This document shows, piece after piece, positions 1 to 64,000 of a DNA stretch of 64,000 nucleotides. Positions within the stretch are counted from its first letter, which is position 1. Each line of letters begins with the position of its first letter. The stretch is taken from the NCBI GenBank assembly GCA_937924775.1, contig CALDUT010000018.1, positions 62,001-126,000 on the forward strand, read 5' to 3'. The notes under the pieces were generated by a model. The model made no database searches, had not been told where the DNA came from, and worked only from the letters and a program-made list of their open reading frames with translations. The stretch comes from an uncultured Gemmata sp. Its GTDB lineage: Bacteria; Planctomycetota; Planctomycetia; Gemmatales; Gemmataceae. The translations under genes were made by a program, and so were the position numbers.

Positions 1-1
1 T

Positions 2-343
2 CACGATGTGGCGCCTGTGGATCCGCGCGTTCATATCATCATGGACCTGAAATGCCCCGATAGCGGCGAAAGCCATCGCAACCGCTGGGCCAATCTGGAG
101 GTGCTGAAACCGACCGACGAAATCAAATTCGTGATCGCCTCCCGAGCGGATTGGGAATGGACCGAACAGACCATCCGCCACTACCAGCTCGACACGCGGT
201 TCACCTGTTTGGTCAGTTGTGTTTTTGGGGCGGTTCAACCTGTGGAGTTGGCCCGTTGGCTACTCGCTTCCCCGTTGCATCGGGTCCGGATGCAGTTGCA
301 GATGCACAAATACATCTGGGACCCCAGCGCCCGCGGCGTTTAA
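2..343 (+). CDS. queE: 7-carboxy-7-deazaguanine synthase, C-terminal part (partial)
   Basis: This is the 3' part of a gene that begins before the window; the frame is open from base 2. QueE is a radical-SAM enzyme that makes 7-carboxy-7-deazaguanine in the queuosine/7-deazaguanine pathway. The visible part carries the family's late motifs: MDLKCPDSGE followed by SHRN, and the closing QLQMHKYIWDP signature near the stop. The radical-SAM CxxxCxxC loop lies upstream and cannot be seen. queA, another queuosine gene, is at 37.2 kb, so the pathway genes are not clustered here. Identification rests on the C-terminal signature only, but that signature is distinctive. Confidence 0.88.
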   Translation, partial: HDVAPVDPRVHIIMDLKCPDSGESHRNRWANLEVLKPTDEIKFVIASRADWEWTEQTIRHYQLDTRFTCLVSCVFGAVQPVELARWLLASPLHRVRMQLQMHKYIWDPSARGV

Positions 344-702
344 CCCCGCCGCCAGGCCTCCGGAGGGGGTGGTGATCACAGCCGCCGATGGCGTCCTGCG
401 GTGTTGCGCTGCCGTGTGGAACGCGGGGGTGAAACCGTCGTTCACGGTGTTGGGCGGCGGGGCGAAGCCGGAGGCGTGGCCAGCGAACAGAAAGCGATCG
501 CCCGCCGCACCGCCGGCGGGAGTTCACGTCCTTCTTATTTACTTCTTACTCAGCTATCACAAAACGGGTGTTACATCAGGACCCCAAGTGACGCATCACC
601 CAAGCCCGCCGATTTTCCGTCCCATTCTTCCGGGTGCGCTTGGCGTGGCGAACCGCGCAATACTACGATAAGCACCAACATCTCAAGGGGGAGAACCACG
701 CC
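344..702. other. Intergenic gap after queE
   Basis: This gap of about 360 bases separates queE from the aminotransferase gene. I see no convincing gene, tRNA or strong terminator. The last stretch, about 527-600, is relatively AT-rich and could hold the promoter of the downstream gene, but no clean -35/-10 pair stands out. A purine-rich AAGGGGGAGA at 685-694 is a plausible ribosome binding site for the ATG at 703. Confidence 0.4.
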
Positions 703-2076
703 ATGGTGGTGGCTACGACAATGCGTCTGGTCGATCGTTACACGGCGGAATTTGCCGGGTCCAAACAGCGTTTCGAGATCGCAAAAGGATTGTTTCCCTG
801 TGGCGTTACCCACGATGCCCGCATGATGGAACCGTTTCCCGTCTACATCACCCACGCCCAAGGGGCGTATAAGTGGGATGTCGATGGCCACCGGCTCACC
901 GATTACTTCGTCGGTCACGGTTCGCACATTCTCGGCCACGGCCCCGAGGATGTCGTCGCCGCGGTGCAACAGCAGATGGCCAAGGGAACGCATTACGGGG
1001 CCTGTCACGATCTGGAAATCGCGTGGGGGCAATGGGTTCGTCAACTGATCCCCAGTGCGGAGCGGGTTCGCTTCACCGGCAGCGGCACGGAAGCCACCCT
1101 CATGGCCCTGCGGCTGGCGCGGCTCTACACCGGGCGGCCCAAGTTCCTCAAATTCCACGGGCACTTCCACGGCTGGCACGATTATGTCGCGATCAGTGCC
1201 GACTACCCCTACGACGCCCCCGGGGTGCCCGGCGTACCTGCCGATGTCGCCAAGCATTGCGTGGCCATTCCCCCCAACGACCTCAACCGCGTTGAAGCGA
1301 CGCTCAAAACCGACGTCGACATCGGTGCGGTGATTCTCGAACCCACCGGCGGCCACTGGGGGGCGGTCCCTATTCGCGGCGAATTTCTGAAAGGGCTCCG
1401 AGAAATCTGCAGCCGTTATCATCGAATTTTAATCTTTGACGAAGTGATCACGGGCTTCCGCGTCGCGCCCGGCGGGGCCCAAGCCTTCTACGGGGTCACT
1501 CCAGACCTCACCACCCTGGCAAAGATACTCGCCGGCGGCTTACCAGGGGGCTGTGTCGCGGGCCGAGCCGACATTCTCGCTTTCATCGAACCGCGACCGG
1601 GTCAACCGAAAATGCGCCATCCGGGCACCTACAACGCCAATCCTCTGTCGGCCTCGGCCGGAGTGGCGACACTCCAACGCATCGCCACCGGCCAACCCTG
1701 CGACCGGGCCAACGCGGCCGGCATCCGACTTCGTAACAAATTGAACACACTTTTCGAAAGCCGCGATTGGCCGTGGATCGCTTATGGCGACTTCAGCATG
1801 ATTCGCGTCATTCCTGGCTATCGCGGACCGCGGCCCAGCACCACCGCCGGCGTCAACGATGGCTTTATCCCCTTCAACGGGGATGTCAACCAACTCGATG
1901 GGCCGAAGAACTCCCAGCAGTTCCACGCTTTGCGTCAGGCGATGTTACTCCACGGTGTCGATTGGTGGGGGTTCGCCGGGATGACCAGTTGCGAACACAC
2001 CGACGCGGTCATCGACCATACCGTCGCGGCCTTCGAGGCCAGTATCGAGCTTCTCACTGCCGAAGGGATCGTCTGA
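703..2076 (+). CDS. Class III aminotransferase, glutamate-1-semialdehyde aminomutase-like
   Basis: A PLP-dependent fold-type I enzyme of 457 residues. Key features are the phosphate-binding GSGTEA segment (about 126-131), the HGHFHGWHD motif (about 152-160), the cofactor Asp in IFDEVITGFR (D246) and the Schiff-base Lys in TLAKILAGGLPGG (K274). These match the GSA aminomutase/class III family. HemL converts glutamate-1-semialdehyde to 5-aminolevulinate, but many planctomycete relatives are paralogues of unknown substrate. The N-terminus and the C-terminal half (about 370-440) look divergent from classical HemL, so I do not give the symbol. The start is set at 703 because AAGGGGGAGA lies just upstream; an in-frame codon 69 bases earlier has no such site. 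No partner genes adjoin it. Confidence 0.85.
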   Translation: MVVATTMRLVDRYTAEFAGSKQRFEIAKGLFPCGVTHDARMMEPFPVYITHAQGAYKWDVDGHRLTDYFVGHGSHILGHGPEDVVAAVQQQMAKGTHYGACHDLEIAWGQWVRQLIPSAERVRFTGSGTEATLMALRLARLYTGRPKFLKFHGHFHGWHDYVAISADYPYDAPGVPGVPADVAKHCVAIPPNDLNRVEATLKTDVDIGAVILEPTGGHWGAVPIRGEFLKGLREICSRYHRILIFDEVITGFRVAPGGAQAFYGVTPDLTTLAKILAGGLPGGCVAGRADILAFIEPRPGQPKMRHPGTYNANPLSASAGVATLQRIATGQPCDRANAAGIRLRNKLNTLFESRDWPWIAYGDFSMIRVIPGYRGPRPSTTAGVNDGFIPFNGDVNQLDGPKNSQQFHALRQAMLLHGVDWWGFAGMTSCEHTDAVIDHTVAAFEASIELLTAEGIV

Positions 2077-2300
2077 AAACTTCACGCGGCGAGCGAATTG
2101 TGGGAATCCTCGTGGAATCTCGGATCGCAGCAGCAATAGCCGGAATTTTGGGCCCCGGAAGCGGTGGTGAATCAACCATCTTCCGGCAGAGCGCATATGA
2201 GCCTCACTTGGCCTCTCAGGGGGCTTTCTGGCTGCCGGGGCGTGGGCGGTTGCGGTATTGTTATGCTCATCTGCGTCGCCCCTTTTTCGGAGCCTTTCCC

Positions 2301-3569
2301 ATGCGGTTATTCCTCACAGCATTACCGCTCACGGCACTCGCCATACTCACCCCCCCTGCAGTCGTTCGCCCGGCCGACTTTCCGCCGGTGGCCCAATTAC
2401 CTTCGATCCCCGATTTCCCCGACCTTCTGACCCTGCGCGACGGAACCAAGATCAGCACCCAGAAAGAGTGGGAAGACAAACGGCGACCGGAACTGAAACA
2501 ACTCTTGGAAACCTACATGTACGGGCGCTACCCGGCCAAGCCGCAGAAAATCGCCGCGAAGGTCCTTTTCGACGATGCCCAGGCCTTCAACGGGAAAGGA
2601 ACCCTCCGCGAAGTGGAGATCACCTTCGGCCCCGACGATTGGCCAAAGCTGTACCTTTTGGTCGCCGTGCCGAATGGGAAAACTCCGGCGCCGTGCTTTG
2701 TCGGGGCTAATTTTGGTGGCAATCACCTGCTGACGACGCACGACAAGGTTCGTATCCCCACCGCGTGGGTACCGGATCGTTACCCAGGTGTGATGAAGAA
2801 CCAAGCTACCGCCGCCGGCCGCGGTCAGCAAGCCGATACCTGGCCGTTGTCTCAGATTATCGACAACGGCTACGCGGTCGCCACCTTCTACTGCGGCGAC
2901 ATTCAACCCGACCGGCCTTTCGTTCGCGAGGGCATGCGTGCGACCCTTCCCGAGGGTAGCAAAGACCCGACCGAAACCGCGACCATCATGTGGTGGGCGT
3001 GGGGAATTCACCGGGCTGTCGATTATCTGGTGACCGATCCGAGCATCGACGCCAAGCGGCTGGCGGTGGTGGGGCATTCTCGCCTGGGCAAAACCGCGTT
3101 TTTGGCCGGGGCGTTCGACGACCGGATCGCGGTGGTGATTCCCCACCAATCCGGCTGCGGCGGCGCGGCCCCCAGCCGCAGCAAAAATGAGAAAGCCGAA
3201 ACCGTCAAACGCATCACCACCAGCTTTCCCCATTGGTTCTGCGGCCACTTCAAACTCTTCGGCGACGATGTCACAAAGCTACCCTTCGATCAGCACGCCC
3301 TGGTGGCCCTCTGCGCCCCGCGGCCGGTGCTGCTGACCAACGCCGAGGACGACCAATGGGCCAACCCCAGCGGCCAATTCGATGTGCTTCAGGCGGCCGC
3401 CCCGGTCTACCGACTCTATGGCGATTCTCAGCCAGTTGCGGAGAAAATGCCGCAACTGAATATCCTCAGTGATGCCCGGCTCGGTTACTTCATCCGCCCC
3501 GGCAAACACGCCATGACCCCAGCCGATTGGAAAATCTACATGCAATTCACGGACAAGTGGCTGAAGTGA
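2301..3569 (+). CDS. Secreted CE15-like (glucuronoyl esterase family) alpha/beta hydrolase
   Basis: A 422-residue protein with an N-terminal signal peptide (hydrophobic stretch about 3-18, ending near PAVVRPAD). The nucleophile motif GHSRLGK (S260) matches the G-x-S-R-x-G-K signature of carbohydrate esterase family 15, and the late GKHAMTPADW segment (H403) supplies the expected catalytic His. CE15 enzymes cleave ester bonds between lignin and glucuronic acid side chains of xylan; bacterial members vary in substrate. No other polysaccharide-degrading genes lie nearby, so the substrate cannot be inferred from context. The ATG at 2301 is chosen because it starts directly with the signal peptide; the open frame upstream overlaps the aminotransferase gene in another frame and is not coding. 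Confidence 0.87.
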   Translation: MRLFLTALPLTALAILTPPAVVRPADFPPVAQLPSIPDFPDLLTLRDGTKISTQKEWEDKRRPELKQLLETYMYGRYPAKPQKIAAKVLFDDAQAFNGKGTLREVEITFGPDDWPKLYLLVAVPNGKTPAPCFVGANFGGNHLLTTHDKVRIPTAWVPDRYPGVMKNQATAAGRGQQADTWPLSQIIDNGYAVATFYCGDIQPDRPFVREGMRATLPEGSKDPTETATIMWWAWGIHRAVDYLVTDPSIDAKRLAVVGHSRLGKTAFLAGAFDDRIAVVIPHQSGCGGAAPSRSKNEKAETVKRITTSFPHWFCGHFKLFGDDVTKLPFDQHALVALCAPRPVLLTNAEDDQWANPSGQFDVLQAAAPVYRLYGDSQPVAEKMPQLNILSDARLGYFIRPGKHAMTPADWKIYMQFTDKWLK

Positions 3570-3814
3570 CGCTCCCGGTCCGCAGCGGATCAGATGGTCG
3601 CCACTGACGCATCGCAGCGCAGAATTTCCACCAGCGCAGGCTTCGCGCCCCGGCGGCGGTCTGCCATCATACGCGCCCATGGAGGGACAGGCCTTTCCAT
3701 CAGAATCCCGCGGACGGATGCGGATTGCGACGCCGTGCTGTGAGTTTCACCCATGAATGCCGATGGCGCCGCCCTCTTCGCGGCAAGACGCACAACCACA
3801 TCAGGGATCGAGGG

Positions 3815-4021
3815 GCCCGCTATCTGGTCGGTTGGAAAGCCGCCGGGCAGCTTTCGGTCCTGCATCTGAAGTACAACCCGATCACCGATGCCGGGGCGGT
3901 GGTATTGCTCGACAGCCCCGATTTGCACAACCTCGAGGGCCTTCAGCTCAGCGGCACCAGCGAGCTGACCGCAGCCCGGATGGCCACCCGCTGCCGCTAT
4001 CACCATCTTTCGTATCACTGA
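3815..4021 (+). pseudogene. Leucine-rich repeat remnant
   Basis: A short open stretch encodes about two leucine-rich repeats, with segments such as LSVLHLKYNPITDAGAVVLL and LEGLQLSGTSELTAARMA. The LxxLxLxxNxITDxGA pattern is typical of the LRR proteins abundant in Gemmata-like planctomycetes. There is no credible start, signal peptide or companion domain, and the upstream part of the same frame (3725-3814) is arginine-rich and looks non-coding. It is most likely the decayed end of a larger LRR gene. The rest of the 3570-4066 gap shows nothing else I can support. Confidence 0.5.
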
Positions 4022-4066
4022 ACTCGTCTGGGGCTTGCTGCCCCCGGGTCCGTGCGGTGGAGCCTG

Positions 4067-6418
4067 TCACTTCAGCTCCTCGAACGGTTTGTTCATGATG
4101 GGGTATTTCTTCCAGTCTTTGTAGTCGAAGTGCCACCATTCTTCTTCGTAGACGCGGAAACCTTCAGCCTCCATAAGGCGGCGGAGCAAGTCGCGGTGCC
4201 AGCGCTGCCGGGAGGTGCCGCCCAGATAGTCGGGGAACGCCCGATCGGAGAATTCATCGTAGCCGCTGACCATTTCCACCGGTTGGCCGGTTTTCAGCTC
4301 GTACAGCGACACATCAACAGCGCAGCCGCGATTGTGTCGGGAACCTGTCGCCGGATCGGCCACGAAGTTATGGAACTTTTCCGGGGTGGCGTCCCAAAAC
4401 ATCTTGGTGACATACCACGGCCGGTAGGCGTCGTAGATCAACAGCCCGTAACCGTATTCGGCCAGTTGCTGATGCACGCGGGCCAGTGCTTCCGCGGCCG
4501 GTTTCTGCAGATACGCCTTGGCTTGTGTGTAAAACGGTGTGCCCAGGAAGTTGTTGGCGGTGGCGTAGCGGATGTCGAATTTCAGCCCATCGATGGTGGC
4601 CAGATCGACTAATTGCGGCGGGAGAAATTCGCCCATCTCTTGGGGCGGCTGCGCGGCCAGGGCGGCTTTCCGTACCTCGGCGATGGGTTTCACCGGCTGA
4701 ATACGGAATGTGCCGCCGTTGTCGTCAGCGCTTGTGCGCCGGTCCATCACCACGCTGGCCACCGTCACTTTCGTGGCCCGGCCGTTGGCATCGCGGGTGA
4801 AAACGAGCTTTTCACCGTGGTACATGCCGCGATCGGCCGGAAAGGCGAAGACGTTTTCGGATTCCTCCGTCAGCGGGTCGATCTCGGTATGTTCGATGAG
4901 GGCGAACAATTGTCCGTCGTGTTCATAGATGATGAGGGGGAGATGATCCCAGCCGTACTCGCCGATGAGGCCGCGGTATTTGGCCGGGGCCGGGTCCGGC
5001 GGGCTGCGACGCGGGTTCTCTTTGCGGAACGTGGTGGTGCCGATAGTGAGGGCATCGCTGCTGCGGGTCAATTTCGTACCCCATTCCTGGCGATCGTCCA
5101 CCACGAGGGCCTCGCCGAGTTGGCGGAGCCGCAAGCGGGCACCGCCGGTGTTGGTTTGCAGATACAATTGGCCGAAACTGGGAATAAGCTCCAGTGTAGT
5201 CCCGAAAGCTCGGTAGCGGCCCGCAACAGCCGTGATGGCGTCGGCCGTCAGCGGTTGGCTGGTGGCGATTGTCGGCTGGGGCCGGCCGGCTTTGACCGCG
5301 AGCATCTGCCGCAGCGCGTCATTCGCTATGCGATTGGTGACACCGTTGGTCGCATCCCGGGACGACATAACAATCACGCCGAGTTTTTCATCGGGCAATA
5401 GGCTGAAGGTGGTGGCGAAGCCGTAGATGGCCCCGCCGTGGCCGACACGACGCTTCCCTTCGAATTCACTCACCAGAAAGCCCAGGCCGAAGCCAGACTG
5501 AGTTCCTTTGGGGACAAACTGCGGGCGGAACATCTCGGCCAGTGTTTCGGTTTTCAACAACCGCCGCCCCTGCACCGTGCCACCGGCGAAGAGCATCGAC
5601 TGAAACCGCGCTAGGTCGACAACGGTGGAGTAGAGGCAACCGGCTGGAGCCACCCCCAATTCAAATGTCGGTGCGGGGAATTCCTTGCCGTGATAGGTCC
5701 ACATCACCGCGTCGGCCACTCGCCGCTGCAGCGCCGGGGTGAGGACAAACCCGCTTGACGTCATCCCCAAGGGTTCGAGGAGACGGCGTTGCACATACTT
5801 GGCATACTCTTCGCCCTGCGATTTCTCCACCGCGAAGCCAACAACGCCAATGCCGGCGTTGGAATACTTCGTCCGCGATTCTGGCGGATAGACCAGACCC
5901 AAGCCGTTGAGGCTCCGCACGCTTTTTTCCAAGGACGGTTCTGAGGGGTCGAAGTAGTTGCCCACCGGGGGTTCACGGATGAGGCCGGAGCGGTGCGCCA
6001 TCAGCATCCGCAGCGTGATTTTCTTGTCGCCGGGTTGGTAGCGGGGCTGAAATTCTGGGATGTAACGGGCGATATCCGCGTCGATGTCGATCTGGCCTTC
6101 GTCCACCAATTGCATCACGGCGATATCGGTGAAGAGTTTCGACACCGACCCGACACGATAGACCGTCTCCGCGGTTGCCGGGATCGTCCGCCGGCGATCC
6201 TGGAAGCCGAACCCCGCGGCCCATACCACCTGTTGATCGTCCACCAGTGCGATGGAGATCGCGGGGATGGCTTTGTCGTCGAGTTCGTGACGGATGAGCT
6301 TTTCCAAAGCTGCGGCCACCGGGCGATAGGGCTCGGTGGGAGCCACCGTTGGCTGCGCTACTGCTGGAGCGGCGCAACCCAGCACCAGCACCAGTGCAAG
6401 AAAGCGTGCGGAAATCAT
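4067..6418 (-). CDS. Fusion of a beta-lactamase-type serine hydrolase and a VanX-like D-Ala-D-Ala dipeptidase
   Basis: This 783-residue exported protein joins two enzyme folds. Residues about 1-21 form a signal peptide ending in AVA. A class C beta-lactamase/penicillin-binding fold follows (about 30-380), with the SVSK nucleophile motif (S91, K94), the YSN triad (185-187) and a later HGG replacing KTG. A beta-rich linker (about 400-560) resembles the C-terminal extension of such hydrolases. The last 190 residues are an M15D dipeptidase with the zinc motif SRHNRGCAVD and the catalytic EEWWHFDY. Both halves act on D-alanyl peptides, so the protein could trim peptidoglycan stem peptides or salvage D-Ala-D-Ala in the periplasm; that is inference. 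The start at 6418 is the ATG that begins the signal peptide. Confidence 0.88.
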   Translation of the reverse strand: MISARFLALVLVLGCAAPAVAQPTVAPTEPYRPVAAALEKLIRHELDDKAIPAISIALVDDQQVVWAAGFGFQDRRRTIPATAETVYRVGSVSKLFTDIAVMQLVDEGQIDIDADIARYIPEFQPRYQPGDKKITLRMLMAHRSGLIREPPVGNYFDPSEPSLEKSVRSLNGLGLVYPPESRTKYSNAGIGVVGFAVEKSQGEEYAKYVQRRLLEPLGMTSSGFVLTPALQRRVADAVMWTYHGKEFPAPTFELGVAPAGCLYSTVVDLARFQSMLFAGGTVQGRRLLKTETLAEMFRPQFVPKGTQSGFGLGFLVSEFEGKRRVGHGGAIYGFATTFSLLPDEKLGVIVMSSRDATNGVTNRIANDALRQMLAVKAGRPQPTIATSQPLTADAITAVAGRYRAFGTTLELIPSFGQLYLQTNTGGARLRLRQLGEALVVDDRQEWGTKLTRSSDALTIGTTTFRKENPRRSPPDPAPAKYRGLIGEYGWDHLPLIIYEHDGQLFALIEHTEIDPLTEESENVFAFPADRGMYHGEKLVFTRDANGRATKVTVASVVMDRRTSADDNGGTFRIQPVKPIAEVRKAALAAQPPQEMGEFLPPQLVDLATIDGLKFDIRYATANNFLGTPFYTQAKAYLQKPAAEALARVHQQLAEYGYGLLIYDAYRPWYVTKMFWDATPEKFHNFVADPATGSRHNRGCAVDVSLYELKTGQPVEMVSGYDEFSDRAFPDYLGGTSRQRWHRDLLRRLMEAEGFRVYEEEWWHFDYKDWKKYPIMNKPFEELK

Positions 6419-6497
6419 GACCACTGACCCATGGGTCGGAGGACAAAGAAGGGCGCGTATCTCCAGCGAGCCTTCGCCCATCGTTGAAACCTTCGGA

Positions 6498-6529
6498 ACA
6501 CTCCCGGAGTGTACCGATTCGCTCCGGGA
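6498..6529. promoter_or_regulatory. Nested inverted repeats upstream of the serine hydrolase gene
   Basis: The sequence ACACTC-CCG-GAGTGT (6498-6512) is a perfect 6-bp inverted repeat. It overlaps a second pair, TCCCGGAG (6502-6509) and CTCCGGGA (6522-6529). They lie 80-110 bases upstream of the serine hydrolase start, between it and the ArsC-like gene transcribed in the same direction. They could form an operator or the stem of an upstream terminator, but no T-tract is obvious. Confidence 0.3.
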
Positions 6530-6625
6530 AGGGAAAACGATTTTCTAGCAACCACGCATGTGCGGGAACGGTTGGAGGTGGTTCTGCGTGCCGAAACGGG
6601 CCGTTGGTTCGGATAGGCCCCCATG

Positions 6626-6985
6626 TCAACCCCACAGTTTCCGCAATCGCTCCATCAGTTCTTCGTTGAAACCGACGACCAAGGTTCGCCCGATCCGCGC
6701 GGTGGGGGCCCGCAAGTTCCCGGTCGGCCCCAGGAGGTGCCCGCGGAGCGTGGCATCGTCGGGGCGATGGTGCTTGAGGTCGAAAATCTCGATCTTTTTG
6801 TACTTGGCGGCAATGAGAGTGTCGATACCCTCCAGCAGTGCCAGCACTTCATCTGCGCCATAGCGAACTTTGTTCGCGTTGATCGTTTCGGCCACACATA
6901 CCGCTTCTTGCTCAAGGAACCCCTGAGCCTTCTTGCAGGTGGTTCACCCCTTGCGTTCGTACAGCCAGTCGATTGTCTTGGGCAT
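6626..6985 (-). CDS. ArsC-family selenoprotein (TGA read as selenocysteine at residue 14)
   Basis: Read from the ATG at 6985 through an in-frame TGA at 6944-6946, this gene gives a 119-residue ArsC/Spx-like thioredoxin-fold protein. The start MPKTIDWLYERKG is followed by Sec14-T-T-C17, the U-x-x-C equivalent of the family's redox motif, then KKAQGFLEQ. The C-terminal part has the family pattern LLGPTGNLRAPTARIG and LVVGFNEEL. A strong Shine-Dalgarno AGGAGG (6991-6996) sits at ideal distance before this ATG, and reading frame and homology-like sequence continue unbroken across the TGA. A gene call that stops at TGA would leave an 89-residue protein starting at a GTG (6895) without the active site. 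A candidate bSECIS hairpin follows the TGA. Substrate is unknown; a thiol-disulphide or arsenate-like reductase role is inferred. Confidence 0.85.
6910..6928 (-). promoter_or_regulatory. Candidate bacterial SECIS element
   Basis: On the minus strand, 15 bases after the TGA, GCTCAGGG-GTT-CCTTGAGC can form an 8-bp stem (one G-U pair) with a 3-base loop starting with G. The loop G is about 24 bases past the TGA, within the usual spacing for a bacterial SECIS recognised by SelB. It is part of the coding sequence, as bSECIS elements are. Confidence 0.65.
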
Positions 6986-7039
6986 ATTCGCCTCCTGGTG
7001 TGATGGGCCCCCAATCCTTCACCCCCCGTCACCCGCGGC

Positions 7040-7936
7040 CTAACGGGCGGGCAACTCGAGGGTGAAGGTGGTTTCGTCGCGGAACGATTGGCTTGGCTCA
7101 TCATACACGCGACGAACCGCTTGCAGTTCCCAACCGTCGATGGTGTAATCGTGATAACCCCACCGGTGCCGTTGCGTCGAACTGCCGCAACAGATCGCGG
7201 GAAACGGCAGCACCTCATTGGCGGGCAGGTAATACCAGCGGTGCCGGTGACCATGCAACCAGAGGCTGATCCCGCACGCGGCGGCCGCATCGCGGACCTC
7301 TGCCCAATTCCGCAACCGGTGCCAGAACGGTTCTGGCCGGTGATTCTCCATCAACAACGGATAATGGCTGACGACTATCCGCGGCCCGGCGTCGAGCTGG
7401 CGGCACAGTTGCCGGAAAGCGGCCAGTTGCCGGGCTTCCACCCGACCGCTAGCATCCCACGCGAAGGTATTCGGCTTCGCGGAGTTGAGAGCGATCAGCC
7501 ACACATGGCCGACTTTCTGGGCGAAGGGGTAGTCGTCGCCATTGACCCGCTGGCCCACCAACCACGGGGCGAAGGCCGCTGCAAACGACCGCTGGCGAAG
7601 ATTGCGGCGAATGTAAACATCGTGATTGCCAGGCACGGCAATACCCGGCGGCACTCCCGGATCACCAACTCCTAAGCGTTGCACGGCCGCGTGGATTTCC
7701 TGCGGGAAACCCAGAGTGCTGGCATCGCCCGAAAACACCAGATGATCGAAGCCGCGTGTGGCGAATTCGTGCCGGAGAGCGGCCATCACATCGTTCGCCT
7801 CGCGAAAGCGGGCGGCGCGACCCAACATCCTCAGGTTCACCCAACCCGCGGTTCGTTTCGTGAACCAGTCACTCGCCTGCCAGCCCAAGGGCTGAGCGGT
7901 GAGGTGAATATCAGAAAAATGGGCCAAGCGGATCAT
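7040..7936 (-). CDS. Calcineurin-like metallophosphoesterase
   Basis: A 298-residue cytoplasmic protein with all the metal-binding blocks of the calcineurin-like phosphoesterase fold: FSDIHL near the N-terminus, FSGDAS, PGNHDVY, SHYPLL and GHRHRWY. These bind a dinuclear metal centre that hydrolyses phosphomono- or diesters. The overall length and block spacing resemble Icc/CpdA-type enzymes, but the substrate is not readable from sequence. The gene runs away from the SDR gene on its other side and lies 54 bases upstream of the ArsC-like selenoprotein gene on the same strand, so the two may be cotranscribed. Confidence 0.85.
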   Translation of the reverse strand: MIRLAHFSDIHLTAQPLGWQASDWFTKRTAGWVNLRMLGRAARFREANDVMAALRHEFATRGFDHLVFSGDASTLGFPQEIHAAVQRLGVGDPGVPPGIAVPGNHDVYIRRNLRQRSFAAAFAPWLVGQRVNGDDYPFAQKVGHVWLIALNSAKPNTFAWDASGRVEARQLAAFRQLCRQLDAGPRIVVSHYPLLMENHRPEPFWHRLRNWAEVRDAAAACGISLWLHGHRHRWYYLPANEVLPFPAICCGSSTQRHRWGYHDYTIDGWELQAVRRVYDEPSQSFRDETTFTLELPAR

Positions 7937-8064
7937 CAGCGAGCGCGGGTTTCAGAAGACAGCGTGAGGAAATACAATGGCCGTACCGGTGCGGCTGGGC
8001 AGAAGGTCCTGGCAACCCCCGGTTGGCGTCGTCGCGATCATCACCTGTTTCCCCCTCCCATCCT

Positions 8065-8829
8065 ATGATAGTTTTCGACTTCACTGGGAAAGTGGTTCTC
8101 GTCACCGGCAGTTCGCGCGGCATCGGCGCGGGCATTCTCACGGCCTTCGCTGACGCCGGAGCCACCTGTGTTTTGCATTTTTGGGACGACCCCGACGGAA
8201 CCAACCGCCGCGACGCCGAACAGCTCGCCAGCCAACTGCGGCAACTGCCGAAACGGCCGCCCATTCATGTTTTCTCCGCCGATGTTCGCGAAGCGGCCCA
8301 AGTGGAAGCCCTGATGCAGCAAGTTCAGCAAACCTGTGGCGGGTTGGATATTCTTGTCAACAACGCCGGAATTCTTCGCGATCGCACGCTGAAGAAAATG
8401 ACACTCGAGGAATGGCACGCCGTGATTCAAACCAATCTCGACGGCGTATTCTACTGCTGTAAGTTCGCCAATGATATTCTGCGCGATAGTGGACGAATTG
8501 TCAATATTTCTTCCATCGCCGGTTTAATCGGGGTGCATGGGCAAACCAACTACGCCGCGGCCAAAGCAGGCGTCATCGGCCTGACGCGGGTCTTGGCCAA
8601 AGAATTGGCCCGCCGGCAGATCACCGTCAACGCGATCGCCCCCGGAGTGATTCAAACCGCCATGCTTGGGGAGATCAAACCGGATGTTCTGGCCGAATAC
8701 CTCAAGCAAATCCCCCTTGGGCGATTGGGCCAACCGGCCGACATCGCCAATGCTGTTCTCTTTCTGGCCAGTGAAGAAAGCGGCTATATCACGGGGCAGG
8801 TTCTTCCCGTCACAGGCGGTTGGGTTTGA
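8065..8829 (+). CDS. Short-chain dehydrogenase/reductase, 3-oxoacyl-ACP reductase type
   Basis: A 254-residue classical SDR. It has the NAD(P)-binding GSSRGIG (15-21), the NNAG motif (99-102), and the catalytic Ser (S149/S150), Tyr163 and Lys167 in the order expected for FabG-like enzymes. The C-terminal TGQVLPVTGGWV is the usual SDR ending. FabG reduces 3-oxoacyl-ACP with NADPH in fatty-acid synthesis, but many SDRs of this type have other substrates. It is unlinked to the fatty-acid type cluster at 30-35.5 kb, which has its own FabG. The start at 8065 begins the Rossmann domain (MIVFDFTGK) and leaves 128 bases to the divergent phosphoesterase gene. Confidence 0.85.
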   Translation: MIVFDFTGKVVLVTGSSRGIGAGILTAFADAGATCVLHFWDDPDGTNRRDAEQLASQLRQLPKRPPIHVFSADVREAAQVEALMQQVQQTCGGLDILVNNAGILRDRTLKKMTLEEWHAVIQTNLDGVFYCCKFANDILRDSGRIVNISSIAGLIGVHGQTNYAAAKAGVIGLTRVLAKELARRQITVNAIAPGVIQTAMLGEIKPDVLAEYLKQIPLGRLGQPADIANAVLFLASEESGYITGQVLPVTGGWV

Positions 8830-8842
8830 GCCGCTATCCGAG

Positions 8843-8862
8843 CCCGTCGCCTCGGCGACGGG
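8843..8862. terminator. Hairpin between the SDR and P-II genes
   Basis: CCCGTCGCC-TC-GGCGACGGG is a perfect 9-bp inverted repeat 14 bases after the SDR stop. There is no T-tract after it, so it is either a weak or factor-assisted terminator or a stem in the P-II leader. It lies 25 bases before the P-II start codon. Confidence 0.4.
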
Positions 8863-8873
8863 TAGGATATAAA

Positions 8874-8889
8874 CATAAGTATACTTATG
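8874..8889. promoter_or_regulatory. 16-bp perfect palindrome over the P-II start codon
   Basis: CATAAGTATACTTATG is a perfect palindrome whose last three bases are the start codon of the P-II gene. Such symmetry suits a dimeric DNA-binding regulator, or a stem in the RNA that hides the start codon. No Shine-Dalgarno sequence is visible upstream of this ATG, which makes translational control plausible. Function is inferred. Confidence 0.45.
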
Positions 8890-9201
8890 AAACAACTGAC
8901 GATTGTCGTCAAACCGTTCCGGGCCGAAGCGGTGCTACGCACCATCGCCGAATTGGGGGTAACCGCCTGCGCCGTGCGGGAAGCGAAAGGGTATGGTCGG
9001 CAGAAAGGCTACCTCGACCGCTACCGCGGCTCAGAATACAGCACCGCCTACCTACCCAAGGTGGAAATCACCGTGTGGGTGACCGACGAGCAAGCCGCCC
9101 TCCTCTGCGAGCGGGTGCCGAAAGTGGCCCGCACAGGCCGTATTGGCGATGGCAAAATCTTCGTCATTCCCCTCGCGTGGCACGAACCGCTGGAGTTCTA
9201 A
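8887..9201 (+). CDS. P-II family nitrogen regulatory protein
   Basis: A 104-residue P-II protein, slightly shorter than the usual 112. It opens with MKQLTIVVKPFRAEAV (beta1-alpha1 of the ferredoxin-like fold). The T-loop region GRQKGYLDRYRGSEYSTAYL keeps the Tyr corresponding to the uridylylated Tyr51, and the C-terminal GRIGDGKIFVIPL is the ATP-binding B-loop/C-loop region. P-II trimers sense ATP/ADP and 2-oxoglutarate and bind partners such as ammonium channels or glutamine synthetase adenylyltransferase. No amtB or glnA adjoins it. The 16-bp palindrome over its ATG and the hairpin just upstream suggest tight expression control. Confidence 0.9.
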   Translation: MKQLTIVVKPFRAEAVLRTIAELGVTACAVREAKGYGRQKGYLDRYRGSEYSTAYLPKVEITVWVTDEQAALLCERVPKVARTGRIGDGKIFVIPLAWHEPLEF

Positions 9202-9344
9202 CCGGGATTCCTCTTCCGTCATTGTCCATCCCGCGAAGTCTGACGCGGGAGTGCCAGGGCGGCCATCGGGGCCCCGATTCAACTTCGCCACACCGCACAG
9301 CCGATAAAACCCGAACAGCCGGATTCCCGATCGGGGGTATCGCG

Positions 9345-11054
9345 ATGCGGAAACGATGGTCGAAACGGTGGATGATGGCGGGGTTGGGGGTGATTTTCAG
9401 TTCCCCGTTGGCCGCTGCCCCGCCGGGTTCAACCAACCCCCCGCAATTTCCCACTTATCCGGCGTTTCCGGCGAGCCCTTCGGGGCCTTCTGCGCCGGTG
9501 ATGCCGGTCGCAACGAAGCCCGCGTTGCCATCGCCGCCCCCCGTTTCGCCCACGGTAGGAAGCCCACCACCGGTGTATTCCCCGCCGCGGAACCCAGGCC
9601 CCGCTTCTGCATCGCCGGGAAGCCCGCCGTCGGTGTATCCGGTACCACCGTTGCCCACCCGGCCCTTTGGGTCGCCCGCGTCTTATCCACCGCCGGCCCA
9701 AGCCCCGGCCAGGCCACAATCTCCGGCATCACCACAACTTTCACCGTCCGTTCAAGCTCCGGCGGCGCCGCAGTCGCCGGCACCAACGTATTTTTTGCCG
9801 CCAGCGTCGCCGCGGCCCGGGGCATTATCGCCCACCCCGCCGCAGCCGTTGCCGCCCAGTGTGTTACAATCGTCGCCGTATTCCGCTGCGGGGATTCAGG
9901 GGATGAATCCGGCGGTGGTCGGTGGCGACGTGCGCCTGCCACAGCCGGAACAGAAACAAAAAATCAACACGATGGATGTTCAAGTGAAGCGGGCGGTGGG
10001 CAGTTGGCAGGTTTGGGCAGGTCCGACACTCCTGCGGGATGTTGGCGATAGTGAAATGCTCGCCCGTGACGTGGCCCGGGTTTTCCGTGAGCTGCGCCCC
10101 ACCGAATGGGTGACGATCGGCCCAGCGACCCGGCCGGTGGTGGAATACGGACTGACCAACGGCCAACCCCCGGTGGCGGGGGCCGCCCTCCCCGAGAACC
10201 AGAAGGGTTGGCCCGGCGCGCGCCTGGGCGGGGCGATGGCCGAAACCGGGCCGCTGCCAGCGATCACCACAACGGCCGCCAGTGCGGTCGTACCGATTGA
10301 TCTGAAAACGGTCCGCGTGGAGCCCATTCGCGGGGTGTGGTGCGTGCGCGATGATAATAGCCTGCTTTTCAACTTTGGAAGCGATCAAGCCAATGCGGAA
10401 CAGGCCGTTGCGGTCATTCACAAGTACGGGTTCAACCGCATCGGCGTGGTCGGGAATCCGACGCTTCCAGCCATGCGATACCTGTTTGTATCCCTCGACC
10501 CCGACCCCCCGAAAGTCCAGGGAGGCCCGCTTCTCTTCAATGCCCAAGTGGAAGCCTTGAACCGCACGGGGATACCGGTTCCGGGGGTGGGTTTTGTCGG
10601 TGAGATGATCAAGATCGACCCGAAGAAAGTCACCGCCCGCAAAGATGGGAACGAATGGGTGGTCGCCTATGGTTCGGAAGTGCTGGGTCGCTTCGGACCC
10701 ACGGAATGGGCCGCCCGCGAAGCCGCCCGCACGATTCAGGACGCCCGCTTCACCGAGTTTTGTAAACTCGGCGGTGGCAGCGATTTCACCTTCTTTCTCA
10801 AAGACGGTAAGCCGCCGACCCGGGCTCCGTTTGCCAGCCAAGGTCGCTCCTTCGACCGCAACGCGCTGAAAGTTCAACCAATCAACGGGAAATGGGCGGT
10901 GACCGAAAACGGCCGGCACCTGATGTCTGTTGGCGATCCGCGTGAGGGCGAATGGATTGTCCGCATCATCCAGGCTTACGGCTTTGATCAGTTGGCCAAA
11001 CTGGGTTCGGGCAATTCCACCGGCGGCATTCACTTCTTGGTGAAAAGCCGCTGA
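9345..11054 (+). CDS. Secreted proline-rich protein with four internal repeats
   Basis: An unrecognised 569-residue protein. An arginine/lysine-rich start and hydrophobic stretch (about 9-24) form a signal peptide. Residues about 25-185 are a low-complexity Pro/Ser/Ala linker. The rest contains four diverged copies of a roughly 45-50-residue unit, each with a G-x-W-x-V opening, a G-x-x-L and central Gly, an A-x-x-A-x-x-I helix and a final F-x-x-x-x-x-L/V-G; copies begin near VKRAVGSWQVW, VRVEPIRGVWCV, KVTARKDGNEWVV and LKVQPINGKWAV. A basic sequence and the Pro-rich spacer suggest a cell-envelope protein. No enzyme motif is visible. The ATG at 9345 is chosen because it starts the signal peptide. 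Confidence 0.7.
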   Translation: MRKRWSKRWMMAGLGVIFSSPLAAAPPGSTNPPQFPTYPAFPASPSGPSAPVMPVATKPALPSPPPVSPTVGSPPPVYSPPRNPGPASASPGSPPSVYPVPPLPTRPFGSPASYPPPAQAPARPQSPASPQLSPSVQAPAAPQSPAPTYFLPPASPRPGALSPTPPQPLPPSVLQSSPYSAAGIQGMNPAVVGGDVRLPQPEQKQKINTMDVQVKRAVGSWQVWAGPTLLRDVGDSEMLARDVARVFRELRPTEWVTIGPATRPVVEYGLTNGQPPVAGAALPENQKGWPGARLGGAMAETGPLPAITTTAASAVVPIDLKTVRVEPIRGVWCVRDDNSLLFNFGSDQANAEQAVAVIHKYGFNRIGVVGNPTLPAMRYLFVSLDPDPPKVQGGPLLFNAQVEALNRTGIPVPGVGFVGEMIKIDPKKVTARKDGNEWVVAYGSEVLGRFGPTEWAAREAARTIQDARFTEFCKLGGGSDFTFFLKDGKPPTRAPFASQGRSFDRNALKVQPINGKWAVTENGRHLMSVGDPREGEWIVRIIQAYGFDQLAKLGSGNSTGGIHFLVKSR

Positions 11055-11243
11055 GATGACCAGAACCAGCGATGTAACAGGCGATATTCGGCGGGTGTTG
11101 GGTGGGCTGGCCGGGGGGATTCCTTCGTGCTGTTACATAAATCGCTGTTTCCAAAGAATTTGCGTAAATATTGGAGCCCTCGCCCACAGGCAGTATCATG
11201 GCCGTTATCCGAAACCGAGGCAACGCCCGGCTTCTGGTGGTTG

Positions 11244-12368
11244 TCAGTCTTCCAAGGGGGAGGCCACGGGGAAAGAACCCAATACCGTGAGGCTGTCGCA
11301 CATCGATTGGAGCGTCGCTAGGGCCTTTTTGACGCGTTGATCGTCGCGGTGGCCCTCAAAATCCACGAAAAAGACGTACTGCCCTTTCACTTCCCGGTAG
11401 GGGAATGATTCAATCCATGTGAGATTGATCTTGTGAGCTTTGAACACCGCCAGCACATCGGCCAAAGCCCCGGGCGTGTGGCGAATTTGGAACATCAAGG
11501 CGGTTTTGTCGTTGCCGGTGCGGGCCGAGTCGGTCAGCCCGATGACAGCAAAGCGCGTTTCATTAAACGGCGAATCCTCAATGTTTTGCGCCAAAATCTT
11601 CAGCCCGTAGCGAACAGAAGCTTCGCGACTGGCCACCGCGGCGACATTAGGTACGGTTTGGACCAGTGCGGCGGCATCCGCGGTACTGGCGACTTCGTGC
11701 AGCGACGCTTGCGGCAGGTTTTTGGCCAACCAATTGCGGCATTGGCTCAACGCTTGGGCTTTCGAATACACGCGGCGGATCTCAGATTGGGCGCAGTTGG
11801 CCAGCAGATGATGCCGCACCCGTAAGCGAATTTCGGCACAAATCTTGACCTGATCCGGATAGCGAATGAACTGATCGAGCGTATCTGCGATCCGACCATC
11901 GGTTGAATTTTCCAGCGGGACTACGCCATAATCCGCATTGCGGCGCAGAACTTCCTCAAAAACTGCGGCAATGCTCGATGTGCGGTTGTAAATCGAGGCT
12001 TCGCCAAACCGCTGAATCGCGGCCAGGTGGCTGTAGCTGTATTCGGGCCCTAAGTAAGCGATTTTCTGCTGTTTTTGAATGGCCCGCGAGCCGCTGATCA
12101 GTTCACGAAAGATAGCTTTGAGTGTCACGGCGTCGAGCGGCCCATGATGAGCCGCCAAAACATTCGCTAGAACTTCCTCTTCCCGAGCCGCGGAGAACAC
12201 TTCGCCGCCCTGGTCGGCTTTCAGCTTGCCAATTTCGGCCGCGATCGCGGCGCGTTTGTTCAACAGTTCAACAATCTGAACATCCAGTTTATCAATCTGC
12301 GCACGCAAAGCGGCCAGATTCGTCGCCGTTTTATTCGGCGAAGACGCAGAATCGCCCTTGCGTGCCAT
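11244..12368 (-). CDS. pheA: Bifunctional chorismate mutase / prephenate dehydratase
   Basis: A 374-residue P-protein that makes phenylpyruvate from chorismate in phenylalanine synthesis. Residues about 15-95 are an AroQ-type chorismate mutase helical domain (LRAQIDKLDVQIVELLNKRA). A prephenate dehydratase domain follows, starting at KIAYLGPEYSYSH and holding the catalytic ETRFAVIG. The C-terminal ACT domain has the phenylalanine-binding signature WIESFPYR, the variant of the ESRP motif, so feedback inhibition by phenylalanine is expected. The ATG at 12368 (MARKGDSASS) is preferred; the open frame upstream of it has no domain support. It is divergent from dnaK. Confidence 0.93.
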   Translation of the reverse strand: MARKGDSASSPNKTATNLAALRAQIDKLDVQIVELLNKRAAIAAEIGKLKADQGGEVFSAAREEEVLANVLAAHHGPLDAVTLKAIFRELISGSRAIQKQQKIAYLGPEYSYSHLAAIQRFGEASIYNRTSSIAAVFEEVLRRNADYGVVPLENSTDGRIADTLDQFIRYPDQVKICAEIRLRVRHHLLANCAQSEIRRVYSKAQALSQCRNWLAKNLPQASLHEVASTADAAALVQTVPNVAAVASREASVRYGLKILAQNIEDSPFNETRFAVIGLTDSARTGNDKTALMFQIRHTPGALADVLAVFKAHKINLTWIESFPYREVKGQYVFFVDFEGHRDDQRVKKALATLQSMCDSLTVLGSFPVASPLED

Positions 12369-12879
12369 GGGGTGGATCCTCTGGGAGAACGTGAAAACCG
12401 TGTACCAAAATTGAGCGCAAAAACTTCTCCGCTGGCGAGACATTGCCGCCGCAACAGGAACTGTTTTGAATGTACCGGTGTGACAAGGGGGCGTCAATGA
12501 ACCTCGCCGGTGGCTCATCTCCGCACCAGCCACCACCGCGGGGATTCTCCGGGGCCGAATCGCGACGAGATTCTGGCTTGGCGTAATCCTATTGCTGGCA
12601 GATAGTTGCGGCACGGCTGCAGTTTTGGCAGCCGTTTCCCGGCCACTGAATGGGGCCGGAAAAGAATTTTTGTCGTAAGTTACTGTTGCGGTGAAACTTA
12701 TGGCAATTTTGCCGGGGTGATCGATCTCGGCACAATCCTTGCTAAAGTTTATAGAAAATCTGAATCGCACGCGGGGCCGCTGCCCTCCAACCTGCATGAA
12801 CGCCCACACGCCAGTGACGTTGCACAACCTGCGAGTATCCAGCCGATCCCGGCATTAATCGAATATAAAGGAGAATATC
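12369..12879. other. Divergent intergenic region pheA/dnaK
   Basis: This region of about 510 bases lies between divergently transcribed pheA and dnaK and must hold both promoters. I looked for the CIRCE operator (TTAGCACTC-N9-GAGTGCTAA) and did not find it, so HrcA control of dnaK is not supported. A locally AT-rich stretch (about 12657-12760) is the best candidate promoter region for dnaK, but no consensus pair is clear. An AAGGAG at 12869-12874 is the dnaK ribosome binding site. Confidence 0.4.
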
Positions 12880-14835
<1,956 letters not shown>

Positions 14836-14878
14836 GCCCCGGACCACACCCCTTCTCCAGGGCCAACCGGAGGCTTAT

Positions 14879-14932
14879 CGCAAGTCTCTTCCGCCCGCTC
14901 ACAGCCGCGGGTGGAAGAGACTTGCGCTTTAT
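14879..14932 (+). terminator. Strong intrinsic terminator after dnaK
   Basis: CGCAAGTCTCTTCC (14879-14892) pairs perfectly with GGAAGAGACTTGCG (14913-14926). The stem extends inward through CCCGC/GCGGG to about 20 bp with an 8-base loop, and a T-rich CTTTATT follows. It lies 43 bases after the dnaK stop, and its symmetry could also serve the converging AI-2E permease gene. Confidence 0.85.
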
Positions 14933-15006
14933 TCAATCCCCGTCACGCATGAGGATGGCCGCGACAAGCGGCGATGATCGCTAGCCAGCAATCGCATCGC
15001 CTTCCG

Positions 15007-16095
15007 TTAGACGCCTTTAAGTAATCGGGCAATCGGACGGGTTTGCTCGAAATGTTCCATTACCAACGTCGCCACCACCGTCAGCGGGACAGCCAAAAAC
15101 ATGCCCGGCAAGCCCCACACCAGCCCCCAAAACGCCAACGAACCAAGAATCACCAACGGGCTGACCCCCACCGCGTTGCCGATAATCATCGGTTCAATCA
15201 CCGCGGAAGAACTCAAATGGCAAACCAACAACAATATCGCCACCACCAACGGCTGCCAGGTGGGGCCAAACCACAGAAACGCAAAGCCGACCGGCAGTAA
15301 GTAGGCGATCACCGAGCCGATGTACGGAATGAAGTTGCCCAGGAAGGTCAACACCATCCACAAAAGCCAGAACTTCACCCCGAAAATCGCACACACAATC
15401 CCCACCGGGACGGCCAACAACAAACTGGCCCGGATTTTGGCCCGCAGAAACGACAGGGCCGCGGCATTCACTTGGGCCGCCACCTCCAAAATCTCTTCGG
15501 CCCGCTGCGGGGTATAAGCCCGGCGCACCCGATCCGGCAATCGCGACCCTTCAATCAGCAAAAACAGTAAGTACAACGCGACCACACAGGCTTCCAGAGC
15601 CGCCGTGGCCGACATGGCCAAAATACTCCGCACAAACGCCCCGACAGGCCGATCGGGTTGAGCGAGCGTTCCCCCCTCATTGGAATGGTTCACCCAGGGG
15701 GCGTAGGTGGAGATCGTGTGTTCGGCTTGTGTCGTTAATTCGACAGCGCGTCGCTGGAGTGTCGGTATTTCGTCAGCCAGTTCCAACAAACTGACATATG
15801 TGATCAAGCCCACCACGACTAGCAATAGCGCTGTGGAACCCGCCAGAATCCCCAGCGACGCCGGCGTACCGACATGCTGCCGCAATTGTACATGGTAAGG
15901 CATCAAAATGTAGGCGAGAAAGGTGGCGATGAGTAGTGGCCGGAGAATGGGGGCCAATTGCAGCATCAGATACCAGGTCGCGGCCAGAGCTATCACGACT
16001 ACGGCCACTGTGCGAATCCACTCGAAATCCCGCCATTGGGAACGGTTGGTGCGGGGGACGCTATTGTCTACGGGGGGTGCCGTTAACGTGGACAT
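15007..16095 (-). CDS. AI-2E family transporter (PerM-like permease)
   Basis: A 362-residue inner-membrane protein. Two membrane segments form an N-terminal hairpin (about 28-65) with LRPLLIATFLAYILMP, then one at about 80-105, a soluble loop, and a C-terminal block of about five helices. The FLGNFIPYIGSVIAYLLP motif and IEPMIIGNAVGVSPLVILGS are diagnostic of the AI-2E transporter/YdiK/PerM family. Members have been linked to AI-2 export or Na+/H+ antiport, but the cargo of most is unknown. It is convergent with dnaK and stands alone. The start matches the expected cytoplasmic N-terminus. Confidence 0.9.
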   Translation of the reverse strand: MSTLTAPPVDNSVPRTNRSQWRDFEWIRTVAVVVIALAATWYLMLQLAPILRPLLIATFLAYILMPYHVQLRQHVGTPASLGILAGSTALLLVVVGLITYVSLLELADEIPTLQRRAVELTTQAEHTISTYAPWVNHSNEGGTLAQPDRPVGAFVRSILAMSATAALEACVVALYLLFLLIEGSRLPDRVRRAYTPQRAEEILEVAAQVNAAALSFLRAKIRASLLLAVPVGIVCAIFGVKFWLLWMVLTFLGNFIPYIGSVIAYLLPVGFAFLWFGPTWQPLVVAILLLVCHLSSSAVIEPMIIGNAVGVSPLVILGSLAFWGLVWGLPGMFLAVPLTVVATLVMEHFEQTRPIARLLKGV

Positions 16096-16704
16096 ACCCA
16101 GTTCTCACAACGAAAATCTGACCGTCGCGTATCTTAACGGATCGTCTCCCGGCAACCAACACCGATCCGCGGTGGCGATGCAGGCAGCGTTCGCCTATAA
16201 GATGTGCAGAATTCCTCCCTGATGGTTTCTGGAGAAGACAGTCAGAGTGGTCGGAATCCCAAGAAAATCAAGGTTTTGGGGAAATTTGCTGCCGAACTGC
16301 GACTCTGGCCCCGGTGTTGCATGAGGAAAGATATTGTAAAGATATTGTAAGGTTGCTGGAGGCCACAGGGAACTTTCCTGTGGGATCTAGCGACTCACAA
16401 TTGGCCCACCCCTTGGCTCTCCCGGCCTCGATAGCCTAGCGCTACCGAGCTGTGTGGGAGCAGCCCCTCCCACCGTGCGTTGTTGGAATCAGCGGGCCGG
16501 CCTCCACCGCCGCTGTCCAACAACCCGTGGAAGAAACCGGAAGACCGGCCCACCCTCCCGCCTCGATCTTCCGGCCCACAATTGGAGAAGCCCATCGCGC
16601 CGCCGGGTGGTTACCCCTCCGGCAGTCGCGGCTTCCAAAGCCCCTACTCTCGCGTTGCGTTTCACCGCTGCGGGGGGAACGGCTGTTGTCGTGTGAGAAC
16701 ACTC
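16096..16704. other. Intergenic region with a short direct repeat and two hairpins
   Basis: About 600 bases without a supported gene. It contains a tandem GATATTGTAA repeat (16330-16339, 16341-16350). A hairpin with stem CCACAGG/CCTGTGG lies at 16363-16383, and a second with stem GTGGGAG/CTCCCAC at 16454-16473. Neither hairpin has a clear T-tract. An open frame from 16480 leads into the next gene, but its sequence is Pro/Arg-rich and looks non-coding. Confidence 0.4.
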
Positions 16705-17190
16705 ATGTGTGCGATACTGCGTCCATGCCGATCGACTCTGCGGGTGGCCCTGCTGTTGGTGCTGGTGGTCACCGTGATCATGAGCCCTTCGTGGGCTGCC
16801 TGGATCGGCCTGGAACACTGGAGTCTTCCCGCGATGCAGCGAAACCTCGAAGAATGTCTCCACGAGCGGGAAGAACTGGAAATGGACGATGAACACCTTC
16901 TACAGAAAATCGCCATCAAAGAATGCATCGTCAATGAACTGATCGCCCGGCGGATCACCCTGGCCGAAGCGGTAGACCAATTCGCCCGTTTGATGACGCC
17001 GCGGGATTACGAAATCCTCCGCTATGTGGGTCGTGGGCAAACGGATTACGAACGGATTGCACGCAGCGTGCTGGCTTATGTTCCCCTCCGCGTGGACGAC
17101 GCCACCGAGCGTGCGCGGCTTTTGCGGCAACTCGACGCGGAACTCCAGACTCTGCTGCAAGGCTCAGCGGCCCATTCCCCGACACACTGA
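16705..17190 (+). CDS. Small membrane-anchored or exported protein of unknown function, paralogue 1
   Basis: A 161-residue protein I cannot assign to a family. It begins with a basic start and a hydrophobic segment (about 12-33), a signal peptide or anchor. The rest is charged and alpha-helical, with LEECLHEREELEMDDEHLL and LLRQLDAELQTLLQG. It resembles the next gene: both have an aromatic W-x-L-P after the anchor, a Glu/Arg-rich helix, an L-A-x-A segment and a C-terminal L-x-x-L-x-A-E helix. The start is the ATG directly preceding the hydrophobic segment. Confidence 0.6.
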   Translation: MCAILRPCRSTLRVALLLVLVVTVIMSPSWAAWIGLEHWSLPAMQRNLEECLHEREELEMDDEHLLQKIAIKECIVNELIARRITLAEAVDQFARLMTPRDYEILRYVGRGQTDYERIARSVLAYVPLRVDDATERARLLRQLDAELQTLLQGSAAHSPTH

Positions 17191-17369
17191 GCAAAATCGT
17201 GGGAGGTGGACTGGGCGAATTTCGCCAACTTTTCACGCGGTTCTCTCCTGCGATACCCGGGCGTTGGGTATTGTCACGGTCTCTCCCACGCGATTGTGTT
17301 TGTTCGAAATGCCATCGTCCGTCGAGTGCTAGCCCCCCCCGCTCGACATGGTCCCGCGAGGATAGATCG

Positions 17370-17879
17370 ATGCCGACCCTTCGCCGTGCTGGAACAACGT
17401 CTGCCATCACGCTTGCCACTGTTGGCGTCAGCTGCGCTGTGGCCTATCTCAGCGTGCCTCATCTCGGGGCCCTGCAGGGTTGGGATTTCTGGAATCTGCC
17501 CGTCTGGCGGCAACAGTTGCACGAAGCCCACCAGCGACGCGCCGACTTGGATGCCTACGAAGAATGGATCGCCCAGCGGAGCGAAAATGCCAACCACATC
17601 GCCCGCAAGCTGCTCTACGGCTATCCCTTGGCCGCGGCCACCGAGGAGATAATGCTGTTGTTTCATGACGATACCGCCATCCCCGTGTTTTTGGACCACT
17701 ACTACGCCAAGGAACCCACCCGACGCCACCGCTACGCACGCCACACGATCGACCGGGCCTTACGCTTCGTGGACCTCGACGGGCCGCAGCGGCAGAGCGT
17801 CCTGGCGCGGCTGAATGCGGAATATGCCACATTGGATACTTCACCCCCAACGCCAGCGCCGGCTGAACCGCCGCAGTGA
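17370..17879 (+). CDS. Small membrane-anchored or exported protein of unknown function, paralogue 2
   Basis: A 169-residue protein of unknown function, a diverged tandem copy of the gene upstream. A hydrophobic segment (about 11-28) is followed by FWNLPVWRQQLHEAHQRRAD, a charged helix, a central IARKLLYGYPLAAATEE and a C-terminal helix with VLARLNAEYATL, then a short Pro-rich tail. The shared layout suggests gene duplication. A GAGGATAGATCG sequence precedes the ATG at 17370 (GAGGA at 17358-17362) and supports that start over earlier in-frame codons. Confidence 0.6.
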   Translation: MPTLRRAGTTSAITLATVGVSCAVAYLSVPHLGALQGWDFWNLPVWRQQLHEAHQRRADLDAYEEWIAQRSENANHIARKLLYGYPLAAATEEIMLLFHDDTAIPVFLDHYYAKEPTRRHRYARHTIDRALRFVDLDGPQRQSVLARLNAEYATLDTSPPTPAPAEPPQ

Positions 17880-18015
17880 AAACGCGTTCTGCTGCTTCTG
17901 CCGATCGTGCCGCCGGTGCTGACAGCTCCGGCGGTGGGTTTCTGCGAAGCTCGCGCTGTGGGGGCGCTGCGGCTTGGCACTGGGGACCGCTCACGCCATA
18001 GTGAAGACTGTCCGC

Positions 18016-19011
18016 ATGCGTTTGCAGGTGTTGCCCATGGTACCGGCGTTGGCCTTGGCGTGGATGTTGGCCTCTCCCGGGGCAGACCCGGTGGGGCCTC
18101 AGAAATATCCGCCCGCCTACATTCCCCGCGAAGCCCCCTTCGGCTACCTTTATGCGCCCTCTTGGGATGTACAACTGGCCGTGCGCGGGCCCGCGACGGT
18201 GTACCAACCCAAAGCGGGTGATGTTGTTCTCATGAGCGACACCAACGCCTTTTGGACCTTGCTGTACCGCTTGGCTCTGACGGGGAAACCTGGTCACGGT
18301 GGGATTGTGGCCACCATGCCCGATGGTCGGCTCGGATTGCTCGAAGCCGGCTACGACGGTACACTCTGGACTCGCTTCACCCCGCTCGACTATAAGCTCA
18401 ATACGTTTCCCGGCTCAATCTGGGTCCGCGAACGGCAGGTTCCACTGACCCCAGAACAGGATGCCCGGCTGACGGCCTTTGCGGTCGCCGCGGCTAATCA
18501 GCGCTACGCCGTGGGCAAGTTCGTCCTGCAAGCGACACAACTGACCCCCCGCGGCCCGCTCCGCACCGCCTATTTCGGGCGATCGATGCACCCAGAACAC
18601 CGTTACACCTGTGCAGAAATCATTCTGGCGGCGTTGCTCGACGCAGGGCTGGTGGATGGCCGCACGGTCCGCCCTGGGGCCACCTACCCGCAAGACCTTT
18701 TCTATGATCGTTCGCGGAACCCCTACATCGACCGGCACCCGCCCTTGGCCGGCGGCTGGGGGGCGCCGCGGCAATGGACGCCCGTGGTGGGGTGGTCGGT
18801 GCGCGGAAAGTTCGTGCCCAAGCCGCCGCTACCGTGGCCCGGTGGGCCGGCCGATGTCGTTTATCCAATCCCAAGCGCGGCCAATCAACCGCCGACACCC
18901 GTCGTCGTCGGGCAGGTTCCCGGCGAACTTCGCCCGGTCGCACTCCTCGAGCAGAAGCCGCAGCGTGTGGGTTGGCTCGACCGGCCACCCCTGCTCCGTC
19001 GCCGCCGCTAG
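18016..19011 (+). CDS. YiiX/YaeF-like permuted papain-fold (NlpC/P60-related) protein
   Basis: A 331-residue exported protein. After a signal peptide (about 1-20), it has KAGDVVLMSD, the GKPGHGGIV segment with the His, and later HRYTCAEIILAALLDAG with the Cys. This His-before-Cys order is the circularly permuted papain-like arrangement of the YiiX family, whose members are thought to be lipid- or peptide-directed amidases/hydrolases. The final 60 residues, rich in Pro and ending in RRRR, overlap the 3' end of the convergent BatD-like gene and look unlike conserved sequence; the overlap suggests the ancestral stop was lost. The ATG at 18016 is chosen because it starts the signal peptide. Confidence 0.7.
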   Translation: MRLQVLPMVPALALAWMLASPGADPVGPQKYPPAYIPREAPFGYLYAPSWDVQLAVRGPATVYQPKAGDVVLMSDTNAFWTLLYRLALTGKPGHGGIVATMPDGRLGLLEAGYDGTLWTRFTPLDYKLNTFPGSIWVRERQVPLTPEQDARLTAFAVAAANQRYAVGKFVLQATQLTPRGPLRTAYFGRSMHPEHRYTCAEIILAALLDAGLVDGRTVRPGATYPQDLFYDRSRNPYIDRHPPLAGGWGAPRQWTPVVGWSVRGKFVPKPPLPWPGGPADVVYPIPSAANQPPTPVVVGQVPGELRPVALLEQKPQRVGWLDRPPLLRRRR

Positions 19012-19761
19012 AAGTTCCGCGGTCGTTTGCTTGCTCGCGGCGATGGCAAAGCGGCTCTCGATGAATTCCCGCACAATCGCCGCAACCTCTTCCACCCGCT
19101 GGGCAACCGGGACGCAAGAACCTGCGAGCTTCTCCAGCGCCGCCAAAGCTCGTGCTTCGGCAGATACGGGAACTGGTGGCCGGCGTCGCCACCCCATGAG
19201 CACCGCCGCCCCCAGAACCACCCCCAGAACCGCCAATGCGATCCACGGCCACGGCGATGGCGAAGCCGCAAAGGGGGCGGGCGGTGGCAGCTCTTCGATG
19301 CCGGTGATCGGGAAGGGTGTCTGCTCGGTGGGGGCGGATTCTCCGCCGATGCGATCCACCACCACGCCCAGCCATTCCGGTTCCCAGTGAACCTGCTGCC
19401 GGTTCACCCACACCGGGTTGAGTACAAGTGGCAGGGGGGTATTCGGCGGGTGGCTGAGGGCAAAGGCATCGAGCTGATAAACCCGTTTCCACTGCTGCCG
19501 CCCGTCGGGTAGCGGGGTGAGCTGAACACGGCCGCCATCAGCCTCGCGGATACGCCAGATGGCGTGCGCTTCGCGGCTGAGCAGTTGGGAGGGGAGTTCG
19601 ACGGTCAGGTTCGCCGGTCCCTCGATGGTCAGGGTCAGGCGTACGGATTCGGCGAGGGTGATCCGCGGCCGATCCACTTCCGCGGTGGCCCGAACGGGGG
19701 CCGCGACCGGCAGGGGGACGGTGCAAAACCAAAGCCAGACCACAGCGCAGGGCATTCTCAT
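18829..19761 (-). CDS. BatD/DUF4381-like membrane protein
   Basis: A 310-residue exported protein. It starts with a signal peptide (about 1-25), then a beta-rich domain with VDRPRITLAESVRLTLTIEG, a Pro-rich spacer, one transmembrane helix (about 172-190, WPWIALAVLGVVLGAAVLM) and a cytoplasmic helical tail with LLLEECDRAKFAG and AWDWI. This is the layout of BatD-type proteins found next to DUF58 and MoxR genes, where they are thought to help a membrane stress-tolerance or protein-folding complex. The start codon overlaps the DUF58 stop by 4 bases (ATGA), so the two are translationally coupled. The 3' end overlaps the YiiX-like gene on the other strand by 183 bases. Confidence 0.72.
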   Translation of the reverse strand: MRMPCAVVWLWFCTVPLPVAAPVRATAEVDRPRITLAESVRLTLTIEGPANLTVELPSQLLSREAHAIWRIREADGGRVQLTPLPDGRQQWKRVYQLDAFALSHPPNTPLPLVLNPVWVNRQQVHWEPEWLGVVVDRIGGESAPTEQTPFPITGIEELPPPAPFAASPSPWPWIALAVLGVVLGAAVLMGWRRRPPVPVSAEARALAALEKLAGSCVPVAQRVEEVAAIVREFIESRFAIAASKQTTAELLAAATEQGWPVEPTHTLRLLLEECDRAKFAGNLPDDDGCRRLIGRAWDWINDIGRPTGPR

Positions 19762-20636
19762 CTCCGGCGGCGTTCGCGTTGGCGAAAGAAGTTCAAAAGG
19801 GCGTCGAAGTGGTGGCCGTCGGTACTGGCGTCGATCACGTCAGCGTGGCAACGGCGGGTGAGCTGAAGAAAGGCTTCGTCCTGGGTGCGGGCCGCTGTGG
19901 CGAACGCTTCCCGAACAGCCCGGCTGCGGGTATCGACGAGCCGGGACTGTCCGGTTTCCGCGTCCTGGAGGCGGATCAGGCCGATGGCTGGCCAGGACGT
20001 TTCCCGGGGATCGCGTATGCGTACCGCGATCAGATCGTGCGTGTAGGCCGTGCGGCGGAAAGCGTCGTCGTAACCGCGGTCAAGGAAATCGCTGAGGACG
20101 AACACGATGGCCCGGCGGCAATGGATTTTGTTGATATGATCAAGCGCTTGGGCGAGGTTTGTTCCGGCGTGCTGAGCGTTGAAGGCGAGAAGGTCGCGGA
20201 GCAGCCGTAACACATGCCGCGGTCCTTTGTTGGGCGGAACGTAGCGTTCGGTGACGGAGGAAAAGGCCAATAAGCCCACACGATCGTTGTTGCTGACCGC
20301 GCAAAGGGCCAACAGGGCCGCCAGTTCCGCGGCGACCGCCCGTTTCGTCCCTTGCTGGGTACCGAACCCCTGACTGGCCGAGACATCGACGGCAAGAATG
20401 AGTGTCAGTTCGCGTTCTTCGACAAACCGCTTGATGAAGGGATGACCAATACGGGCAGTCACGTTCCAGTCGATGGTACGGACGTCATCGCCGGGTTGGT
20501 ATTCGCGCACTTCCTCGAACGATAACCCAGCACCTTTGAACGCGGAGTGATACTCGCCGCCCAGGAGCGTCTGCACCAAGCGGCGGGCCCGCAGGTGCAA
20601 GCGCCGGACGTGTCGCAAAACTTCAACCGGGAGCAT
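19758..20636 (-). CDS. DUF58 domain protein
   Basis: A 292-residue cytoplasmic protein. Its N-terminal YQPGDDVRTIDWNVTARIG is the diagnostic DUF58 signature. It continues as a degenerate von Willebrand type A fold with LILAVDVSASQGF (a DxSxS MIDAS-like motif), FVLSDFLD and a conserved core. DUF58 proteins work with MoxR AAA+ ATPases and Bat membrane proteins. Here its BatD-like partner overlaps it, but no MoxR gene adjoins; the window's MoxR is at 55.5 kb. The start at 20636 (MLPVEVLRHVRRL) begins the family homology; an ATG 60 bases upstream is possible. Confidence 0.88.
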   Translation of the reverse strand: MLPVEVLRHVRRLHLRARRLVQTLLGGEYHSAFKGAGLSFEEVREYQPGDDVRTIDWNVTARIGHPFIKRFVEERELTLILAVDVSASQGFGTQQGTKRAVAAELAALLALCAVSNNDRVGLLAFSSVTERYVPPNKGPRHVLRLLRDLLAFNAQHAGTNLAQALDHINKIHCRRAIVFVLSDFLDRGYDDAFRRTAYTHDLIAVRIRDPRETSWPAIGLIRLQDAETGQSRLVDTRSRAVREAFATAARTQDEAFLQLTRRCHADVIDASTDGHHFDALLNFFRQRERRRR

Positions 20637-20773
20637 ACCGGGATCGCCTCGCGGGGGACCATTCCCTTGGGAAACGTTCTCGCTCCACAATCTCACGAAT
20701 ACTGACGGTTCTCCGGGGGTGAACTAACGGCCCGGTATTGGCCAGCGGCGGGACAGAGCATGGGGGCGGACCT

Positions 20774-21460
20774 CTAACCTTCGGGAGCGGGGGGAGCCTC
20801 GGGGTCGAGGCCGAGTTCGCCGAGTTTGGCGGCCAACTGTTCGGCCCGCGCCCGCTCCACATCCCGCTTCGCCGACGCCTGTTCAGCGCGTTGGCGTTGT
20901 TGGGCGAGTTCTTGGGCGATTTCGTCGGGTCGCCGCCGTAAGCGTCCATCGGGGCCATACCCTCGCAATTCACCCCGTTCCAACTCGAAACGGAGACCCA
21001 ACCGCGGGCTGACAGAACCGTTCATCGTCGCCACTTCCGCCAACCGCCCTTCTCGCCGCAACCATCCTTCCGCATACGCGGGCAATTCCGGATAAAACGA
21101 TGTAATACTCCTTGGCCCCGTACTTCTCATAAAAGGCGAACTGTTTTTGCATCTGGGTGTAGCGATTGTGAGGCGACCACACTTCGATGATCACTTGGGG
21201 AAAGATTCCGCCCTCCTCCCACACCAGATAGCGGTCGGGGTAGCCTTTGGGTCGTCCAAAGGCCACATACGCATTGGGGGCCTGACGAAGACTGGGGTCG
21301 CCTTCCACCGGATAGATGAGATTGTCGCTGGCCACAAAGACATCGCATCGGGGCGATCGGCAAAATACGCGTCAGCGTTCCATTTGAGGATGGCGATCCC
21401 ATCGAATGGCAGGGTGTTGTCGGCCAGCGGTTGACCGTCGGAATCGGGATAACATAACAA
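20774..21460 (-). pseudogene. Uma2/DUF820 family gene, two frameshifts
   Basis: Three reading frames joined in order rebuild a Uma2-family (DUF820, restriction endonuclease-like fold) protein. Frame 1 gives CYPDSDGQPLADNTLPFD to about 21350. Frame 2 gives DVFVASDNLIYPVEG, VAFGRPKGYPDRYLVWEEGG and QFAFYEKYGAKEYYIV to about 21095. Frame 3 gives YPELPAYAEGWLRREGRL, WVSPRLG-type SPRLGLRFELERGELRGY and a charged coiled-coil tail. Each break is explained by one missing base, the second in a short T run. Uma2 genes are present in many copies in cyanobacteria and Gemmataceae; their role is unknown. It could be decay or two sequencing errors. Confidence 0.75.
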
Positions 21461-21523
21461 ACCGCCCCAGCACGATCCGGCACGATCATTAAGGCTTTCC
21501 TCAATCGTTCGGGCTAGGCTAAC

Positions 21524-23038
21524 TCAAGACGCTGTGGAGTAGAAGCGGATTACGGCCGCGACCGCCTTCCGCCACGCGGCGAGTTTCCGGTCCCGTTCGG
21601 CCGCGGGCCACTGCGGCTCGAAACAGGTGGATTTCGCGACCATTGTGGCCAGTTGTTGTTCATCGGTTAAGCCCGCACCGACAGCGGCGAGGAAAGCCGC
21701 GCCCAGGGCGGTCGATTCCGGCTGAAGGGCCCGGGCCACCGGGCGGCCCAAAATATCCGCTTGCAATTGCAAGAAGTAATCGTTGCGGGCCATGCCGCCA
21801 TCGACTTTCAGTAACGGAACCGGGGGGGTCTGGCCGCCAGTGGCCAGGTCGTTGTCGGCGGCGTCGATGAGGTCGGCCACTTGAAAAGCCACCCCTTCCA
21901 GCGCGGCGCGGCACAGATCGGCGGCGGTGGTCGCGCGGGTCAGGCCGAAGAGGACGCCGCGGGCCTCCGGCACCCAATGCGGGGCTCCTAAACCCACTAA
22001 GCCGGGTACGAACGTAACCGGTTCCGCCCGATTCGATTCTTGCGCCAACCGTTCCATATCCGCGACCGATGAGAACAGCCCCAGGCCATCCCGGAGCCAC
22101 TGGACCGCGGCCCCGGCGATGAAGACCGCCCCTTCGAGGGCGTACTGGGGCGTGGAGCTGGTCATCGCGGCGATGGTGGTTAGCAGTTTGTGCCGGGAAG
22201 TGATGGCGGTGCTGCCGGTGTGGAGCAAATAGAATGCTCCGGTACCGTAGGTGCATTTACCCTCGCCGGGGCCAAAGCAGCCCTGGCCGAACAGGGCCGC
22301 CTGTTGATCTCCGGCGACACCGCGAATGGGGATACCATCGGGGAGGAAGTCCAGCCCGCGGGTAGTACCGAACTCCGCGACACTCGGTTTCACCTCTGGG
22401 AGCGCCGCCTGCGGAATGCCGAAGTAGCGGAGCAGTTCATCGTCCCAGTGGTGTGTATAAATATTGAACAGCAGGGTCCGGCTGGCGTTGGTCACGTCGG
22501 TGAGGTGCTGCGTTCCGCCGGTGAGTCGGGCCAGGAGGAACGAATCGACGGTCCCGAACTTCACATCGCCGCGTTCAGCCATGGCCTGAATTTTCGGCTG
22601 GCAGCGGAGAAGCCAGTGTATTTTCGTGGCCGAGAAGTATGGGTCGAGAACGAGACCGGTTTTCGCGGTCAGAAACGATTGTTCGGTAGCATGGTCGCGG
22701 CAAAAGTCGGTGGTGCGGCGATCCTGCCAGACAATTGCCCGGTGAACGGGCCGGCCACTGCTTCGTTCCCAGGCGACGATCGTTTCCCGCTGGTTAGTGA
22801 TGCCGATGGCGCGTATGTCGCGGCCGTCGCGGCCGGCTTTGGCCAGGGCTTCGCGCACCGTGCGGGCGACCGAGTACCAAATGTCTTCCGGTTCGTGTTC
22901 CACCCATCCTTCGTGGGGGTAGTGCTGTTCAATTGCCTGTTGGGCGCTTCCCAGCGCTTGGAAGGTGGCGGCGTCGTAGACGATGGTGCGCGAGCTGGTC
23001 GTGCCCTGATCGATCGCCAGTAGAACGGGAGCGGTCAT
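21524..23038 (-). CDS. glpK: Glycerol kinase
   Basis: A 504-residue FGGY-family kinase that phosphorylates glycerol to sn-glycerol 3-phosphate with ATP. The N-terminus LLAIDQGTTSSRTIVYD holds the phosphate-binding loop. GITNQRETIVAWER and the WQDRRT segment match glycerol-binding residues, and KCTYGTGAFYL and VDGGMARNDYFLQLQADIL are the classical FGGY signatures. Length equals that of typical GlpK. It stands alone, with no glpF or glpD adjoining. The ATG lies directly before the conserved N-terminus. Confidence 0.96.
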   Translation of the reverse strand: MTAPVLLAIDQGTTSSRTIVYDAATFQALGSAQQAIEQHYPHEGWVEHEPEDIWYSVARTVREALAKAGRDGRDIRAIGITNQRETIVAWERSSGRPVHRAIVWQDRRTTDFCRDHATEQSFLTAKTGLVLDPYFSATKIHWLLRCQPKIQAMAERGDVKFGTVDSFLLARLTGGTQHLTDVTNASRTLLFNIYTHHWDDELLRYFGIPQAALPEVKPSVAEFGTTRGLDFLPDGIPIRGVAGDQQAALFGQGCFGPGEGKCTYGTGAFYLLHTGSTAITSRHKLLTTIAAMTSSTPQYALEGAVFIAGAAVQWLRDGLGLFSSVADMERLAQESNRAEPVTFVPGLVGLGAPHWVPEARGVLFGLTRATTAADLCRAALEGVAFQVADLIDAADNDLATGGQTPPVPLLKVDGGMARNDYFLQLQADILGRPVARALQPESTALGAAFLAAVGAGLTDEQQLATMVAKSTCFEPQWPAAERDRKLAAWRKAVAAVIRFYSTAS

Positions 23039-23285
23039 CGGCCCGCCTCCGAGGTGAGAACGAAAAGCCTTTGCCCGCCATCGTAGTGGAACTGGAGTAA
23101 AAAGCGACCTTTCCGTCCGGCCTGCCCCGCAGGCGGGTTCACCATCAATTCACCATCCAACGATCCACAGCGCCCCCCAATCACTCATCGGCCGGGGGGC
23201 AATGGGTCTTGGCGGGCCGGATGGGACGTGTTCGCGGATCGGTCCTAAACTGAACGTGTTCAGACTGTTCTGCGAGGTGGCTGAT

Positions 23286-26200
23286 ATGCCGTTTGAGAAG
23301 GTGGAAACGTCGGTCGATTTTCCCGCGTTGGAGCGGATGATTCTGCAATTCTGGGACCAGAACGGCATTTTTGAGAAGCGCAAACAGCTCAACGCCCGGC
23401 GAGCTGAAGACAAACGCCGTCGCGGCCAACGGGGCGAATGGAGTTTCCTCGATGGCCCCATCACCGCGAATAACCCGATGGGCGTTCACCACGCGTGGGG
23501 GCGTACTTACAAGGACGTTTACAATCGTTTCTTCGCGATGACCGGGCACGAACTCCGCTATCAAAACGGCTTCGATTGTCAGGGGTTATGGGTCGAAGTG
23601 GAAGTGGAAAAGGCCCTCGGTTTACATAGCAAGCGCGACATCGAGAATCTTGTTCCTGGCAACACGGAAGCTAGTATCGACAAATTCGTGCAGGCGTGCA
23701 AAGACCGCGTCAATAAGTTCGCCCGGGTCCAAACCGAGCAGAGTATTCGCTTGGGGTATTGGATGGACTGGGATCGCAGCGATGCCGATTGGGCCCAGCG
23801 ACCCGACGACCGCAAGTCGTACTTCACCATGAGTGAAGAGAACAACTACACCATCTGGGCGTTTCTGAAGAAGTGTCACCATCGGGGTTTGATTTACCGC
23901 GGCTACGACGTGATGCCCTGGTGCGGCCGCTGCGGCGTCGGCATTTCTGAGATGGAAATGAAGGAAGGGTACAAACTGGTGGAACACCGGGCGTGTTTCG
24001 TCAAATTCCCGCTCAAAGGCCGCGATAAGGAACACTTGCTGGTGTGGACGACCACACCCTGGACACTCACCAGCAACGTCGGGGCGGCCATCAACCCGGA
24101 GCTGACATATCTGAAAGTGAAGCTCAAAGGGGAGGTGTATTACGTCGCCAAAGGGGCCTTCAAGCTCAACCGGATGGAATCGTCGGACAGTGTCGGAGAT
24201 TCGGACACCGCCGAGGGCACAGTTCCGGGCAAGAAAGGCAAGCGCGACTGGCTTGAGGGGGTCCCGTATCTCAACAGCATCGAACAGCACTTCAAATCCA
24301 AGGCCGGCAAGGGTGAAAGCTATGACATTGTCGGCGAGGTGAAAGGTTCCGACATGCTCGGTTGGGAGTATGAAGGACCGTTCGACGATCTGCCGGCCCA
24401 GAACCACGAGTACGGCTTCCCCGCCGAGGTGGCCCAGGTGACGCGGTTGAGCGGTCGATGGCCCGCCATTACCGCGGCGAAGGCTCACCGCGTCATCAGC
24501 GGTGGCAAAGACGTGACGGAAACCGAGGGAACGGGCATCGTTCACACCGCGCCGGGCTGCGGGGGCATCGACTATATCTGGGGTCGCGACAATGGCCTGC
24601 CGCCGGTGGCCCCCATCGGTGACGATGGCATCTTTGTGGATGGTTTCGGCCCGCTCACCGGCAAAAATGCGGCCGATCCGGCCACCGCGGAAGCCGTTTG
24701 TGAACTGCTGAAGGCCAAAGATCGGCTTTTCGCGACCGAACGTTATGTTCACCGCTATCCGCATTGCTGGCGCTGCAAAACCGAACTTTTATACAGATTG
24801 GTGGATGAGTGGTTCATCAACATGGGGCCGCGTCATAGCGAGCAGGGGTTCCGCGGCGAGATTATGAAAGTGGTCGATCAGGTCACGTTTTTGCCCGAAG
24901 CGATCAATGGCCGCGCCCGCGAACGCGATTGGCTGTGGAACATGGGCGATTGGATGATCTCCAAAAAACGCTACTGGGGCTTGGCCCTGCCCATTTGGGT
25001 CAACGACAACGATCCGACCGATTTCGAAGTTATTGGCAGCCGCGAAGAACTGCGCGAACGGGCCATTGCAGGTTGGGAGGAATTCGACGGTCACACGCCG
25101 CACCGCCCGTGGATCGACAAAGTGAAGATCGAAAGCCGCAAGCACCCGGGGCAGCGGATGAGTCGAATCCCGGATGTTGGCAACCCCTGGTTGGATGCTG
25201 GTATCGTCGCCTTCAGCACTCTCAAATACAACACCGACCGCGCCTATTGGCAGAAGTGGTACCCTGCGGATTTCATCACCGAGAGTTTCCCCGGTCAATT
25301 CCGCAACTGGTTCTATGCCCTTCTGGCCATGAGTACCATGATGAGCGATGGGAAACCGCCCTTTCGCACGCTTTTGGGCCACGGTCTGGTCCGCGATCAG
25401 GACGGCCACGAGATGCACAAAAGCGAAGGCAACGCCATCGAATTCATCGCGGCCGCCGACGAAGGGTTCACGCTGATTCACAAACTCAAGCCGAAAGAAC
25501 CGGCCAAAAAGCCACCCGCGGCCCTGGATTTCACCGAAATCGAGATCTTCGACAAACAAACCCAAAAAACCGTCCGGGCCATCCGGGCGTCGTACCCGCC
25601 CATGAGCGCCGACGTCATGCGGTGGCTCTACTGCCGCAACAACCCGGCGGCGAACGTCAACTTCGGTCCGGTACCGGCCAATGAGATCCGCTCGAAGGTC
25701 TTCTTCAAACTGTGGAACACCTATGCGATGTTCTGCAATTACGCCATCGGAGACGGCTTCGACCCCACCCAACCCCTGGTGCCGGTGGCCGAACGCCCCG
25801 ATTTCGATCGCTGGCTGCTGTCGAATTTGCAGCGGCTCATCCAGGAGGCATGCCAGGCCTACACCAGCTACAACGTGATGGCTTTCGCCCTAGCGTGCGA
25901 GAAATTCATCGAAGCTGATCTCTCCAACTGGTACGTTCGCCGCAACAAAGACCGTTTGCACAGTCGCAACGCCGATCTCGACGCCGCCGGGCGTCAGGAC
26001 AAACTCGCCGCCTACCAAACGCTCTACACCACACTCACCACACTCTGCCAATTGATGGCTCCATGCGTACCGTTTATCACCGAAGTGATGTGGCAGAACC
26101 TGGTCGGCCCCTGGCGCAAGGGCAACGCTACCACGCCCGATGAAGGGGATTCTTCCCCGGCCGCGGCAAAGCAGCGCTGGCCAGAAAGTGTACACTTATC

Positions 26201-26786
26201 GGATTTTCCGACAGCCGATGAATCGCTTATCGACACGGCGTTGTCTCAGGATATGGAAGCGGTGCAAGCGGTGATCACGTTGGGGTTGGCCGCTCGGCAA
26301 GAGGCCAAGCTCCATGTGCGGCAGCCGTTGGCCGAAATGATCGTTCATGCGACCGCTGCAAACACGCAACGGGCGGTCAATCGCTTCGCGGACATCATCC
26401 TGGATGAATTGAACATCAAAACTGTTCGCCTCGGCGCTGTGCCGGACGCTGCCGGTTGGCAGGTGGTCGACGATCGCGGCGTTCAGGTCGCATTGGCCAC
26501 TACCATCACGGAGGAATTGAAATTGGAAGGGTTGGCCCGTGAACTGATCCGGCAGGTGCAAAACGAACGGAAAAACGCCAAACTCGACCTGCTCGACAAA
26601 ATTGCCCTGGCTATTGTCGTGGAATCGCCGGAGCTGACGAAAGCCATCGCCGCCCATCGTACCGCCATCGCCACCGCGGTGCAGGCCACCGTTTGGAGCG
26701 ATGCGCCGCTGTCCGGGGCTGGGGTTCACACGGCCAGTGTGAAAGTCGATGGGCAACCGTTGACCATCACCCTCCGGAAAGTGTAG
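23286..26786 (+). CDS. ileS: Isoleucyl-tRNA synthetase, type 2 (eukaryote-like)
   Basis: A 1166-residue class I aminoacyl-tRNA synthetase that charges tRNA-Ile. The HIGH motif appears as PMGVHHAWG, and the KMSKS motif as HEMHKSEGN. The CP1 editing domain (about 190-460) holds VWTTTPWTLTSN and the GTGIVHTAPGCGGIDY region. The C-terminal part has the long helical anticodon region ending in a type-2 tail instead of a zinc finger. An acidic/basic low-complexity insertion (about residues 296-320) lies within the editing domain. Type 2 enzymes are often less sensitive to mupirocin; that is a family property, not seen here. GAGGTGG (23274-23280) before the ATG at 23286 supports that start. Confidence 0.95.
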   Translation: MPFEKVETSVDFPALERMILQFWDQNGIFEKRKQLNARRAEDKRRRGQRGEWSFLDGPITANNPMGVHHAWGRTYKDVYNRFFAMTGHELRYQNGFDCQGLWVEVEVEKALGLHSKRDIENLVPGNTEASIDKFVQACKDRVNKFARVQTEQSIRLGYWMDWDRSDADWAQRPDDRKSYFTMSEENNYTIWAFLKKCHHRGLIYRGYDVMPWCGRCGVGISEMEMKEGYKLVEHRACFVKFPLKGRDKEHLLVWTTTPWTLTSNVGAAINPELTYLKVKLKGEVYYVAKGAFKLNRMESSDSVGDSDTAEGTVPGKKGKRDWLEGVPYLNSIEQHFKSKAGKGESYDIVGEVKGSDMLGWEYEGPFDDLPAQNHEYGFPAEVAQVTRLSGRWPAITAAKAHRVISGGKDVTETEGTGIVHTAPGCGGIDYIWGRDNGLPPVAPIGDDGIFVDGFGPLTGKNAADPATAEAVCELLKAKDRLFATERYVHRYPHCWRCKTELLYRLVDEWFINMGPRHSEQGFRGEIMKVVDQVTFLPEAINGRARERDWLWNMGDWMISKKRYWGLALPIWVNDNDPTDFEVIGSREELRERAIAGWEEFDGHTPHRPWIDKVKIESRKHPGQRMSRIPDVGNPWLDAGIVAFSTLKYNTDRAYWQKWYPADFITESFPGQFRNWFYALLAMSTMMSDGKPPFRTLLGHGLVRDQDGHEMHKSEGNAIEFIAAADEGFTLIHKLKPKEPAKKPPAALDFTEIEIFDKQTQKTVRAIRASYPPMSADVMRWLYCRNNPAANVNFGPVPANEIRSKVFFKLWNTYAMFCNYAIGDGFDPTQPLVPVAERPDFDRWLLSNLQRLIQEACQAYTSYNVMAFALACEKFIEADLSNWYVRRNKDRLHSRNADLDAAGRQDKLAAYQTLYTTLTTLCQLMAPCVPFITEVMWQNLVGPWRKGNATTPDEGDSSPAAAKQRWPESVHLSDFPTADESLIDTALSQDMEAVQAVITLGLAARQEAKLHVRQPLAEMIVHATAANTQRAVNRFADIILDELNIKTVRLGAVPDAAGWQVVDDRGVQVALATTITEELKLEGLARELIRQVQNERKNAKLDLLDKIALAIVVESPELTKAIAAHRTAIATAVQATVWSDAPLSGAGVHTASVKVDGQPLTITLRKV

Positions 26787-26937
26787 CACCGCACCAGCTC
26801 AGGGGGGCGGTGTGTTGTGCCTCCCGCCCACGGGCCAAGAGCTTCCAAAGAACGGCCCGCGGGGAACTAGGACCTTCGCCGAGAGAGCGTCGGCCGAAGC
26901 TCTCTAACAGCGGACCCGACCGGAGCATTTGACGTAA

Positions 26938-27021
26938 CTACTTGCGGTGACGAATCTTCGAACGCATCCGGCGTTTCTTGCGCCCCACCTTCCGCCGACC
27001 ATTGCCGCGTCTGCGACCCAT
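26938..27021 (-). CDS. 27-residue basic COX24/AURKAIP1-like protein
   Basis: A very short gene (27 codons plus stop) encodes MGRRRGNGRRKVGRKKRRM followed by RSKIRHRK. The K-x-GRKKRRMR-x-K core is the AURKAIP1/COX24 motif, found in mitochondrial ribosomal protein mS38 and in short bacterial proteins. A good Shine-Dalgarno AAGGAG lies 8 bases before the ATG, a strong sign it is translated. More than half of its residues are Arg/Lys, so it very likely binds rRNA and may be a small ribosomal subunit component. It lies between the convergent ileS and the GH3-like gene. It is below the usual size cutoff and would be missed by most gene callers. Confidence 0.8.
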   Translation of the reverse strand: MGRRRGNGRRKVGRKKRRMRSKIRHRK

Positions 27022-27215
27022 ATTCCCGCTCCTTAAAACCTACAAAATCGTGAAACTTGTGAATCCCGTTGGAGTGTGGCTTAGGAAACCGTAGTTGTAC
27101 CGACTAGCTGGGCCGCGACAAGCCCCGGTTGGCCAACGGGAATGCTTTCCACCCGGGGCACTGACCTTTGGCAGGCATCAGCTTCTATCCCCAACCGAAG
27201 GCGCGTTCCTTGATC

Positions 27216-28910
27216 TTAGGTCACGTGTCGTAGTACCCCGATGGTGTCGGAAAATCCGACATCGCCGATCAGGCAGGGGTGCTTATACTGTTCGGGCGAT
27301 CCGCCGGTTTGGGCGAGCCGGTTGCGGTCCCATTGTGCCCAGGCCCCCGCCGGAATGAGGGCGGCTCGCAACGGCCCCAGGCGACCGCTGTCACGTTTGG
27401 CCGCGTATTCGACGTTCTCCATGCCCAATTGCTGATCGAATTCCCGCAGAAACTGCCGCAGCAGCGTTTCATTGGCCGCGTCGGGCTCTTCCAGGAAAAT
27501 CGCGTAATAGGGCTGTTGCTCATCCCACACCGGCGCGACACTGTACGCGGTGACCGGTTGCGGGATGCGCTGGGCTACCGCATCCATGGCCCGGGTGACG
27601 TGATATTCGCTCAGCTTCTCACCGGTCAGGTTGGCGAAACGGTGCCCTTTGCCGAGGAATTCGACCTCCGGTGTGCGGCCATAGAAGCCCGTGACGCGAA
27701 CCAGATCCGAAATGTGGTAACGATACAAGCCGTAGGCGGTGGTGGGCAGAATGTAGTAACTGCGGCCTTCGATCAACTCGTGGGCACCGACAACCGTGGG
27801 CTGTGGCGAGTCGATCTCCCCTTCGGGAATGAACTCGAAGTAGTGCGACCAGATATCGAGAACGCCACTGGCGGTGCCGCCCACCAGGGGGATGGTGAAG
27901 CGGCCTTCGCTGGCGAGCAACCCCAGATCGTGAATCGGCGGTTCGCCATAGTACCGGGGCAGTTGCCGCAAGTACGGCCCCATGCTGCCCCCGGTCCAGC
28001 AGTTGATGACGGTTCCTTCTGGCGGCCAGACATCTCGGGGGTAAAGCCGGCCGTGTTTCTCTGCGATGCGGCTCAGCTCGCGGGCCCGCAGTGGGTCCTT
28101 CTTCAACCGTGGGGTGAGCCAGGCGCGAATGTCGGTCGGGAGGTCGAGGTCGGTGCGGAGGGTGCCATCGTGTAGATCGCGGAGAAGGTACTCTTTTTCG
28201 GTGTCGAGCGTGCGGGCCAGTTGCACCAGGGTGCTGGGATTGGCCGCCATGAATTGCGACACATTGCGGCCCACCGAGAACCGCAACGCCACATAATAGC
28301 GGGCTTTCGCGTCTTTGATTTTGCCGGTGACATACGGCACCGCGTACATCCAGCGGATGAGCCGCTTTTGCACCATGGCGGTGTAGCCGGACAGATTGCC
28401 GCAGGGAATCCCCGCGGGTGTGCGGAATTCTTCAGGGTCGCCGGCCATCTGCACAATGGGCCGCATAGCGATACGCCGACCGCGGTTGTCACGGTACATC
28501 TTCACGCCCCACATGTTCCAGCCACGCCGATAGGCGGTCAGATACGCCTGGGTGACCGGAATGAGCTTGCGGCTGGCGGTGGTGCCGCTGGTGAGGGCGA
28601 ACATCAAGACGCGAGAATCGGTGAGCAGGGCCCGCGTCTGGCCGCGTTGGACCTTCTCAATATACGGAGCGACATACTCATACGGGGCGACCGGAACGCT
28701 GCGGCGGTAATCGGCGAGGGTGCGAATTGCCGCGAAGTGGTGATCGTGGCCAAACTGCGTGTCGGCTTGCGTGCGGAGAATGCGGAAGAGCAATTCGGTT
28801 TGTACCGTTTGTGGGTCGCTACAGGCAGCTTCAAACTGACGCAGCTGCCGCCGTATCGGGTAGGTGAGGAGTCGGCCCAATCGCACCAGCAAAAAACGTT
28901 TGAACGACAT
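27216..28910 (-). CDS. GH3-family acyl-adenylate-forming enzyme
   Basis: A 564-residue member of the GH3 family, known from plants as acyl acid-amido synthetases that adenylate a carboxylic acid and couple it to an amino acid. Motifs include MFALTSGTTASRKLIPVT (phosphate-binding loop), YYILPTTAYGLYRYHISDLV and GHRFANLTGEKLSE near the C-terminal domain. Bacterial GH3 proteins are mostly uncharacterised. It lies downstream of the alpha/beta hydrolase and the ketosynthase genes on the same strand, so it might activate the product of that cluster; this is inference. The ATG at 28910 (MSFKRFLLVRLGRL) starts the family homology. Confidence 0.85.
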   Translation of the reverse strand: MSFKRFLLVRLGRLLTYPIRRQLRQFEAACSDPQTVQTELLFRILRTQADTQFGHDHHFAAIRTLADYRRSVPVAPYEYVAPYIEKVQRGQTRALLTDSRVLMFALTSGTTASRKLIPVTQAYLTAYRRGWNMWGVKMYRDNRGRRIAMRPIVQMAGDPEEFRTPAGIPCGNLSGYTAMVQKRLIRWMYAVPYVTGKIKDAKARYYVALRFSVGRNVSQFMAANPSTLVQLARTLDTEKEYLLRDLHDGTLRTDLDLPTDIRAWLTPRLKKDPLRARELSRIAEKHGRLYPRDVWPPEGTVINCWTGGSMGPYLRQLPRYYGEPPIHDLGLLASEGRFTIPLVGGTASGVLDIWSHYFEFIPEGEIDSPQPTVVGAHELIEGRSYYILPTTAYGLYRYHISDLVRVTGFYGRTPEVEFLGKGHRFANLTGEKLSEYHVTRAMDAVAQRIPQPVTAYSVAPVWDEQQPYYAIFLEEPDAANETLLRQFLREFDQQLGMENVEYAAKRDSGRLGPLRAALIPAGAWAQWDRNRLAQTGGSPEQYKHPCLIGDVGFSDTIGVLRHVT

Positions 28911-29082
28911 GGTTTCACCTGCGCAACAACCCAGCCCACGACAGGCGGCCGTGGGCTGGGCGAAGGGCGAAGGAACGAGGCGCCCGGAATGCCATTCCAT
29001 GGCAACAGAAGCCGATGACACCGTATCGCGTTCATCGGGGGTGTTATCCCCCGGGGCTAGGCCGGCTTGCGGGATGGCCCTG

Positions 29083-30078
29083 TCAGCGGGATTGAAGGGC
29101 CGGTTCGAACTGACCGGCCAGGAACCGGTCGAAGAATTCCACGACCATGCGGTTGTATTCCTCTCCGGCGACATGCAAAGCCTGATTGTGTTTGGCCTTG
29201 GGAACAATCCAGAGTTTTTTGGGTTCCCCGGTGGCCCGATCGAAGATTTTGCGGGCCATATCGGGTTTGATGTAGGTATCGGCTTCGCCGTGGATCATCA
29301 ACAACGGCCGGTACAGCCGGGCCGCGGCTTTTTCCACACTCGGGTAATGAACGCCGCGGTTGCGGGCGACTTTTTTGACCCCCAGCGTGCCAATCAAGCT
29401 ATAAAACCACACGGGCAGTGCCCGCTGGATGCGGTGGGCCCCGCTGTAAATTTGAATCCAGCGCTGCATGTAGGGCACCATGGTGGTATGGGTGCCATAC
29501 ATGCCATCGGTGACGACGCAGCGAATCCACGGGTCGCTGGCCGCGACAATCACGCCGGTGCTGCCCCCTTTGCTGATGCCGAAAAGGCCGATGCCCCGCG
29601 GGTCAGCATCGAGGCGGCGGCGGAGGTATTCGACCGCGGTTCGCATGTCGGCCACGTCGCGGTCGGTCACCCATTGCAGCGGTTCGTAGTGGGGGTCGCG
29701 TTCGCTGTCGCCATGGTTGCGGGGTTCCATGGCGAAAATGTCGTAGCCCGCTTCCAGGAGGGATTGGCAGTATTGCTTGCAGGCCCAGCGGTTGGAGCCG
29801 AATTCGAGGCCAAAGAGGATCACCCCGCGGCGTTGCGGGGCGGTGGTCCGCAGGTAACAGCCGCGGAGCAGAAGCCCGTCGGCGGCGGTGAGGACCACAT
29901 CCTCGGCGCGCGGGTCGGGTTCGCCCCGGGGCACGATGAAAAGTGGCTTTTCCTGAAAAATCCGCGTCAGAAAGCCCATGTAGCGCCAGCGGACCCACAA
30001 GTACGCGACCGCCAGCGCCAACCCATACAGGATCGGCGGAACGGCGACAAACAGCGTAACATACAGCCAAAAAACCAC
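29083..30078 (-). CDS. Membrane-anchored alpha/beta hydrolase
   Basis: A 331-residue protein with one N-terminal transmembrane helix (about 4-28). The hydrolase domain has AMEPRNHGDS, the nucleophile GISKGGSTG (G-x-S-x-G-G), a likely Asp in MIHGEADTYI and a His in PKAKHNQAL. This catalytic set fits serine esterases or peptidases of the alpha/beta fold; the substrate is not readable. It starts at GTG with a GGAGGTG ribosome binding site 7 bases before. It lies 172 bases before GH3 and 287 bases after the ketosynthase gene, all on the minus strand, so cotranscription with either is possible. Confidence 0.85.
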   Translation of the reverse strand: MVFWLYVTLFVAVPPILYGLALAVAYLWVRWRYMGFLTRIFQEKPLFIVPRGEPDPRAEDVVLTAADGLLLRGCYLRTTAPQRRGVILFGLEFGSNRWACKQYCQSLLEAGYDIFAMEPRNHGDSERDPHYEPLQWVTDRDVADMRTAVEYLRRRLDADPRGIGLFGISKGGSTGVIVAASDPWIRCVVTDGMYGTHTTMVPYMQRWIQIYSGAHRIQRALPVWFYSLIGTLGVKKVARNRGVHYPSVEKAAARLYRPLLMIHGEADTYIKPDMARKIFDRATGEPKKLWIVPKAKHNQALHVAGEEYNRMVVEFFDRFLAGQFEPALQSR

Positions 30079-30365
30079 TGAGCCACCTCCGCAAAGTACG
30101 CCGTGTTGTCGGGGGGAACGTTTCCACTCGGTCGGGAGTGTCCAGGGTATGCCGAGTGAGCCAACGTTGTCAAACTTCAGTCGTGAAACTCAAATTGTTG
30201 ATTATATGCCGCCAGTTGCACTGTCCAGATTTTGGACTGACACTGCCGGCGGAATTTTTCAGCTGTCACCTCAACGAGGGTAGCCAACTGGGCTTCGGGT
30301 TCATCGTGTCATCGCTCTATCGAGGGGCGAAGTTGTTCCAGGGTGCCAGAACTGGGGGCTTGGTG

Positions 30366-31658
30366 TTAGTCGGTATAGGCACTGACCACGAGGGCGACGT
30401 TTTGCCCGCCGAAGCCGAAGCTGTTGGACAGGGCATGGTGGAAACGGGCTTCGCGGGCCCGGTTGGGGACGTAATCGAGGTCGCATTCCGGGTCCGGTGT
30501 CTGATAGTTGATGGTCGGCGGGATAACACCCTGACGCAAGGCCATGACAGTAATAATCAGTTCGACCGCCCCGGCGGCGGCAATCAAGTGGCCCAGCATA
30601 CTTTTGCTGCTGGAAATGGGAATCTGGTAGGCCTGAGCGCCAAAAACAGCTTTGATGGCTTTGGTTTCGGCCACGTCGTTGGCCTGGGTACTGGTGCCGT
30701 GGGCGTTGATGTAGCCAATGTCGGCAGGTTGGAGATGGGCATCGGCGATGGCCTCGGCCATGGCGCGGATGGCGCCTTGGCCGTCCGGATGGGGGTCGGT
30801 CATGCGGAAGGCATCAGCGGTGGAACCATAGCCGGTCAGTTCGGCCAGGATAGGGGCTTGCCGGGCTTTGGCGTGTTCGAGTTCTTCCAGAACCAGAAGT
30901 CCGGCCCCTTCGCCGATAACGAAGCCGTCGCGGGTGCGATCGAAGGGGCGGCTGGCGGTCTGGGGGCTATCGTTGCGTTGCGAGAGGGCGGTGAGCCGGT
31001 TGAAGCCACTGATGCCCAACGGCGTGATCATACTGTGCGAGCCGCCGGCGAGAATAACGTCGGCCTCGTTGGCCCGGATCATTTCCATCGCTTCGCCGAT
31101 GGCTTGGGAGCTGGCGGCACAGGCGGTTTGGCACGAAGCAAAAGGCCCCTCGAGGACAAATTCGTTGGCCAGTTGCCCGCTGGGAACGAACATTTCCTGT
31201 TCTTTTTCTTGCGGCCCGTTGAGCCGTTGATAAAGCCAGCCGACCGCTTCGCGGATGTTGCATGTTCGTTCGCCTGGGGCGGTGGCCTTCGCCGTACTGG
31301 TGACGAGGGCTTCAAAATCCTCCTTGCCTTCGCCAGAACCCAAGTACACCCCCATGCGGGTCCGGTCGCCGCGCACTTCCAAGAGTCCGGCTTCGGCCAA
31401 GGCCATTTTGCCGGCCGCCAAGGCGTACTGGGTGTTGACGCCGAAGTTGCGGAATCGCTGCGCATCGGGAATGTATCGGGCGAGGTCGAAGTTCTTGACT
31501 TCGGAGGCGAAGGTGGTGGGGAAGGTGCGGGCGTCGAAGTGGGTGATCGGGCCGACCGCGGTCTGACCTTCGACCGACGCGGCAAACAATTCCCCGACGC
31601 TGTGCCCCAGCGGGGTGATCACGCCCATACCGGTAATAACGACTCGTCTGCGCATCAT
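30366..31658 (-). CDS. Beta-ketoacyl-ACP synthase II type (active ketosynthase)
   Basis: A 430-residue thiolase-fold condensing enzyme with all catalytic residues: Cys180 in QTACAASSQA, His320 in INAHGTSTQAND and His357 with Lys352 in SSKSMLGHLIAAAG. It resembles FabF, which elongates acyl-ACP with malonyl-ACP. It is the last gene of a minus-strand run that includes a ketosynthase-like protein lacking the Cys, a dehydratase, ACP, FabG and a second hotdog protein. In type II polyketide and aryl polyene systems an active KS pairs with an inactive chain-length factor; the same arrangement is suggested here by inference. A housekeeping fatty-acid role cannot be excluded. Two adjacent ATG codons (31658 and 31655) are possible starts. 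Confidence 0.93.
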   Translation of the reverse strand: MMRRRVVITGMGVITPLGHSVGELFAASVEGQTAVGPITHFDARTFPTTFASEVKNFDLARYIPDAQRFRNFGVNTQYALAAGKMALAEAGLLEVRGDRTRMGVYLGSGEGKEDFEALVTSTAKATAPGERTCNIREAVGWLYQRLNGPQEKEQEMFVPSGQLANEFVLEGPFASCQTACAASSQAIGEAMEMIRANEADVILAGGSHSMITPLGISGFNRLTALSQRNDSPQTASRPFDRTRDGFVIGEGAGLLVLEELEHAKARQAPILAELTGYGSTADAFRMTDPHPDGQGAIRAMAEAIADAHLQPADIGYINAHGTSTQANDVAETKAIKAVFGAQAYQIPISSSKSMLGHLIAAAGAVELIITVMALRQGVIPPTINYQTPDPECDLDYVPNRAREARFHHALSNSFGFGGQNVALVVSAYTD

Positions 31659-31774
31659 GATTGGTAGTTGTGTCGCAATGGGGGCCGGGCCTCCCAAAAG
31701 TCACTCCTGGGGCGATGGTTGCCGTGGGGTCGCGGCTGTTTGTGTGCTTCTTTCTTGTTGTTTTCTACCAAGGC

Positions 31775-33049
31775 TTAGGGATTCCACCTCCTGATAACCG
31801 CGGCGGCGCATTGGCCGAGGGCGGTGTAGGAAACTTTGACCGCGTAGGGTCGGGTGACCGGCCGCGGGCTACCGGTGTGTACAAAAATTGGACAGGCCGG
31901 GTCCGGTTGTGTGTGATTGATCGTACCGGGGAGCTGTCCGTGCTGGAGGGCGAAGACACTGGCGGCCAGTTCCATCAGTCCGGAGGCGGCACCGAGGTTG
32001 CCGAATTGCGGAAGTGGTGCGTACACCGGGGTTTGCGTCCCAAACACTTCGGCAATGCCTCGGGCTTCGAAGGCATCGCCGGCGGTGGTGCCGGTGCCGT
32101 GGGCATTCACATGGTCCACGTCCGCAGGGGTAATGTTGGCCGTGGCCAGAGCGTGGCGAATGACACGGGCCAGGCCGGCGCCGCTCAGGCCCCGATCAAC
32201 GCCGCTGGCCCAACTGACGACTTCCCCAAGAATGTGGGTCCCGCGGCGGGTGGCGTGGTCGAGGTCTTCGAGGATGAAAACGGCGGCCCCTTCGCCGGAA
32301 ACAGTACCGTCGCGGGTGACATCGAAGGGGCGAACGGCCCCAGCGGGGTCGTCGTTGCGCCGGGACAATTGCAAAAACAGGTTGTAACGTGCGAGCGTGA
32401 TTGGGTTGAGCCGGCCTTCACTGCTACCGACCACCATGACATCCGCGGCCCCGCGGCGGATGATCCGCCCGGCTTCAGCCAGGGCGACCAAGCCGGCCGC
32501 ATCCCCGGGAATTTGGGTGTTACTGGGGCCTTGAATGTCGTACAAAATGGTGGTGTGGCAGGCGGGCATGTTGGGCAGGTATTTTAGCATCCACATGGGG
32601 GTGATTTCGTTGAGACCGTCGCGGCCCCAGGTGGCGTAGCTGACCGTTTCTCCATCCGGCGCGGTGAGTTTGGCCGCGGCGGCCATGTCGTTGAGGTCGG
32701 TGGCTCCCATCAGGGACGCGAACTCAATGCCGATGCGGTGGGGAGGAACCGTGCCTTTGCCCAAACCGGCGTTCTGCATCGCCAATTGCGAGCCGATGAC
32801 ACCCAACTCGACGGTACGAGCCATCGCGTTGAGCGTTTTGCGGTAACTTTTCTCGATCATCGCCTTGGCGGAGAAGCCCGGTACTTCGCCGGCGATGTGT
32901 GTCGGCAGGAGCGAGGCATCGGTCAGCGAAATGGTACGAATACCACTGGTTCCAGCGACCAGAGCCTGCCAGAAGGCCTCGGGAGTCAGACCCAACGGGC
33001 TGAGAACCCCCAAGCCGGTCAAGACCAGACGACGGGAACGACTTACCAT
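31775..33049 (-). CDS. Ketosynthase-like protein lacking the catalytic Cys (chain-length-factor-like)
   Basis: A 424-residue KAS fold protein (RRLVLTGLGVLSPLG start). Where active enzymes have T-x-x-x-A-C, this has GPSNTQIPGD, so the nucleophile is Asp183. The first His is kept (H317 in VNAHGTGTTAGD), but the second His is Asn351 and the supporting Lys is Leu346 in LPQFGNLGAASG. It cannot condense by the normal mechanism. It lies 116 bases upstream of the intact ketosynthase, which suggests an obligate KS/chain-length-factor-like heterodimer, as in type II polyketide synthases (where the change is usually Cys to Gln); Asp is unusual. The interpretation is inferred from the substitutions and neighbourhood. 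Confidence 0.88.
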   Translation of the reverse strand: MVSRSRRLVLTGLGVLSPLGLTPEAFWQALVAGTSGIRTISLTDASLLPTHIAGEVPGFSAKAMIEKSYRKTLNAMARTVELGVIGSQLAMQNAGLGKGTVPPHRIGIEFASLMGATDLNDMAAAAKLTAPDGETVSYATWGRDGLNEITPMWMLKYLPNMPACHTTILYDIQGPSNTQIPGDAAGLVALAEAGRIIRRGAADVMVVGSSEGRLNPITLARYNLFLQLSRRNDDPAGAVRPFDVTRDGTVSGEGAAVFILEDLDHATRRGTHILGEVVSWASGVDRGLSGAGLARVIRHALATANITPADVDHVNAHGTGTTAGDAFEARGIAEVFGTQTPVYAPLPQFGNLGAASGLMELAASVFALQHGQLPGTINHTQPDPACPIFVHTGSPRPVTRPYAVKVSYTALGQCAAAVIRRWNP

Positions 33050-33220
33050 GGGTCAGACACTCGGATCCAATCCTCCCGGCCGATCACCGGTGTTCCTTCT
33101 CAAGTGTTAGTGCATAGCGACCGCCAACTTGCGGAAAGTTGGCCGAAGCTGCGGAATTCCCAACCCAGGAAATTCGGGTGGTATTGGTAATTTGGGTTGT
33201 TGGGGATGTCTGGTTAAACA

Positions 33221-33243
33221 CATAAAGCCCCGGATGGGGCCTC
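33221..33243 (-). terminator. Intrinsic terminator or attenuator between the dehydratase and ketosynthase genes
   Basis: On the minus strand, GCCCC-ATCC-GGGGC is followed by TTTATG. It lies 60 bases after the FabZ-like stop and 170 bases before the KS-like start. It suggests that the hotdog-FabG-ACP-FabZ group ends here, or that transcription into the ketosynthases is attenuated. The stem is short, so this is moderate evidence. Confidence 0.55.
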
Positions 33244-33299
33244 CTTGTCCTGCGTGTGTCCAATTTCTGGACAGGGCGATGCGCTGCTCTTATCTGCCC

Positions 33300-33785
33300 T
33301 TATCCGCCGGGCGATTGGCGCACCGCTTCGGCCATTTGCAACAGCTGCGCCAATTCGCCGCTGAAGACAAATTTCGTGTCGGGTAGCCCCGGTGGCAACT
33401 GCGCTGCGCTGACGTGAGCGAACATAATTTCCGCCTCGGCGAGCAGTTCGGTTCCACTGTGGGCGGTGGCCAGAACCCGGGCCCCAGTATCGTTGAGATC
33501 GACCAAGGTGGTGGTGTAGGTCAGTTGTTCGCCCGGCATCGCCTCGCGGTGAAACTTCACGTTGTTCATTTTCGCGAGAACGACATTCTTCTGATAGTTG
33601 TTGGCTTGGCCCACCAAAATCCCACCGGTTTGGGCCAAGCCTTCGAGGATCAGCGGCCCCGGCATGACCGGATAGCCGGGGAAATGATCGGCGAAGTGAT
33701 CCTCGGCGAAGCTGAGATTCTTCACGGCGGTCGCGGACTTGCCCGACTCGAAGGCGGTGAATCGGTCAATCCACGTCCAACGCAT
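33300..33785 (-). CDS. 3-hydroxyacyl-ACP dehydratase, FabZ/FabA-like hotdog protein
   Basis: A 161-residue hotdog-fold protein. HFADHFPGYPVMPGPLILEG holds the catalytic His34 and Glu48 in the usual spacing of FabZ. FabZ dehydrates 3-hydroxyacyl-ACP to trans-2-enoyl-ACP. The N-terminal IDRF and central VVLAKMNNVKFHR strand fit the family. It belongs to the same unit as the ACP (31-base gap) and FabG genes. The other hotdog gene at 35.0 kb aligns with it without gaps at the active site but has Gln at position 48, so only this one looks competent as a dehydratase. Confidence 0.88.
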   Translation of the reverse strand: MRWTWIDRFTAFESGKSATAVKNLSFAEDHFADHFPGYPVMPGPLILEGLAQTGGILVGQANNYQKNVVLAKMNNVKFHREAMPGEQLTYTTTLVDLNDTGARVLATAHSGTELLAEAEIMFAHVSAAQLPPGLPDTKFVFSGELAQLLQMAEAVRQSPGG

Positions 33786-33816
33786 GATGATGCGGCTCCC
33801 TAAACGGAGGGGGTGA

Positions 33817-34206
33817 TCAATTTTTGGCCAGTTTGGTTTCCAGGTAGCGTGTGATCAGATCGACCGTGAAGAGGTCTTCAACTTTATCCAAGCGTGGATC
33901 TTTTTTGAATTCGCTCAGGTCGGCGTAGGGCATTTGCTTTTCGAGCGCTTGCAACCCGGCGGGGGTGACCATGCCGTTGGCGACGTAGGTAGCATCCCCC
34001 TGGAAGATCGACTCGGGGAAGAGTTCTTCGCGGGGAATCTGCACACCGAATTGTTTTTCGAGTCGAAAAACGATGTCGAGAAAGTCGATGGATTCAGCCC
34101 CCAGGTCGGCTTTGAGCCGGGCGTTGGGCGTCACCTGGTCGTCGTCCACGCTGAGGGCATCCACCAGCGTGGTCCGGACTTTAGCGAAGATTTCATCGCG
34201 AGTCAT
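33817..34206 (-). CDS. Acyl carrier protein with an internal insertion
   Basis: A 129-residue acyl carrier protein. The phosphopantetheine attachment site is Ser39 in LGAESIDFLD. The first half matches standard ACP (about 80 residues), then a segment of about 45 residues (about 62-108), with FPESIFQGDATYVANGMVTP and KQMPYADLSEFKK, is placed before the last helix, DLFTVDLITRYLETKL. The insertion may shape recognition by the cluster's enzymes. The ATG at 34206 is preferred over an upstream in-frame codon because it starts directly at the ACP domain and is preceded by GGGAG. The gap to the FabG gene is 22 bases. Confidence 0.9.
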   Translation of the reverse strand: MTRDEIFAKVRTTLVDALSVDDDQVTPNARLKADLGAESIDFLDIVFRLEKQFGVQIPREELFPESIFQGDATYVANGMVTPAGLQALEKQMPYADLSEFKKDPRLDKVEDLFTVDLITRYLETKLAKN

Positions 34207-34228
34207 GATCGCTACTCCCAGTGGCCCA

Positions 34229-34993
34229 TCAGCCGGACACCGCGCCGAGGCTGAGGCCCCCATCTACCGTGATCACTTGCCCGGTAATGTACGCCGCCGC
34301 GGGGCTGCACAAGAAGACGACGACGTTGGCAATGTCGTCGGGCGTCCCCAGCCGTTTGGCGGGAATGAGCTTTTTGAGGTTCTCTTCCCCGGCCATGGTC
34401 CGCACGGCCTGGCTCATGTCGGTGGCGATAAACCCCGGGGCTACGGCGTTCACCAGGACATTCCGCCCGGCCAATTCCGCGGCCAACACCCGCGTGAAGC
34501 TATTGATCGCCCCTTTGCTGGCCGCGTAATTGGCTTGCCCCTTATTCACATGATCGGCTGCGATACTCGAAACATTCACAATCCGTCCGGAGCGTTGCTT
34601 GAACGCCATCGGTTTGGCCACCGCCTTACAAAAGGCGAAAGTCCCGGTCAGATTGGTGGTTACGACCGTGTTCCAGTCGTCCCAGTCCATCTGCACGAAA
34701 AGTTTGTCACGAATGACTCCGGCGTTGTTGACCAGAATATCAACTCGCCCGTGTTCTTCCAGCACGGCACCGATCACCCGATCGGCGGTCGTCGCGTCGC
34801 CGACATCGCCCTGCACCCCTTTCGCCACCCCGCCCAAAGCCGCGACTTCCTGTTCCAACTGCAGAGCTGCGTCTTGGTGGCTGTGATAGACAAAGGTGAC
34901 TTTAGCCCCTTCACGGGCTAGGGCCGTGACAATGCCGCGTCCTATACCGCGGCTGCCGCCGGTGACAACAGCGATTTGATCCTTCAACAGCAT
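34229..34993 (-). CDS. fabG: 3-oxoacyl-ACP reductase FabG
   Basis: A 254-residue SDR with GGSRGIG (12-18), NNAG (89-92), the catalytic VNVSSIA Ser, and Tyr156/Lys160 in NYAASKGAI. It reduces 3-oxoacyl-ACP with NADPH. Its place 22 bases before the ACP gene and 9 bases after the hotdog gene shows it is in one operon with them. It is closer to canonical FabG than the unlinked SDR at 8 kb. Product and chain length depend on the ketosynthase pair. Confidence 0.92.
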   Translation of the reverse strand: MLLKDQIAVVTGGSRGIGRGIVTALAREGAKVTFVYHSHQDAALQLEQEVAALGGVAKGVQGDVGDATTADRVIGAVLEEHGRVDILVNNAGVIRDKLFVQMDWDDWNTVVTTNLTGTFAFCKAVAKPMAFKQRSGRIVNVSSIAADHVNKGQANYAASKGAINSFTRVLAAELAGRNVLVNAVAPGFIATDMSQAVRTMAGEENLKKLIPAKRLGTPDDIANVVVFLCSPAAAYITGQVITVDGGLSLGAVSG

Positions 34994-35002
34994 GATCCAT
35001 CC

Positions 35003-35506
35003 TCAGTCGGCTTTCCCAGCTGGGCGTAAGGCCCCTGTCAGCAGCGACCAGCGGCGTTTCCAATGCTCCAGCAACTGTGCATCGGCGGCGTCCCCCGCGG
35101 GGCCGCGAGCCGCCAGCGCGTAACCGTGGAGGGTGAACTGCGCGGTAACCGTGGATTCGCCCGCGTCGTTGGCTCCTTTTCCTTTAAACGTTGCCGTGGC
35201 GGCCGCCGCGTCGGTTTTCGTCAATTCCACGGTGATGTCGAGGCGGCGGCCCGGGAGCATGAACGTCCCGTATTTCACTTGTTTCAGTTCCCGCAGCACG
35301 ATCACCGGGTGTTGGAAGTTCGTGGTGGCTCGCCACAACCACGCTGCCGCTTCCACACACGCTTGCAGCATCAGAACGCCCGGCATGATCGGGAATTGCG
35401 GAAAGTGATCCGCGAGGTATTCTTCGCCCAAGGCCAAATATTTGGCGGCCGTGAGGGATTGGCCCGGTTCCCAGCGGTCAATCCGGTCGATCAGGTGGAA
35501 CCGCAT
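35003..35506 (-). CDS. FabZ-like hotdog protein with Glu to Gln active-site change
   Basis: A 167-residue hotdog protein at the head of the cluster. Its DHFPQFPIMPGVLMLQAC keeps His34 but has Gln48 where the dehydratase paralogue has the catalytic Glu48. It may therefore bind acyl-ACP without dehydrating, or catalyse another step. The C-terminal helical tail (about 130-167) is absent from typical FabZ. It ends 9 bases before FabG, so the two are very likely cotranscribed. The ATG at 35506 (MRFHLIDRIDRWEPG) matches the start of the paralogue (MRWTWIDRFTAFESG); an upstream in-frame start would add 10 unaligned residues. Confidence 0.8.
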   Translation of the reverse strand: MRFHLIDRIDRWEPGQSLTAAKYLALGEEYLADHFPQFPIMPGVLMLQACVEAAAWLWRATTNFQHPVIVLRELKQVKYGTFMLPGRRLDITVELTKTDAAAATATFKGKGANDAGESTVTAQFTLHGYALAARGPAGDAADAQLLEHWKRRWSLLTGALRPAGKAD

Positions 35507-35690
35507 CCCGCTATTGCTCCTCAAATACCGGACCACATTAAAGAAGGAAGTATATCAGCCGCTCGCGAAACGGACAGCCCCGATGGCCACGCTTCACAAT
35601 CGATAGCTGTCATCTTGTCGCGGCGGTGAGTTGACCTTGCCCGAATTGACCAGCGGTGCTAATTCCTCAAGCTCTTGGGGAGGATTGATC

Positions 35691-36071
35691 ATGCGATACA
35701 GTCTCCTGCTTGTCCCTGTGGCCATGACTGTCAGCTATGCGGTGGTGTTCTCCACACTGTCGAACCGGGGGGACGACGCAACCGCTCCCAAAGAACCGGT
35801 ACCGGTTGCGGTCGCTGCCCCCCGGTTCTCGCATGTGGTGGAACTGATCGACACCGAAGGCCTGCTCGACCCACCCCCGCGGCCCGAAACCGGCGTGCCC
35901 TTCGATCCCACCGAACCACTCGAACCCGCCGTGGCCACCGCGCTGGCCGATGACGGGCCCACCGCCCCACCTCCGCGGCCGATCGGCGATTCTCCGGCTC
36001 TGGCCCCTTCACCGCGGGCGCTGTCGGAGCCGCCGGTGGCCCCGCACCCCCGGGCCCTCTTCCCCGATTGA
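35691..36071 (+). CDS. Small proline-rich secreted protein of unknown function
   Basis: A 126-residue protein with an N-terminal hydrophobic stretch (MRYSLLLVPVAMTVSYAVVF) and a low-complexity Pro/Ala/Glu-rich remainder. No domain is recognised. GGGAGGA directly upstream (35677-35683) supports the ATG at 35691. It is divergent from the fatty-acid type cluster and 90 bases before another small secreted protein, so the two may be cotranscribed. Confidence 0.55.
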   Translation: MRYSLLLVPVAMTVSYAVVFSTLSNRGDDATAPKEPVPVAVAAPRFSHVVELIDTEGLLDPPPRPETGVPFDPTEPLEPAVATALADDGPTAPPPRPIGDSPALAPSPRALSEPPVAPHPRALFPD

Positions 36072-36161
36072 CCACGCCAACACCTCGGCAGCGCGTAGAA
36101 TGCCCCTCGGCGATCCCCGGGCGGAATTCTCCGCCTGGCTCCCAACGGAGGGAACATTCTC

Positions 36162-36707
36162 ATGCGCATCGTAACGACAGCTCTGTTGCTGACCGGTCTC
36201 ACGGCCACGGCGTTCGCCCAGAATCAAGGCACCACCGTGGAATGGGCGAATATGAAATCGACCGCCCCCGCCGGGTGGAAGAAAGAAACGCCCATGGACA
36301 AACTCGGCCTCCGCAAAGCGCAGTTCAAATTGCCTAAAGCCGAAGGCGACAAAGAAGATGCAGAAGTAGTCGTCTTCTACACGCCGGGGGGAGGCGGTGT
36401 CGAAGCCAACCTCAAGCGGCAACTCGATGTCTTCGCTCCGGCCAAAGGGGCCGACAAAGTTGATTCGTCCCAGGACAAGATCCAAGTCGGCAAGTACAAC
36501 GCGGTCTATTTGGACATCAAGGGCACCTTCTTGAAAAAGCCGTTCCCCATGGCCAAGGAAAGCACCCCGTTCCCGGAATACCGACAGATTTATGTTGTCT
36601 TTGAAGACGATAACGGCGCGGTGGCGTCGGTATGGCTCCGTGGACCGGCCAAAACCGTCGAGAAGCACAAAAAAGACTTCGACGCGTGGGTGAAAAACTT
36701 CAAATAA
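36162..36707 (+). CDS. Secreted protein of unknown function
   Basis: A 181-residue protein with a clear signal peptide (MRIVTTALLLTGLTATAFA, cleavage near AFA-QNQ). The mature part begins with TVEWANMKSTAPAGWKKE, a pattern seen in small planctomycete secreted proteins that contain a beta-sheet with W-K-x-E. It has about 15% Lys and no enzyme motif. GGAGGGA (36148-36154) precedes the ATG. The function is unknown. Confidence 0.75.
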   Translation: MRIVTTALLLTGLTATAFAQNQGTTVEWANMKSTAPAGWKKETPMDKLGLRKAQFKLPKAEGDKEDAEVVVFYTPGGGGVEANLKRQLDVFAPAKGADKVDSSQDKIQVGKYNAVYLDIKGTFLKKPFPMAKESTPFPEYRQIYVVFEDDNGAVASVWLRGPAKTVEKHKKDFDAWVKNFK

Positions 36708-36958
36708 CGCAACCAGTAGGTGAACAACGACTCACGCACCGCGATCACAGACTACGCCGACAAGCCCGAGCTGAGTTTTCCAACAGAACGGGCCTCAGCC
36801 CGCATCCGCCGCGACTTACCTACCGGGTCGCGGCGGTCGTTGTTCCAAGCGGAATTCGCGGAATTCAACAACGACACCTCGCGCCAGGCCAGCGAGCGAT
36901 CCCCCCGACAGCGGCATACCACCCGATGTCTAGTTTTGTATATTTTTGCATAGTTGCG

Positions 36959-36978
36959 TTGGCCAATTTTGGCCAATT
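36959..36978. repeat. Tandem TTGGCCAATT repeat
   Basis: Two perfect consecutive copies of a 10-bp unit, each containing the palindrome TTGGCCAA. They sit in the AT-rich gap about 90 bases from the parS-like site. One turn of spacing places both palindromes on the same face of the helix. Confidence 0.6.
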
Positions 36979-37069
36979 CCTGCAAGGCCTGAAAATTGTG
37001 GAAAGGCAATAATTATTCGTATGTTCAACATTTGCAAACCTTTCGGCGCGACATTCTAACAATCGCCGA

Positions 37070-37085
37070 CGTTCCACGTGGAACA
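37070..37085. promoter_or_regulatory. parS-like centromere site
   Basis: CGTTCCACGTGGAACA differs from a perfect 16-bp palindrome only in its first base. The core GTTCCACGTGGAAC is the ParB-binding parS form used by pseudomonads and close to the general consensus GTTTCACGTGAAAC. It is in an intergenic region, as most parS sites are. In other bacteria parS sites usually lie near the origin. Confidence 0.75.
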
Positions 37086-37207
37086 CTTCGCCAAAAATAG
37101 ACATCATCGCCCCAGGAGGCACCGCCGCCGGTGGCGGGCGGCGGCCTGCGGTTTTGTCTATAACAACCTTTGAAACGCTCCGCATTGAACTGTTTCCCAC
37201 GCCAAGG

Positions 37208-38242
37208 ATGATGACCTTCTTCGATTATGAGTTGCCTGAGCATTTGATCGCGCAGCATCCGACGGCGGAGCGCGACGCGGCCCGGTTGCTGGTGGTGCGA
37301 CGAGCCACCGGCACCCTTGAGCATCGCATTTTCCGCGACTTGCCTGATCTGCTGGCCCCAGGCGATCGGATTGTGTTGAACGACACCCGCGTGTTGCCGG
37401 CTCGCTTGGTGGGGCTTCGCGAACCGACCGGTGGCAAGTGGGAAGGCTTGTTCTTGCGTGTTACCGAAACAGGGTTGTGGGAGATGCTGGCGCAGACCCG
37501 TGGTTATCCGGCGGTGGGTTCGTCGTTTGTCACCGATACCGGCTTGCGGCTGACGCTGCGTGGCCGCACCGACGACCGCCATTGGCTGATGCAGCCCCAC
37601 GCGGAGGGCGATTCGTCGGAACTGCTCAGCCGCTACGGGCATGTGCCCTTGCCGCCTTACATTCGCAAAGGACGCGACGAAGCCGAAGACAGGGACCGCT
37701 ACCAGACTGTCTATGCGAGCAAGGCCGGTTCGGTCGCCGCACCGACGGCGGGCCTTCACTTCACGCCGACGGTCTTCCAGCGCTTAGCCGAGCGCGGGGT
37801 GGACATCAGCCACGTCACGCTCCATGTGGGCTTGGGAACTTTCGCTCCGGTGAAAACCGCCGACCCGACGCAACATGTGATGCATCGCGAATGGTGCGAA
37901 GTGAAGCCGGAAGCCGCTGAAGCGATTCGCCAAACGAAAGCCCGCGGTGGCCGCATTGTTGCCATCGGCACGACGACCACACGCACCCTCGAAACCGCGG
38001 CACGCACGCACGACGACCATCAGATTCACCCCTTTTTTGGCGAAACTGGCCTGTTCATCTATCCGCCGTTTGAGTTCCGCGTGGTCGATGCGCTGGTGAC
38101 GAACTTCCACCTACCCCGCACGACGCTGTTGCTGTTGGTGGGGGCGTTGGCCGGAAGCGAGTTGTTACGAGCCGCGTACACCGAGGCGATGGCTCGCGAA
38201 TACCGTTTCTTCAGCTACGGTGATGCTATGTTGATTTTGTGA
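37208..38242 (+). CDS. queA: S-adenosylmethionine:tRNA ribosyltransferase-isomerase
   Basis: A 344-residue QueA. It transfers and isomerises the ribosyl moiety of AdoMet to 7-aminomethyl-7-deazaguanine in tRNA, giving epoxyqueuosine. Motifs include FDYELPEHLIAQHP, LNDTRVLPARL, the PTAGLHFTP signature and VALVTNFHLPRT-type DALVTNFHLPRTTLLLLVGA. Length is typical. The start is at one of two consecutive ATG codons (37208 or 37211). The parS-like site and AT-rich gap lie just upstream. With queE at the left edge, the organism makes queuosine. Confidence 0.95.
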   Translation: MMTFFDYELPEHLIAQHPTAERDAARLLVVRRATGTLEHRIFRDLPDLLAPGDRIVLNDTRVLPARLVGLREPTGGKWEGLFLRVTETGLWEMLAQTRGYPAVGSSFVTDTGLRLTLRGRTDDRHWLMQPHAEGDSSELLSRYGHVPLPPYIRKGRDEAEDRDRYQTVYASKAGSVAAPTAGLHFTPTVFQRLAERGVDISHVTLHVGLGTFAPVKTADPTQHVMHREWCEVKPEAAEAIRQTKARGGRIVAIGTTTTRTLETAARTHDDHQIHPFFGETGLFIYPPFEFRVVDALVTNFHLPRTTLLLLVGALAGSELLRAAYTEAMAREYRFFSYGDAMLIL

Positions 38243-38431
38243 ATGGTCGGGGAATCCTTTGGCGTGCGGCTTCGGGCAATGGCTCAGGAATTCCTGCCTG
38301 TGAATCGCGACCGCGATGGTGAGGCGACAATCGGTTGACCACGCGGAACGCTTGGGTCACCGGTCATCCATTCGGGAGAGGATGCATGTCGCTATAATTG
38401 CTGCAAAGCGACCGTGAGGGGAGCGGGGACT

Positions 38432-38767
38432 ATGGCAGAAGTGATTCGCCCGTTGACGTTGAAACGCGAAGGCGATGGGTTGAAGATTGAATGGAGTGAC
38501 GGCGTGGCCACCTTCGTGGCTTGGCGAGCGCTGCGGAAGAATTGCCCGTGTGCCTCGTGCAATGAAGAACGGTCGAAGCCGCCCGATCCTTTTCGGGTGT
38601 TAACGCCGCAAGAGGTCGCAGCCGGTCCGCCGGCCCCGGTGGCGATGAAACCCATCGGTCACTATGCCTATCAAATTCGTTGGAACGACGGCCACGATAC
38701 TGGCATTTACACGCTGGAACTGCTCCGGTCCCTGAGCGAAGTGATGGACCGACCCTCGGCTCAATAG
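38432..38767 (+). CDS. DUF971 domain protein
   Basis: A 111-residue protein matching the DUF971 fold (gamma-butyrobetaine hydroxylase N-terminal-like). It has LKREGDGLKIEWSDGV, a zinc-binding-like CPCASC, and the YAYQIRWNDGHDTGIYTLEL ending that defines the family. Bacterial single-domain members are linked to iron-sulfur or scaffold functions, but the role is unproven. It may be cotranscribed with queA, 189 bases upstream. GAGGGGAGCGGGG before the ATG at 38432 supports that start. Confidence 0.87.
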   Translation: MAEVIRPLTLKREGDGLKIEWSDGVATFVAWRALRKNCPCASCNEERSKPPDPFRVLTPQEVAAGPPAPVAMKPIGHYAYQIRWNDGHDTGIYTLELLRSLSEVMDRPSAQ

Positions 38768-38838
38768 CGGCCCAGGTCCGCGGTTGTCCATCTTCGCGAC
38801 GCCCCCGCGAGCAGGGTGAGCCTGACCCGATGCGATTG

Positions 38839-40884
38839 CTAGTCTTCGCCGATCATGCGGCGGAAGGTCGTTTCGTCGATGATGGGGATACCGAGTTTGT
38901 GAGCCTCTTCGAGCTTGCTACTGGCTTTGGGCAATTCGCCGACGAGGAGAAAGTCCGTTTTTTTCGACACACTGCTGGAGGGTTTGCCACCGTAATTTTT
39001 GATGGTAGCTTCGATGCCGTGCCGGTCATAATGTTGGAGTGTGCCCGTCACGACGATGGTCTTGCCGGCCAGGGGCTGGCCGCCGGTGGGTGTGGTTTTG
39101 GGGTCTTGGGTGGTTTTGATGCCGAGTTGTTTGAGTTCCGCAACCAGTTTTTTACCTGCGTCGCTATCGAAGAACGCGCGAACGTACTTGGCACGCTCAG
39201 GGCCGAAGCCTTCGACCCGGGCCAGCTCCTCGGGTGTGGCGGCAACGATCTTGTCCAAGTCCTGGAACGCCTCTGCGAGCCGTTGGGCCATTTCGTCGCC
39301 CACTTTGTAGATGGCCAGGCCAGCCAGGAGCCGCCCCAGGCCGCGGTTTTTGCTGGCCGCGATGCCATCGAGCAGTTTTTGGGCTTTGCGTTCGCCGAAT
39401 TTCTCCAGGGTCAGAAGCTGTTGTTTGGTGAGCCGATACAGATCGGGAATCGACTGTACCAATCCGGATTCGACAAGCTGAATCGCCACTTCGCGGCCCA
39501 GTCCGTCGATGTCCATGCGCTCGCGGCGGGCGAAGCCTTCGAGTCGTTTCGCTAAACCGCCAGCGCACGACTCTGGGTTGCTACACACGAAGTTGTAGCT
39601 GGTGGCCGTTTCTTTCTTCACCACCGGGGCGCCGCACTCGGGGCAGTTGGTGGGCCACACAATCACTTTTTCGGTGCCCTTACGCTCGCTGGTGATCACA
39701 TCCACCACCTGCGGAATGATCTCGCCCTTCTTCTCCACAACCACGGTATCGCCGATGCGGATGTCTTTGTCCGCGACCCACGCGGCGTTGTGCATGCTCG
39801 CGTAGGTGACGGTGGTGCCCGCCAGTTCAACCGGCGGATCGAACTTGGCCACCGGTGTCAGCTCCCCGAACTTGCCGATGTGGAATTCCACTTCGGCCAG
39901 TTTGGTAATACCTTGTTCAGGCTCGAATTTGTAGGCTTTGGCCCACTTGGGCACCTTGGCGGTGAAACCCAAGCGGTCACGCTGGGCGAAGTCGTTGATC
40001 TTGATGACCAGGCCGTCGATGTCGTAAGGCAAATGACGCCGTTGGATATTCCACTGGGCACAGTACGCGATCACCTCGTCGATAGTGTGACACAACTTAG
40101 TATGCGGGTTGACCGGAAAGCCAAAGGCTTTGAGCGTTTCCAGCAATTCCATTTGGTTGCGCAGGGTGATTCCTTCGGTGACGCCGGTGGCATACGCGAA
40201 GAAGGCCATCTTCCGTTTGGCGCATTCCTTCGGATCGAGCAGTTTGAGGGTCCCGGCGGTCAGGTTGCGGGTGTTTTTGTACGGTTCGAGCTTTTTCTGA
40301 ATTTGCTCGCGGTTGATACGCTCGAGTTCGTGTTTGGTCATGTAGACTTCCCCGCGAACTTCGAAGACCGGGGGGGGATTGTCCGTGTGAAGTTTCAGCG
40401 GTATGGCGGCGATGGTTTTGATGGTATGCGTGACATCGTCGCCTATCTCGCCGCTGCCGCGAGTGGCCGCTACCTTCAAGTGCCCCTGCTCGTAACGAAT
40501 CGACATGGAAACGCCGTCGATCTTCAGCTCCGCCACATAGTCGACCACCGCCTGCGGGCCGAGAACTTTCTTCACGTCGGCATCGAATTTCCGCAAATCG
40601 GCTTCATCGTAGCTGTTGTCGATGGAGAGCATCGGCACTTGATGAACCACTTTGGCAAAGCCGGGGATGGGCTGGCCGCCGACCCGCTGCGTGGGGCTAT
40701 CCGGAGTGACGAGTTCCGGATGTTGCCGTTCCAGTTCGATGAGCTCCTGCAAAAGCCGGTCGAACTCGCGGTCGGAAATGACCGGGGCCGCTTCCACATA
40801 ATACAGGTAGTTGTGATGCTCGATCTGCTTGCGGAGCTGCGCGGCCCGCTCGGCGGGGGAAAGTGAGGAAGCTGTGTTCGCCAC
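38839..40884 (-). CDS. ligA: NAD-dependent DNA ligase
   Basis: A 681-residue LigA that seals nicks with NAD+. The Ia domain begins with LRKQIEHHNYLYYV; the adenylation motif is AELKIDGVSMS with the nucleophilic Lys. An OB domain follows (HIGKFGELTPVA), then a four-Cys zinc finger (CPECGAPV and CSNPESCA), helix-hairpin-helix motifs (about 470-580) and a C-terminal BRCT domain (GKTIVVTGTL). The start is the GTG at 40884, because GAGGAG lies 6 bases upstream; an upstream TTG would add nine unaligned residues. It is divergent from ribF. Confidence 0.95.
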   Translation of the reverse strand: MANTASSLSPAERAAQLRKQIEHHNYLYYVEAAPVISDREFDRLLQELIELERQHPELVTPDSPTQRVGGQPIPGFAKVVHQVPMLSIDNSYDEADLRKFDADVKKVLGPQAVVDYVAELKIDGVSMSIRYEQGHLKVAATRGSGEIGDDVTHTIKTIAAIPLKLHTDNPPPVFEVRGEVYMTKHELERINREQIQKKLEPYKNTRNLTAGTLKLLDPKECAKRKMAFFAYATGVTEGITLRNQMELLETLKAFGFPVNPHTKLCHTIDEVIAYCAQWNIQRRHLPYDIDGLVIKINDFAQRDRLGFTAKVPKWAKAYKFEPEQGITKLAEVEFHIGKFGELTPVAKFDPPVELAGTTVTYASMHNAAWVADKDIRIGDTVVVEKKGEIIPQVVDVITSERKGTEKVIVWPTNCPECGAPVVKKETATSYNFVCSNPESCAGGLAKRLEGFARRERMDIDGLGREVAIQLVESGLVQSIPDLYRLTKQQLLTLEKFGERKAQKLLDGIAASKNRGLGRLLAGLAIYKVGDEMAQRLAEAFQDLDKIVAATPEELARVEGFGPERAKYVRAFFDSDAGKKLVAELKQLGIKTTQDPKTTPTGGQPLAGKTIVVTGTLQHYDRHGIEATIKNYGGKPSSSVSKKTDFLLVGELPKASSKLEEAHKLGIPIIDETTFRRMIGED

Positions 40885-41006
40885 GGTTTCTCCTCGTGCG
40901 GCTGCAGACAATCAACCATCATATTCGGTCCATCGAGAACCGATTGTGACCAGAAATCGCAGAATCGACAAGGTTGGTAGCCGGTCACGATTCATAGGAT
41001 GATGGC

Positions 41007-41945
41007 ATGGCGTTGGTGTATCTGGAATGGCACGAATACGCCCCGGCGGAAGTCGCGGGCGCAGCCGTGACCATCGGCAATTTTGATGGCGTTCATCGTG
41101 GCCACCAGGCGTTGGTCGCGGCGGTCCGTCGCCACGCGGAGGCGCTGGGAGGGGCGGCTGTGGTCGTCACGTTCAGTCCGCCGCCGCATCAGGTGTTGCA
41201 TCCTGGCTCAGAACGCCCCCCCTTAACGACACTGCCCCAGCGGGCGCAACTGCTGTGTGAAGCCGGGGCCGATCACGTCGTGGTGCTGCGGACAAGCCCG
41301 GCCTTGTTGGCCCTGAGTGCAGAAGCTTTTTTTGAAGACGTGATCCTGCGGCAACTGGCCGCTCGAGCCGTGGTGGAAGGTTACAACTTCCGCTTTGGCC
41401 GGGGCCGCGGCGGCAGTAACGACACACTCCGCACCCTCTGCCACCAGGCCGGCATCGTGTTTGAAGAAGTGCCGGCGTTGCGACTCGGCGGCGAGCCGGT
41501 GTCGAGCAGCCGGGTGCGCGCCGCTCTGCTGTGCGGCAACGTTCGCCAGGCGGCTGAAGGGCTTGGTCGGCACTACCGCATCGAAGGCACCGTTGTCCCG
41601 GGGGCCTGCCGGGGCCGCACCCTCGGCTTTCCCACCGCCAACCTAGCCGATGTGCCCACGGTGCTACCGGCCACCGGAGTGTACGCAGTCCGGGCAGCGG
41701 CGGCGGGGCGGTGGTGGCCCGCGGCGGCCAACATCGGCCCCAATCCCACTTTCGGCGAGCAGACCCGGAAAATCGAAGTTCACCTCATCGGCTTCACCGG
41801 CGATTTGTACGGCCAGCGACTCGCCGTGGACTTCGTGGACCGCTTACGCGACACCCGGCCGTTTACCAGCGTCAACGATTTGGTCACGCAACTGCAGCAA
41901 GACTTACAACACGCGCAAGGTATTCTCTCCATGGGGAAGTTATGA
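41007..41945 (+). CDS. ribF: Bifunctional riboflavin kinase / FAD synthetase
   Basis: A 312-residue RibF. The N-terminal FAD synthetase (nucleotidyltransferase) has VTIGNFDGVHRGHQ, TFSPPPHQVLHP and the GYNFRFGRGRGG and PVSSSRVRAAL motifs. The C-terminal riboflavin kinase domain has GRTLGFPTANL and ANIGPNPTF. It makes FMN from riboflavin and FAD from FMN. Its stop overlaps the start of the NifU-like gene (ATGA), so they are translationally coupled. Confidence 0.95.
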   Translation: MALVYLEWHEYAPAEVAGAAVTIGNFDGVHRGHQALVAAVRRHAEALGGAAVVVTFSPPPHQVLHPGSERPPLTTLPQRAQLLCEAGADHVVVLRTSPALLALSAEAFFEDVILRQLAARAVVEGYNFRFGRGRGGSNDTLRTLCHQAGIVFEEVPALRLGGEPVSSSRVRAALLCGNVRQAAEGLGRHYRIEGTVVPGACRGRTLGFPTANLADVPTVLPATGVYAVRAAAAGRWWPAAANIGPNPTFGEQTRKIEVHLIGFTGDLYGQRLAVDFVDRLRDTRPFTSVNDLVTQLQQDLQHAQGILSMGKL

Positions 41946-42172
41946 GCCTCAAAGAACGGGTTGAAGACGCTCTCAAGAACGAAATCGCACCGGCACTGAT
42001 GCTCGACGGGGCCGGCATCGAAGTGTTGGACGTGGCTGATGGCGTCGCCTCGGTCCGTCTGACCGGTGCCTGTGCCGGCTGCCCGGCGACCATTATGACC
42101 ATTCTCACCTCCCTGGAAGACGAATTGCGGAAAAAAGTCCCAGAAGTAGAAATTCTCGAAGCAGTGCCCTAA
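41942..42172 (+). CDS. NifU C-terminal domain protein (Fe-S scaffold)
   Basis: A 76-residue protein with the NifU C-terminal domain. The GACAGCPATIMTI motif carries the CxxC pair that binds a labile Fe-S cluster. It starts MSLKERVEDALKNEIAPAL and ends with EVEILEAVP. Such small proteins deliver clusters to apo-proteins. Its start overlaps the ribF stop by 4 bases, so flavin and Fe-S cofactor genes form one unit. It is shorter than most gene-calling thresholds would favour but has a clear motif. Confidence 0.93.
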   Translation: MSLKERVEDALKNEIAPALMLDGAGIEVLDVADGVASVRLTGACAGCPATIMTILTSLEDELRKKVPEVEILEAVP

Positions 42173-42271
42173 ACCGTCGCAGATCGCCAAACCGCGGAGA
42201 TGATAGAGCGACGGGACCATCCTCTCGTGAGGGGGTCGACCCATCGCTGCGAAACCAACCCCTGTTGTCGA

Positions 42272-43108
42272 ATGTTTCTCGGCTACAACACCAACGGTTT
42301 TGCCCATCACCGGCTCGACGATGCCATCGCGATTGTCGCCAGCCTCGGTTACCGCGGCCTGGCGTTAACGCTGGATGTTCACCACCTCGACCCACGGGCC
42401 CCGCAACTGCCCAAGCGACTGGCCGCGCTGCGACAGCAATTGGAACAGCACCAACTCCGCTGCGTGATCGAAACCGGGGCCCGGTTTCTCCTCGACCCGT
42501 GGCGCAAACACCAACCCACGCTCCTCAGCCCCTCCCCCGCAGAACGCGACATCCGCTTTCGCTTCTTGACGCAATCGATCGACATCGCCGCCGAACTGCG
42601 GGCTGATGCGGTCAGCTTTTGGTCCGGCACGCCGACTGACGAGGCTCCGACGGCGGAACTGATGAACCGGCTTGTCGCGAGCTGCTGCCGCCTGGCCGAC
42701 TACGCCGCAACACGTAACGTGCGGCTGGCCTTTGAGCCCGAACCCGGCATGTTCATCGACACCATGGACCGCTTCGCCGCACTTTTCGCCCGCGTCAATC
42801 ACCCCTACTTTGGCCTCACCCTCGACATCGGGCATCTGGTGTGCCATGGCGAAGTTCCGGTCAGCCGCATCGTGACGCAGTGGCAAACCGTGCTGTGGAA
42901 CCTCCACATCGAGGACATGATCCGCGGGGTTCATGATCACCGGATGTTCGGCGAAGGGGAAGTTGATTTCACGGACGTGTTTGCGGGGTTGCAGGCGGCA
43001 GGCTACAGCAGCGGCGTATATGTAGAACTGAGCCGGCACAGCCACGACGCGGTGGCCACTGCCCGCCGGTCCCTCGAGTTTCTCCAACGTTATCTGGTGC
43101 CGACCTGA
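42272..43108 (+). CDS. Sugar phosphate isomerase/epimerase family (TIM barrel)
   Basis: A 278-residue xylose-isomerase-like TIM-barrel protein. It starts MFLGYNTNGFAHHRLDDAIA and has conserved barrel blocks: RLAFEPEPGMFI, FGLTLDIGHLVCHGEVPVS (metal-binding Asp/His), WNLHIEDMIRGVHDHRMFGE and GVYVELSRHSHD. These supply the metal-binding Glu, Asp, His and Glu of the family. The substrate is unknown. The ATG at 42272 follows from the barrel start; the in-frame extension before it is unaligned. It runs in the same direction as ribF-nifU. Confidence 0.86.
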   Translation: MFLGYNTNGFAHHRLDDAIAIVASLGYRGLALTLDVHHLDPRAPQLPKRLAALRQQLEQHQLRCVIETGARFLLDPWRKHQPTLLSPSPAERDIRFRFLTQSIDIAAELRADAVSFWSGTPTDEAPTAELMNRLVASCCRLADYAATRNVRLAFEPEPGMFIDTMDRFAALFARVNHPYFGLTLDIGHLVCHGEVPVSRIVTQWQTVLWNLHIEDMIRGVHDHRMFGEGEVDFTDVFAGLQAAGYSSGVYVELSRHSHDAVATARRSLEFLQRYLVPT

Positions 43109-43667
43109 CATCCTGCCAGCCGCGGGCTTCTCCCGGGTGATCGTGACGAGCCGTAACGATCAACGCTTGCGCTGGTCACGGCTGCACCCAAACCCTATGC
43201 CCACTCCGGGACCAATCTACGCATCTCCGGGCGTATTGCCGGAAGAAAACGACACTGGCGCCCGGCCGCTTCATTCATCGGTAAGGCCACGCCGACAAGG
43301 TCCATAAGCCCTCGAAACGAAAGCCCCACTAACGGCAAGAAGGTTCGTTGTCGTGAGGCTGTGAGCAGAACACAGCCCAAGATCACCGACTCCAACCCCG
43401 GTTTTCGGCCCCGGGTCGCTTCCCTTCGGCCGTCGCTTCGATAAAAGGCCGACGCGACACGCCAAAGCTTCCCGCATCCAGCCTCCCATTGCCAGTTTCA
43501 ATTCCCCCCGTTGGGCCAACGCCCTTTGGTCGTACCCCGGTCACGAAAGAGAGAATCGCGCGTGTCCATCCGCCCCTGGGTGAGAGGGGATTTTCCGTGC
43601 CGACGGCCCCCGAAGTCGCAAGAGGTTGCAACTTCCCCTTTCAGAAGCCGAAAAGCGCGACAGTCAA

Positions 43668-43715
43668 TGTCTAATTATGTCTAATTTTCATTTTTAATGT
43701 GTCTAGAAATGTCTA
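43668..43715. repeat. Phased array of four TGTCTA sites
   Basis: TGTCTA occurs at 43668-43673, 43678-43683, 43700-43705 and 43710-43715. Spacings of 10, 22 and 10 bases put all four on about the same face of the helix. The array ends 60 bases before the -35 box of the promoter. This is the pattern of an activator or repressor binding site array. The binding protein is unknown. Confidence 0.6.
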
Positions 43716-43774
43716 CTAATTTTACGAATTGCCGATTGGCAATCCCAAAAAATTGGAAAAAATTCTCTGGGGTG

Positions 43775-43804
43775 TTGACAGGGAATATGAACATATGTAT
43801 AAAT
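43775..43804 (+). promoter_or_regulatory. Near-perfect sigma-70-type promoter
   Basis: TTGACA (43775-43780) and TATAAA (43798-43803) are separated by 17 bases, the ideal spacing, with a perfect -35 and one mismatch in the -10. The predicted start of transcription is near 43810, giving a leader of about 100 bases before the ATG at 43910. Such a consensus promoter is rare in this GC-rich window. Confidence 0.75.
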
Positions 43805-43909
43805 AGGTGCGTCGGGTGCAAATGAGGAGTTCGATCATCCGGCATCAAGCAACGGACCACAACGAACGGGGACGAGTGGTACGCTCGAACAAACGTGGGA
43901 GAGACAACC

Positions 43910-44353
43910 ATGGAAAGCTGGCGTTTGGTTTGGCATGAGGGGTTTGTTCCGGGGCTATCCACCGCGGGTTTGGAAGCACTGCGGGAGGCCTTGCTCACCG
44001 ACGATCCACGATTGATCCAAGGAAGCACGACCATGCCACCGCCGCTGATGTGTGTCAGCGATTGGCCGGTGGAGGCCGCTTGTGCTTTGGGTTACTGTGC
44101 GTGGCACGGCAATGGTTTGGAAACTGTGGGGGAAGTCGAGGAATTCTTCGCTCGCGTCTGCTTTGAGGCCGATCAACGCTTGGGCGAACCGGCAGCCTGT
44201 CGGTGGTTCCTCAATTGGTTCGACGACGCCCCGCGCGACGAAATGCGTCGGGAATTGCTGGCGGAAGTGGAAAAAGCTTTGGTGGAACGTTGGCAGAGCC
44301 AGCGGCGGGCCCCGCTGGCCGATGCGTCTGCGGCCGAAGTCATCGCGGCGTAA
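43910..44353 (+). CDS. Conserved-looking planctomycete protein of unknown function
   Basis: A 147-residue protein I cannot assign to a function. It is Trp- and Cys-containing (WPVEAACALGYCAW, CRWFLNWFDDAPRDEMRREL) with no signal peptide, suggesting a compact cytoplasmic helical domain. From memory this resembles a small family repeated in Gemmata-like genomes, but I cannot check that. It follows a consensus promoter and the TGTCTA array, and GGGAGAG precedes its ATG. The following zinc-ribbon gene may be in the same unit. Confidence 0.65.
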   Translation: MESWRLVWHEGFVPGLSTAGLEALREALLTDDPRLIQGSTTMPPPLMCVSDWPVEAACALGYCAWHGNGLETVGEVEEFFARVCFEADQRLGEPAACRWFLNWFDDAPRDEMRRELLAEVEKALVERWQSQRRAPLADASAAEVIAA

Positions 44354-44456
44354 CGCGGTGGGGTTTCTGCCACCCCCCTGAACAAAACAATCGCCAACCG
44401 CTGTAATACGTCGATTTCTCACGAATTCCTCATACACCCTAAGTCCGGAAATAATC

Positions 44457-44798
44457 ATGATTGCCATTTGTCGCCATTGCTCGAAATCGAAAGTGAACCG
44501 TCCGCGGGGCCTGTGCTGGACCTGCTACTATACTCCCGGAGTCAAAGACCAATACCCGCCTACCAGTAAGTTCGCTCGTCGGGGCGTGGGCAATTTCTCT
44601 GGCCAAGCTCCTCTGCCGCTGGTACCCACCACAGCCGCGCCGGGGACGCCAGAGAAACTCGCGGTCCTGGAGCAACGGGCCCGGCTCAAACAAGCGTTGT
44701 TCCACCCGGCCGATGCTCGCTACGAAGGCGATCCGCGACCACTGGAATTCCTCCTGCAGGAACACACCGCGGCAGCGATGATGGCATGCGTCGCATAA
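44457..44798 (+). CDS. Small zinc-ribbon protein of unknown function
   Basis: A 113-residue protein. Its N-terminal half has CRHC and CWTC spaced by a short basic loop (ICRHCSKSKVNRPRGLCWTC), a clear zinc ribbon, followed by YYTPGVKDQYPPTSKFARRG. The C-terminal half is less structured. Zinc-ribbon plus the conserved Pro/Tyr/Arg block suggests nucleic-acid binding. It lies 103 bases after the unknown gene at 43.9 kb and may belong with it. No ribosome binding site better than AAGTCCGGAAAT is visible. Confidence 0.6.
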   Translation: MIAICRHCSKSKVNRPRGLCWTCYYTPGVKDQYPPTSKFARRGVGNFSGQAPLPLVPTTAAPGTPEKLAVLEQRARLKQALFHPADARYEGDPRPLEFLLQEHTAAAMMACVA

Positions 44799-45450
44799 AC
44801 CTTGCTGAATCGAGCTTTACAGAGATGGCGACGTTGCGGCCCCCCCCTCGCAAGGCGGCGGGCGCAGGCGGCGAGGCTCCCGGTCCTGTGCAAACTGCGC
44901 CACACCTCGGCGGCGGTCCCCTATGTGCCAGCGGGGACAAGCGGTGAGAAGGCCGAGGTCTTCAGCAATCGCAGCTACAAGACCAACGGTTCTGCCAAAT
45001 CCCGAGCGATGGCGGTGAGAAGGGAGCGTTCATCGCCATCGTTTGCCAAAATTCACCTTTTGTAGCAGAAAGTTGTTGTGAGAATTGACCTTTTATATAC
45101 GAAATTCGCCGTTTATGCCGTTTTCGGATCCAGTTGAGCGTTCTGGTGGCGCTGGGATCGCCCAAGCGACAATCTCCGCCGTCACCTGTTGGACACTTAG
45201 ATTGACGTTCGGATGGAACCGTTGAGGGGCAACGGCGGCCGCGATAGGACCAAGTGAAGAAATTCACAAGGCGGATAAACGACTTGTGGTGAGCCCTTGG
45301 CGTGTACCCTGCGCTCATTATGCCGAACATGCGTTCTCCAACCGCAACAGTTGGCCCGGGATTTGGCTAATCGGCGCAACTTCAAGTCAATTCATGGCGT
45401 AGAATTAGGGAGCTATACGGACGAGTGACGAACACCGGAGGGACGCGACC
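44799..45450. other. Intergenic region before csrA
   Basis: About 650 bases with no supported gene. Two imperfect copies of AATTSACCTTTTRTA (near 45049 and 45084) are separated by about 35 bases. On the minus strand around 44980-45060 a short in-frame segment (RSLLTAIARDLAEPLVL) looks protein-like but has no start or ribosome site; it may be a gene remnant. GGAGGG before csrA is its ribosome binding site. Confidence 0.35.
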
Positions 45451-45654
45451 ATGCTCGTTCTGAGCCGCAAATTGGGCGAGAAGATTTTCATTGGCGACAA
45501 CATTTGTATTACCGTCGTCGATATTGATCGTGGCAAGATTCGTTTGGGCATTGAAGCCCCCCGCGACGTGCCCATCTACCGCCAGGAATTGTTGCCCATC
45601 AACCCGCCGCCGGCGCGGGCCGATGGCCAATCGAACCTCCCGGCGGTGTCATAA
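45451..45654 (+). CDS. csrA: Carbon storage regulator CsrA
   Basis: A 67-residue CsrA/RsmA. It begins with MLVLSRKLGEKIFIGDNICI and has VDIDRGKIRLGIEAPRDVPI with the RNA-binding GIEAP...VYR-like region (here VPIYRQEL). CsrA dimers bind GGA motifs in leaders of target mRNAs to repress or activate translation. The C-terminal tail is Pro-rich. GGAGGG precedes its ATG. It is well separated from its neighbours. Confidence 0.96.
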   Translation: MLVLSRKLGEKIFIGDNICITVVDIDRGKIRLGIEAPRDVPIYRQELLPINPPPARADGQSNLPAVS

Positions 45655-45903
45655 TCGCTTCGCTCGGCACGGTTTCTGTTCGCGTTCCGACTCCTGCGGA
45701 ACTTGCTAGCATCTTCTCTGCCCTTATTTCTTCCTCCGTTGTGGTGTGTGAGCCTTGGATAAACCGGCCAAGGCCTTATCATTTCCTCAGGAAAAACTCC
45801 CCTACTCGCCTTCTCACGGCCGGTTCGTCGCGTAATCTTGCGGATAGTGGTTTTCGTTTCCCTCTCTTGCGGGTCTTTGTTGCACCCTGTTGCCGGTGGG
45901 ATT

Positions 45904-46854
45904 ATGGCCGAACCGATCACCATTGCCACATGGCCTTTTGGCCGAACCGCGGTCGAAGCCGCAATGAAAGCTCTGGCCCGCGGCGAATCGGCTCTCGATG
46001 CGGCTTTGGCTGGCGCCCAGGCGGTGGAAGCCGATACCACGATCCGCAACTCGGTGGGCTTCGGCAGCCTCCCCGATCGCTTGGGTCGCCTGACCCTCGA
46101 TGCCTGCCTGATGGACGGTCGCACGCTGGCCTGCGGTGCCGTGGCCTGTGTTGAGCATATTCGCCATCCGTCGGCCCTGGCCCGGCGTGTGATGGAAAAG
46201 ACGCCACATGTTCTATTGGTCGGTGAAGCGGCCAAGTGGTTCGCCCTCGAGCAAGGCTTTCGCCTCGAGGTGCCCTACACTCTGGAAAGCCTGAAAGAAT
46301 GGCTGGAAAAACACCCTGACCGACCGAACAGGGAGACACCGAACAAAAACCCGCAACCCGCCGGTGCCGAAACCAGTGGTGCCGCGGCGATCAACATCTC
46401 CGAATTCAATCACGATACCGTCACGGTCCTGTCTTTGGATGCCAAAGGGCACCTCGGCGGGGTTTGCACCACCAGTGGGCTGGCCTACAAACTGCCCGGG
46501 CGTGTCGGGGATTCGCCGATCATTGGGGCCGGTTTATATGTCGATGATACGGCCGGAGCGGCCGGGGCCACGGGAGTAGGCGAAGAAATTCTTCGCATTG
46601 GTGGCAGTTTGTTCATCGTGGAACAGATGCGGGCGGGGAAATCGCCGCAGGAGGCGTGTGAACTCGCGTGCCGCCGCGCGCATGCCGCGACGGCTCGCCG
46701 GGGTGTTCACCCCACCCGGGTGGCCTTCCTCGCCCTCGATCCCCAGGGGAATGTGGGGGCGGCCTGCACCGAGAAAACCAACTTCCAGTATGCCGTAGGG
46801 CGTGGTGAGAAAGTCGAACTGTTGCCAGCCAAAGCGATTGGGCCGACACCGTAA
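45904..46854 (+). CDS. Glycosylasparaginase / isoaspartyl peptidase family (Ntn hydrolase)
   Basis: A 316-residue (from 45904) N-terminal nucleophile hydrolase of the asparaginase 2 family. The precursor is cut before the catalytic Thr in NHDTVTVLSLDAKGHLGGV; the later GDSPIIGAGLYVDD block is also typical. Enzymes of this fold cleave the GlcNAc-Asn bond of glycoproteins or isoaspartyl dipeptides. An upstream in-frame TTG (45838) would add a hydrophobic, signal-like segment (IVVFVSLSCGSLLHPV), so the protein might be exported; I start at the ATG because it matches the usual start of the mature family sequence. The ATG has GGTGGG upstream. Confidence 0.84.
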   Translation: MAEPITIATWPFGRTAVEAAMKALARGESALDAALAGAQAVEADTTIRNSVGFGSLPDRLGRLTLDACLMDGRTLACGAVACVEHIRHPSALARRVMEKTPHVLLVGEAAKWFALEQGFRLEVPYTLESLKEWLEKHPDRPNRETPNKNPQPAGAETSGAAAINISEFNHDTVTVLSLDAKGHLGGVCTTSGLAYKLPGRVGDSPIIGAGLYVDDTAGAAGATGVGEEILRIGGSLFIVEQMRAGKSPQEACELACRRAHAATARRGVHPTRVAFLALDPQGNVGAACTEKTNFQYAVGRGEKVELLPAKAIGPTP

Positions 46855-47077
46855 AACCACCGCTGGGGGATGACGCCTGGTTGAAGCCTGGACAGGCCCG
46901 CGCCTTCGCCGGTCCCCCGTGGCCCAGCGGCGGGGAATTCCGCCGGGCCTGACGATCCAGCGATGGTCCGACCGGGAAACGCGGAACAATGCCCCGGCTT
47001 CGCCAGAGCGATAAAATGACATGACAGAGCCGGCTGTCGATCGATGGTAAAGGCTTTGAGTAGGGAAGAAGGACGGC

Positions 47078-48163
47078 ATGGCGTGGGTGGTACGGTGCCC
47101 GGTGTGCGCGGGCGAATCGCGTGTGGAGCCGGAGACGCTGCAACAGGTGGTGGAATGCCCCCACTGTGCCGCGCCATTTCTAGCTAACTCTGCGATTCCA
47201 ACGATTCCACCACGGTATCGTTCCTCTGAGATAGGCGGCTCGTCGCGGTCGCTGTCAGCACCTGGTCCGGGGCCAATCTCATCACCGGCATCGTCGCCGG
47301 TGTCGCCCCGCCTTGCCGAACTGGGCGTCCACTCCCGCGCGGTGATTGTCCCCGATCCCGAACACGATCCGCACACGCCGCCCGCCGCGGGGTTGCCGGT
47401 TTCCGTGCTGTTGGGGCTGGCGTTACTCCCGTTTGGCATTCCGGTTTTGTGGTGGGCCACACCGTTTCTGACAGGGCAGAAAGCCGCCCTGTCGCTGGCG
47501 GTGCCCATCTGTTTGTCGTTCGCGGCAGCGGCTCTGTGCATAGGGGTGGTGTACACCATCGATTGGACCGCCACCACCCGGATCAAAGGGGTTCTCATGC
47601 TGGTTGGGCTGGCGTATTTGGCGGCGGCCGGTTTGTATTTTTTGAAAAAAGACCTCCTGGAGCGGGTCCGGGCCATGTTCACCGACGACCCGTGGCATGT
47701 CGTCTTCTCCGAGAAGGGCCGCTTCAAGGTTCGCATGCCGGGGTTGATCGAATCGCACACCGATTCGCCCCTGCCGCAGTTGAATTGGCGAATCGACGAC
47801 GGCCATCGCGCCACCTACCAAACCGACCTCGACGATGAATACGTCTACCTGGCCAAAGCCGCCACGTCCGCCGCCCCAGTGCAAGGGGAGGACGCATGGT
47901 TCCAGGCTGTCGGTCAGCAACTGGCCCAATGGGGCCGGCTGTCGGAACCGCGCGACGTGACACTCTGGGCCAACGATCAACCAGGGCGGGAGTGGACTAT
48001 TCATTTGAACAACAATATCGTTCGCGTGGTCCGTGTGTATGTCTGTGAGGGGCGGATTTACTATCTGTCGGTCGAAGGGCGGCATCTGACCGCGAACGAC
48101 CCCACCTTCGTGGAACCGTTTTTCCGTTCGTTTGAGGTTATGAAAGTCAACAATAATCCCTGA
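47078..48163 (+). CDS. Zinc-ribbon membrane protein of unknown function
   Basis: A 361-residue protein. The N-terminal CPVC and CPHC pairs form a zinc ribbon (residues about 8-32) of the MJ0042 type often seen in planctomycetes. A Ser/Pro-rich linker follows, then three transmembrane helices (about 107-190) and a C-terminal soluble domain (about 215-358) with beta-strand pattern. The C-terminal domain (FSEKGRFKVRMPG) resembles the secreted small domains found in other Gemmata proteins such as the one at 36.2 kb. No enzyme motif. It lies 6 bases before the YkgJ-like gene and is probably cotranscribed with it. Confidence 0.72.
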   Translation: MAWVVRCPVCAGESRVEPETLQQVVECPHCAAPFLANSAIPTIPPRYRSSEIGGSSRSLSAPGPGPISSPASSPVSPRLAELGVHSRAVIVPDPEHDPHTPPAAGLPVSVLLGLALLPFGIPVLWWATPFLTGQKAALSLAVPICLSFAAAALCIGVVYTIDWTATTRIKGVLMLVGLAYLAAAGLYFLKKDLLERVRAMFTDDPWHVVFSEKGRFKVRMPGLIESHTDSPLPQLNWRIDDGHRATYQTDLDDEYVYLAKAATSAAPVQGEDAWFQAVGQQLAQWGRLSEPRDVTLWANDQPGREWTIHLNNNIVRVVRVYVCEGRIYYLSVEGRHLTANDPTFVEPFFRSFEVMKVNNNP

Positions 48164-48169
48164 GTTCTC

Positions 48170-49450
48170 ATGCACGTCCGCGCCTTGACCGTTTTGCAGA
48201 ATTGGGATTGCCACACCTGTGGCGATTGCTGTCGGTCGTATGCCGTACCGGTGACCGCCGAGGAGCGGCGGCGGATCGAGGCGCAGGGTTGGGAACAATC
48301 ACCCGAATTCGCTCAGGTGCCGTATTTCACCCAGCGCGGCGGCGCATTCTACCTCAACCACCGCGACGACGGTTCGTGTGTGTTTCTGGGGCCGGATCAG
48401 TTGTGCCGCATTCACGCGAAGTTTGGCGCGGCGGCCAAACCGTTGGCCTGTCGCATCTATCCGTTTCTGCTGGTACCCGCTGGCGATCATTGGAACGTCG
48501 GGTTGCGTCTGGCCTGCCCCTCCGCAGCGCAAAACCAAGGGCGGCCGCTGACCGAACAGCTCCCCGAGGCACGCGAATACGCGGCCTTTTTTGAGGCCAC
48601 CGCCACGCCCGGTACGCTCACCGCGCCGCCACCGCCGCTGCACGGCACGCAGCGGCTGTCCTGGAGTGATTTGGAGCGTGTGGCCACCGCGGTGTCACGC
48701 CTTTTGGCCGATGAGGCCGACCCTTTCGAACGCCGCTGGCGCAAAATTCTGTTTGTCGTCGAGCTGTTGAAGAAAGCCACCTTCGACGGCGGCGGTGATC
48801 CGAAGAAAGCCGTGACCGGCGGGCGCCTGAGCGAATTGCTGCACGTTCTCAGCCAAGCCGCCGCCGATGAAGTCCCTCCCCGGGCCGCGGACATCCCGCC
48901 GCCGGGGTGGGTCGGGCGAATGGTCTTCCGCCAACTGGCCGCGGTTTACGCCCGCAAAGACCACGGCGCCGAGAAAGGCCTGGCCCAACGCGGGCCGATC
49001 CGGCGGTTGCGGGCGGCGTGGCGATTTGCCACCGGTCGCGGCATCATACCGCCGGTTCATGCCGCTCTTCCGGCTCGCGTCTGCTTTGCCGCGGGCGAGG
49101 TGCCCTTCGGCCCTCTGAGCCAAGCCGCGACCGATCTGCTGGCCCGGTGGCATCGGGTGAAAGTGGAATCGCTGCAGTTTTGTGGGGCGCCGAACTTTGG
49201 GCTGGCGGTTTGGGAAGGGCTGGAATCCCTGGCCCTGACGTTTCCCGCGGCCATGTGGCTGGCCCGCGTCTTGGTCGCCGGCGGCCGAACGCCCGACGCG
49301 GCTGTGACGCAAGCGGTCCGCATGGCCGACGACAACTTCGGCTTCAACCCGCTTTTGGGGTCGGTGCGGCAAAAATTCGCCCTACGGATGCTCGCCCAAC
49401 GGGGCGAACTGCCCAAACTGATCGCCTGGTACGGCCGCACAGCACCATAA
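48170..49450 (+). CDS. YkgJ-family Cys-cluster protein, flagellin N-methylase-like
   Basis: A 426-residue protein. The N-terminal cysteine cluster is CHTCGDCCRSY, with later CVFL, CRIH and PLACRIYPF. This is the YkgJ/FliB zinc or iron cluster pattern. FliB proteins methylate flagellin lysines with AdoMet, while most YkgJ proteins are uncharacterised, so I do not assign the activity. The remaining 280 residues are helical and unassigned. It starts 6 bases after the zinc-ribbon membrane protein gene, suggesting an operon. Confidence 0.8.
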   Translation: MHVRALTVLQNWDCHTCGDCCRSYAVPVTAEERRRIEAQGWEQSPEFAQVPYFTQRGGAFYLNHRDDGSCVFLGPDQLCRIHAKFGAAAKPLACRIYPFLLVPAGDHWNVGLRLACPSAAQNQGRPLTEQLPEAREYAAFFEATATPGTLTAPPPPLHGTQRLSWSDLERVATAVSRLLADEADPFERRWRKILFVVELLKKATFDGGGDPKKAVTGGRLSELLHVLSQAAADEVPPRAADIPPPGWVGRMVFRQLAAVYARKDHGAEKGLAQRGPIRRLRAAWRFATGRGIIPPVHAALPARVCFAAGEVPFGPLSQAATDLLARWHRVKVESLQFCGAPNFGLAVWEGLESLALTFPAAMWLARVLVAGGRTPDAAVTQAVRMADDNFGFNPLLGSVRQKFALRMLAQRGELPKLIAWYGRTAP

Positions 49451-49584
49451 CGGGAAAAGGTTCTTCCGTTTTTCAACCCCGGCACGAAATTTTCGCGGTT
49501 GCGAAAAGTGGCTTATCCGCCGATCGCCGTGGTGGTTCGGGTGGAATTGTCACTGCGGCGTGAACGTCCTGCAGTCCCGGGGGC

Positions 49585-51399
49585 TTAAGCGACCGCGCGA
49601 GTTGTGGGCAGCGTGGTTCCTTGCAGTTTGAAAGCGACCCGGCGACCATCGGGCAGGGTATCGGCCTGCGAGAAGTGCAGACGCAAAAGGCCCGGTTGCG
49701 GCATTTCCAATTTCACATCGGCGGGGGCATACGCTTGTAACGGGAAAACGGCCAATTCTTGTTGGTTGGCGTAAATGCTAAGGACGCAATCACATGCGGC
49801 AAATCCCGTCAGGCGGACCATGCCGCCGGGACAAGCACAGACGCTCTCTGGCCCCAGCCACAGATCCGGTCCCAGGTCCAACCCGGCTGGGGGGGCGGCC
49901 CGCCACCAGTGTCGTGGATCGAGAGAACGCAGCGGACGCAACAACCGCCGCATCACCCGCCACCATTCTTCGCGGGTCAACAGCCAGACGGTCTGCCAGC
50001 GGCTCATCCCGCTGCGATAGCGTTGATGGTACCAGCGTTGGCAGAGATAGTTGATGAGGTCGGCGTGGGGCCGCGTCCACGGGTAGGGGTAGAAGACAGT
50101 GGCGTACAGCCATTGCAGAATGTAATGCGGGCTGACGTAGCCGGCGTGTTCCACCGAGATGGCAAACAGTTCGCGGAAGAAGTCCCGCTGATACTGTTCG
50201 ATTTTCCCAGCGCCGCTCGATTTGGCGTCGCGATGCACCCGCGTATGGGCCAGCACTTCGGGAATATGTTCGAGAACCCCGCCGGCACGATCAGCTCGCA
50301 GCCAATAGTCGTAATCCATCATCAGATGCAGCGATTCGTTAAACGGGCCGACAATCTTCGCCAGGCGTTTCCGCCAGAACGCTGCCGGTTGGCTGATACA
50401 ACATTCGTGAACCAGGCGTTCGAAGGAATAGTCCGCGGTCGGGTACATCTTCAGGTAACGGCCGTCGCGGTCGATCATGGCATCGCGGCCGTAGACGAGA
50501 TCGCAGGCGGGTCGTTCGTCGAAATGCTGCACCACGCGGGCCACAGCCCCGGGGCGTAACAGATCGTCGGAATTCAGATAGGCGAAGATTTCCCCGCGGG
50601 CCTGCGCAAAGCCCTTGTTGAGGGCGTGGGTTTGTCCGCGGTCTGTTTCAGACGTCCATTTCAGTCGATCGCCATAACTTCTGATTATTTCGAGAGTTTC
50701 GTCGGTCGAGCCACCGTCCACAACCCGATAGTCGATGTGGGGATAGTCTTGCTGCAAGACGCTGTCAATCGTTTGGCGAATGAACCGACCTTGATTGAAC
50801 GACGGTGTGACAATCGACACCACCGGGGGCGTTCGGACCCGCACGCGGGGCCGCATGGCCCGGGTGGCGACCCGCTCAAACGCGGCCCGCAACGCTGCGA
50901 TTCCCGCCGCTGCGGGGGGGAGAACGAAAAGATCGTCGATGGTGGTCCAGTCATCCGCCCGCAGGGCCTTGCGCGTGGCTTCGTCGGGCACGGCGAGGGC
51001 CCCGCCGCTGGTTTGGTAGGCATGGATTTCCCGGCGGCGGAGCCGTTGGGCATCGGTCAGTTTCCGCGGCTCATGCTCCGGCCAATGGCTGACATATACG
51101 ATCTGCCGGTTCAGAGGGAAGCGCTCAGGCAATCCCCCGGGATCGACGCGAAAAAGAATCTCGTAGTCATTTTCATATTCCAACCGACCTTGTAATTCTT
51201 CCGAAAAGCGTGACAGTGAATAGGTGTAGCGGGCCACTGACGGCGGCGCGGTCTCGAAGAGGTGATAGTTGCCGAGCGTGTGGAACAGAACGTAGGTGTT
51301 GTCGCGATCGGTGGCCAAAAGTTCCTGGAGGGTGGCCGCGAGGAGCAGACCGGTGGTCGTGTCGGTGTCCAACGATCGCAAGTCGATCCCGATCTTCAT
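49585..51399 (-). CDS. Glycosyltransferase family 2 protein with N-terminal extension
   Basis: A 604-residue protein. The first about 195 residues (MKIGIDLRSLDTDTTTGLLL) resemble the start of GT-B-type glycosyltransferases. A GT2 catalytic domain (about 192-400) follows, with VSIVTPSFNQGRFIRQTIDS, VVDGGSTDETL and the acidic LNSDD in place of DxD. A helical C-terminal part and a final beta domain (about 510-604) may bind glycan or lipid. It may act in envelope polysaccharide synthesis; the donor sugar is unknown. It is divergent from the FHA gene. The ATG at 51399 begins the conserved N-terminus. Confidence 0.85.
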   Translation of the reverse strand: MKIGIDLRSLDTDTTTGLLLAATLQELLATDRDNTYVLFHTLGNYHLFETAPPSVARYTYSLSRFSEELQGRLEYENDYEILFRVDPGGLPERFPLNRQIVYVSHWPEHEPRKLTDAQRLRRREIHAYQTSGGALAVPDEATRKALRADDWTTIDDLFVLPPAAAGIAALRAAFERVATRAMRPRVRVRTPPVVSIVTPSFNQGRFIRQTIDSVLQQDYPHIDYRVVDGGSTDETLEIIRSYGDRLKWTSETDRGQTHALNKGFAQARGEIFAYLNSDDLLRPGAVARVVQHFDERPACDLVYGRDAMIDRDGRYLKMYPTADYSFERLVHECCISQPAAFWRKRLAKIVGPFNESLHLMMDYDYWLRADRAGGVLEHIPEVLAHTRVHRDAKSSGAGKIEQYQRDFFRELFAISVEHAGYVSPHYILQWLYATVFYPYPWTRPHADLINYLCQRWYHQRYRSGMSRWQTVWLLTREEWWRVMRRLLRPLRSLDPRHWWRAAPPAGLDLGPDLWLGPESVCACPGGMVRLTGFAACDCVLSIYANQQELAVFPLQAYAPADVKLEMPQPGLLRLHFSQADTLPDGRRVAFKLQGTTLPTTRAVA

Positions 51400-51566
51400 A
51401 CCGGCAACTCCCAGAAAGCCTCGGCAGGGCAAGGTATCGCGTCAGTGGACCTGCGGTCAAGAGCAAGCCGGCCCGCTCACGGCCACCCGGGAGGTGTTGG
51501 GGCTTCCAAGGACGCCCCGGCAACCGCCCAGGTGTTGCTAGGGAAAATCCCAGGGGGGAACAGACC

Positions 51567-51977
51567 ATGCCCACACAGTTGTTGTCCCTGGCCGATGGTC
51601 CCAACATTCTTTTGGATAAGCCGATTCTGTTGTTCGGTCGGCATGAGGAGTGCGACATTCAACTGAATTCCAAGAAAGTTTCGCGGCGGCATTGCGTCGT
51701 GGCACAAATCGGCGATTATTGGATCGTTCGTGATCTGGGGAGTACCAACGGGGTCAAGATCAACGGCCAACGGGTCAGCGAAGGGAAGCTCTACCCCGGC
51801 GACGAGTTGCAAATTGGCAACTTCAAATACCAAGTTTGCGGGGAGTTGAACGACCACGGGCCAAGCAGTCCAGCGAATGCGGCGGCCGCAACGGCACGCG
51901 ACACCTCCTCCCCGCTTCCCGAGGCCTCCCCATACCGGCGGCCCGACAATACCGACGAGGATTCCCAAGCCGATTGA
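51567..51977 (+). CDS. FHA domain protein
   Basis: A 136-residue cytoplasmic protein with one FHA domain (about 20-95): LLFGRHEECDIQLN, KKVSRRHCVV and DLGSTNGVKINGQRV carry the Gly-Arg, Ser-Arg-x-His and Asn-Gly residues that bind phosphothreonine. The C-terminal 40 residues are disordered. FHA proteins read Ser/Thr-kinase signalling, which is abundant in planctomycetes. No kinase adjoins. A GGGGGGA stretch before the ATG supports the start. Confidence 0.92.
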   Translation: MPTQLLSLADGPNILLDKPILLFGRHEECDIQLNSKKVSRRHCVVAQIGDYWIVRDLGSTNGVKINGQRVSEGKLYPGDELQIGNFKYQVCGELNDHGPSSPANAAAATARDTSSPLPEASPYRRPDNTDEDSQAD

Positions 51978-52124
51978 AACCGCTGTGGACGCCCACCCAA
52001 GGCTTCTTCAGGCGCCAGGAATCTGCGGTGAACTGCCTCCTGTTTCCCAACGGTTCCCCGCCGCCCGATCGCCGCGCCAACGACGTGGAGCATCCCCCCT
52101 TGAAGACGAAGGAGGAAACGACGT

Positions 52125-53606
52125 ATGACGCGTTCAACCCTGGCTCTCGCCACCGCGACCATTGCGGGTCTGGTGGTACTCACGGCACTGACGGCACGCA
52201 CCCAGCCGCAGCCACAGCAGCTGTCTGCCCCGTCGGCTCCGCCATCCGGCGGCAATGTCCGCGATTTCCTGCCTGGGGGGCCGGAAGTCGATGCCACCGA
52301 GGGTATCCAAAAAGCGGTGAATGCCGCCGCGGATCACGGGGTCGTCTACTTCCCCCAAGGCACTTACCGCATCCGCCGGCCGATTGTGGTCGATCTGGCC
52401 AAAACCGGCTTCATCACCCTTCGTGGCGACGGCGGGGCCCGTATTCTCATGCAGGGCGAAGGTCCGGCTTTCCGCATCGTTGGCGGGCACACCGGCACGG
52501 CGGCCCCGCGTACTGTTAAGCCGGACGTGTGGCAACAGCGAATGCCCATGGTGGAGGGTCTGGAGATCGTCGGCGACCATGCGCAGGCCAACGGCATCGA
52601 AGTGACCGGGACGATGCAACTGATCATCACCCGGGTGCTGATCCGCCAATGTCAGCACGGCATTCACCTGACCAACCGCAACCGGAATGTCATTATTTCC
52701 GATTGCCACATCTACGAAAACCGGGGCATTGGCCTGTTTCTGGATGCGGTCAATCTTCATCAGATCAACGTCACCGGTTGCCACATCAGCTATTGCGATG
52801 GTGGCGGGATTGTCTGCCGCGCTGGGCAGGTCCGCAACCTGCATATCACCGGCTGCGATATCGAAAGTAACCATGGTGCCCAAGGCCCGCCGACGGCGAA
52901 TGTCCTCATCGACAGCACCGGTGGCTCGAATGCCGAAGTCGCCATTACCGGTTGTACGATTCAGCACACCCGCTTGGCCCCCGGTTCGGCGAACATTCGC
53001 GTCAAAGGCCCCAGCGCCAACAAGGTGAAAGACACCGACGAACTCCGCGACGGCCACATCACCATCACCGGCAATATTCTGTCCGATGTCATGGTGAACG
53101 TGCATCTTGACCAGGCCCGCGGGGTGGTGATGACGGGCAACACCTGCTGGACCGCCTACGAACACAATGTGTTAGTCGAAAACAGTACGGCCATCACCAT
53201 TGGCCCCAACAACTTCGACCGCAACCCCCGCTATGCCGGCGAAGAGACTCCCGCCACCACCAACGCGATTCATTTCCGCAACTGCACCGACTGCACGCTC
53301 ACCGGTTTTACGATCACACGGACCCGCGCGGCCCCCGCGGCCATCACGCTCGAACGCTGCGACCGGATCAATGTGGGCCATCTGACGATTTTGGACTGCG
53401 ACAATGTCGGATTGCTTCTGAAGGACGTGACGCATTCCCGAATCAGCGGCTGCCTGATTCGCGACGATCGGCCTCAGGCACGCTCGCTTTCTCTCAAAAC
53501 GGTCGGCGGGCGGGCTAACATGATTGTGGAGAACTACCTGGGTCGCCCCGCGGAGATCAGCCCCGGCTTCGGGTTGGTCGAGCGCAATTATGAGGGCGAG
53601 AAGTGA
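52125..53606 (+). CDS. Secreted right-handed beta-helix protein (pectate lyase-like fold)
   Basis: A 493-residue protein with a signal peptide (about 1-25). The VDATEGIQKAVNAAADHGVV and YFPQGTYRIRRPI segments are the typical start of pectate-lyase-superfamily (GH28-like) beta-helix proteins. More than ten coils follow with ITGC/ITGN-type repeats such as INVTGCHISYC and VVMTGNTCW. These build a parallel beta-helix that may bind or cleave polysaccharide; no catalytic set is certain. AAGGAGG precedes the ATG. The stop overlaps the next gene's GTG start by 4 bases. Confidence 0.85.
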   Translation: MTRSTLALATATIAGLVVLTALTARTQPQPQQLSAPSAPPSGGNVRDFLPGGPEVDATEGIQKAVNAAADHGVVYFPQGTYRIRRPIVVDLAKTGFITLRGDGGARILMQGEGPAFRIVGGHTGTAAPRTVKPDVWQQRMPMVEGLEIVGDHAQANGIEVTGTMQLIITRVLIRQCQHGIHLTNRNRNVIISDCHIYENRGIGLFLDAVNLHQINVTGCHISYCDGGGIVCRAGQVRNLHITGCDIESNHGAQGPPTANVLIDSTGGSNAEVAITGCTIQHTRLAPGSANIRVKGPSANKVKDTDELRDGHITITGNILSDVMVNVHLDQARGVVMTGNTCWTAYEHNVLVENSTAITIGPNNFDRNPRYAGEETPATTNAIHFRNCTDCTLTGFTITRTRAAPAAITLERCDRINVGHLTILDCDNVGLLLKDVTHSRISGCLIRDDRPQARSLSLKTVGGRANMIVENYLGRPAEISPGFGLVERNYEGEK

Positions 53607-54046
53607 CCCCCCCCCGGGAATGGTTGGCCTCACTGATGCGGCAAGCTCTGCTGATACTGTGGCGTTACGTTTGGGCGTTCCCGGTGACGCTTTTGGGTCT
53701 GCCGTTTGTCCCGCTGACGCTCTTGACCGGGGGGCGAGTTCGGCTCGAACACGGCGTTCTCGAAGTCTATGGCGGTGCCGCACGGTTCTTCCTGCGGCAT
53801 TGCCTGCTCATCGACGCGCAAGCGATGTGCCTGGGCCACGTCATTCTCGGTCAGGATCGCGACAGCCTGGAACTGGCGCGGGATCACGAGCACGTTCATG
53901 TGCGGCAATGCGAACGCTGGGGGGTGTTCATCATCCCCGCGTATGTGCTGTCGAGTTGGTGGGCATGGCGCTGCGGCAAGAACTTCTACTACGATAACCG
54001 CTTCGAACGCGAAGCCTACGGTTGGGATCCCCCCCCTCATCCCTGA
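53603..54046 (+). CDS. Small membrane protein with HEHVH motif
   Basis: A 147-residue protein of a family I know only as uncharacterised. It starts at a GTG that overlaps the stop of the beta-helix gene (GTGA), or at the ATG at 53636. Hydrophobic segments at about 17-45 and 105-125 suggest two membrane helices. Between them lies DHEHVHVRQCERWG, where HEHVH fits the zincin HExxH pattern but I cannot say it is a protease. The C-terminal RFEREAYG is the conserved ending of the family. The 3' end overlaps that of lgt by 10 bases. Confidence 0.75.
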   Translation: MTPPREWLASLMRQALLILWRYVWAFPVTLLGLPFVPLTLLTGGRVRLEHGVLEVYGGAARFFLRHCLLIDAQAMCLGHVILGQDRDSLELARDHEHVHVRQCERWGVFIIPAYVLSSWWAWRCGKNFYYDNRFEREAYGWDPPPHP

Positions 54047-55530
54047 GTGCCGATCCCCGGGGGCGGCGCTTCGCTCGCCGCCGATCCCTTCGCCGGTACC
54101 GCGGCGGCACTGATCGAGGTAACCGGGGCGGCAGGTGGCACCCCCGGCGGGCTGGCCGCCCGCCAACGCGACGGCATCGTCCAGCACAAGAACGCTTCCA
54201 TCGCTACACCGGCCACGAAAATCACCACACTGCCCCATTGCGACAAGGTTAACCCGCCTCCCACCGTCGGTTCAATCCGCAGCGACTCGTTGATGAAGCG
54301 GTGAACGGCGTACAGCAGCATTAAGAGGACCATCAACTGTCCGTCGTGGCGTCGGTAAGGGTAGTACGCCAGTAAGAACAGAATAATGATGACCATACTG
54401 ACAGTTTCGTACAGTTGGGTCGGATACAAGCCGATCGTGACCGGCACAAACGTTGGCAAATCAATGACTTGCGGTGCAGCTTCGGGGGTGGGCGAAGGCC
54501 GTTCGACGCGGAGGGTCAGTTGTGATTGGCCACGGGGCCAGTCCCGGATCAGCTCCTCGAGCCGATCGGTGACGGAAATACCCAGCTCGCTGATCCGGCT
54601 GAGGGTCATCCGGGCTGCCAGATAGGGAGGGAAATCCGCAAAAGTGATCCGTTTGCGGCCGTCAGGAAGGGCTTGGATCGTTCCGTCGTAATCGTGGAGG
54701 CTGGCCAGAGCCGCGTCGAGCTTCTCGGCGGGCCCGGCGACATCCACATAGATCCAGTTTGTTATACCGTTCACTTGCACCACCCGATCGCCGGGCCGGA
54801 TGCCGGCTTTTTCGGCGGGGGAATCCTTCTCCACCGTGCGAACGCGGGTGCGGGGGTCGTCGAAACCGAGCGACGAGCGGGATTCGGTGGTGAAACCGGT
54901 GGTGGTTTGCAGGAACTGATCGCGGACCAACTGCTGCCGGGCATGCGCGGGCAACAGGGGGAAGTGGGCGGCCCCGAGGGGAACGGTTTGGTATTCTTCA
55001 ATCGCCACCTGCCCCCAGCAGCAACCGTTCAGATAACAGCCGATGCGGCCAATGGCCAGGCCCAACGCCAGCAGCGGCGCCACCGCGTCGGCCAGTTGCC
55101 AACCGTTGATGCGCAAGCGGCGTAACACCAACCAATAAAACGCGCCGTAGCCGAGGGCGCCGCCCAGCGCTGAGCCGTAGAAGATAATGCCACCTTCCCA
55201 GATGCGGAAAAACGCTCCCAAAAGCCCCCCGAGGCTTTTATCGGGGAAATGGTGGGCGTATTGGATCATGTACAAAATCCGGGCACCGATCAGGCCGGTG
55301 ACGAAGAGGACAATCACCATGTCCTGGAAACGTTCCGGTGGCAGATGAGCCGTTCGCTGCGCGCGGCGGGAACCCCAGAGAGTGACCACGACAAAGCACA
55401 CAAACAGCATGGCACCGAAGCCATACATCGGGATGCCGTCGGGTCCGAACCAACCGAAAGGATCGGGCAGAGTGAACAGCACTTGACGCATGCGATTTCC
55501 GACAGGCGGCAGGCCTGCCTCCTGAGTCAT
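54037..55530 (-). CDS. lgt: Prolipoprotein diacylglyceryl transferase with inserted PDZ-like domain
   Basis: A 497-residue Lgt, much longer than the usual 270-300. Lgt moves diacylglyceryl from phosphatidylglycerol to the lipobox Cys of prolipoproteins. The first half has the N-terminal helices, the conserved HG-like GSALGGALGYGA region and RIGCYLNGCCWG. A soluble insertion (about 175-365) follows, with the PDZ-like GIRPGDRVVQVNG. The family resumes with GLYPTQLYE and HRFINESLRIEP, which hold the family's essential residues. The start overlaps the moxR stop (TAATG), implying coupling; an ATG at 55491 is also possible. The C-terminal tail is Pro/Ala-rich. Confidence 0.9.
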   Translation of the reverse strand: MTQEAGLPPVGNRMRQVLFTLPDPFGWFGPDGIPMYGFGAMLFVCFVVVTLWGSRRAQRTAHLPPERFQDMVIVLFVTGLIGARILYMIQYAHHFPDKSLGGLLGAFFRIWEGGIIFYGSALGGALGYGAFYWLVLRRLRINGWQLADAVAPLLALGLAIGRIGCYLNGCCWGQVAIEEYQTVPLGAAHFPLLPAHARQQLVRDQFLQTTTGFTTESRSSLGFDDPRTRVRTVEKDSPAEKAGIRPGDRVVQVNGITNWIYVDVAGPAEKLDAALASLHDYDGTIQALPDGRKRITFADFPPYLAARMTLSRISELGISVTDRLEELIRDWPRGQSQLTLRVERPSPTPEAAPQVIDLPTFVPVTIGLYPTQLYETVSMVIIILFLLAYYPYRRHDGQLMVLLMLLYAVHRFINESLRIEPTVGGGLTLSQWGSVVIFVAGVAMEAFLCWTMPSRWRAASPPGVPPAAPVTSISAAAVPAKGSAASEAPPPGIGTQG

Positions 55531-56504
55531 TACGGGACCGGCAGCTGATCGAGAACCCGCTTGATGAGAGTGTCGGGGCGGAGTTCTTCGGCCTCCGCTT
55601 CAAACGTCATCACCAGGCGGTGGCGGAGTACATCGGGAGCCGCGAGTTTGACATCTTCGGGCGTCACATAGCCGCGGCCGGCGAGGAAGGCATGGGCTTT
55701 GGCCGCCCGCAATAGCGCGATGGCGGCCCGGGGGCTGGCCCCCAGTTGGATCAAACCGGCTAGGTCCAGCCCATAATCCTTCGGGTGGCGGGTGGCGCGA
55801 ATCACGTCGATGAGGTATTCCTTCACCTTGGCATCGACATACACGGCATCCGCGGCCTGTCGCAGTTGTTCCAAGTCGTCGGCATTGAGTACCGGGGGAA
55901 TGTCGGCTGTGGCCGCGAGCCCCCCCATGCGTTCAAGAACCGCCAATTCCGCGGCGCGCGTGGGGTAGTCGATGACCAGCTTCAGCATGAAACGGTCGAC
56001 TTGGGCTTCGGGCAGCGGGTAAGTGCCTTCCTGCTCGATGGGGTTTTGTGTGGCCAACACGAAGAAAGGCCGGGGTACGGACAGGGTGGTTTCGCCGATG
56101 GTCACCTGCCGTTCGGCCATGGCTTCCAAAAGGGCGCTTTGCACTTTGGCCGGGGCGCGGTTGATTTCGTCCGCCAATACCACATTGGCGAACACCGGAC
56201 CTTGTTTGACAGTGAATTCCCCCGTGCGCGGGTTGTATATTTGTGTCCCGATCACGTCGGCGGGGAGTAAATCCGGCGTGAACTGAATGCGGCTGAACTT
56301 CAACTGCAAGGCCCGGGCCACGGTTCGCACCGCGAGCGTTTTCGCCAGCCCCGGTACGCCTTCCAGCAGAACGTGCCCGTCCGACAGCAAGCCGATCAAC
56401 AGGCCGTCGAGCAGGCGGCGTTGGCCAATCAGCACGCTTTCGACGGTTTCATAAAACGGGTCGAGCTTGCTGCGCAGCCGGGCAATCGTTGCGGCATCCG
56501 TCAT
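55530..56504 (-). CDS. MoxR-family AAA+ ATPase
   Basis: A 324-residue AAA+ protein. It has Walker A in EGVPGLAKTLAVR, Walker B in VLADEINRAPAKVQ, the sensor 1 region FVLATQNPIEQEG and the LPEAQVDRFMLK arginine finger segment. The C-terminal lid domain has RAAIALLRAAKAHAFL. MoxR proteins act as chaperones or activators with von Willebrand and DUF58 proteins. Here the next gene is lgt, not DUF58; DUF58 and Bat genes lie elsewhere in the window. The ATG at 56504 fits the family start, with GGGGAG upstream. Confidence 0.93.
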   Translation of the reverse strand: MTDAATIARLRSKLDPFYETVESVLIGQRRLLDGLLIGLLSDGHVLLEGVPGLAKTLAVRTVARALQLKFSRIQFTPDLLPADVIGTQIYNPRTGEFTVKQGPVFANVVLADEINRAPAKVQSALLEAMAERQVTIGETTLSVPRPFFVLATQNPIEQEGTYPLPEAQVDRFMLKLVIDYPTRAAELAVLERMGGLAATADIPPVLNADDLEQLRQAADAVYVDAKVKEYLIDVIRATRHPKDYGLDLAGLIQLGASPRAAIALLRAAKAHAFLAGRGYVTPEDVKLAAPDVLRHRLVMTFEAEAEELRPDTLIKRVLDQLPVP

Positions 56505-56691
56505 ACCACTCCCCACCAGCTCACGGGTTCTTCTCTCATGATACGGACGAACAGACCGAGAAAACCTACCTTGCCGGTTGAAAGGAATCGTGGGTTTCGC
56601 GAATTTGGGTAAGACAAGGAAAACGGCTAGCGTTATCCCGCCTTCGCGGCATACACCTAACGCAACGGCGATCTTTTGGGGAGAGCAAGTT

Positions 56692-59600
56692 ATGACGCCG
56701 ATCATGCAGACCCGCACTGTCGCGGCCGGGGCGTTGCTTGGGCTGATGGTGGTCATCCACGGGCCTTTGGCAGCTCAACCGGTGGCATCCGGTTCTAAGA
56801 AAATTCTCACGTTTACCGATTACGACATTTGGAAAACCGCCAGCGGCGTCACCCTGTCGGGCGATGGGCAATATGTGGCGTATCTTATTGGCGGCAAAGA
56901 CTTTGGGGAAGCGGTTGTCCGGCATATTCCCACCGGCAAAGAGTTCCGTTTCCCGCGGGGCACACCCACCGTCTTGCCCAACGGCGCAGTGGCCTACGGT
57001 AGCCCTCGCTTCACCCCCGACAACAAGAGGGTTTTACTCCCGCTCACCCCTACCGCCGCCGCGATCAACCAAGCCAAAGCGGACCAGCGGAAGCTCGACG
57101 AGTACCCGAAGGCCGCGCTGGCGATTGTGGATCTGGCTACCGGAGCGGAAATCGAACGCTTGGAAGGAGTTACGGCGTTTCAAGTGGGCGGCGAGGGGGC
57201 CGGTTTCCTGATCTACCGCAAAGGCCCGCCGCCCGAAGCCGACAAAGACAAAGACACCCAGTCGCCGCCAGGGCCGACCGGCTCCAAGAAAGGCTCATCG
57301 CCCGGGACCCCAACCGATCGCGGCCCGGGGGAGTTGCTCATCCGCGATCTGACCGCCACAGTCTCCCGCACCATTCCCGATGTCAGCGAATACAGCCTCA
57401 GCGACGACGAAAAGACCCTGGTTTACATCGTTTCATCCAAAAATGCAGAGAAAAACGGAGTCTATGCGCTCAATCCCCGCTTCAATACCGCGCCCACCCC
57501 GGTGAAGGTGGGCCCCGGCCGCTACAGCAGCCTGACCTGGGATGAAAAACAAACAAAGCTGGCCTTCTGTTACGACGATAGCGCGGTTCCGCCGCCGCAC
57601 CTGGCCCCGCCGCCGCACCTGCCAGGCCAGAAACCCGGCAGCGGTATCGGCTCCACCACCCCGCCGACCAAAGCCCCAGAACGCTGGCAACTGTTTGTCT
57701 GGAACCGCCACGCGCACACCGCCCCATCGGGAATTGCCCAGATCCCGGCGACAGCAGTCACCGGTGGCTGGGCAGCGCTGGTCGCGCCCCTCGTGGCTGC
57801 GCTGGCTGACGCCCCGCCGCCGGTGGTTCGGGTTTTCAGCTCCGATACGCCGGGGCTGAAGCCGGGATGGTCACTCCGCACCAGCGGTTTGAGCTTCTCC
57901 CGCGACGGTCGCCGGCTCTTCGTCGCCACCGCTCCAGAACGCCCCCCCGCACCCACCCCCCCCCCGACTTCCAGCTCGACATCTGGCACTGGAAGGATGC
58001 ACTCATTCAGCCCATGCAGAAAGTCCGGGCTGAGGAGGAACGCCGCACCGGCCGCGGCCGCACTTACAACGCGGTGATCCATTTGGATACTCACGAATTT
58101 CGCCACCTATCCAACGAACAGCTCACCGTCGAAGCCCCGAGCGTGGGCGATTGGGCCATTGCCGCCGACGACAGCCCATACCGCTTCATGACCGGCTACG
58201 CCTACCCGGTACCCAACGACTATTCGCTCCTCAACCTTCGCACCGGGGCCCTCCAGCCTGTCCTGACAGCCTCCGAACAAGGTCTGACGCTGGCCCCCAC
58301 CGGCCAATACCTTCTGGGCTTCGATGGCAAAGATTGGTTCACGCTCTCCGTTCCCGACGCGAAGAAGACCAACCTGACGGCTAACCTCGGCGTGAACTTC
58401 TTCAACGAAAACTACGACATGCCCAGCATGCCCAACGCTTACGGGCTGGCCGGTTGGAGTACCGACGGCCGCTTTGTGCTACTCCGCGACCGCTACGACA
58501 TCTGGAAAATCGCCCTCGACGGTTCGTGTGCGGAAAACCTGACGAAAATCGGCCGCCAGCAGGGCCTTCGCTTCACGATTGTGCAACCCCGCAGTGCCGA
58601 AGACCGCACCAAAGAACGCGGTATCGATCTGACACAGCCGCTGTTGCTGGCCGCGGTCAACCTCTCCACCTACGATACTGGATTTTACCGGCTCAAACCA
58701 GGCGGCACCCCCCAACTGCTGCTGATGGGGGCCCGCGCTTACGGTACACCCCTGAAAGCCCGCCACGCCGACGTCTACCTGCTGACGGTCCAAACATTCT
58801 CAGAATATCCCGATTACTACGTCACCACGCCGGATTTCCACGAACTGAAACGGGTGACCGACATCAACCCGCAGGTGAAAGACTACAATTGGGGCCGCGC
58901 GGAACTTGTATCCTACTGCAGTGCCGATGGTGATAAGCTGTCCGCGATTCTCATCAAACCGGAGAACTTCGATCCCCGGAAGAAATACCCGCTGATCGTG
59001 TATATCTACGAGCGGTTATCGGAGAATTTGCATCAATTCCGCATCCCGGATGTGACGCGGGGGCAAGTCATCAATCCCACCTTCTACGCCAGCAACGGTT
59101 ATCTGGTGCTGATGCCGGACATTACTTACAAAGTCGGTGCCCCGGGGCCCAGCGCGTTGAAGTGTGTTCTGCCGGCGGTGCAAGCGGTCGTTGATAAAGG
59201 TTTTGTGGATGAGAACGCCATCGGCATCAACGGGCAATCGTGGGGCGGCTACCAGATCGCCTACATGATCACGCAGACCCACCGCTTCAAAGCCGCAGTC
59301 GCTGGGGCCCCGGTGTCCAACATGTTCAGCGCCTACGACGGCATCCGGTGGGGCACCGGTTTACCGCGGCAATTCCAATACGAACGCAGCCAAAGCCGCA
59401 TCGGAGCCACTCCGTGGGAAGCGCCGCTGCGGTTTGTCGAGAATTCCCCGATCTTCGCCGCCGATCGCGTGCAAACACCGCTGTTGATGATTCACAATGA
59501 TCAGGACGACGCCGTGCCGTGGTATCAAGGTATTGAATACTATCTGGCCCTCCGCCGCTTGGGCAAGGAAGTGTATCTGCTCAACTACAACGGCCAGCCG

Positions 59601-59771
59601 CACAACCTGACGAACAAAAACGCGGCCCGCGATTTCTCCGTGCGGATGTTCCAGTTCTTCGAACATCATTTGAAGGGGCAGCCCGCGCCGCGGTGGATGG
59701 AGAAAGGCGTACCCTACACCGAACGCGAGCACGAACGCGAAGCGACAAAGAAACTCTACAGCCAACCCTAG
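56692..59771 (+). pseudogene. S9 family peptidase (prolyl oligopeptidase type), frameshifted in a poly-C tract
   Basis: Two frames join into a protein of about 1026 residues, a secreted S9 peptidase with signal peptide (ends near LAAQP). The first frame has the beta-propeller half to about 57955. The second resumes at DFQLDIWHWKD and holds the catalytic domain: Ser in INGQSWGGYQIAY, Asp in HNDQDDAVPW and His in NGQPHNL. The break is at a run of ten C (57956-57965); one more C would restore the frame as APTPPPDFQLD. All catalytic residues are intact, so the gene was recently functional or is functional by slippage. A Shine-Dalgarno (GGGGAGAG) precedes the ATG at 56692. Sequencing error at the homopolymer is a real alternative. 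Confidence 0.8.
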
Positions 59772-59909
59772 CGGCACACCCTACCGCCTTTTGCTACTGC
59801 GACTGCTTCGCCGCAAGGGGGCAGCTGGACCATACCCGCCACTCCAAAGGGACCACCGCCGCTGCGAACCCCCGGGGAAGCATATTATGAGAACGGCTTC
59901 ATCGCCGCC

Positions 59910-60944
59910 TCACGGCGGCGGTGCGACCGCTTCCAACTGCAGGATCGCGGCCTCGGCGGCCGCGGCCAGCGGCCTCACCGGGGATTCACGCCCGGGTGCG
60001 AAACGGGCCTCGTCGCACCAGCGGAAGACGGTTTCGACGGCCGCGGCCCCTTCGGCCGGTACGGCCACGGCCCGCAAAGCCGCGTGAATCTCCGCGGGGG
60101 TGACCGCGTGGTCGGGCAGTAAAAAACGGCTGCGGAGATAGCCCAAGAGGGCCGCGGCGATGGCGGCGGCGGGCTCCGCGTGCCGGTCGGCCTTCCGCAG
60201 CGCGGCCACGGCACGGCGTGCGGCCCGCGAGCGACGCTGCCGGGCCAGTCGCGCGGCATCCGGGTACAACCACCGCCACACGAAGTACCACGCCGCGGCC
60301 ATCGCTGGGGCGAACAGGACCATCGCCCACCACGCCCACCGCCCCGGAGCCCATGGCGGCCGCAAAATGGCTGCGCCGGTGGCGATGTGGAACAGATGGT
60401 CGGCTTCGGTCATGGGGATCGGCACGGGGGGAGGCGGCTCGGTGACCGTCAGGGGCACCGAGTACGCCCGCGTCAGCCGGAAGGGGTTGCTCTCTGGTGG
60501 CGCGGCCAGGCTGCGATAATAGAACTCCAACGCCGGGACGGACTGTACGCGGTTGTGACGCGGTTGGAGTTTGTAGTGGAAGCGAATTTCGGGATCGCGT
60601 GCGGTGCGTGGGCGATCCTCGGCACTCGTGACCATAAAGTCGTTGAATGCCGACAGTTTCGTGAGGTCCGGCTTTTGCACGTCCAACGGATTGTGCGCGC
60701 CGGTGATGATGAGAACCGCGAGCAGATCGCTGCCGATCGCGACCGTCGGGTGGGGAACGTGCCAGCGGACCTCCACGCGGTAGCCCTGCGCCCGGTAATA
60801 GTCGGCGGGCGGTTCGAAGAAATCGGCCCGCACAGGCTCAGCCAGCAGGGCGGCCAGTGTGCAAAGCCCCGCGACGATAAATAACCATTTCCCATTGCTG
60901 GGCGGGGGCAATTCCACAGAACAGCGAACGGCGGCGGCCTTCAT
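59910..60944 (-). CDS. BatD-like membrane protein
   Basis: A 344-residue protein. A signal peptide or anchor (about 18-38, WLFIVAGLCTLAALLA) precedes a beta-rich periplasmic domain with EVRWHVPHPTVAIGSDLLAV. One transmembrane helix (about 225-245) follows, then a cytoplasmic helical tail with RAARRAVAALRK and VFRWCDEARFAPG. It resembles the BatD-like protein at 18.8 kb in layout (signal, beta domain, helix, helical tail). It is the last gene of the Bat-like run on the minus strand. The ATG at 60944 starts just before the hydrophobic segment. Confidence 0.72.
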   Translation of the reverse strand: MKAAAVRCSVELPPPSNGKWLFIVAGLCTLAALLAEPVRADFFEPPADYYRAQGYRVEVRWHVPHPTVAIGSDLLAVLIITGAHNPLDVQKPDLTKLSAFNDFMVTSAEDRPRTARDPEIRFHYKLQPRHNRVQSVPALEFYYRSLAAPPESNPFRLTRAYSVPLTVTEPPPPVPIPMTEADHLFHIATGAAILRPPWAPGRWAWWAMVLFAPAMAAAWYFVWRWLYPDAARLARQRRSRAARRAVAALRKADRHAEPAAAIAAALLGYLRSRFLLPDHAVTPAEIHAALRAVAVPAEGAAAVETVFRWCDEARFAPGRESPVRPLAAAAEAAILQLEAVAPPP

Positions 60945-61083
60945 CGCGTGGCTGGTCCTCCAGGTTGTGGGCCAACCATGGCATTGGATGGCCTTCTGCG
61001 TGTCGGTTGTCCTCCGGGTTTGCGGGAGCCACCGTTGGTGCTGCGAACCGTGAGGCGGCGTCCCGCTTCGGCATGGCCTGGCA

Positions 61084-61956
61084 TTACCAATCGCGAATGT
61101 CGATTCGCTCCGCGCCATAGAGGGATTCGAGCAGGGCATGATATTCCCGTTGCCGGCGCGGCGCGGTGCGTTTCAGATAGTCGCGGGCTTCCTCGGGGCT
61201 GTAGCGTTGCACGGTGTCGGTATCTTGCGGAATGAGCAAGTTGGGGTTCAGCCCGGCGATGGGCGGGGTCGTGGGCGACGCTTCATTTCCGGCAGGCGTG
61301 GCCGATGGCCGCGTGGGTTGGGGCACCGGTGAGAGACGGGGGCTTGGGTCTTGGGGGGCGGTGCTGGGTTCGCGGCCGGGTTCGCGTGGCGGGAGCTGCG
61401 GCGAGGCCTTCTCTTCGGGCGGAACAGTCTGATTCGGGGACGGAGGTTCGTTCTTCGCTTCTTCTTGGGCCAATTCGATCCAGCGGAGTTTGGCGATTTC
61501 GAGGTTGTGCCGGGCTTTCGCTTTGAGCGGATCATCGGCTCCGGGGCTGTGCAAGGCGTTCTCGAAGCAGGCGATTGCGGACCGATACACGCCCAGCGAG
61601 CCACCGCGGTAAAGCAACGAGGTGCCGCGGTTGTACCACGCCTGGGCAGCCCGTTCAGGCGGGCAGGCCGCATCCGCCAGAACACGATCGTAGTAGCGTT
61701 CGGCTTCGCGGTAATCGCCGCGGTGAAAGAGGACCGCGGCACGATTGAACGCGACCAGGCCCGGATCGGCGGTCCGTTCTTCGGCCGCGGCATAAAGCGC
61801 ATCGGCCGCGACCGGATCGGTCGCGAATATGGCGTTGGCCCGGCGGATCAGCTCTTCGGGCGAATCGGTTGGGAGTGGCGGGGCCGCCCCCAAAATCGCC
61901 ACGCCAAGACTGGCGAGCCACACCACTGGCCGTCGCTTCGCTGGTCGACCACGCAT
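61084..61956 (-). CDS. TPR protein of the Bat operon (BatB/C-like)
   Basis: A 290-residue exported protein. After a signal peptide (about 10-25), a TPR-like region (about 40-150) has the canonical AFNRAAVLFHRGDYREAERY and AQAWYNRGTSLLYRGG helices, followed by a Pro/Glu/Ser-rich linker and a helical C-terminus (EEARDYLKRTAPRRQREYHA). TPR proteins of Bat operons (BatC-like) are thought to scaffold the von Willebrand proteins. The ATG at 61956 has GAGGG 8-10 bases upstream; the ATG at 61965 lies too close to it. Confidence 0.8.
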   Translation of the reverse strand: MRGRPAKRRPVVWLASLGVAILGAAPPLPTDSPEELIRRANAIFATDPVAADALYAAAEERTADPGLVAFNRAAVLFHRGDYREAERYYDRVLADAACPPERAAQAWYNRGTSLLYRGGSLGVYRSAIACFENALHSPGADDPLKAKARHNLEIAKLRWIELAQEEAKNEPPSPNQTVPPEEKASPQLPPREPGREPSTAPQDPSPRLSPVPQPTRPSATPAGNEASPTTPPIAGLNPNLLIPQDTDTVQRYSPEEARDYLKRTAPRRQREYHALLESLYGAERIDIRDW

Positions 61957-62224
61957 CGTCCGCATCCCTCGGAACCCCTTTTCCGCCGTCGCATTCACAA
62001 CAGATCGCAACACAGCGGTGATCGAACAGTCCGTGTTCGTGGAATCCCTGCATTCCTTCGCTTCATCATACGGCATCGGTGCGGGGAAGTCGTTGTCGGT
62101 TGTGACGTTCGGCCAGGAATTTTATCCCGGCCCCCCTGGCCCGGGCGTGCTGCGCCAGCGGCTGGGGAACCAGCGACCACCGCGTAATTTCTCCGCTTTG
62201 CGAGCGTGGAGGGGCCGGGGGGAT

Positions 62225-63322
62225 CTAGCGACCGCGGAGCCAGCCGAGAGTGAATAGCACCAAAGCCGCGGCGAGAAACCACGCATACCGCGGTTGCAAT
62301 TGCGGCAGCGGGTCGCTGCTGTAGAGCCGGCTGGGTTGGGGTTCGATGCGGGTTCGGAAGAATTCCCCCAGGGCGGGTACGTCACGGCGGGCTGGGAGAT
62401 ATTCCCCCCGGGTTTCCCGGGCGATCTGCTTCAGCGGCTCCTCGTGCAGCGCGGTGGCGAATAGGGGTTCGTCATCGATGATGACAACACGCTGTTGGGA
62501 AGGGTCCGCGGCCCCGGTCGGGTCGCCCAGGCCGACGGTATGCACCGGAATCGTGGCGGCGATGGCCGCGTTGACGCCGCGGAGCCATTCTTTCTCCTCC
62601 GGCATGGGATCATCGCCATCGGACAGCAGAAAAATGTCTTGTGAGCCGGCAAATTCGCGATCGTGAGCCTGCACGGCTAGAACCAGAGCCGCACCGATCC
62701 GCGTACCGGAGGTGAGGTTCGGGTCGGCCCCGGGGCGAATCTCCGGCGGCGGATAGACACCGTGCAGGTCTTCGAGAATGACGCGGACATGCTCGTAATC
62801 GGTGGTCAGTGGGCAGATCAGTTTGGCTCGGGCCGCGAACACCACGACCGCGACGCGATGCCCGCCCCGCCGCGCGATCGCTTGCAGCAAATCGAGGGCC
62901 CCCGCCCGTGCGGCCTCCCAGCGGGTGCGATGAACCGGATCGCTCATGTCGTCGGCCCACATGCTGCGGCTCAGATCGATCACAAGGACGACATCCCGCC
63001 CCAGGGCCACTCCCACTTCCTCGCCGGGGCCCCACCGCGGCCCGGCCGTACCCACCACCAGCAATACCCACGCCACCGGGTACGTCCACCCCCCCCCTCG
63101 GGAACGGCTGCGCGGCTGCGTCAGTTGCCCTGCCACAGTAACCGGGCGGCCCAGAGCTGCCATGGCGGCCCGGTTCCGCCGCCGGGCCAGCAGATTCAAA
63201 AGCCCCAGCAACGGCACAATGCCCAACAACCCTAGGATCACCGGTTGCGTGAAGCGGACCGCGGCGAAGAACTCATGAACTTCACTCAGCCAGCCGCCGA
63301 GGCCGGAAAACAATGCCAGCAT
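62225..63322 (-). CDS. Von Willebrand type A protein (BatA/BatB-like)
   Basis: A 365-residue membrane protein. N-terminal helices (about 28-45 and 80-95) are followed by a VWA domain with a complete MIDAS motif (VLVIDLSRSMWADD with DxSxS, then SGT and LSDGDD). The last helix (about 345-362) anchors the C-terminus. This is the architecture of BatA/BatB, where the domain faces the periplasm. The start is the ATG at 63322, which overlaps the stop of the upstream VWA gene (TGATG), so the pair is coupled; an in-frame GTG one codon earlier is possible. Confidence 0.87.
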   Translation of the reverse strand: MLALFSGLGGWLSEVHEFFAAVRFTQPVILGLLGIVPLLGLLNLLARRRNRAAMAALGRPVTVAGQLTQPRSRSRGGGWTYPVAWVLLVVGTAGPRWGPGEEVGVALGRDVVLVIDLSRSMWADDMSDPVHRTRWEAARAGALDLLQAIARRGGHRVAVVVFAARAKLICPLTTDYEHVRVILEDLHGVYPPPEIRPGADPNLTSGTRIGAALVLAVQAHDREFAGSQDIFLLSDGDDPMPEEKEWLRGVNAAIAATIPVHTVGLGDPTGAADPSQQRVVIIDDEPLFATALHEEPLKQIARETRGEYLPARRDVPALGEFFRTRIEPQPSRLYSSDPLPQLQPRYAWFLAAALVLFTLGWLRGR

Positions 63323-64000
63323 CACCCCTCCGTCACCACCCGCAGCAGAGTGCGTTCCACAATATGGGCGATTAGTAACACAACGAAGGCCCCGCTGGCC
63401 AACCAGGCATAATATTCGAAGTATCGCCGGTAAATCGGGGCTTCGTCGCGGGTTTTCTCCAATTCGCTGATCTCACGGTAAGCGGCCAGCAGTTCATCAC
63501 CCCGTGCGGCCGCAAACGCCTTCCCGCCAGTCATCGTGGCAATCGCTTGCAGGGTTTGGCGGCCGGCCAGGCGCTGCTGAACGGCATCGGGGGACGCGTC
63601 GGGCGGGGGATCGTCCCCGGTATCGAGCGTATAGACGCGAATTCCCAGGGCCGCGGCCAGTTGGGCGGCTTCGCGTGGCTTCATGGTGCGGTCGATACCA
63701 GGTTGTTGGGCGTTGGGAACATCTTCTTTATAGATGTTGTGTTCGCCGTCGCTCATCAGGATCAGCACTTTGGCCTGATGGTTCGACCGGGCCCCATCGA
63801 GCCGGGCAATCGCTTCCGCGAGTGAATCGCCGATGTTCGTTCCGGCGTCGACACCGGTTCGCGGTTCCAGCGAATCCATCACCTGGAATAAGACCGAATG
63901 GTTGAGGGTGAGCGGGCACTCCACACGCGGCACCGCGGCGAAGGTGATAATGCCAACCGCATCACCGGGACGCGGGTCGAAATGGGTACCGTCCGGGGCT
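63322..64000 (-). CDS. Von Willebrand type A protein, C-terminal part (partial)
   Basis: A gene that continues beyond the right edge; 226 residues including the stop are visible. It has the second half of a VWA domain: RPGDAVGIITFAAVPRVECP, TNIGDSLAEAIARLDG and ILMSDGEHNI, then one C-terminal transmembrane helix (ASGAFVVLLIAHIVERTLL). The DxSxS part of MIDAS is outside the window. It couples to the next VWA gene through TGATG. It is the first visible gene of the minus-strand Bat-like run. Confidence 0.85.
   Translation of the reverse strand, partial: APDGTHFDPRPGDAVGIITFAAVPRVECPLTLNHSVLFQVMDSLEPRTGVDAGTNIGDSLAEAIARLDGARSNHQAKVLILMSDGEHNIYKEDVPNAQQPGIDRTMKPREAAQLAAALGIRVYTLDTGDDPPPDASPDAVQQRLAGRQTLQAIATMTGGKAFAAARGDELLAAYREISELEKTRDEAPIYRRYFEYYAWLASGAFVVLLIAHIVERTLLRVVTEG

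Follow-up and report, generated by a model that had tools for sequence, protein, structure and literature searches.

Does a TGA codon that falls on the active site of an ArsC-like gene end its translation, or is it read as selenocysteine (Sec, U), and if the latter, what might the product do? The question is raised by a gene on the minus strand (6985-6626) of the 64,000-nucleotide stretch of DNA analysed here, from an uncultured Gemmata sp. (which we refer to as the window). Translated directly with TGA as U, the gene is complete, with 119 codons and a product of 119 residues, MPKTIDWLYERKGUTTCKKAQGFLEQEAV...LRKLWG, terminated by a second TGA (6628-6626). The product carries a U14-T-T-C17 motif, in which the in-frame TGA is codon 14 (6944-6946) and the Cys17 codon (6935-6937) presumably supplies the resolving thiol.

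The first-pass annotation had described an ideal Shine-Dalgarno sequence and ATG, a TGA exactly where the family has its first redox Cys, family-like sequence on both sides of it, and an automatic gene call that would start late at a GTG and drop the active site; all four parts of this description, which named no strand, held. On direct reading of the minus strand, AGGAGG (6996-6991) precedes the ATG start codon (6985-6983) with a 5-nt spacer, homologues carry TGA or Cys at the site in 67 of 67 readable cases, and conservation extends to the segment ahead of the TGA (Y9 and R11 in 67/67 rows, W7 in 64/67). In the ordinary list of open reading frames, the sole product in this frame is a truncated 89-aa ORF with a GTG start at 6895 (6626-6895, minus strand), from which the active site is missing. 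With conservation ahead of the TGA and with TGA or Cys at the site in every readable homologue, the frame with its TGA is confirmed as an observation beyond chance. Ordinary annotation would lose the active site of what is predicted to be an ArsC-like selenoprotein of a Gemmata-like genome. A sigma-70 promoter scan of positions 6450-7100 found none, and neither Rfam (at gathering scores) nor ARAGORN gave a match on the window.

TGA and Cys codons at residue 14 across homologues

The window protein matches the NCBIfam model NF041106 (ArsC_rel_Se_1, "ArsC family (seleno)protein") with 132.8 bits, above the curated cut-off of 85. We searched this model in 99 genomes, comprising the window's own genome (G000; 4.79 Mb, 27 contigs, 97% complete) and 98 relatives, and obtained one match each in 69 of them, 68 above cut-off. 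Site counts were made on 67 of these 69 homologues, leaving out a contig-end fragment (G042) and G053, whose N-terminus is unlike the family and lies near a contig end; the model recognises every one of the 67 aligned members at E <= 0.001. Codon 14 is TGA in 45 of the readable homologues (window included) and a Cys codon in the other 22 (TGC in 18, TGT in 4). Alignment of homologues at residue 14 had been proposed with the first-pass annotation as a check, and it shows Cys or Sec throughout with the upstream segment retained. Over the 67 rows Y9, R11, U/C14, G86, P87, G89, P94 and G105 are invariant, and C17 (66/67, Val in one), L91 (66/67) and W7 nearly so; the window protein has Tyr where 65/67 rows have Gly, and otherwise differs in no notable way from the family. 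One Sec homologue (L110; G059, 1235-1294) reads UTTV, and hence is without the resolving Cys.

A second set was drawn from a scan of named genomes, of which we used the best 80 of at least 588 matched stretches. These best 80 carry TGA at the site in 72 cases and Cys in 8; 25 of them repeat the first set, and the non-repeats comprise 51 Sec and 4 Cys forms. Hosts among the best 80 of at least 588 matches are mostly Planctomycetota by record title, the others being Acidobacteria, Rokuibacteriota, Methylomirabilota, Tectomicrobia and Cyanobacteria MAGs. A poorly resolved tree of 122 rows and 104 columns, built with residues 14-26 masked, requires 18 changes of the Sec/Cys label (shuffled mean 23.8), of which well-supported branches by themselves force only 3. 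A family with Sec and Cys forms among such close kin is tractable for asking why selenium is retained.

A SECIS-type hairpin after the TGA

Downstream of codon 14, positions 6910-6928 (minus strand) are predicted to fold into a SECIS-type hairpin, GCUCAGGG-GUU-CCUUGAGC, with an 8-bp stem and a GUU loop (6920-6918); counted from the TGA, its first base is at +16 and its loop G at +24. Bacterial SECIS elements are described as having a small apical loop that contains G (PMC1088965), and the window gene has such a G in a covarying hairpin just after its TGA. The share of pair cells formed across the 45 Sec sequences is 89.4%, versus 81.7% when shuffled and at most 62.8% with the partner slid by 1-3 columns, and double-sided changes occupy 35 cells versus 11.2 when shuffled. 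Most of these changes fall on two pairs, one varying among UA, CG and GC and the loop-adjacent one between GC and AU, whilst further pair types in the same 45 sequences show no excess (10 versus 10.4 shuffled); RNAalifold finds six inner pairs unaided.

This structure follows the Sec forms. At least six of the seven inner pairs are present in 41/45 Sec versus 1/22 Cys sequences of the first set, and in 45/51 Sec versus 0/4 Cys sequences of the second (from the best 80 of at least 588 matches). The loop begins with G in 44/45 Sec versus 9/22 Cys sequences of the first set, and reads GUU in 47 of the 51 Sec sequences that the second set contributed from its best 80 of at least 588. A synonymous-codon control gave a median z of -1.5 for Sec forms, 16/45 of them at <=5%, and of -0.13 for Cys forms, with 2/22. 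The window hairpin on its own is unexceptional in this control, 10.1% of synonymous recodings being equally stable, and the hairpin signal therefore rests on conservation and covariation. The Rfam SECIS_1 model gave no match in the window's genome; since it was equally silent on every control genome, this null is uninformative.

Judged from the aligned sequences, the constraint on the DNA is visible in the protein: AQGFL is nearly fixed in the Sec forms, whose DNA must also form the hairpin (Q21 in 43/45, F23 in 45/45, L24 in 45/45), and drifts in the Cys forms (0/22, 11/22 and 13/22, respectively), so that Sec and Cys forms offer a clean natural contrast after residue 14. In four Sec homologues (L150, L158, L162 and L186) the motif is followed by KR(S/A)D-FLEG, and CTT stands where the others have the GUU loop; folding predicts alternative stem-loops in them, which are possibly another type of SECIS. 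A Cys (TGT) homologue (L050; G050, 1528-1587) retains GGGTTCCTTGAG of the hairpin, which looks like the trace of a recent Sec-to-Cys switch.

Selenocysteine machinery and further in-frame TGA genes

The first-pass annotation had reasoned that its reading requires working selenocysteine insertion and had suggested looking for selA, selB, the selC tRNA and selD; all four are present in the window's genome, with profile matches of 568 bits (selA), 410 bits (selB) and 388 bits (selD) and a tRNA-Sec of 72.9 bits, whose anticodon is TCA according to ARAGORN. Two more genes with in-frame TGA codons were found in this genome. One is SelW-like (L198, G000:C10:99331-99543, minus strand; 60.7 bits versus a cut-off of 34.2), with the motif CSVU and a predicted hairpin with a 9-bp stem and a GUU loop, its first G at +23 after the TGA (+24 in the window gene); AAGGAGG precedes its ATG. 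The other (L196, G000:C11, about 1279-2280) is formylmethanofuran dehydrogenase subunit B (TIGR03129, 363 bits versus 327.8), whose TGA, at 1666, lies within HTSL-U-HGP and is followed by the predicted hairpin GCCGCCC-AGUU-GGGUGGU; by these features it is a third candidate selenoprotein gene of the genome. For this enzyme, one paper describes Sec in planctomycete P2 and Gly in Gemmata obscuriglobus, and credits the latter species with a full Sec-insertion set (PMC4807772); because of that Gly, a Gemmata-like genome with a Sec form deserves notice. The model for formate dehydrogenase alpha had no over-cut-off match in a profile search of the window's genome. We thus have a Gemmata-like genome with a complete selenocysteine system, on which three or more of its genes seem to draw.

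Among the relatives, selB is above cut-off in 37/45 genomes with the Sec form and 15/22 with the Cys form, the latter 15 showing that the protein is kept without need for selenium. The selA search covered the window's genome, the 15 genomes without selB above cut-off, and G053. Seven of the eight Sec genomes without selB above cut-off have selA above cut-off, and G018 (Sec form, 65% complete) has two weak pieces only (37.1 and 30.3 bits). Neither gene is above cut-off in seven gene-bearing genomes, all of which have the Cys form (7/22 Cys versus 0/45 Sec; Fisher p = 0.0002, kinship ignored); the seven are not independent events, because five belong to family f4. Two smaller observations concern individual genomes: G069 (Cys form) has a selA match of 19.6 bits, and G035 (93% complete, 5% contamination) has two selB matches above cut-off (G035:C896 and G035:C1405), which represent a duplicate or contamination.

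Decoding of codon 14

The TGA of codon 14 is almost certainly decoded as selenocysteine, since the genome holds the Sec machinery and two other genes with in-frame TGA, since every one of the 67 readable homologues has TGA (45) or Cys (22) at this codon, since the Sec forms, unlike the Cys forms, have the covarying GUU hairpin, and since the seven genomes with neither selA nor selB above cut-off are all of the Cys form. The same lines of evidence support the TGA-encoded Sec put forward in the first-pass annotation. As for a selenoprotein gene, an in-frame TGA with Cys homologues at its site is found in a genome with selA, selB, selC and selD.

Were the TGA a true stop, the locus would be a pseudogene, or a gene starting at the downstream GTG (6895), and the standard code does yield the 89-aa GTG ORF there. 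However, the codons ahead of the TGA show conservation at the protein level, comparison with the 82%-identical L053 gives 39 silent and 20 residue-changing codon differences, the site is TGA or Cys in 67/67, and the hairpin covaries, so we regard a true stop as highly improbable. Genome-wide reassignment of TGA (for example to Trp), or readthrough as some other residue, is compatible in principle with a frame that is open when TGA is sense, but all 22 non-TGA homologues carry Cys, the gene's own terminator, at the family's C-terminus, is also TGA, and the genome has tRNA-Sec and SelB; we give this reading next to no credence. Pseudogene, stop-codon reassignment and chance were rejected on the conservation ahead of the TGA, the alternation of TGA and Cys, the hairpin and the gene's own TGA stop. 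A selenoprotein gene with a thioredoxin-fold redox product is very probably the best explanation of the locus as a whole.

In the selenoprotein reading, the hairpin just after codon 14 would recruit SelB and Sec-tRNA(Sec), the parts for which are present, and the UGA would be read as selenocysteine in place of terminating translation. The product is predicted to have 119 residues and a thioredoxin fold of the ArsC/Spx/YffB superfamily, the U14-x-x-C17 pair standing at the start of its first helix. If it follows the chemistry of the thioredoxin fold, the Sec14 selenolate would attack an oxidised substrate, which may be a disulfide, a sulfenic acid or a peroxide, Cys17 would resolve the adduct as a selenenylsulfide, and a cellular thiol system would re-reduce it. 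By this analogy the product is probably a thiol/selenol oxidoreductase.

Fold and function of the product

An AlphaFold2 model of the protein (mean pLDDT 93.2, pTM 0.86) has the redox site at the beginning of the first helix. Foldseek searches of solved structures placed Spx chains at the top (best E 2.9e-4, TM about 0.5), and VIA-align gave Z 8.4 for the ArsC-related 3gkx, Z 8.1 for Spx 3ihq, and about 7 for glutaredoxins and a glutathione transferase. As judged from the model, the nearest solved folds (Spx, YffB and ArsC-related proteins among them) place the fold rather than the function. The name "ArsC-family" used in the first-pass annotation is a loose fit: the best structure matches are Spx and ArsC-related proteins, and the window protein falls below the gathering cut-off of Pfam ArsC (PF03960; 17.4 bits, E 0.0055, cut-off 24). 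Spx/YffB proteins share its fold and the placement of CxxC, with Cys where the window protein has Sec, whereas E. coli ArsC has its nucleophile at the equivalent position within CGTS in place of UxxC.

Could the protein nevertheless be a genuine arsenate reductase with a Sec nucleophile? The arsenate site of E. coli ArsC comprises Arg60, Arg94 and Arg107. MAFFT --add pushed the C-terminal half of E. coli ArsC into gaps, and a second alignment was used, in which 23 of the 67 rows are aligned with it. In those 23 rows the Arg94 position is Ala (22) or Ser (1) and the Arg107 position Phe (22) or Cys (1); the Arg60 position is placed differently by the two alignments. Because the Arg94 and Arg107 positions are replaced in the family, arsenate appears an unlikely substrate. 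The sub-threshold Pfam ArsC match speaks for a reductase, as does the name that earlier papers gave to such genes (PMC2398784, PMC1088965). Against it, a profile comparison with E. coli ArsC returns a probability of 11% (E 0.0028, 78 columns), and no cluster of neighbouring genes recurs in more than 9 loci among the best 80 of at least 588 (ORFs of at least 90 aa, up to three per side, clustered but unannotated), so that some loci may hold an ars gene. On balance we consider a genuine arsenate reductase quite improbable. A Pfam ArsC search of the window's genome at E <= 0.001 found no gene; the window protein is itself too weak for that threshold, and the null therefore shows only that no stronger ArsC-type paralogue was picked up.

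The protein could also be a regulator of the Spx type, in which the Sec-Cys pair would sense oxidation and switch RNA polymerase binding. In favour of this, TIGR01617 (Spx/MgsR) matches 61/67 members at E <= 0.001, both profile and fold comparisons put Spx among the closest relatives, and UxxC occupies the CxxC site of Spx. The window protein itself, however, scores 27.2 bits in TIGR01617 against a curated cut-off of 75.05, and Sec is usually catalytic, so we find this reading doubtful. In its boldest form it would make the protein a selenium redox switch and not an enzyme, with a U14-C17 selenenylsulfide controlling transcription in Planctomycetota, which we hold to be a long shot; if true, such a switch would be faster and more sensitive than a disulfide. 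We know of no selenocysteine-based transcription switch.

Earlier records of the family and surroundings of the gene

Selenoproteins of this kind have been recorded under several names. The 2005 Sargasso Sea paper includes arsenate reductase (COG1393) selenoproteins (PMC1088965), and the selenoproteome table of the 2008 Global Ocean Sampling paper has Arsenate reductase 2 (cd03032, UxxC), with Sec in an ArsC-type UxxC as here, a likeness by description only (PMC2398784). A table in a 2022 review contains an arsenate reductase-like UxxC protein (PMC9312934). NF041106 itself is tabulated in a 2026 review as "Arsenate reductase-like protein" with the UxxC motif of the window protein, in a long list of such selenoproteins whose functions that review calls largely uncharacterised (PMC13188914); in the literature collection used here, a full-text search for NF041106 returned this review only. 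Since NF041106 is curated and appears in the table of that review (PMC13188914), the window gene is a fresh instance of an already catalogued family, and the caveat in the first-pass annotation that the protein class may be known was right.

Downstream of the selenoprotein gene, window positions 4067-6481 (minus strand) encode an 804-aa protein in which a Beta-lactamase domain (PF00144) is fused to a D-Ala-D-Ala dipeptidase (PF01427). Upstream of six homologues (L035, L040, L041, L075, L086 and L100), the translated DNA has a common P-K-(Y)-stop word some 15-20 codons before the start, noted by eye and perhaps a sign that these genes share a promoter or operator sequence.
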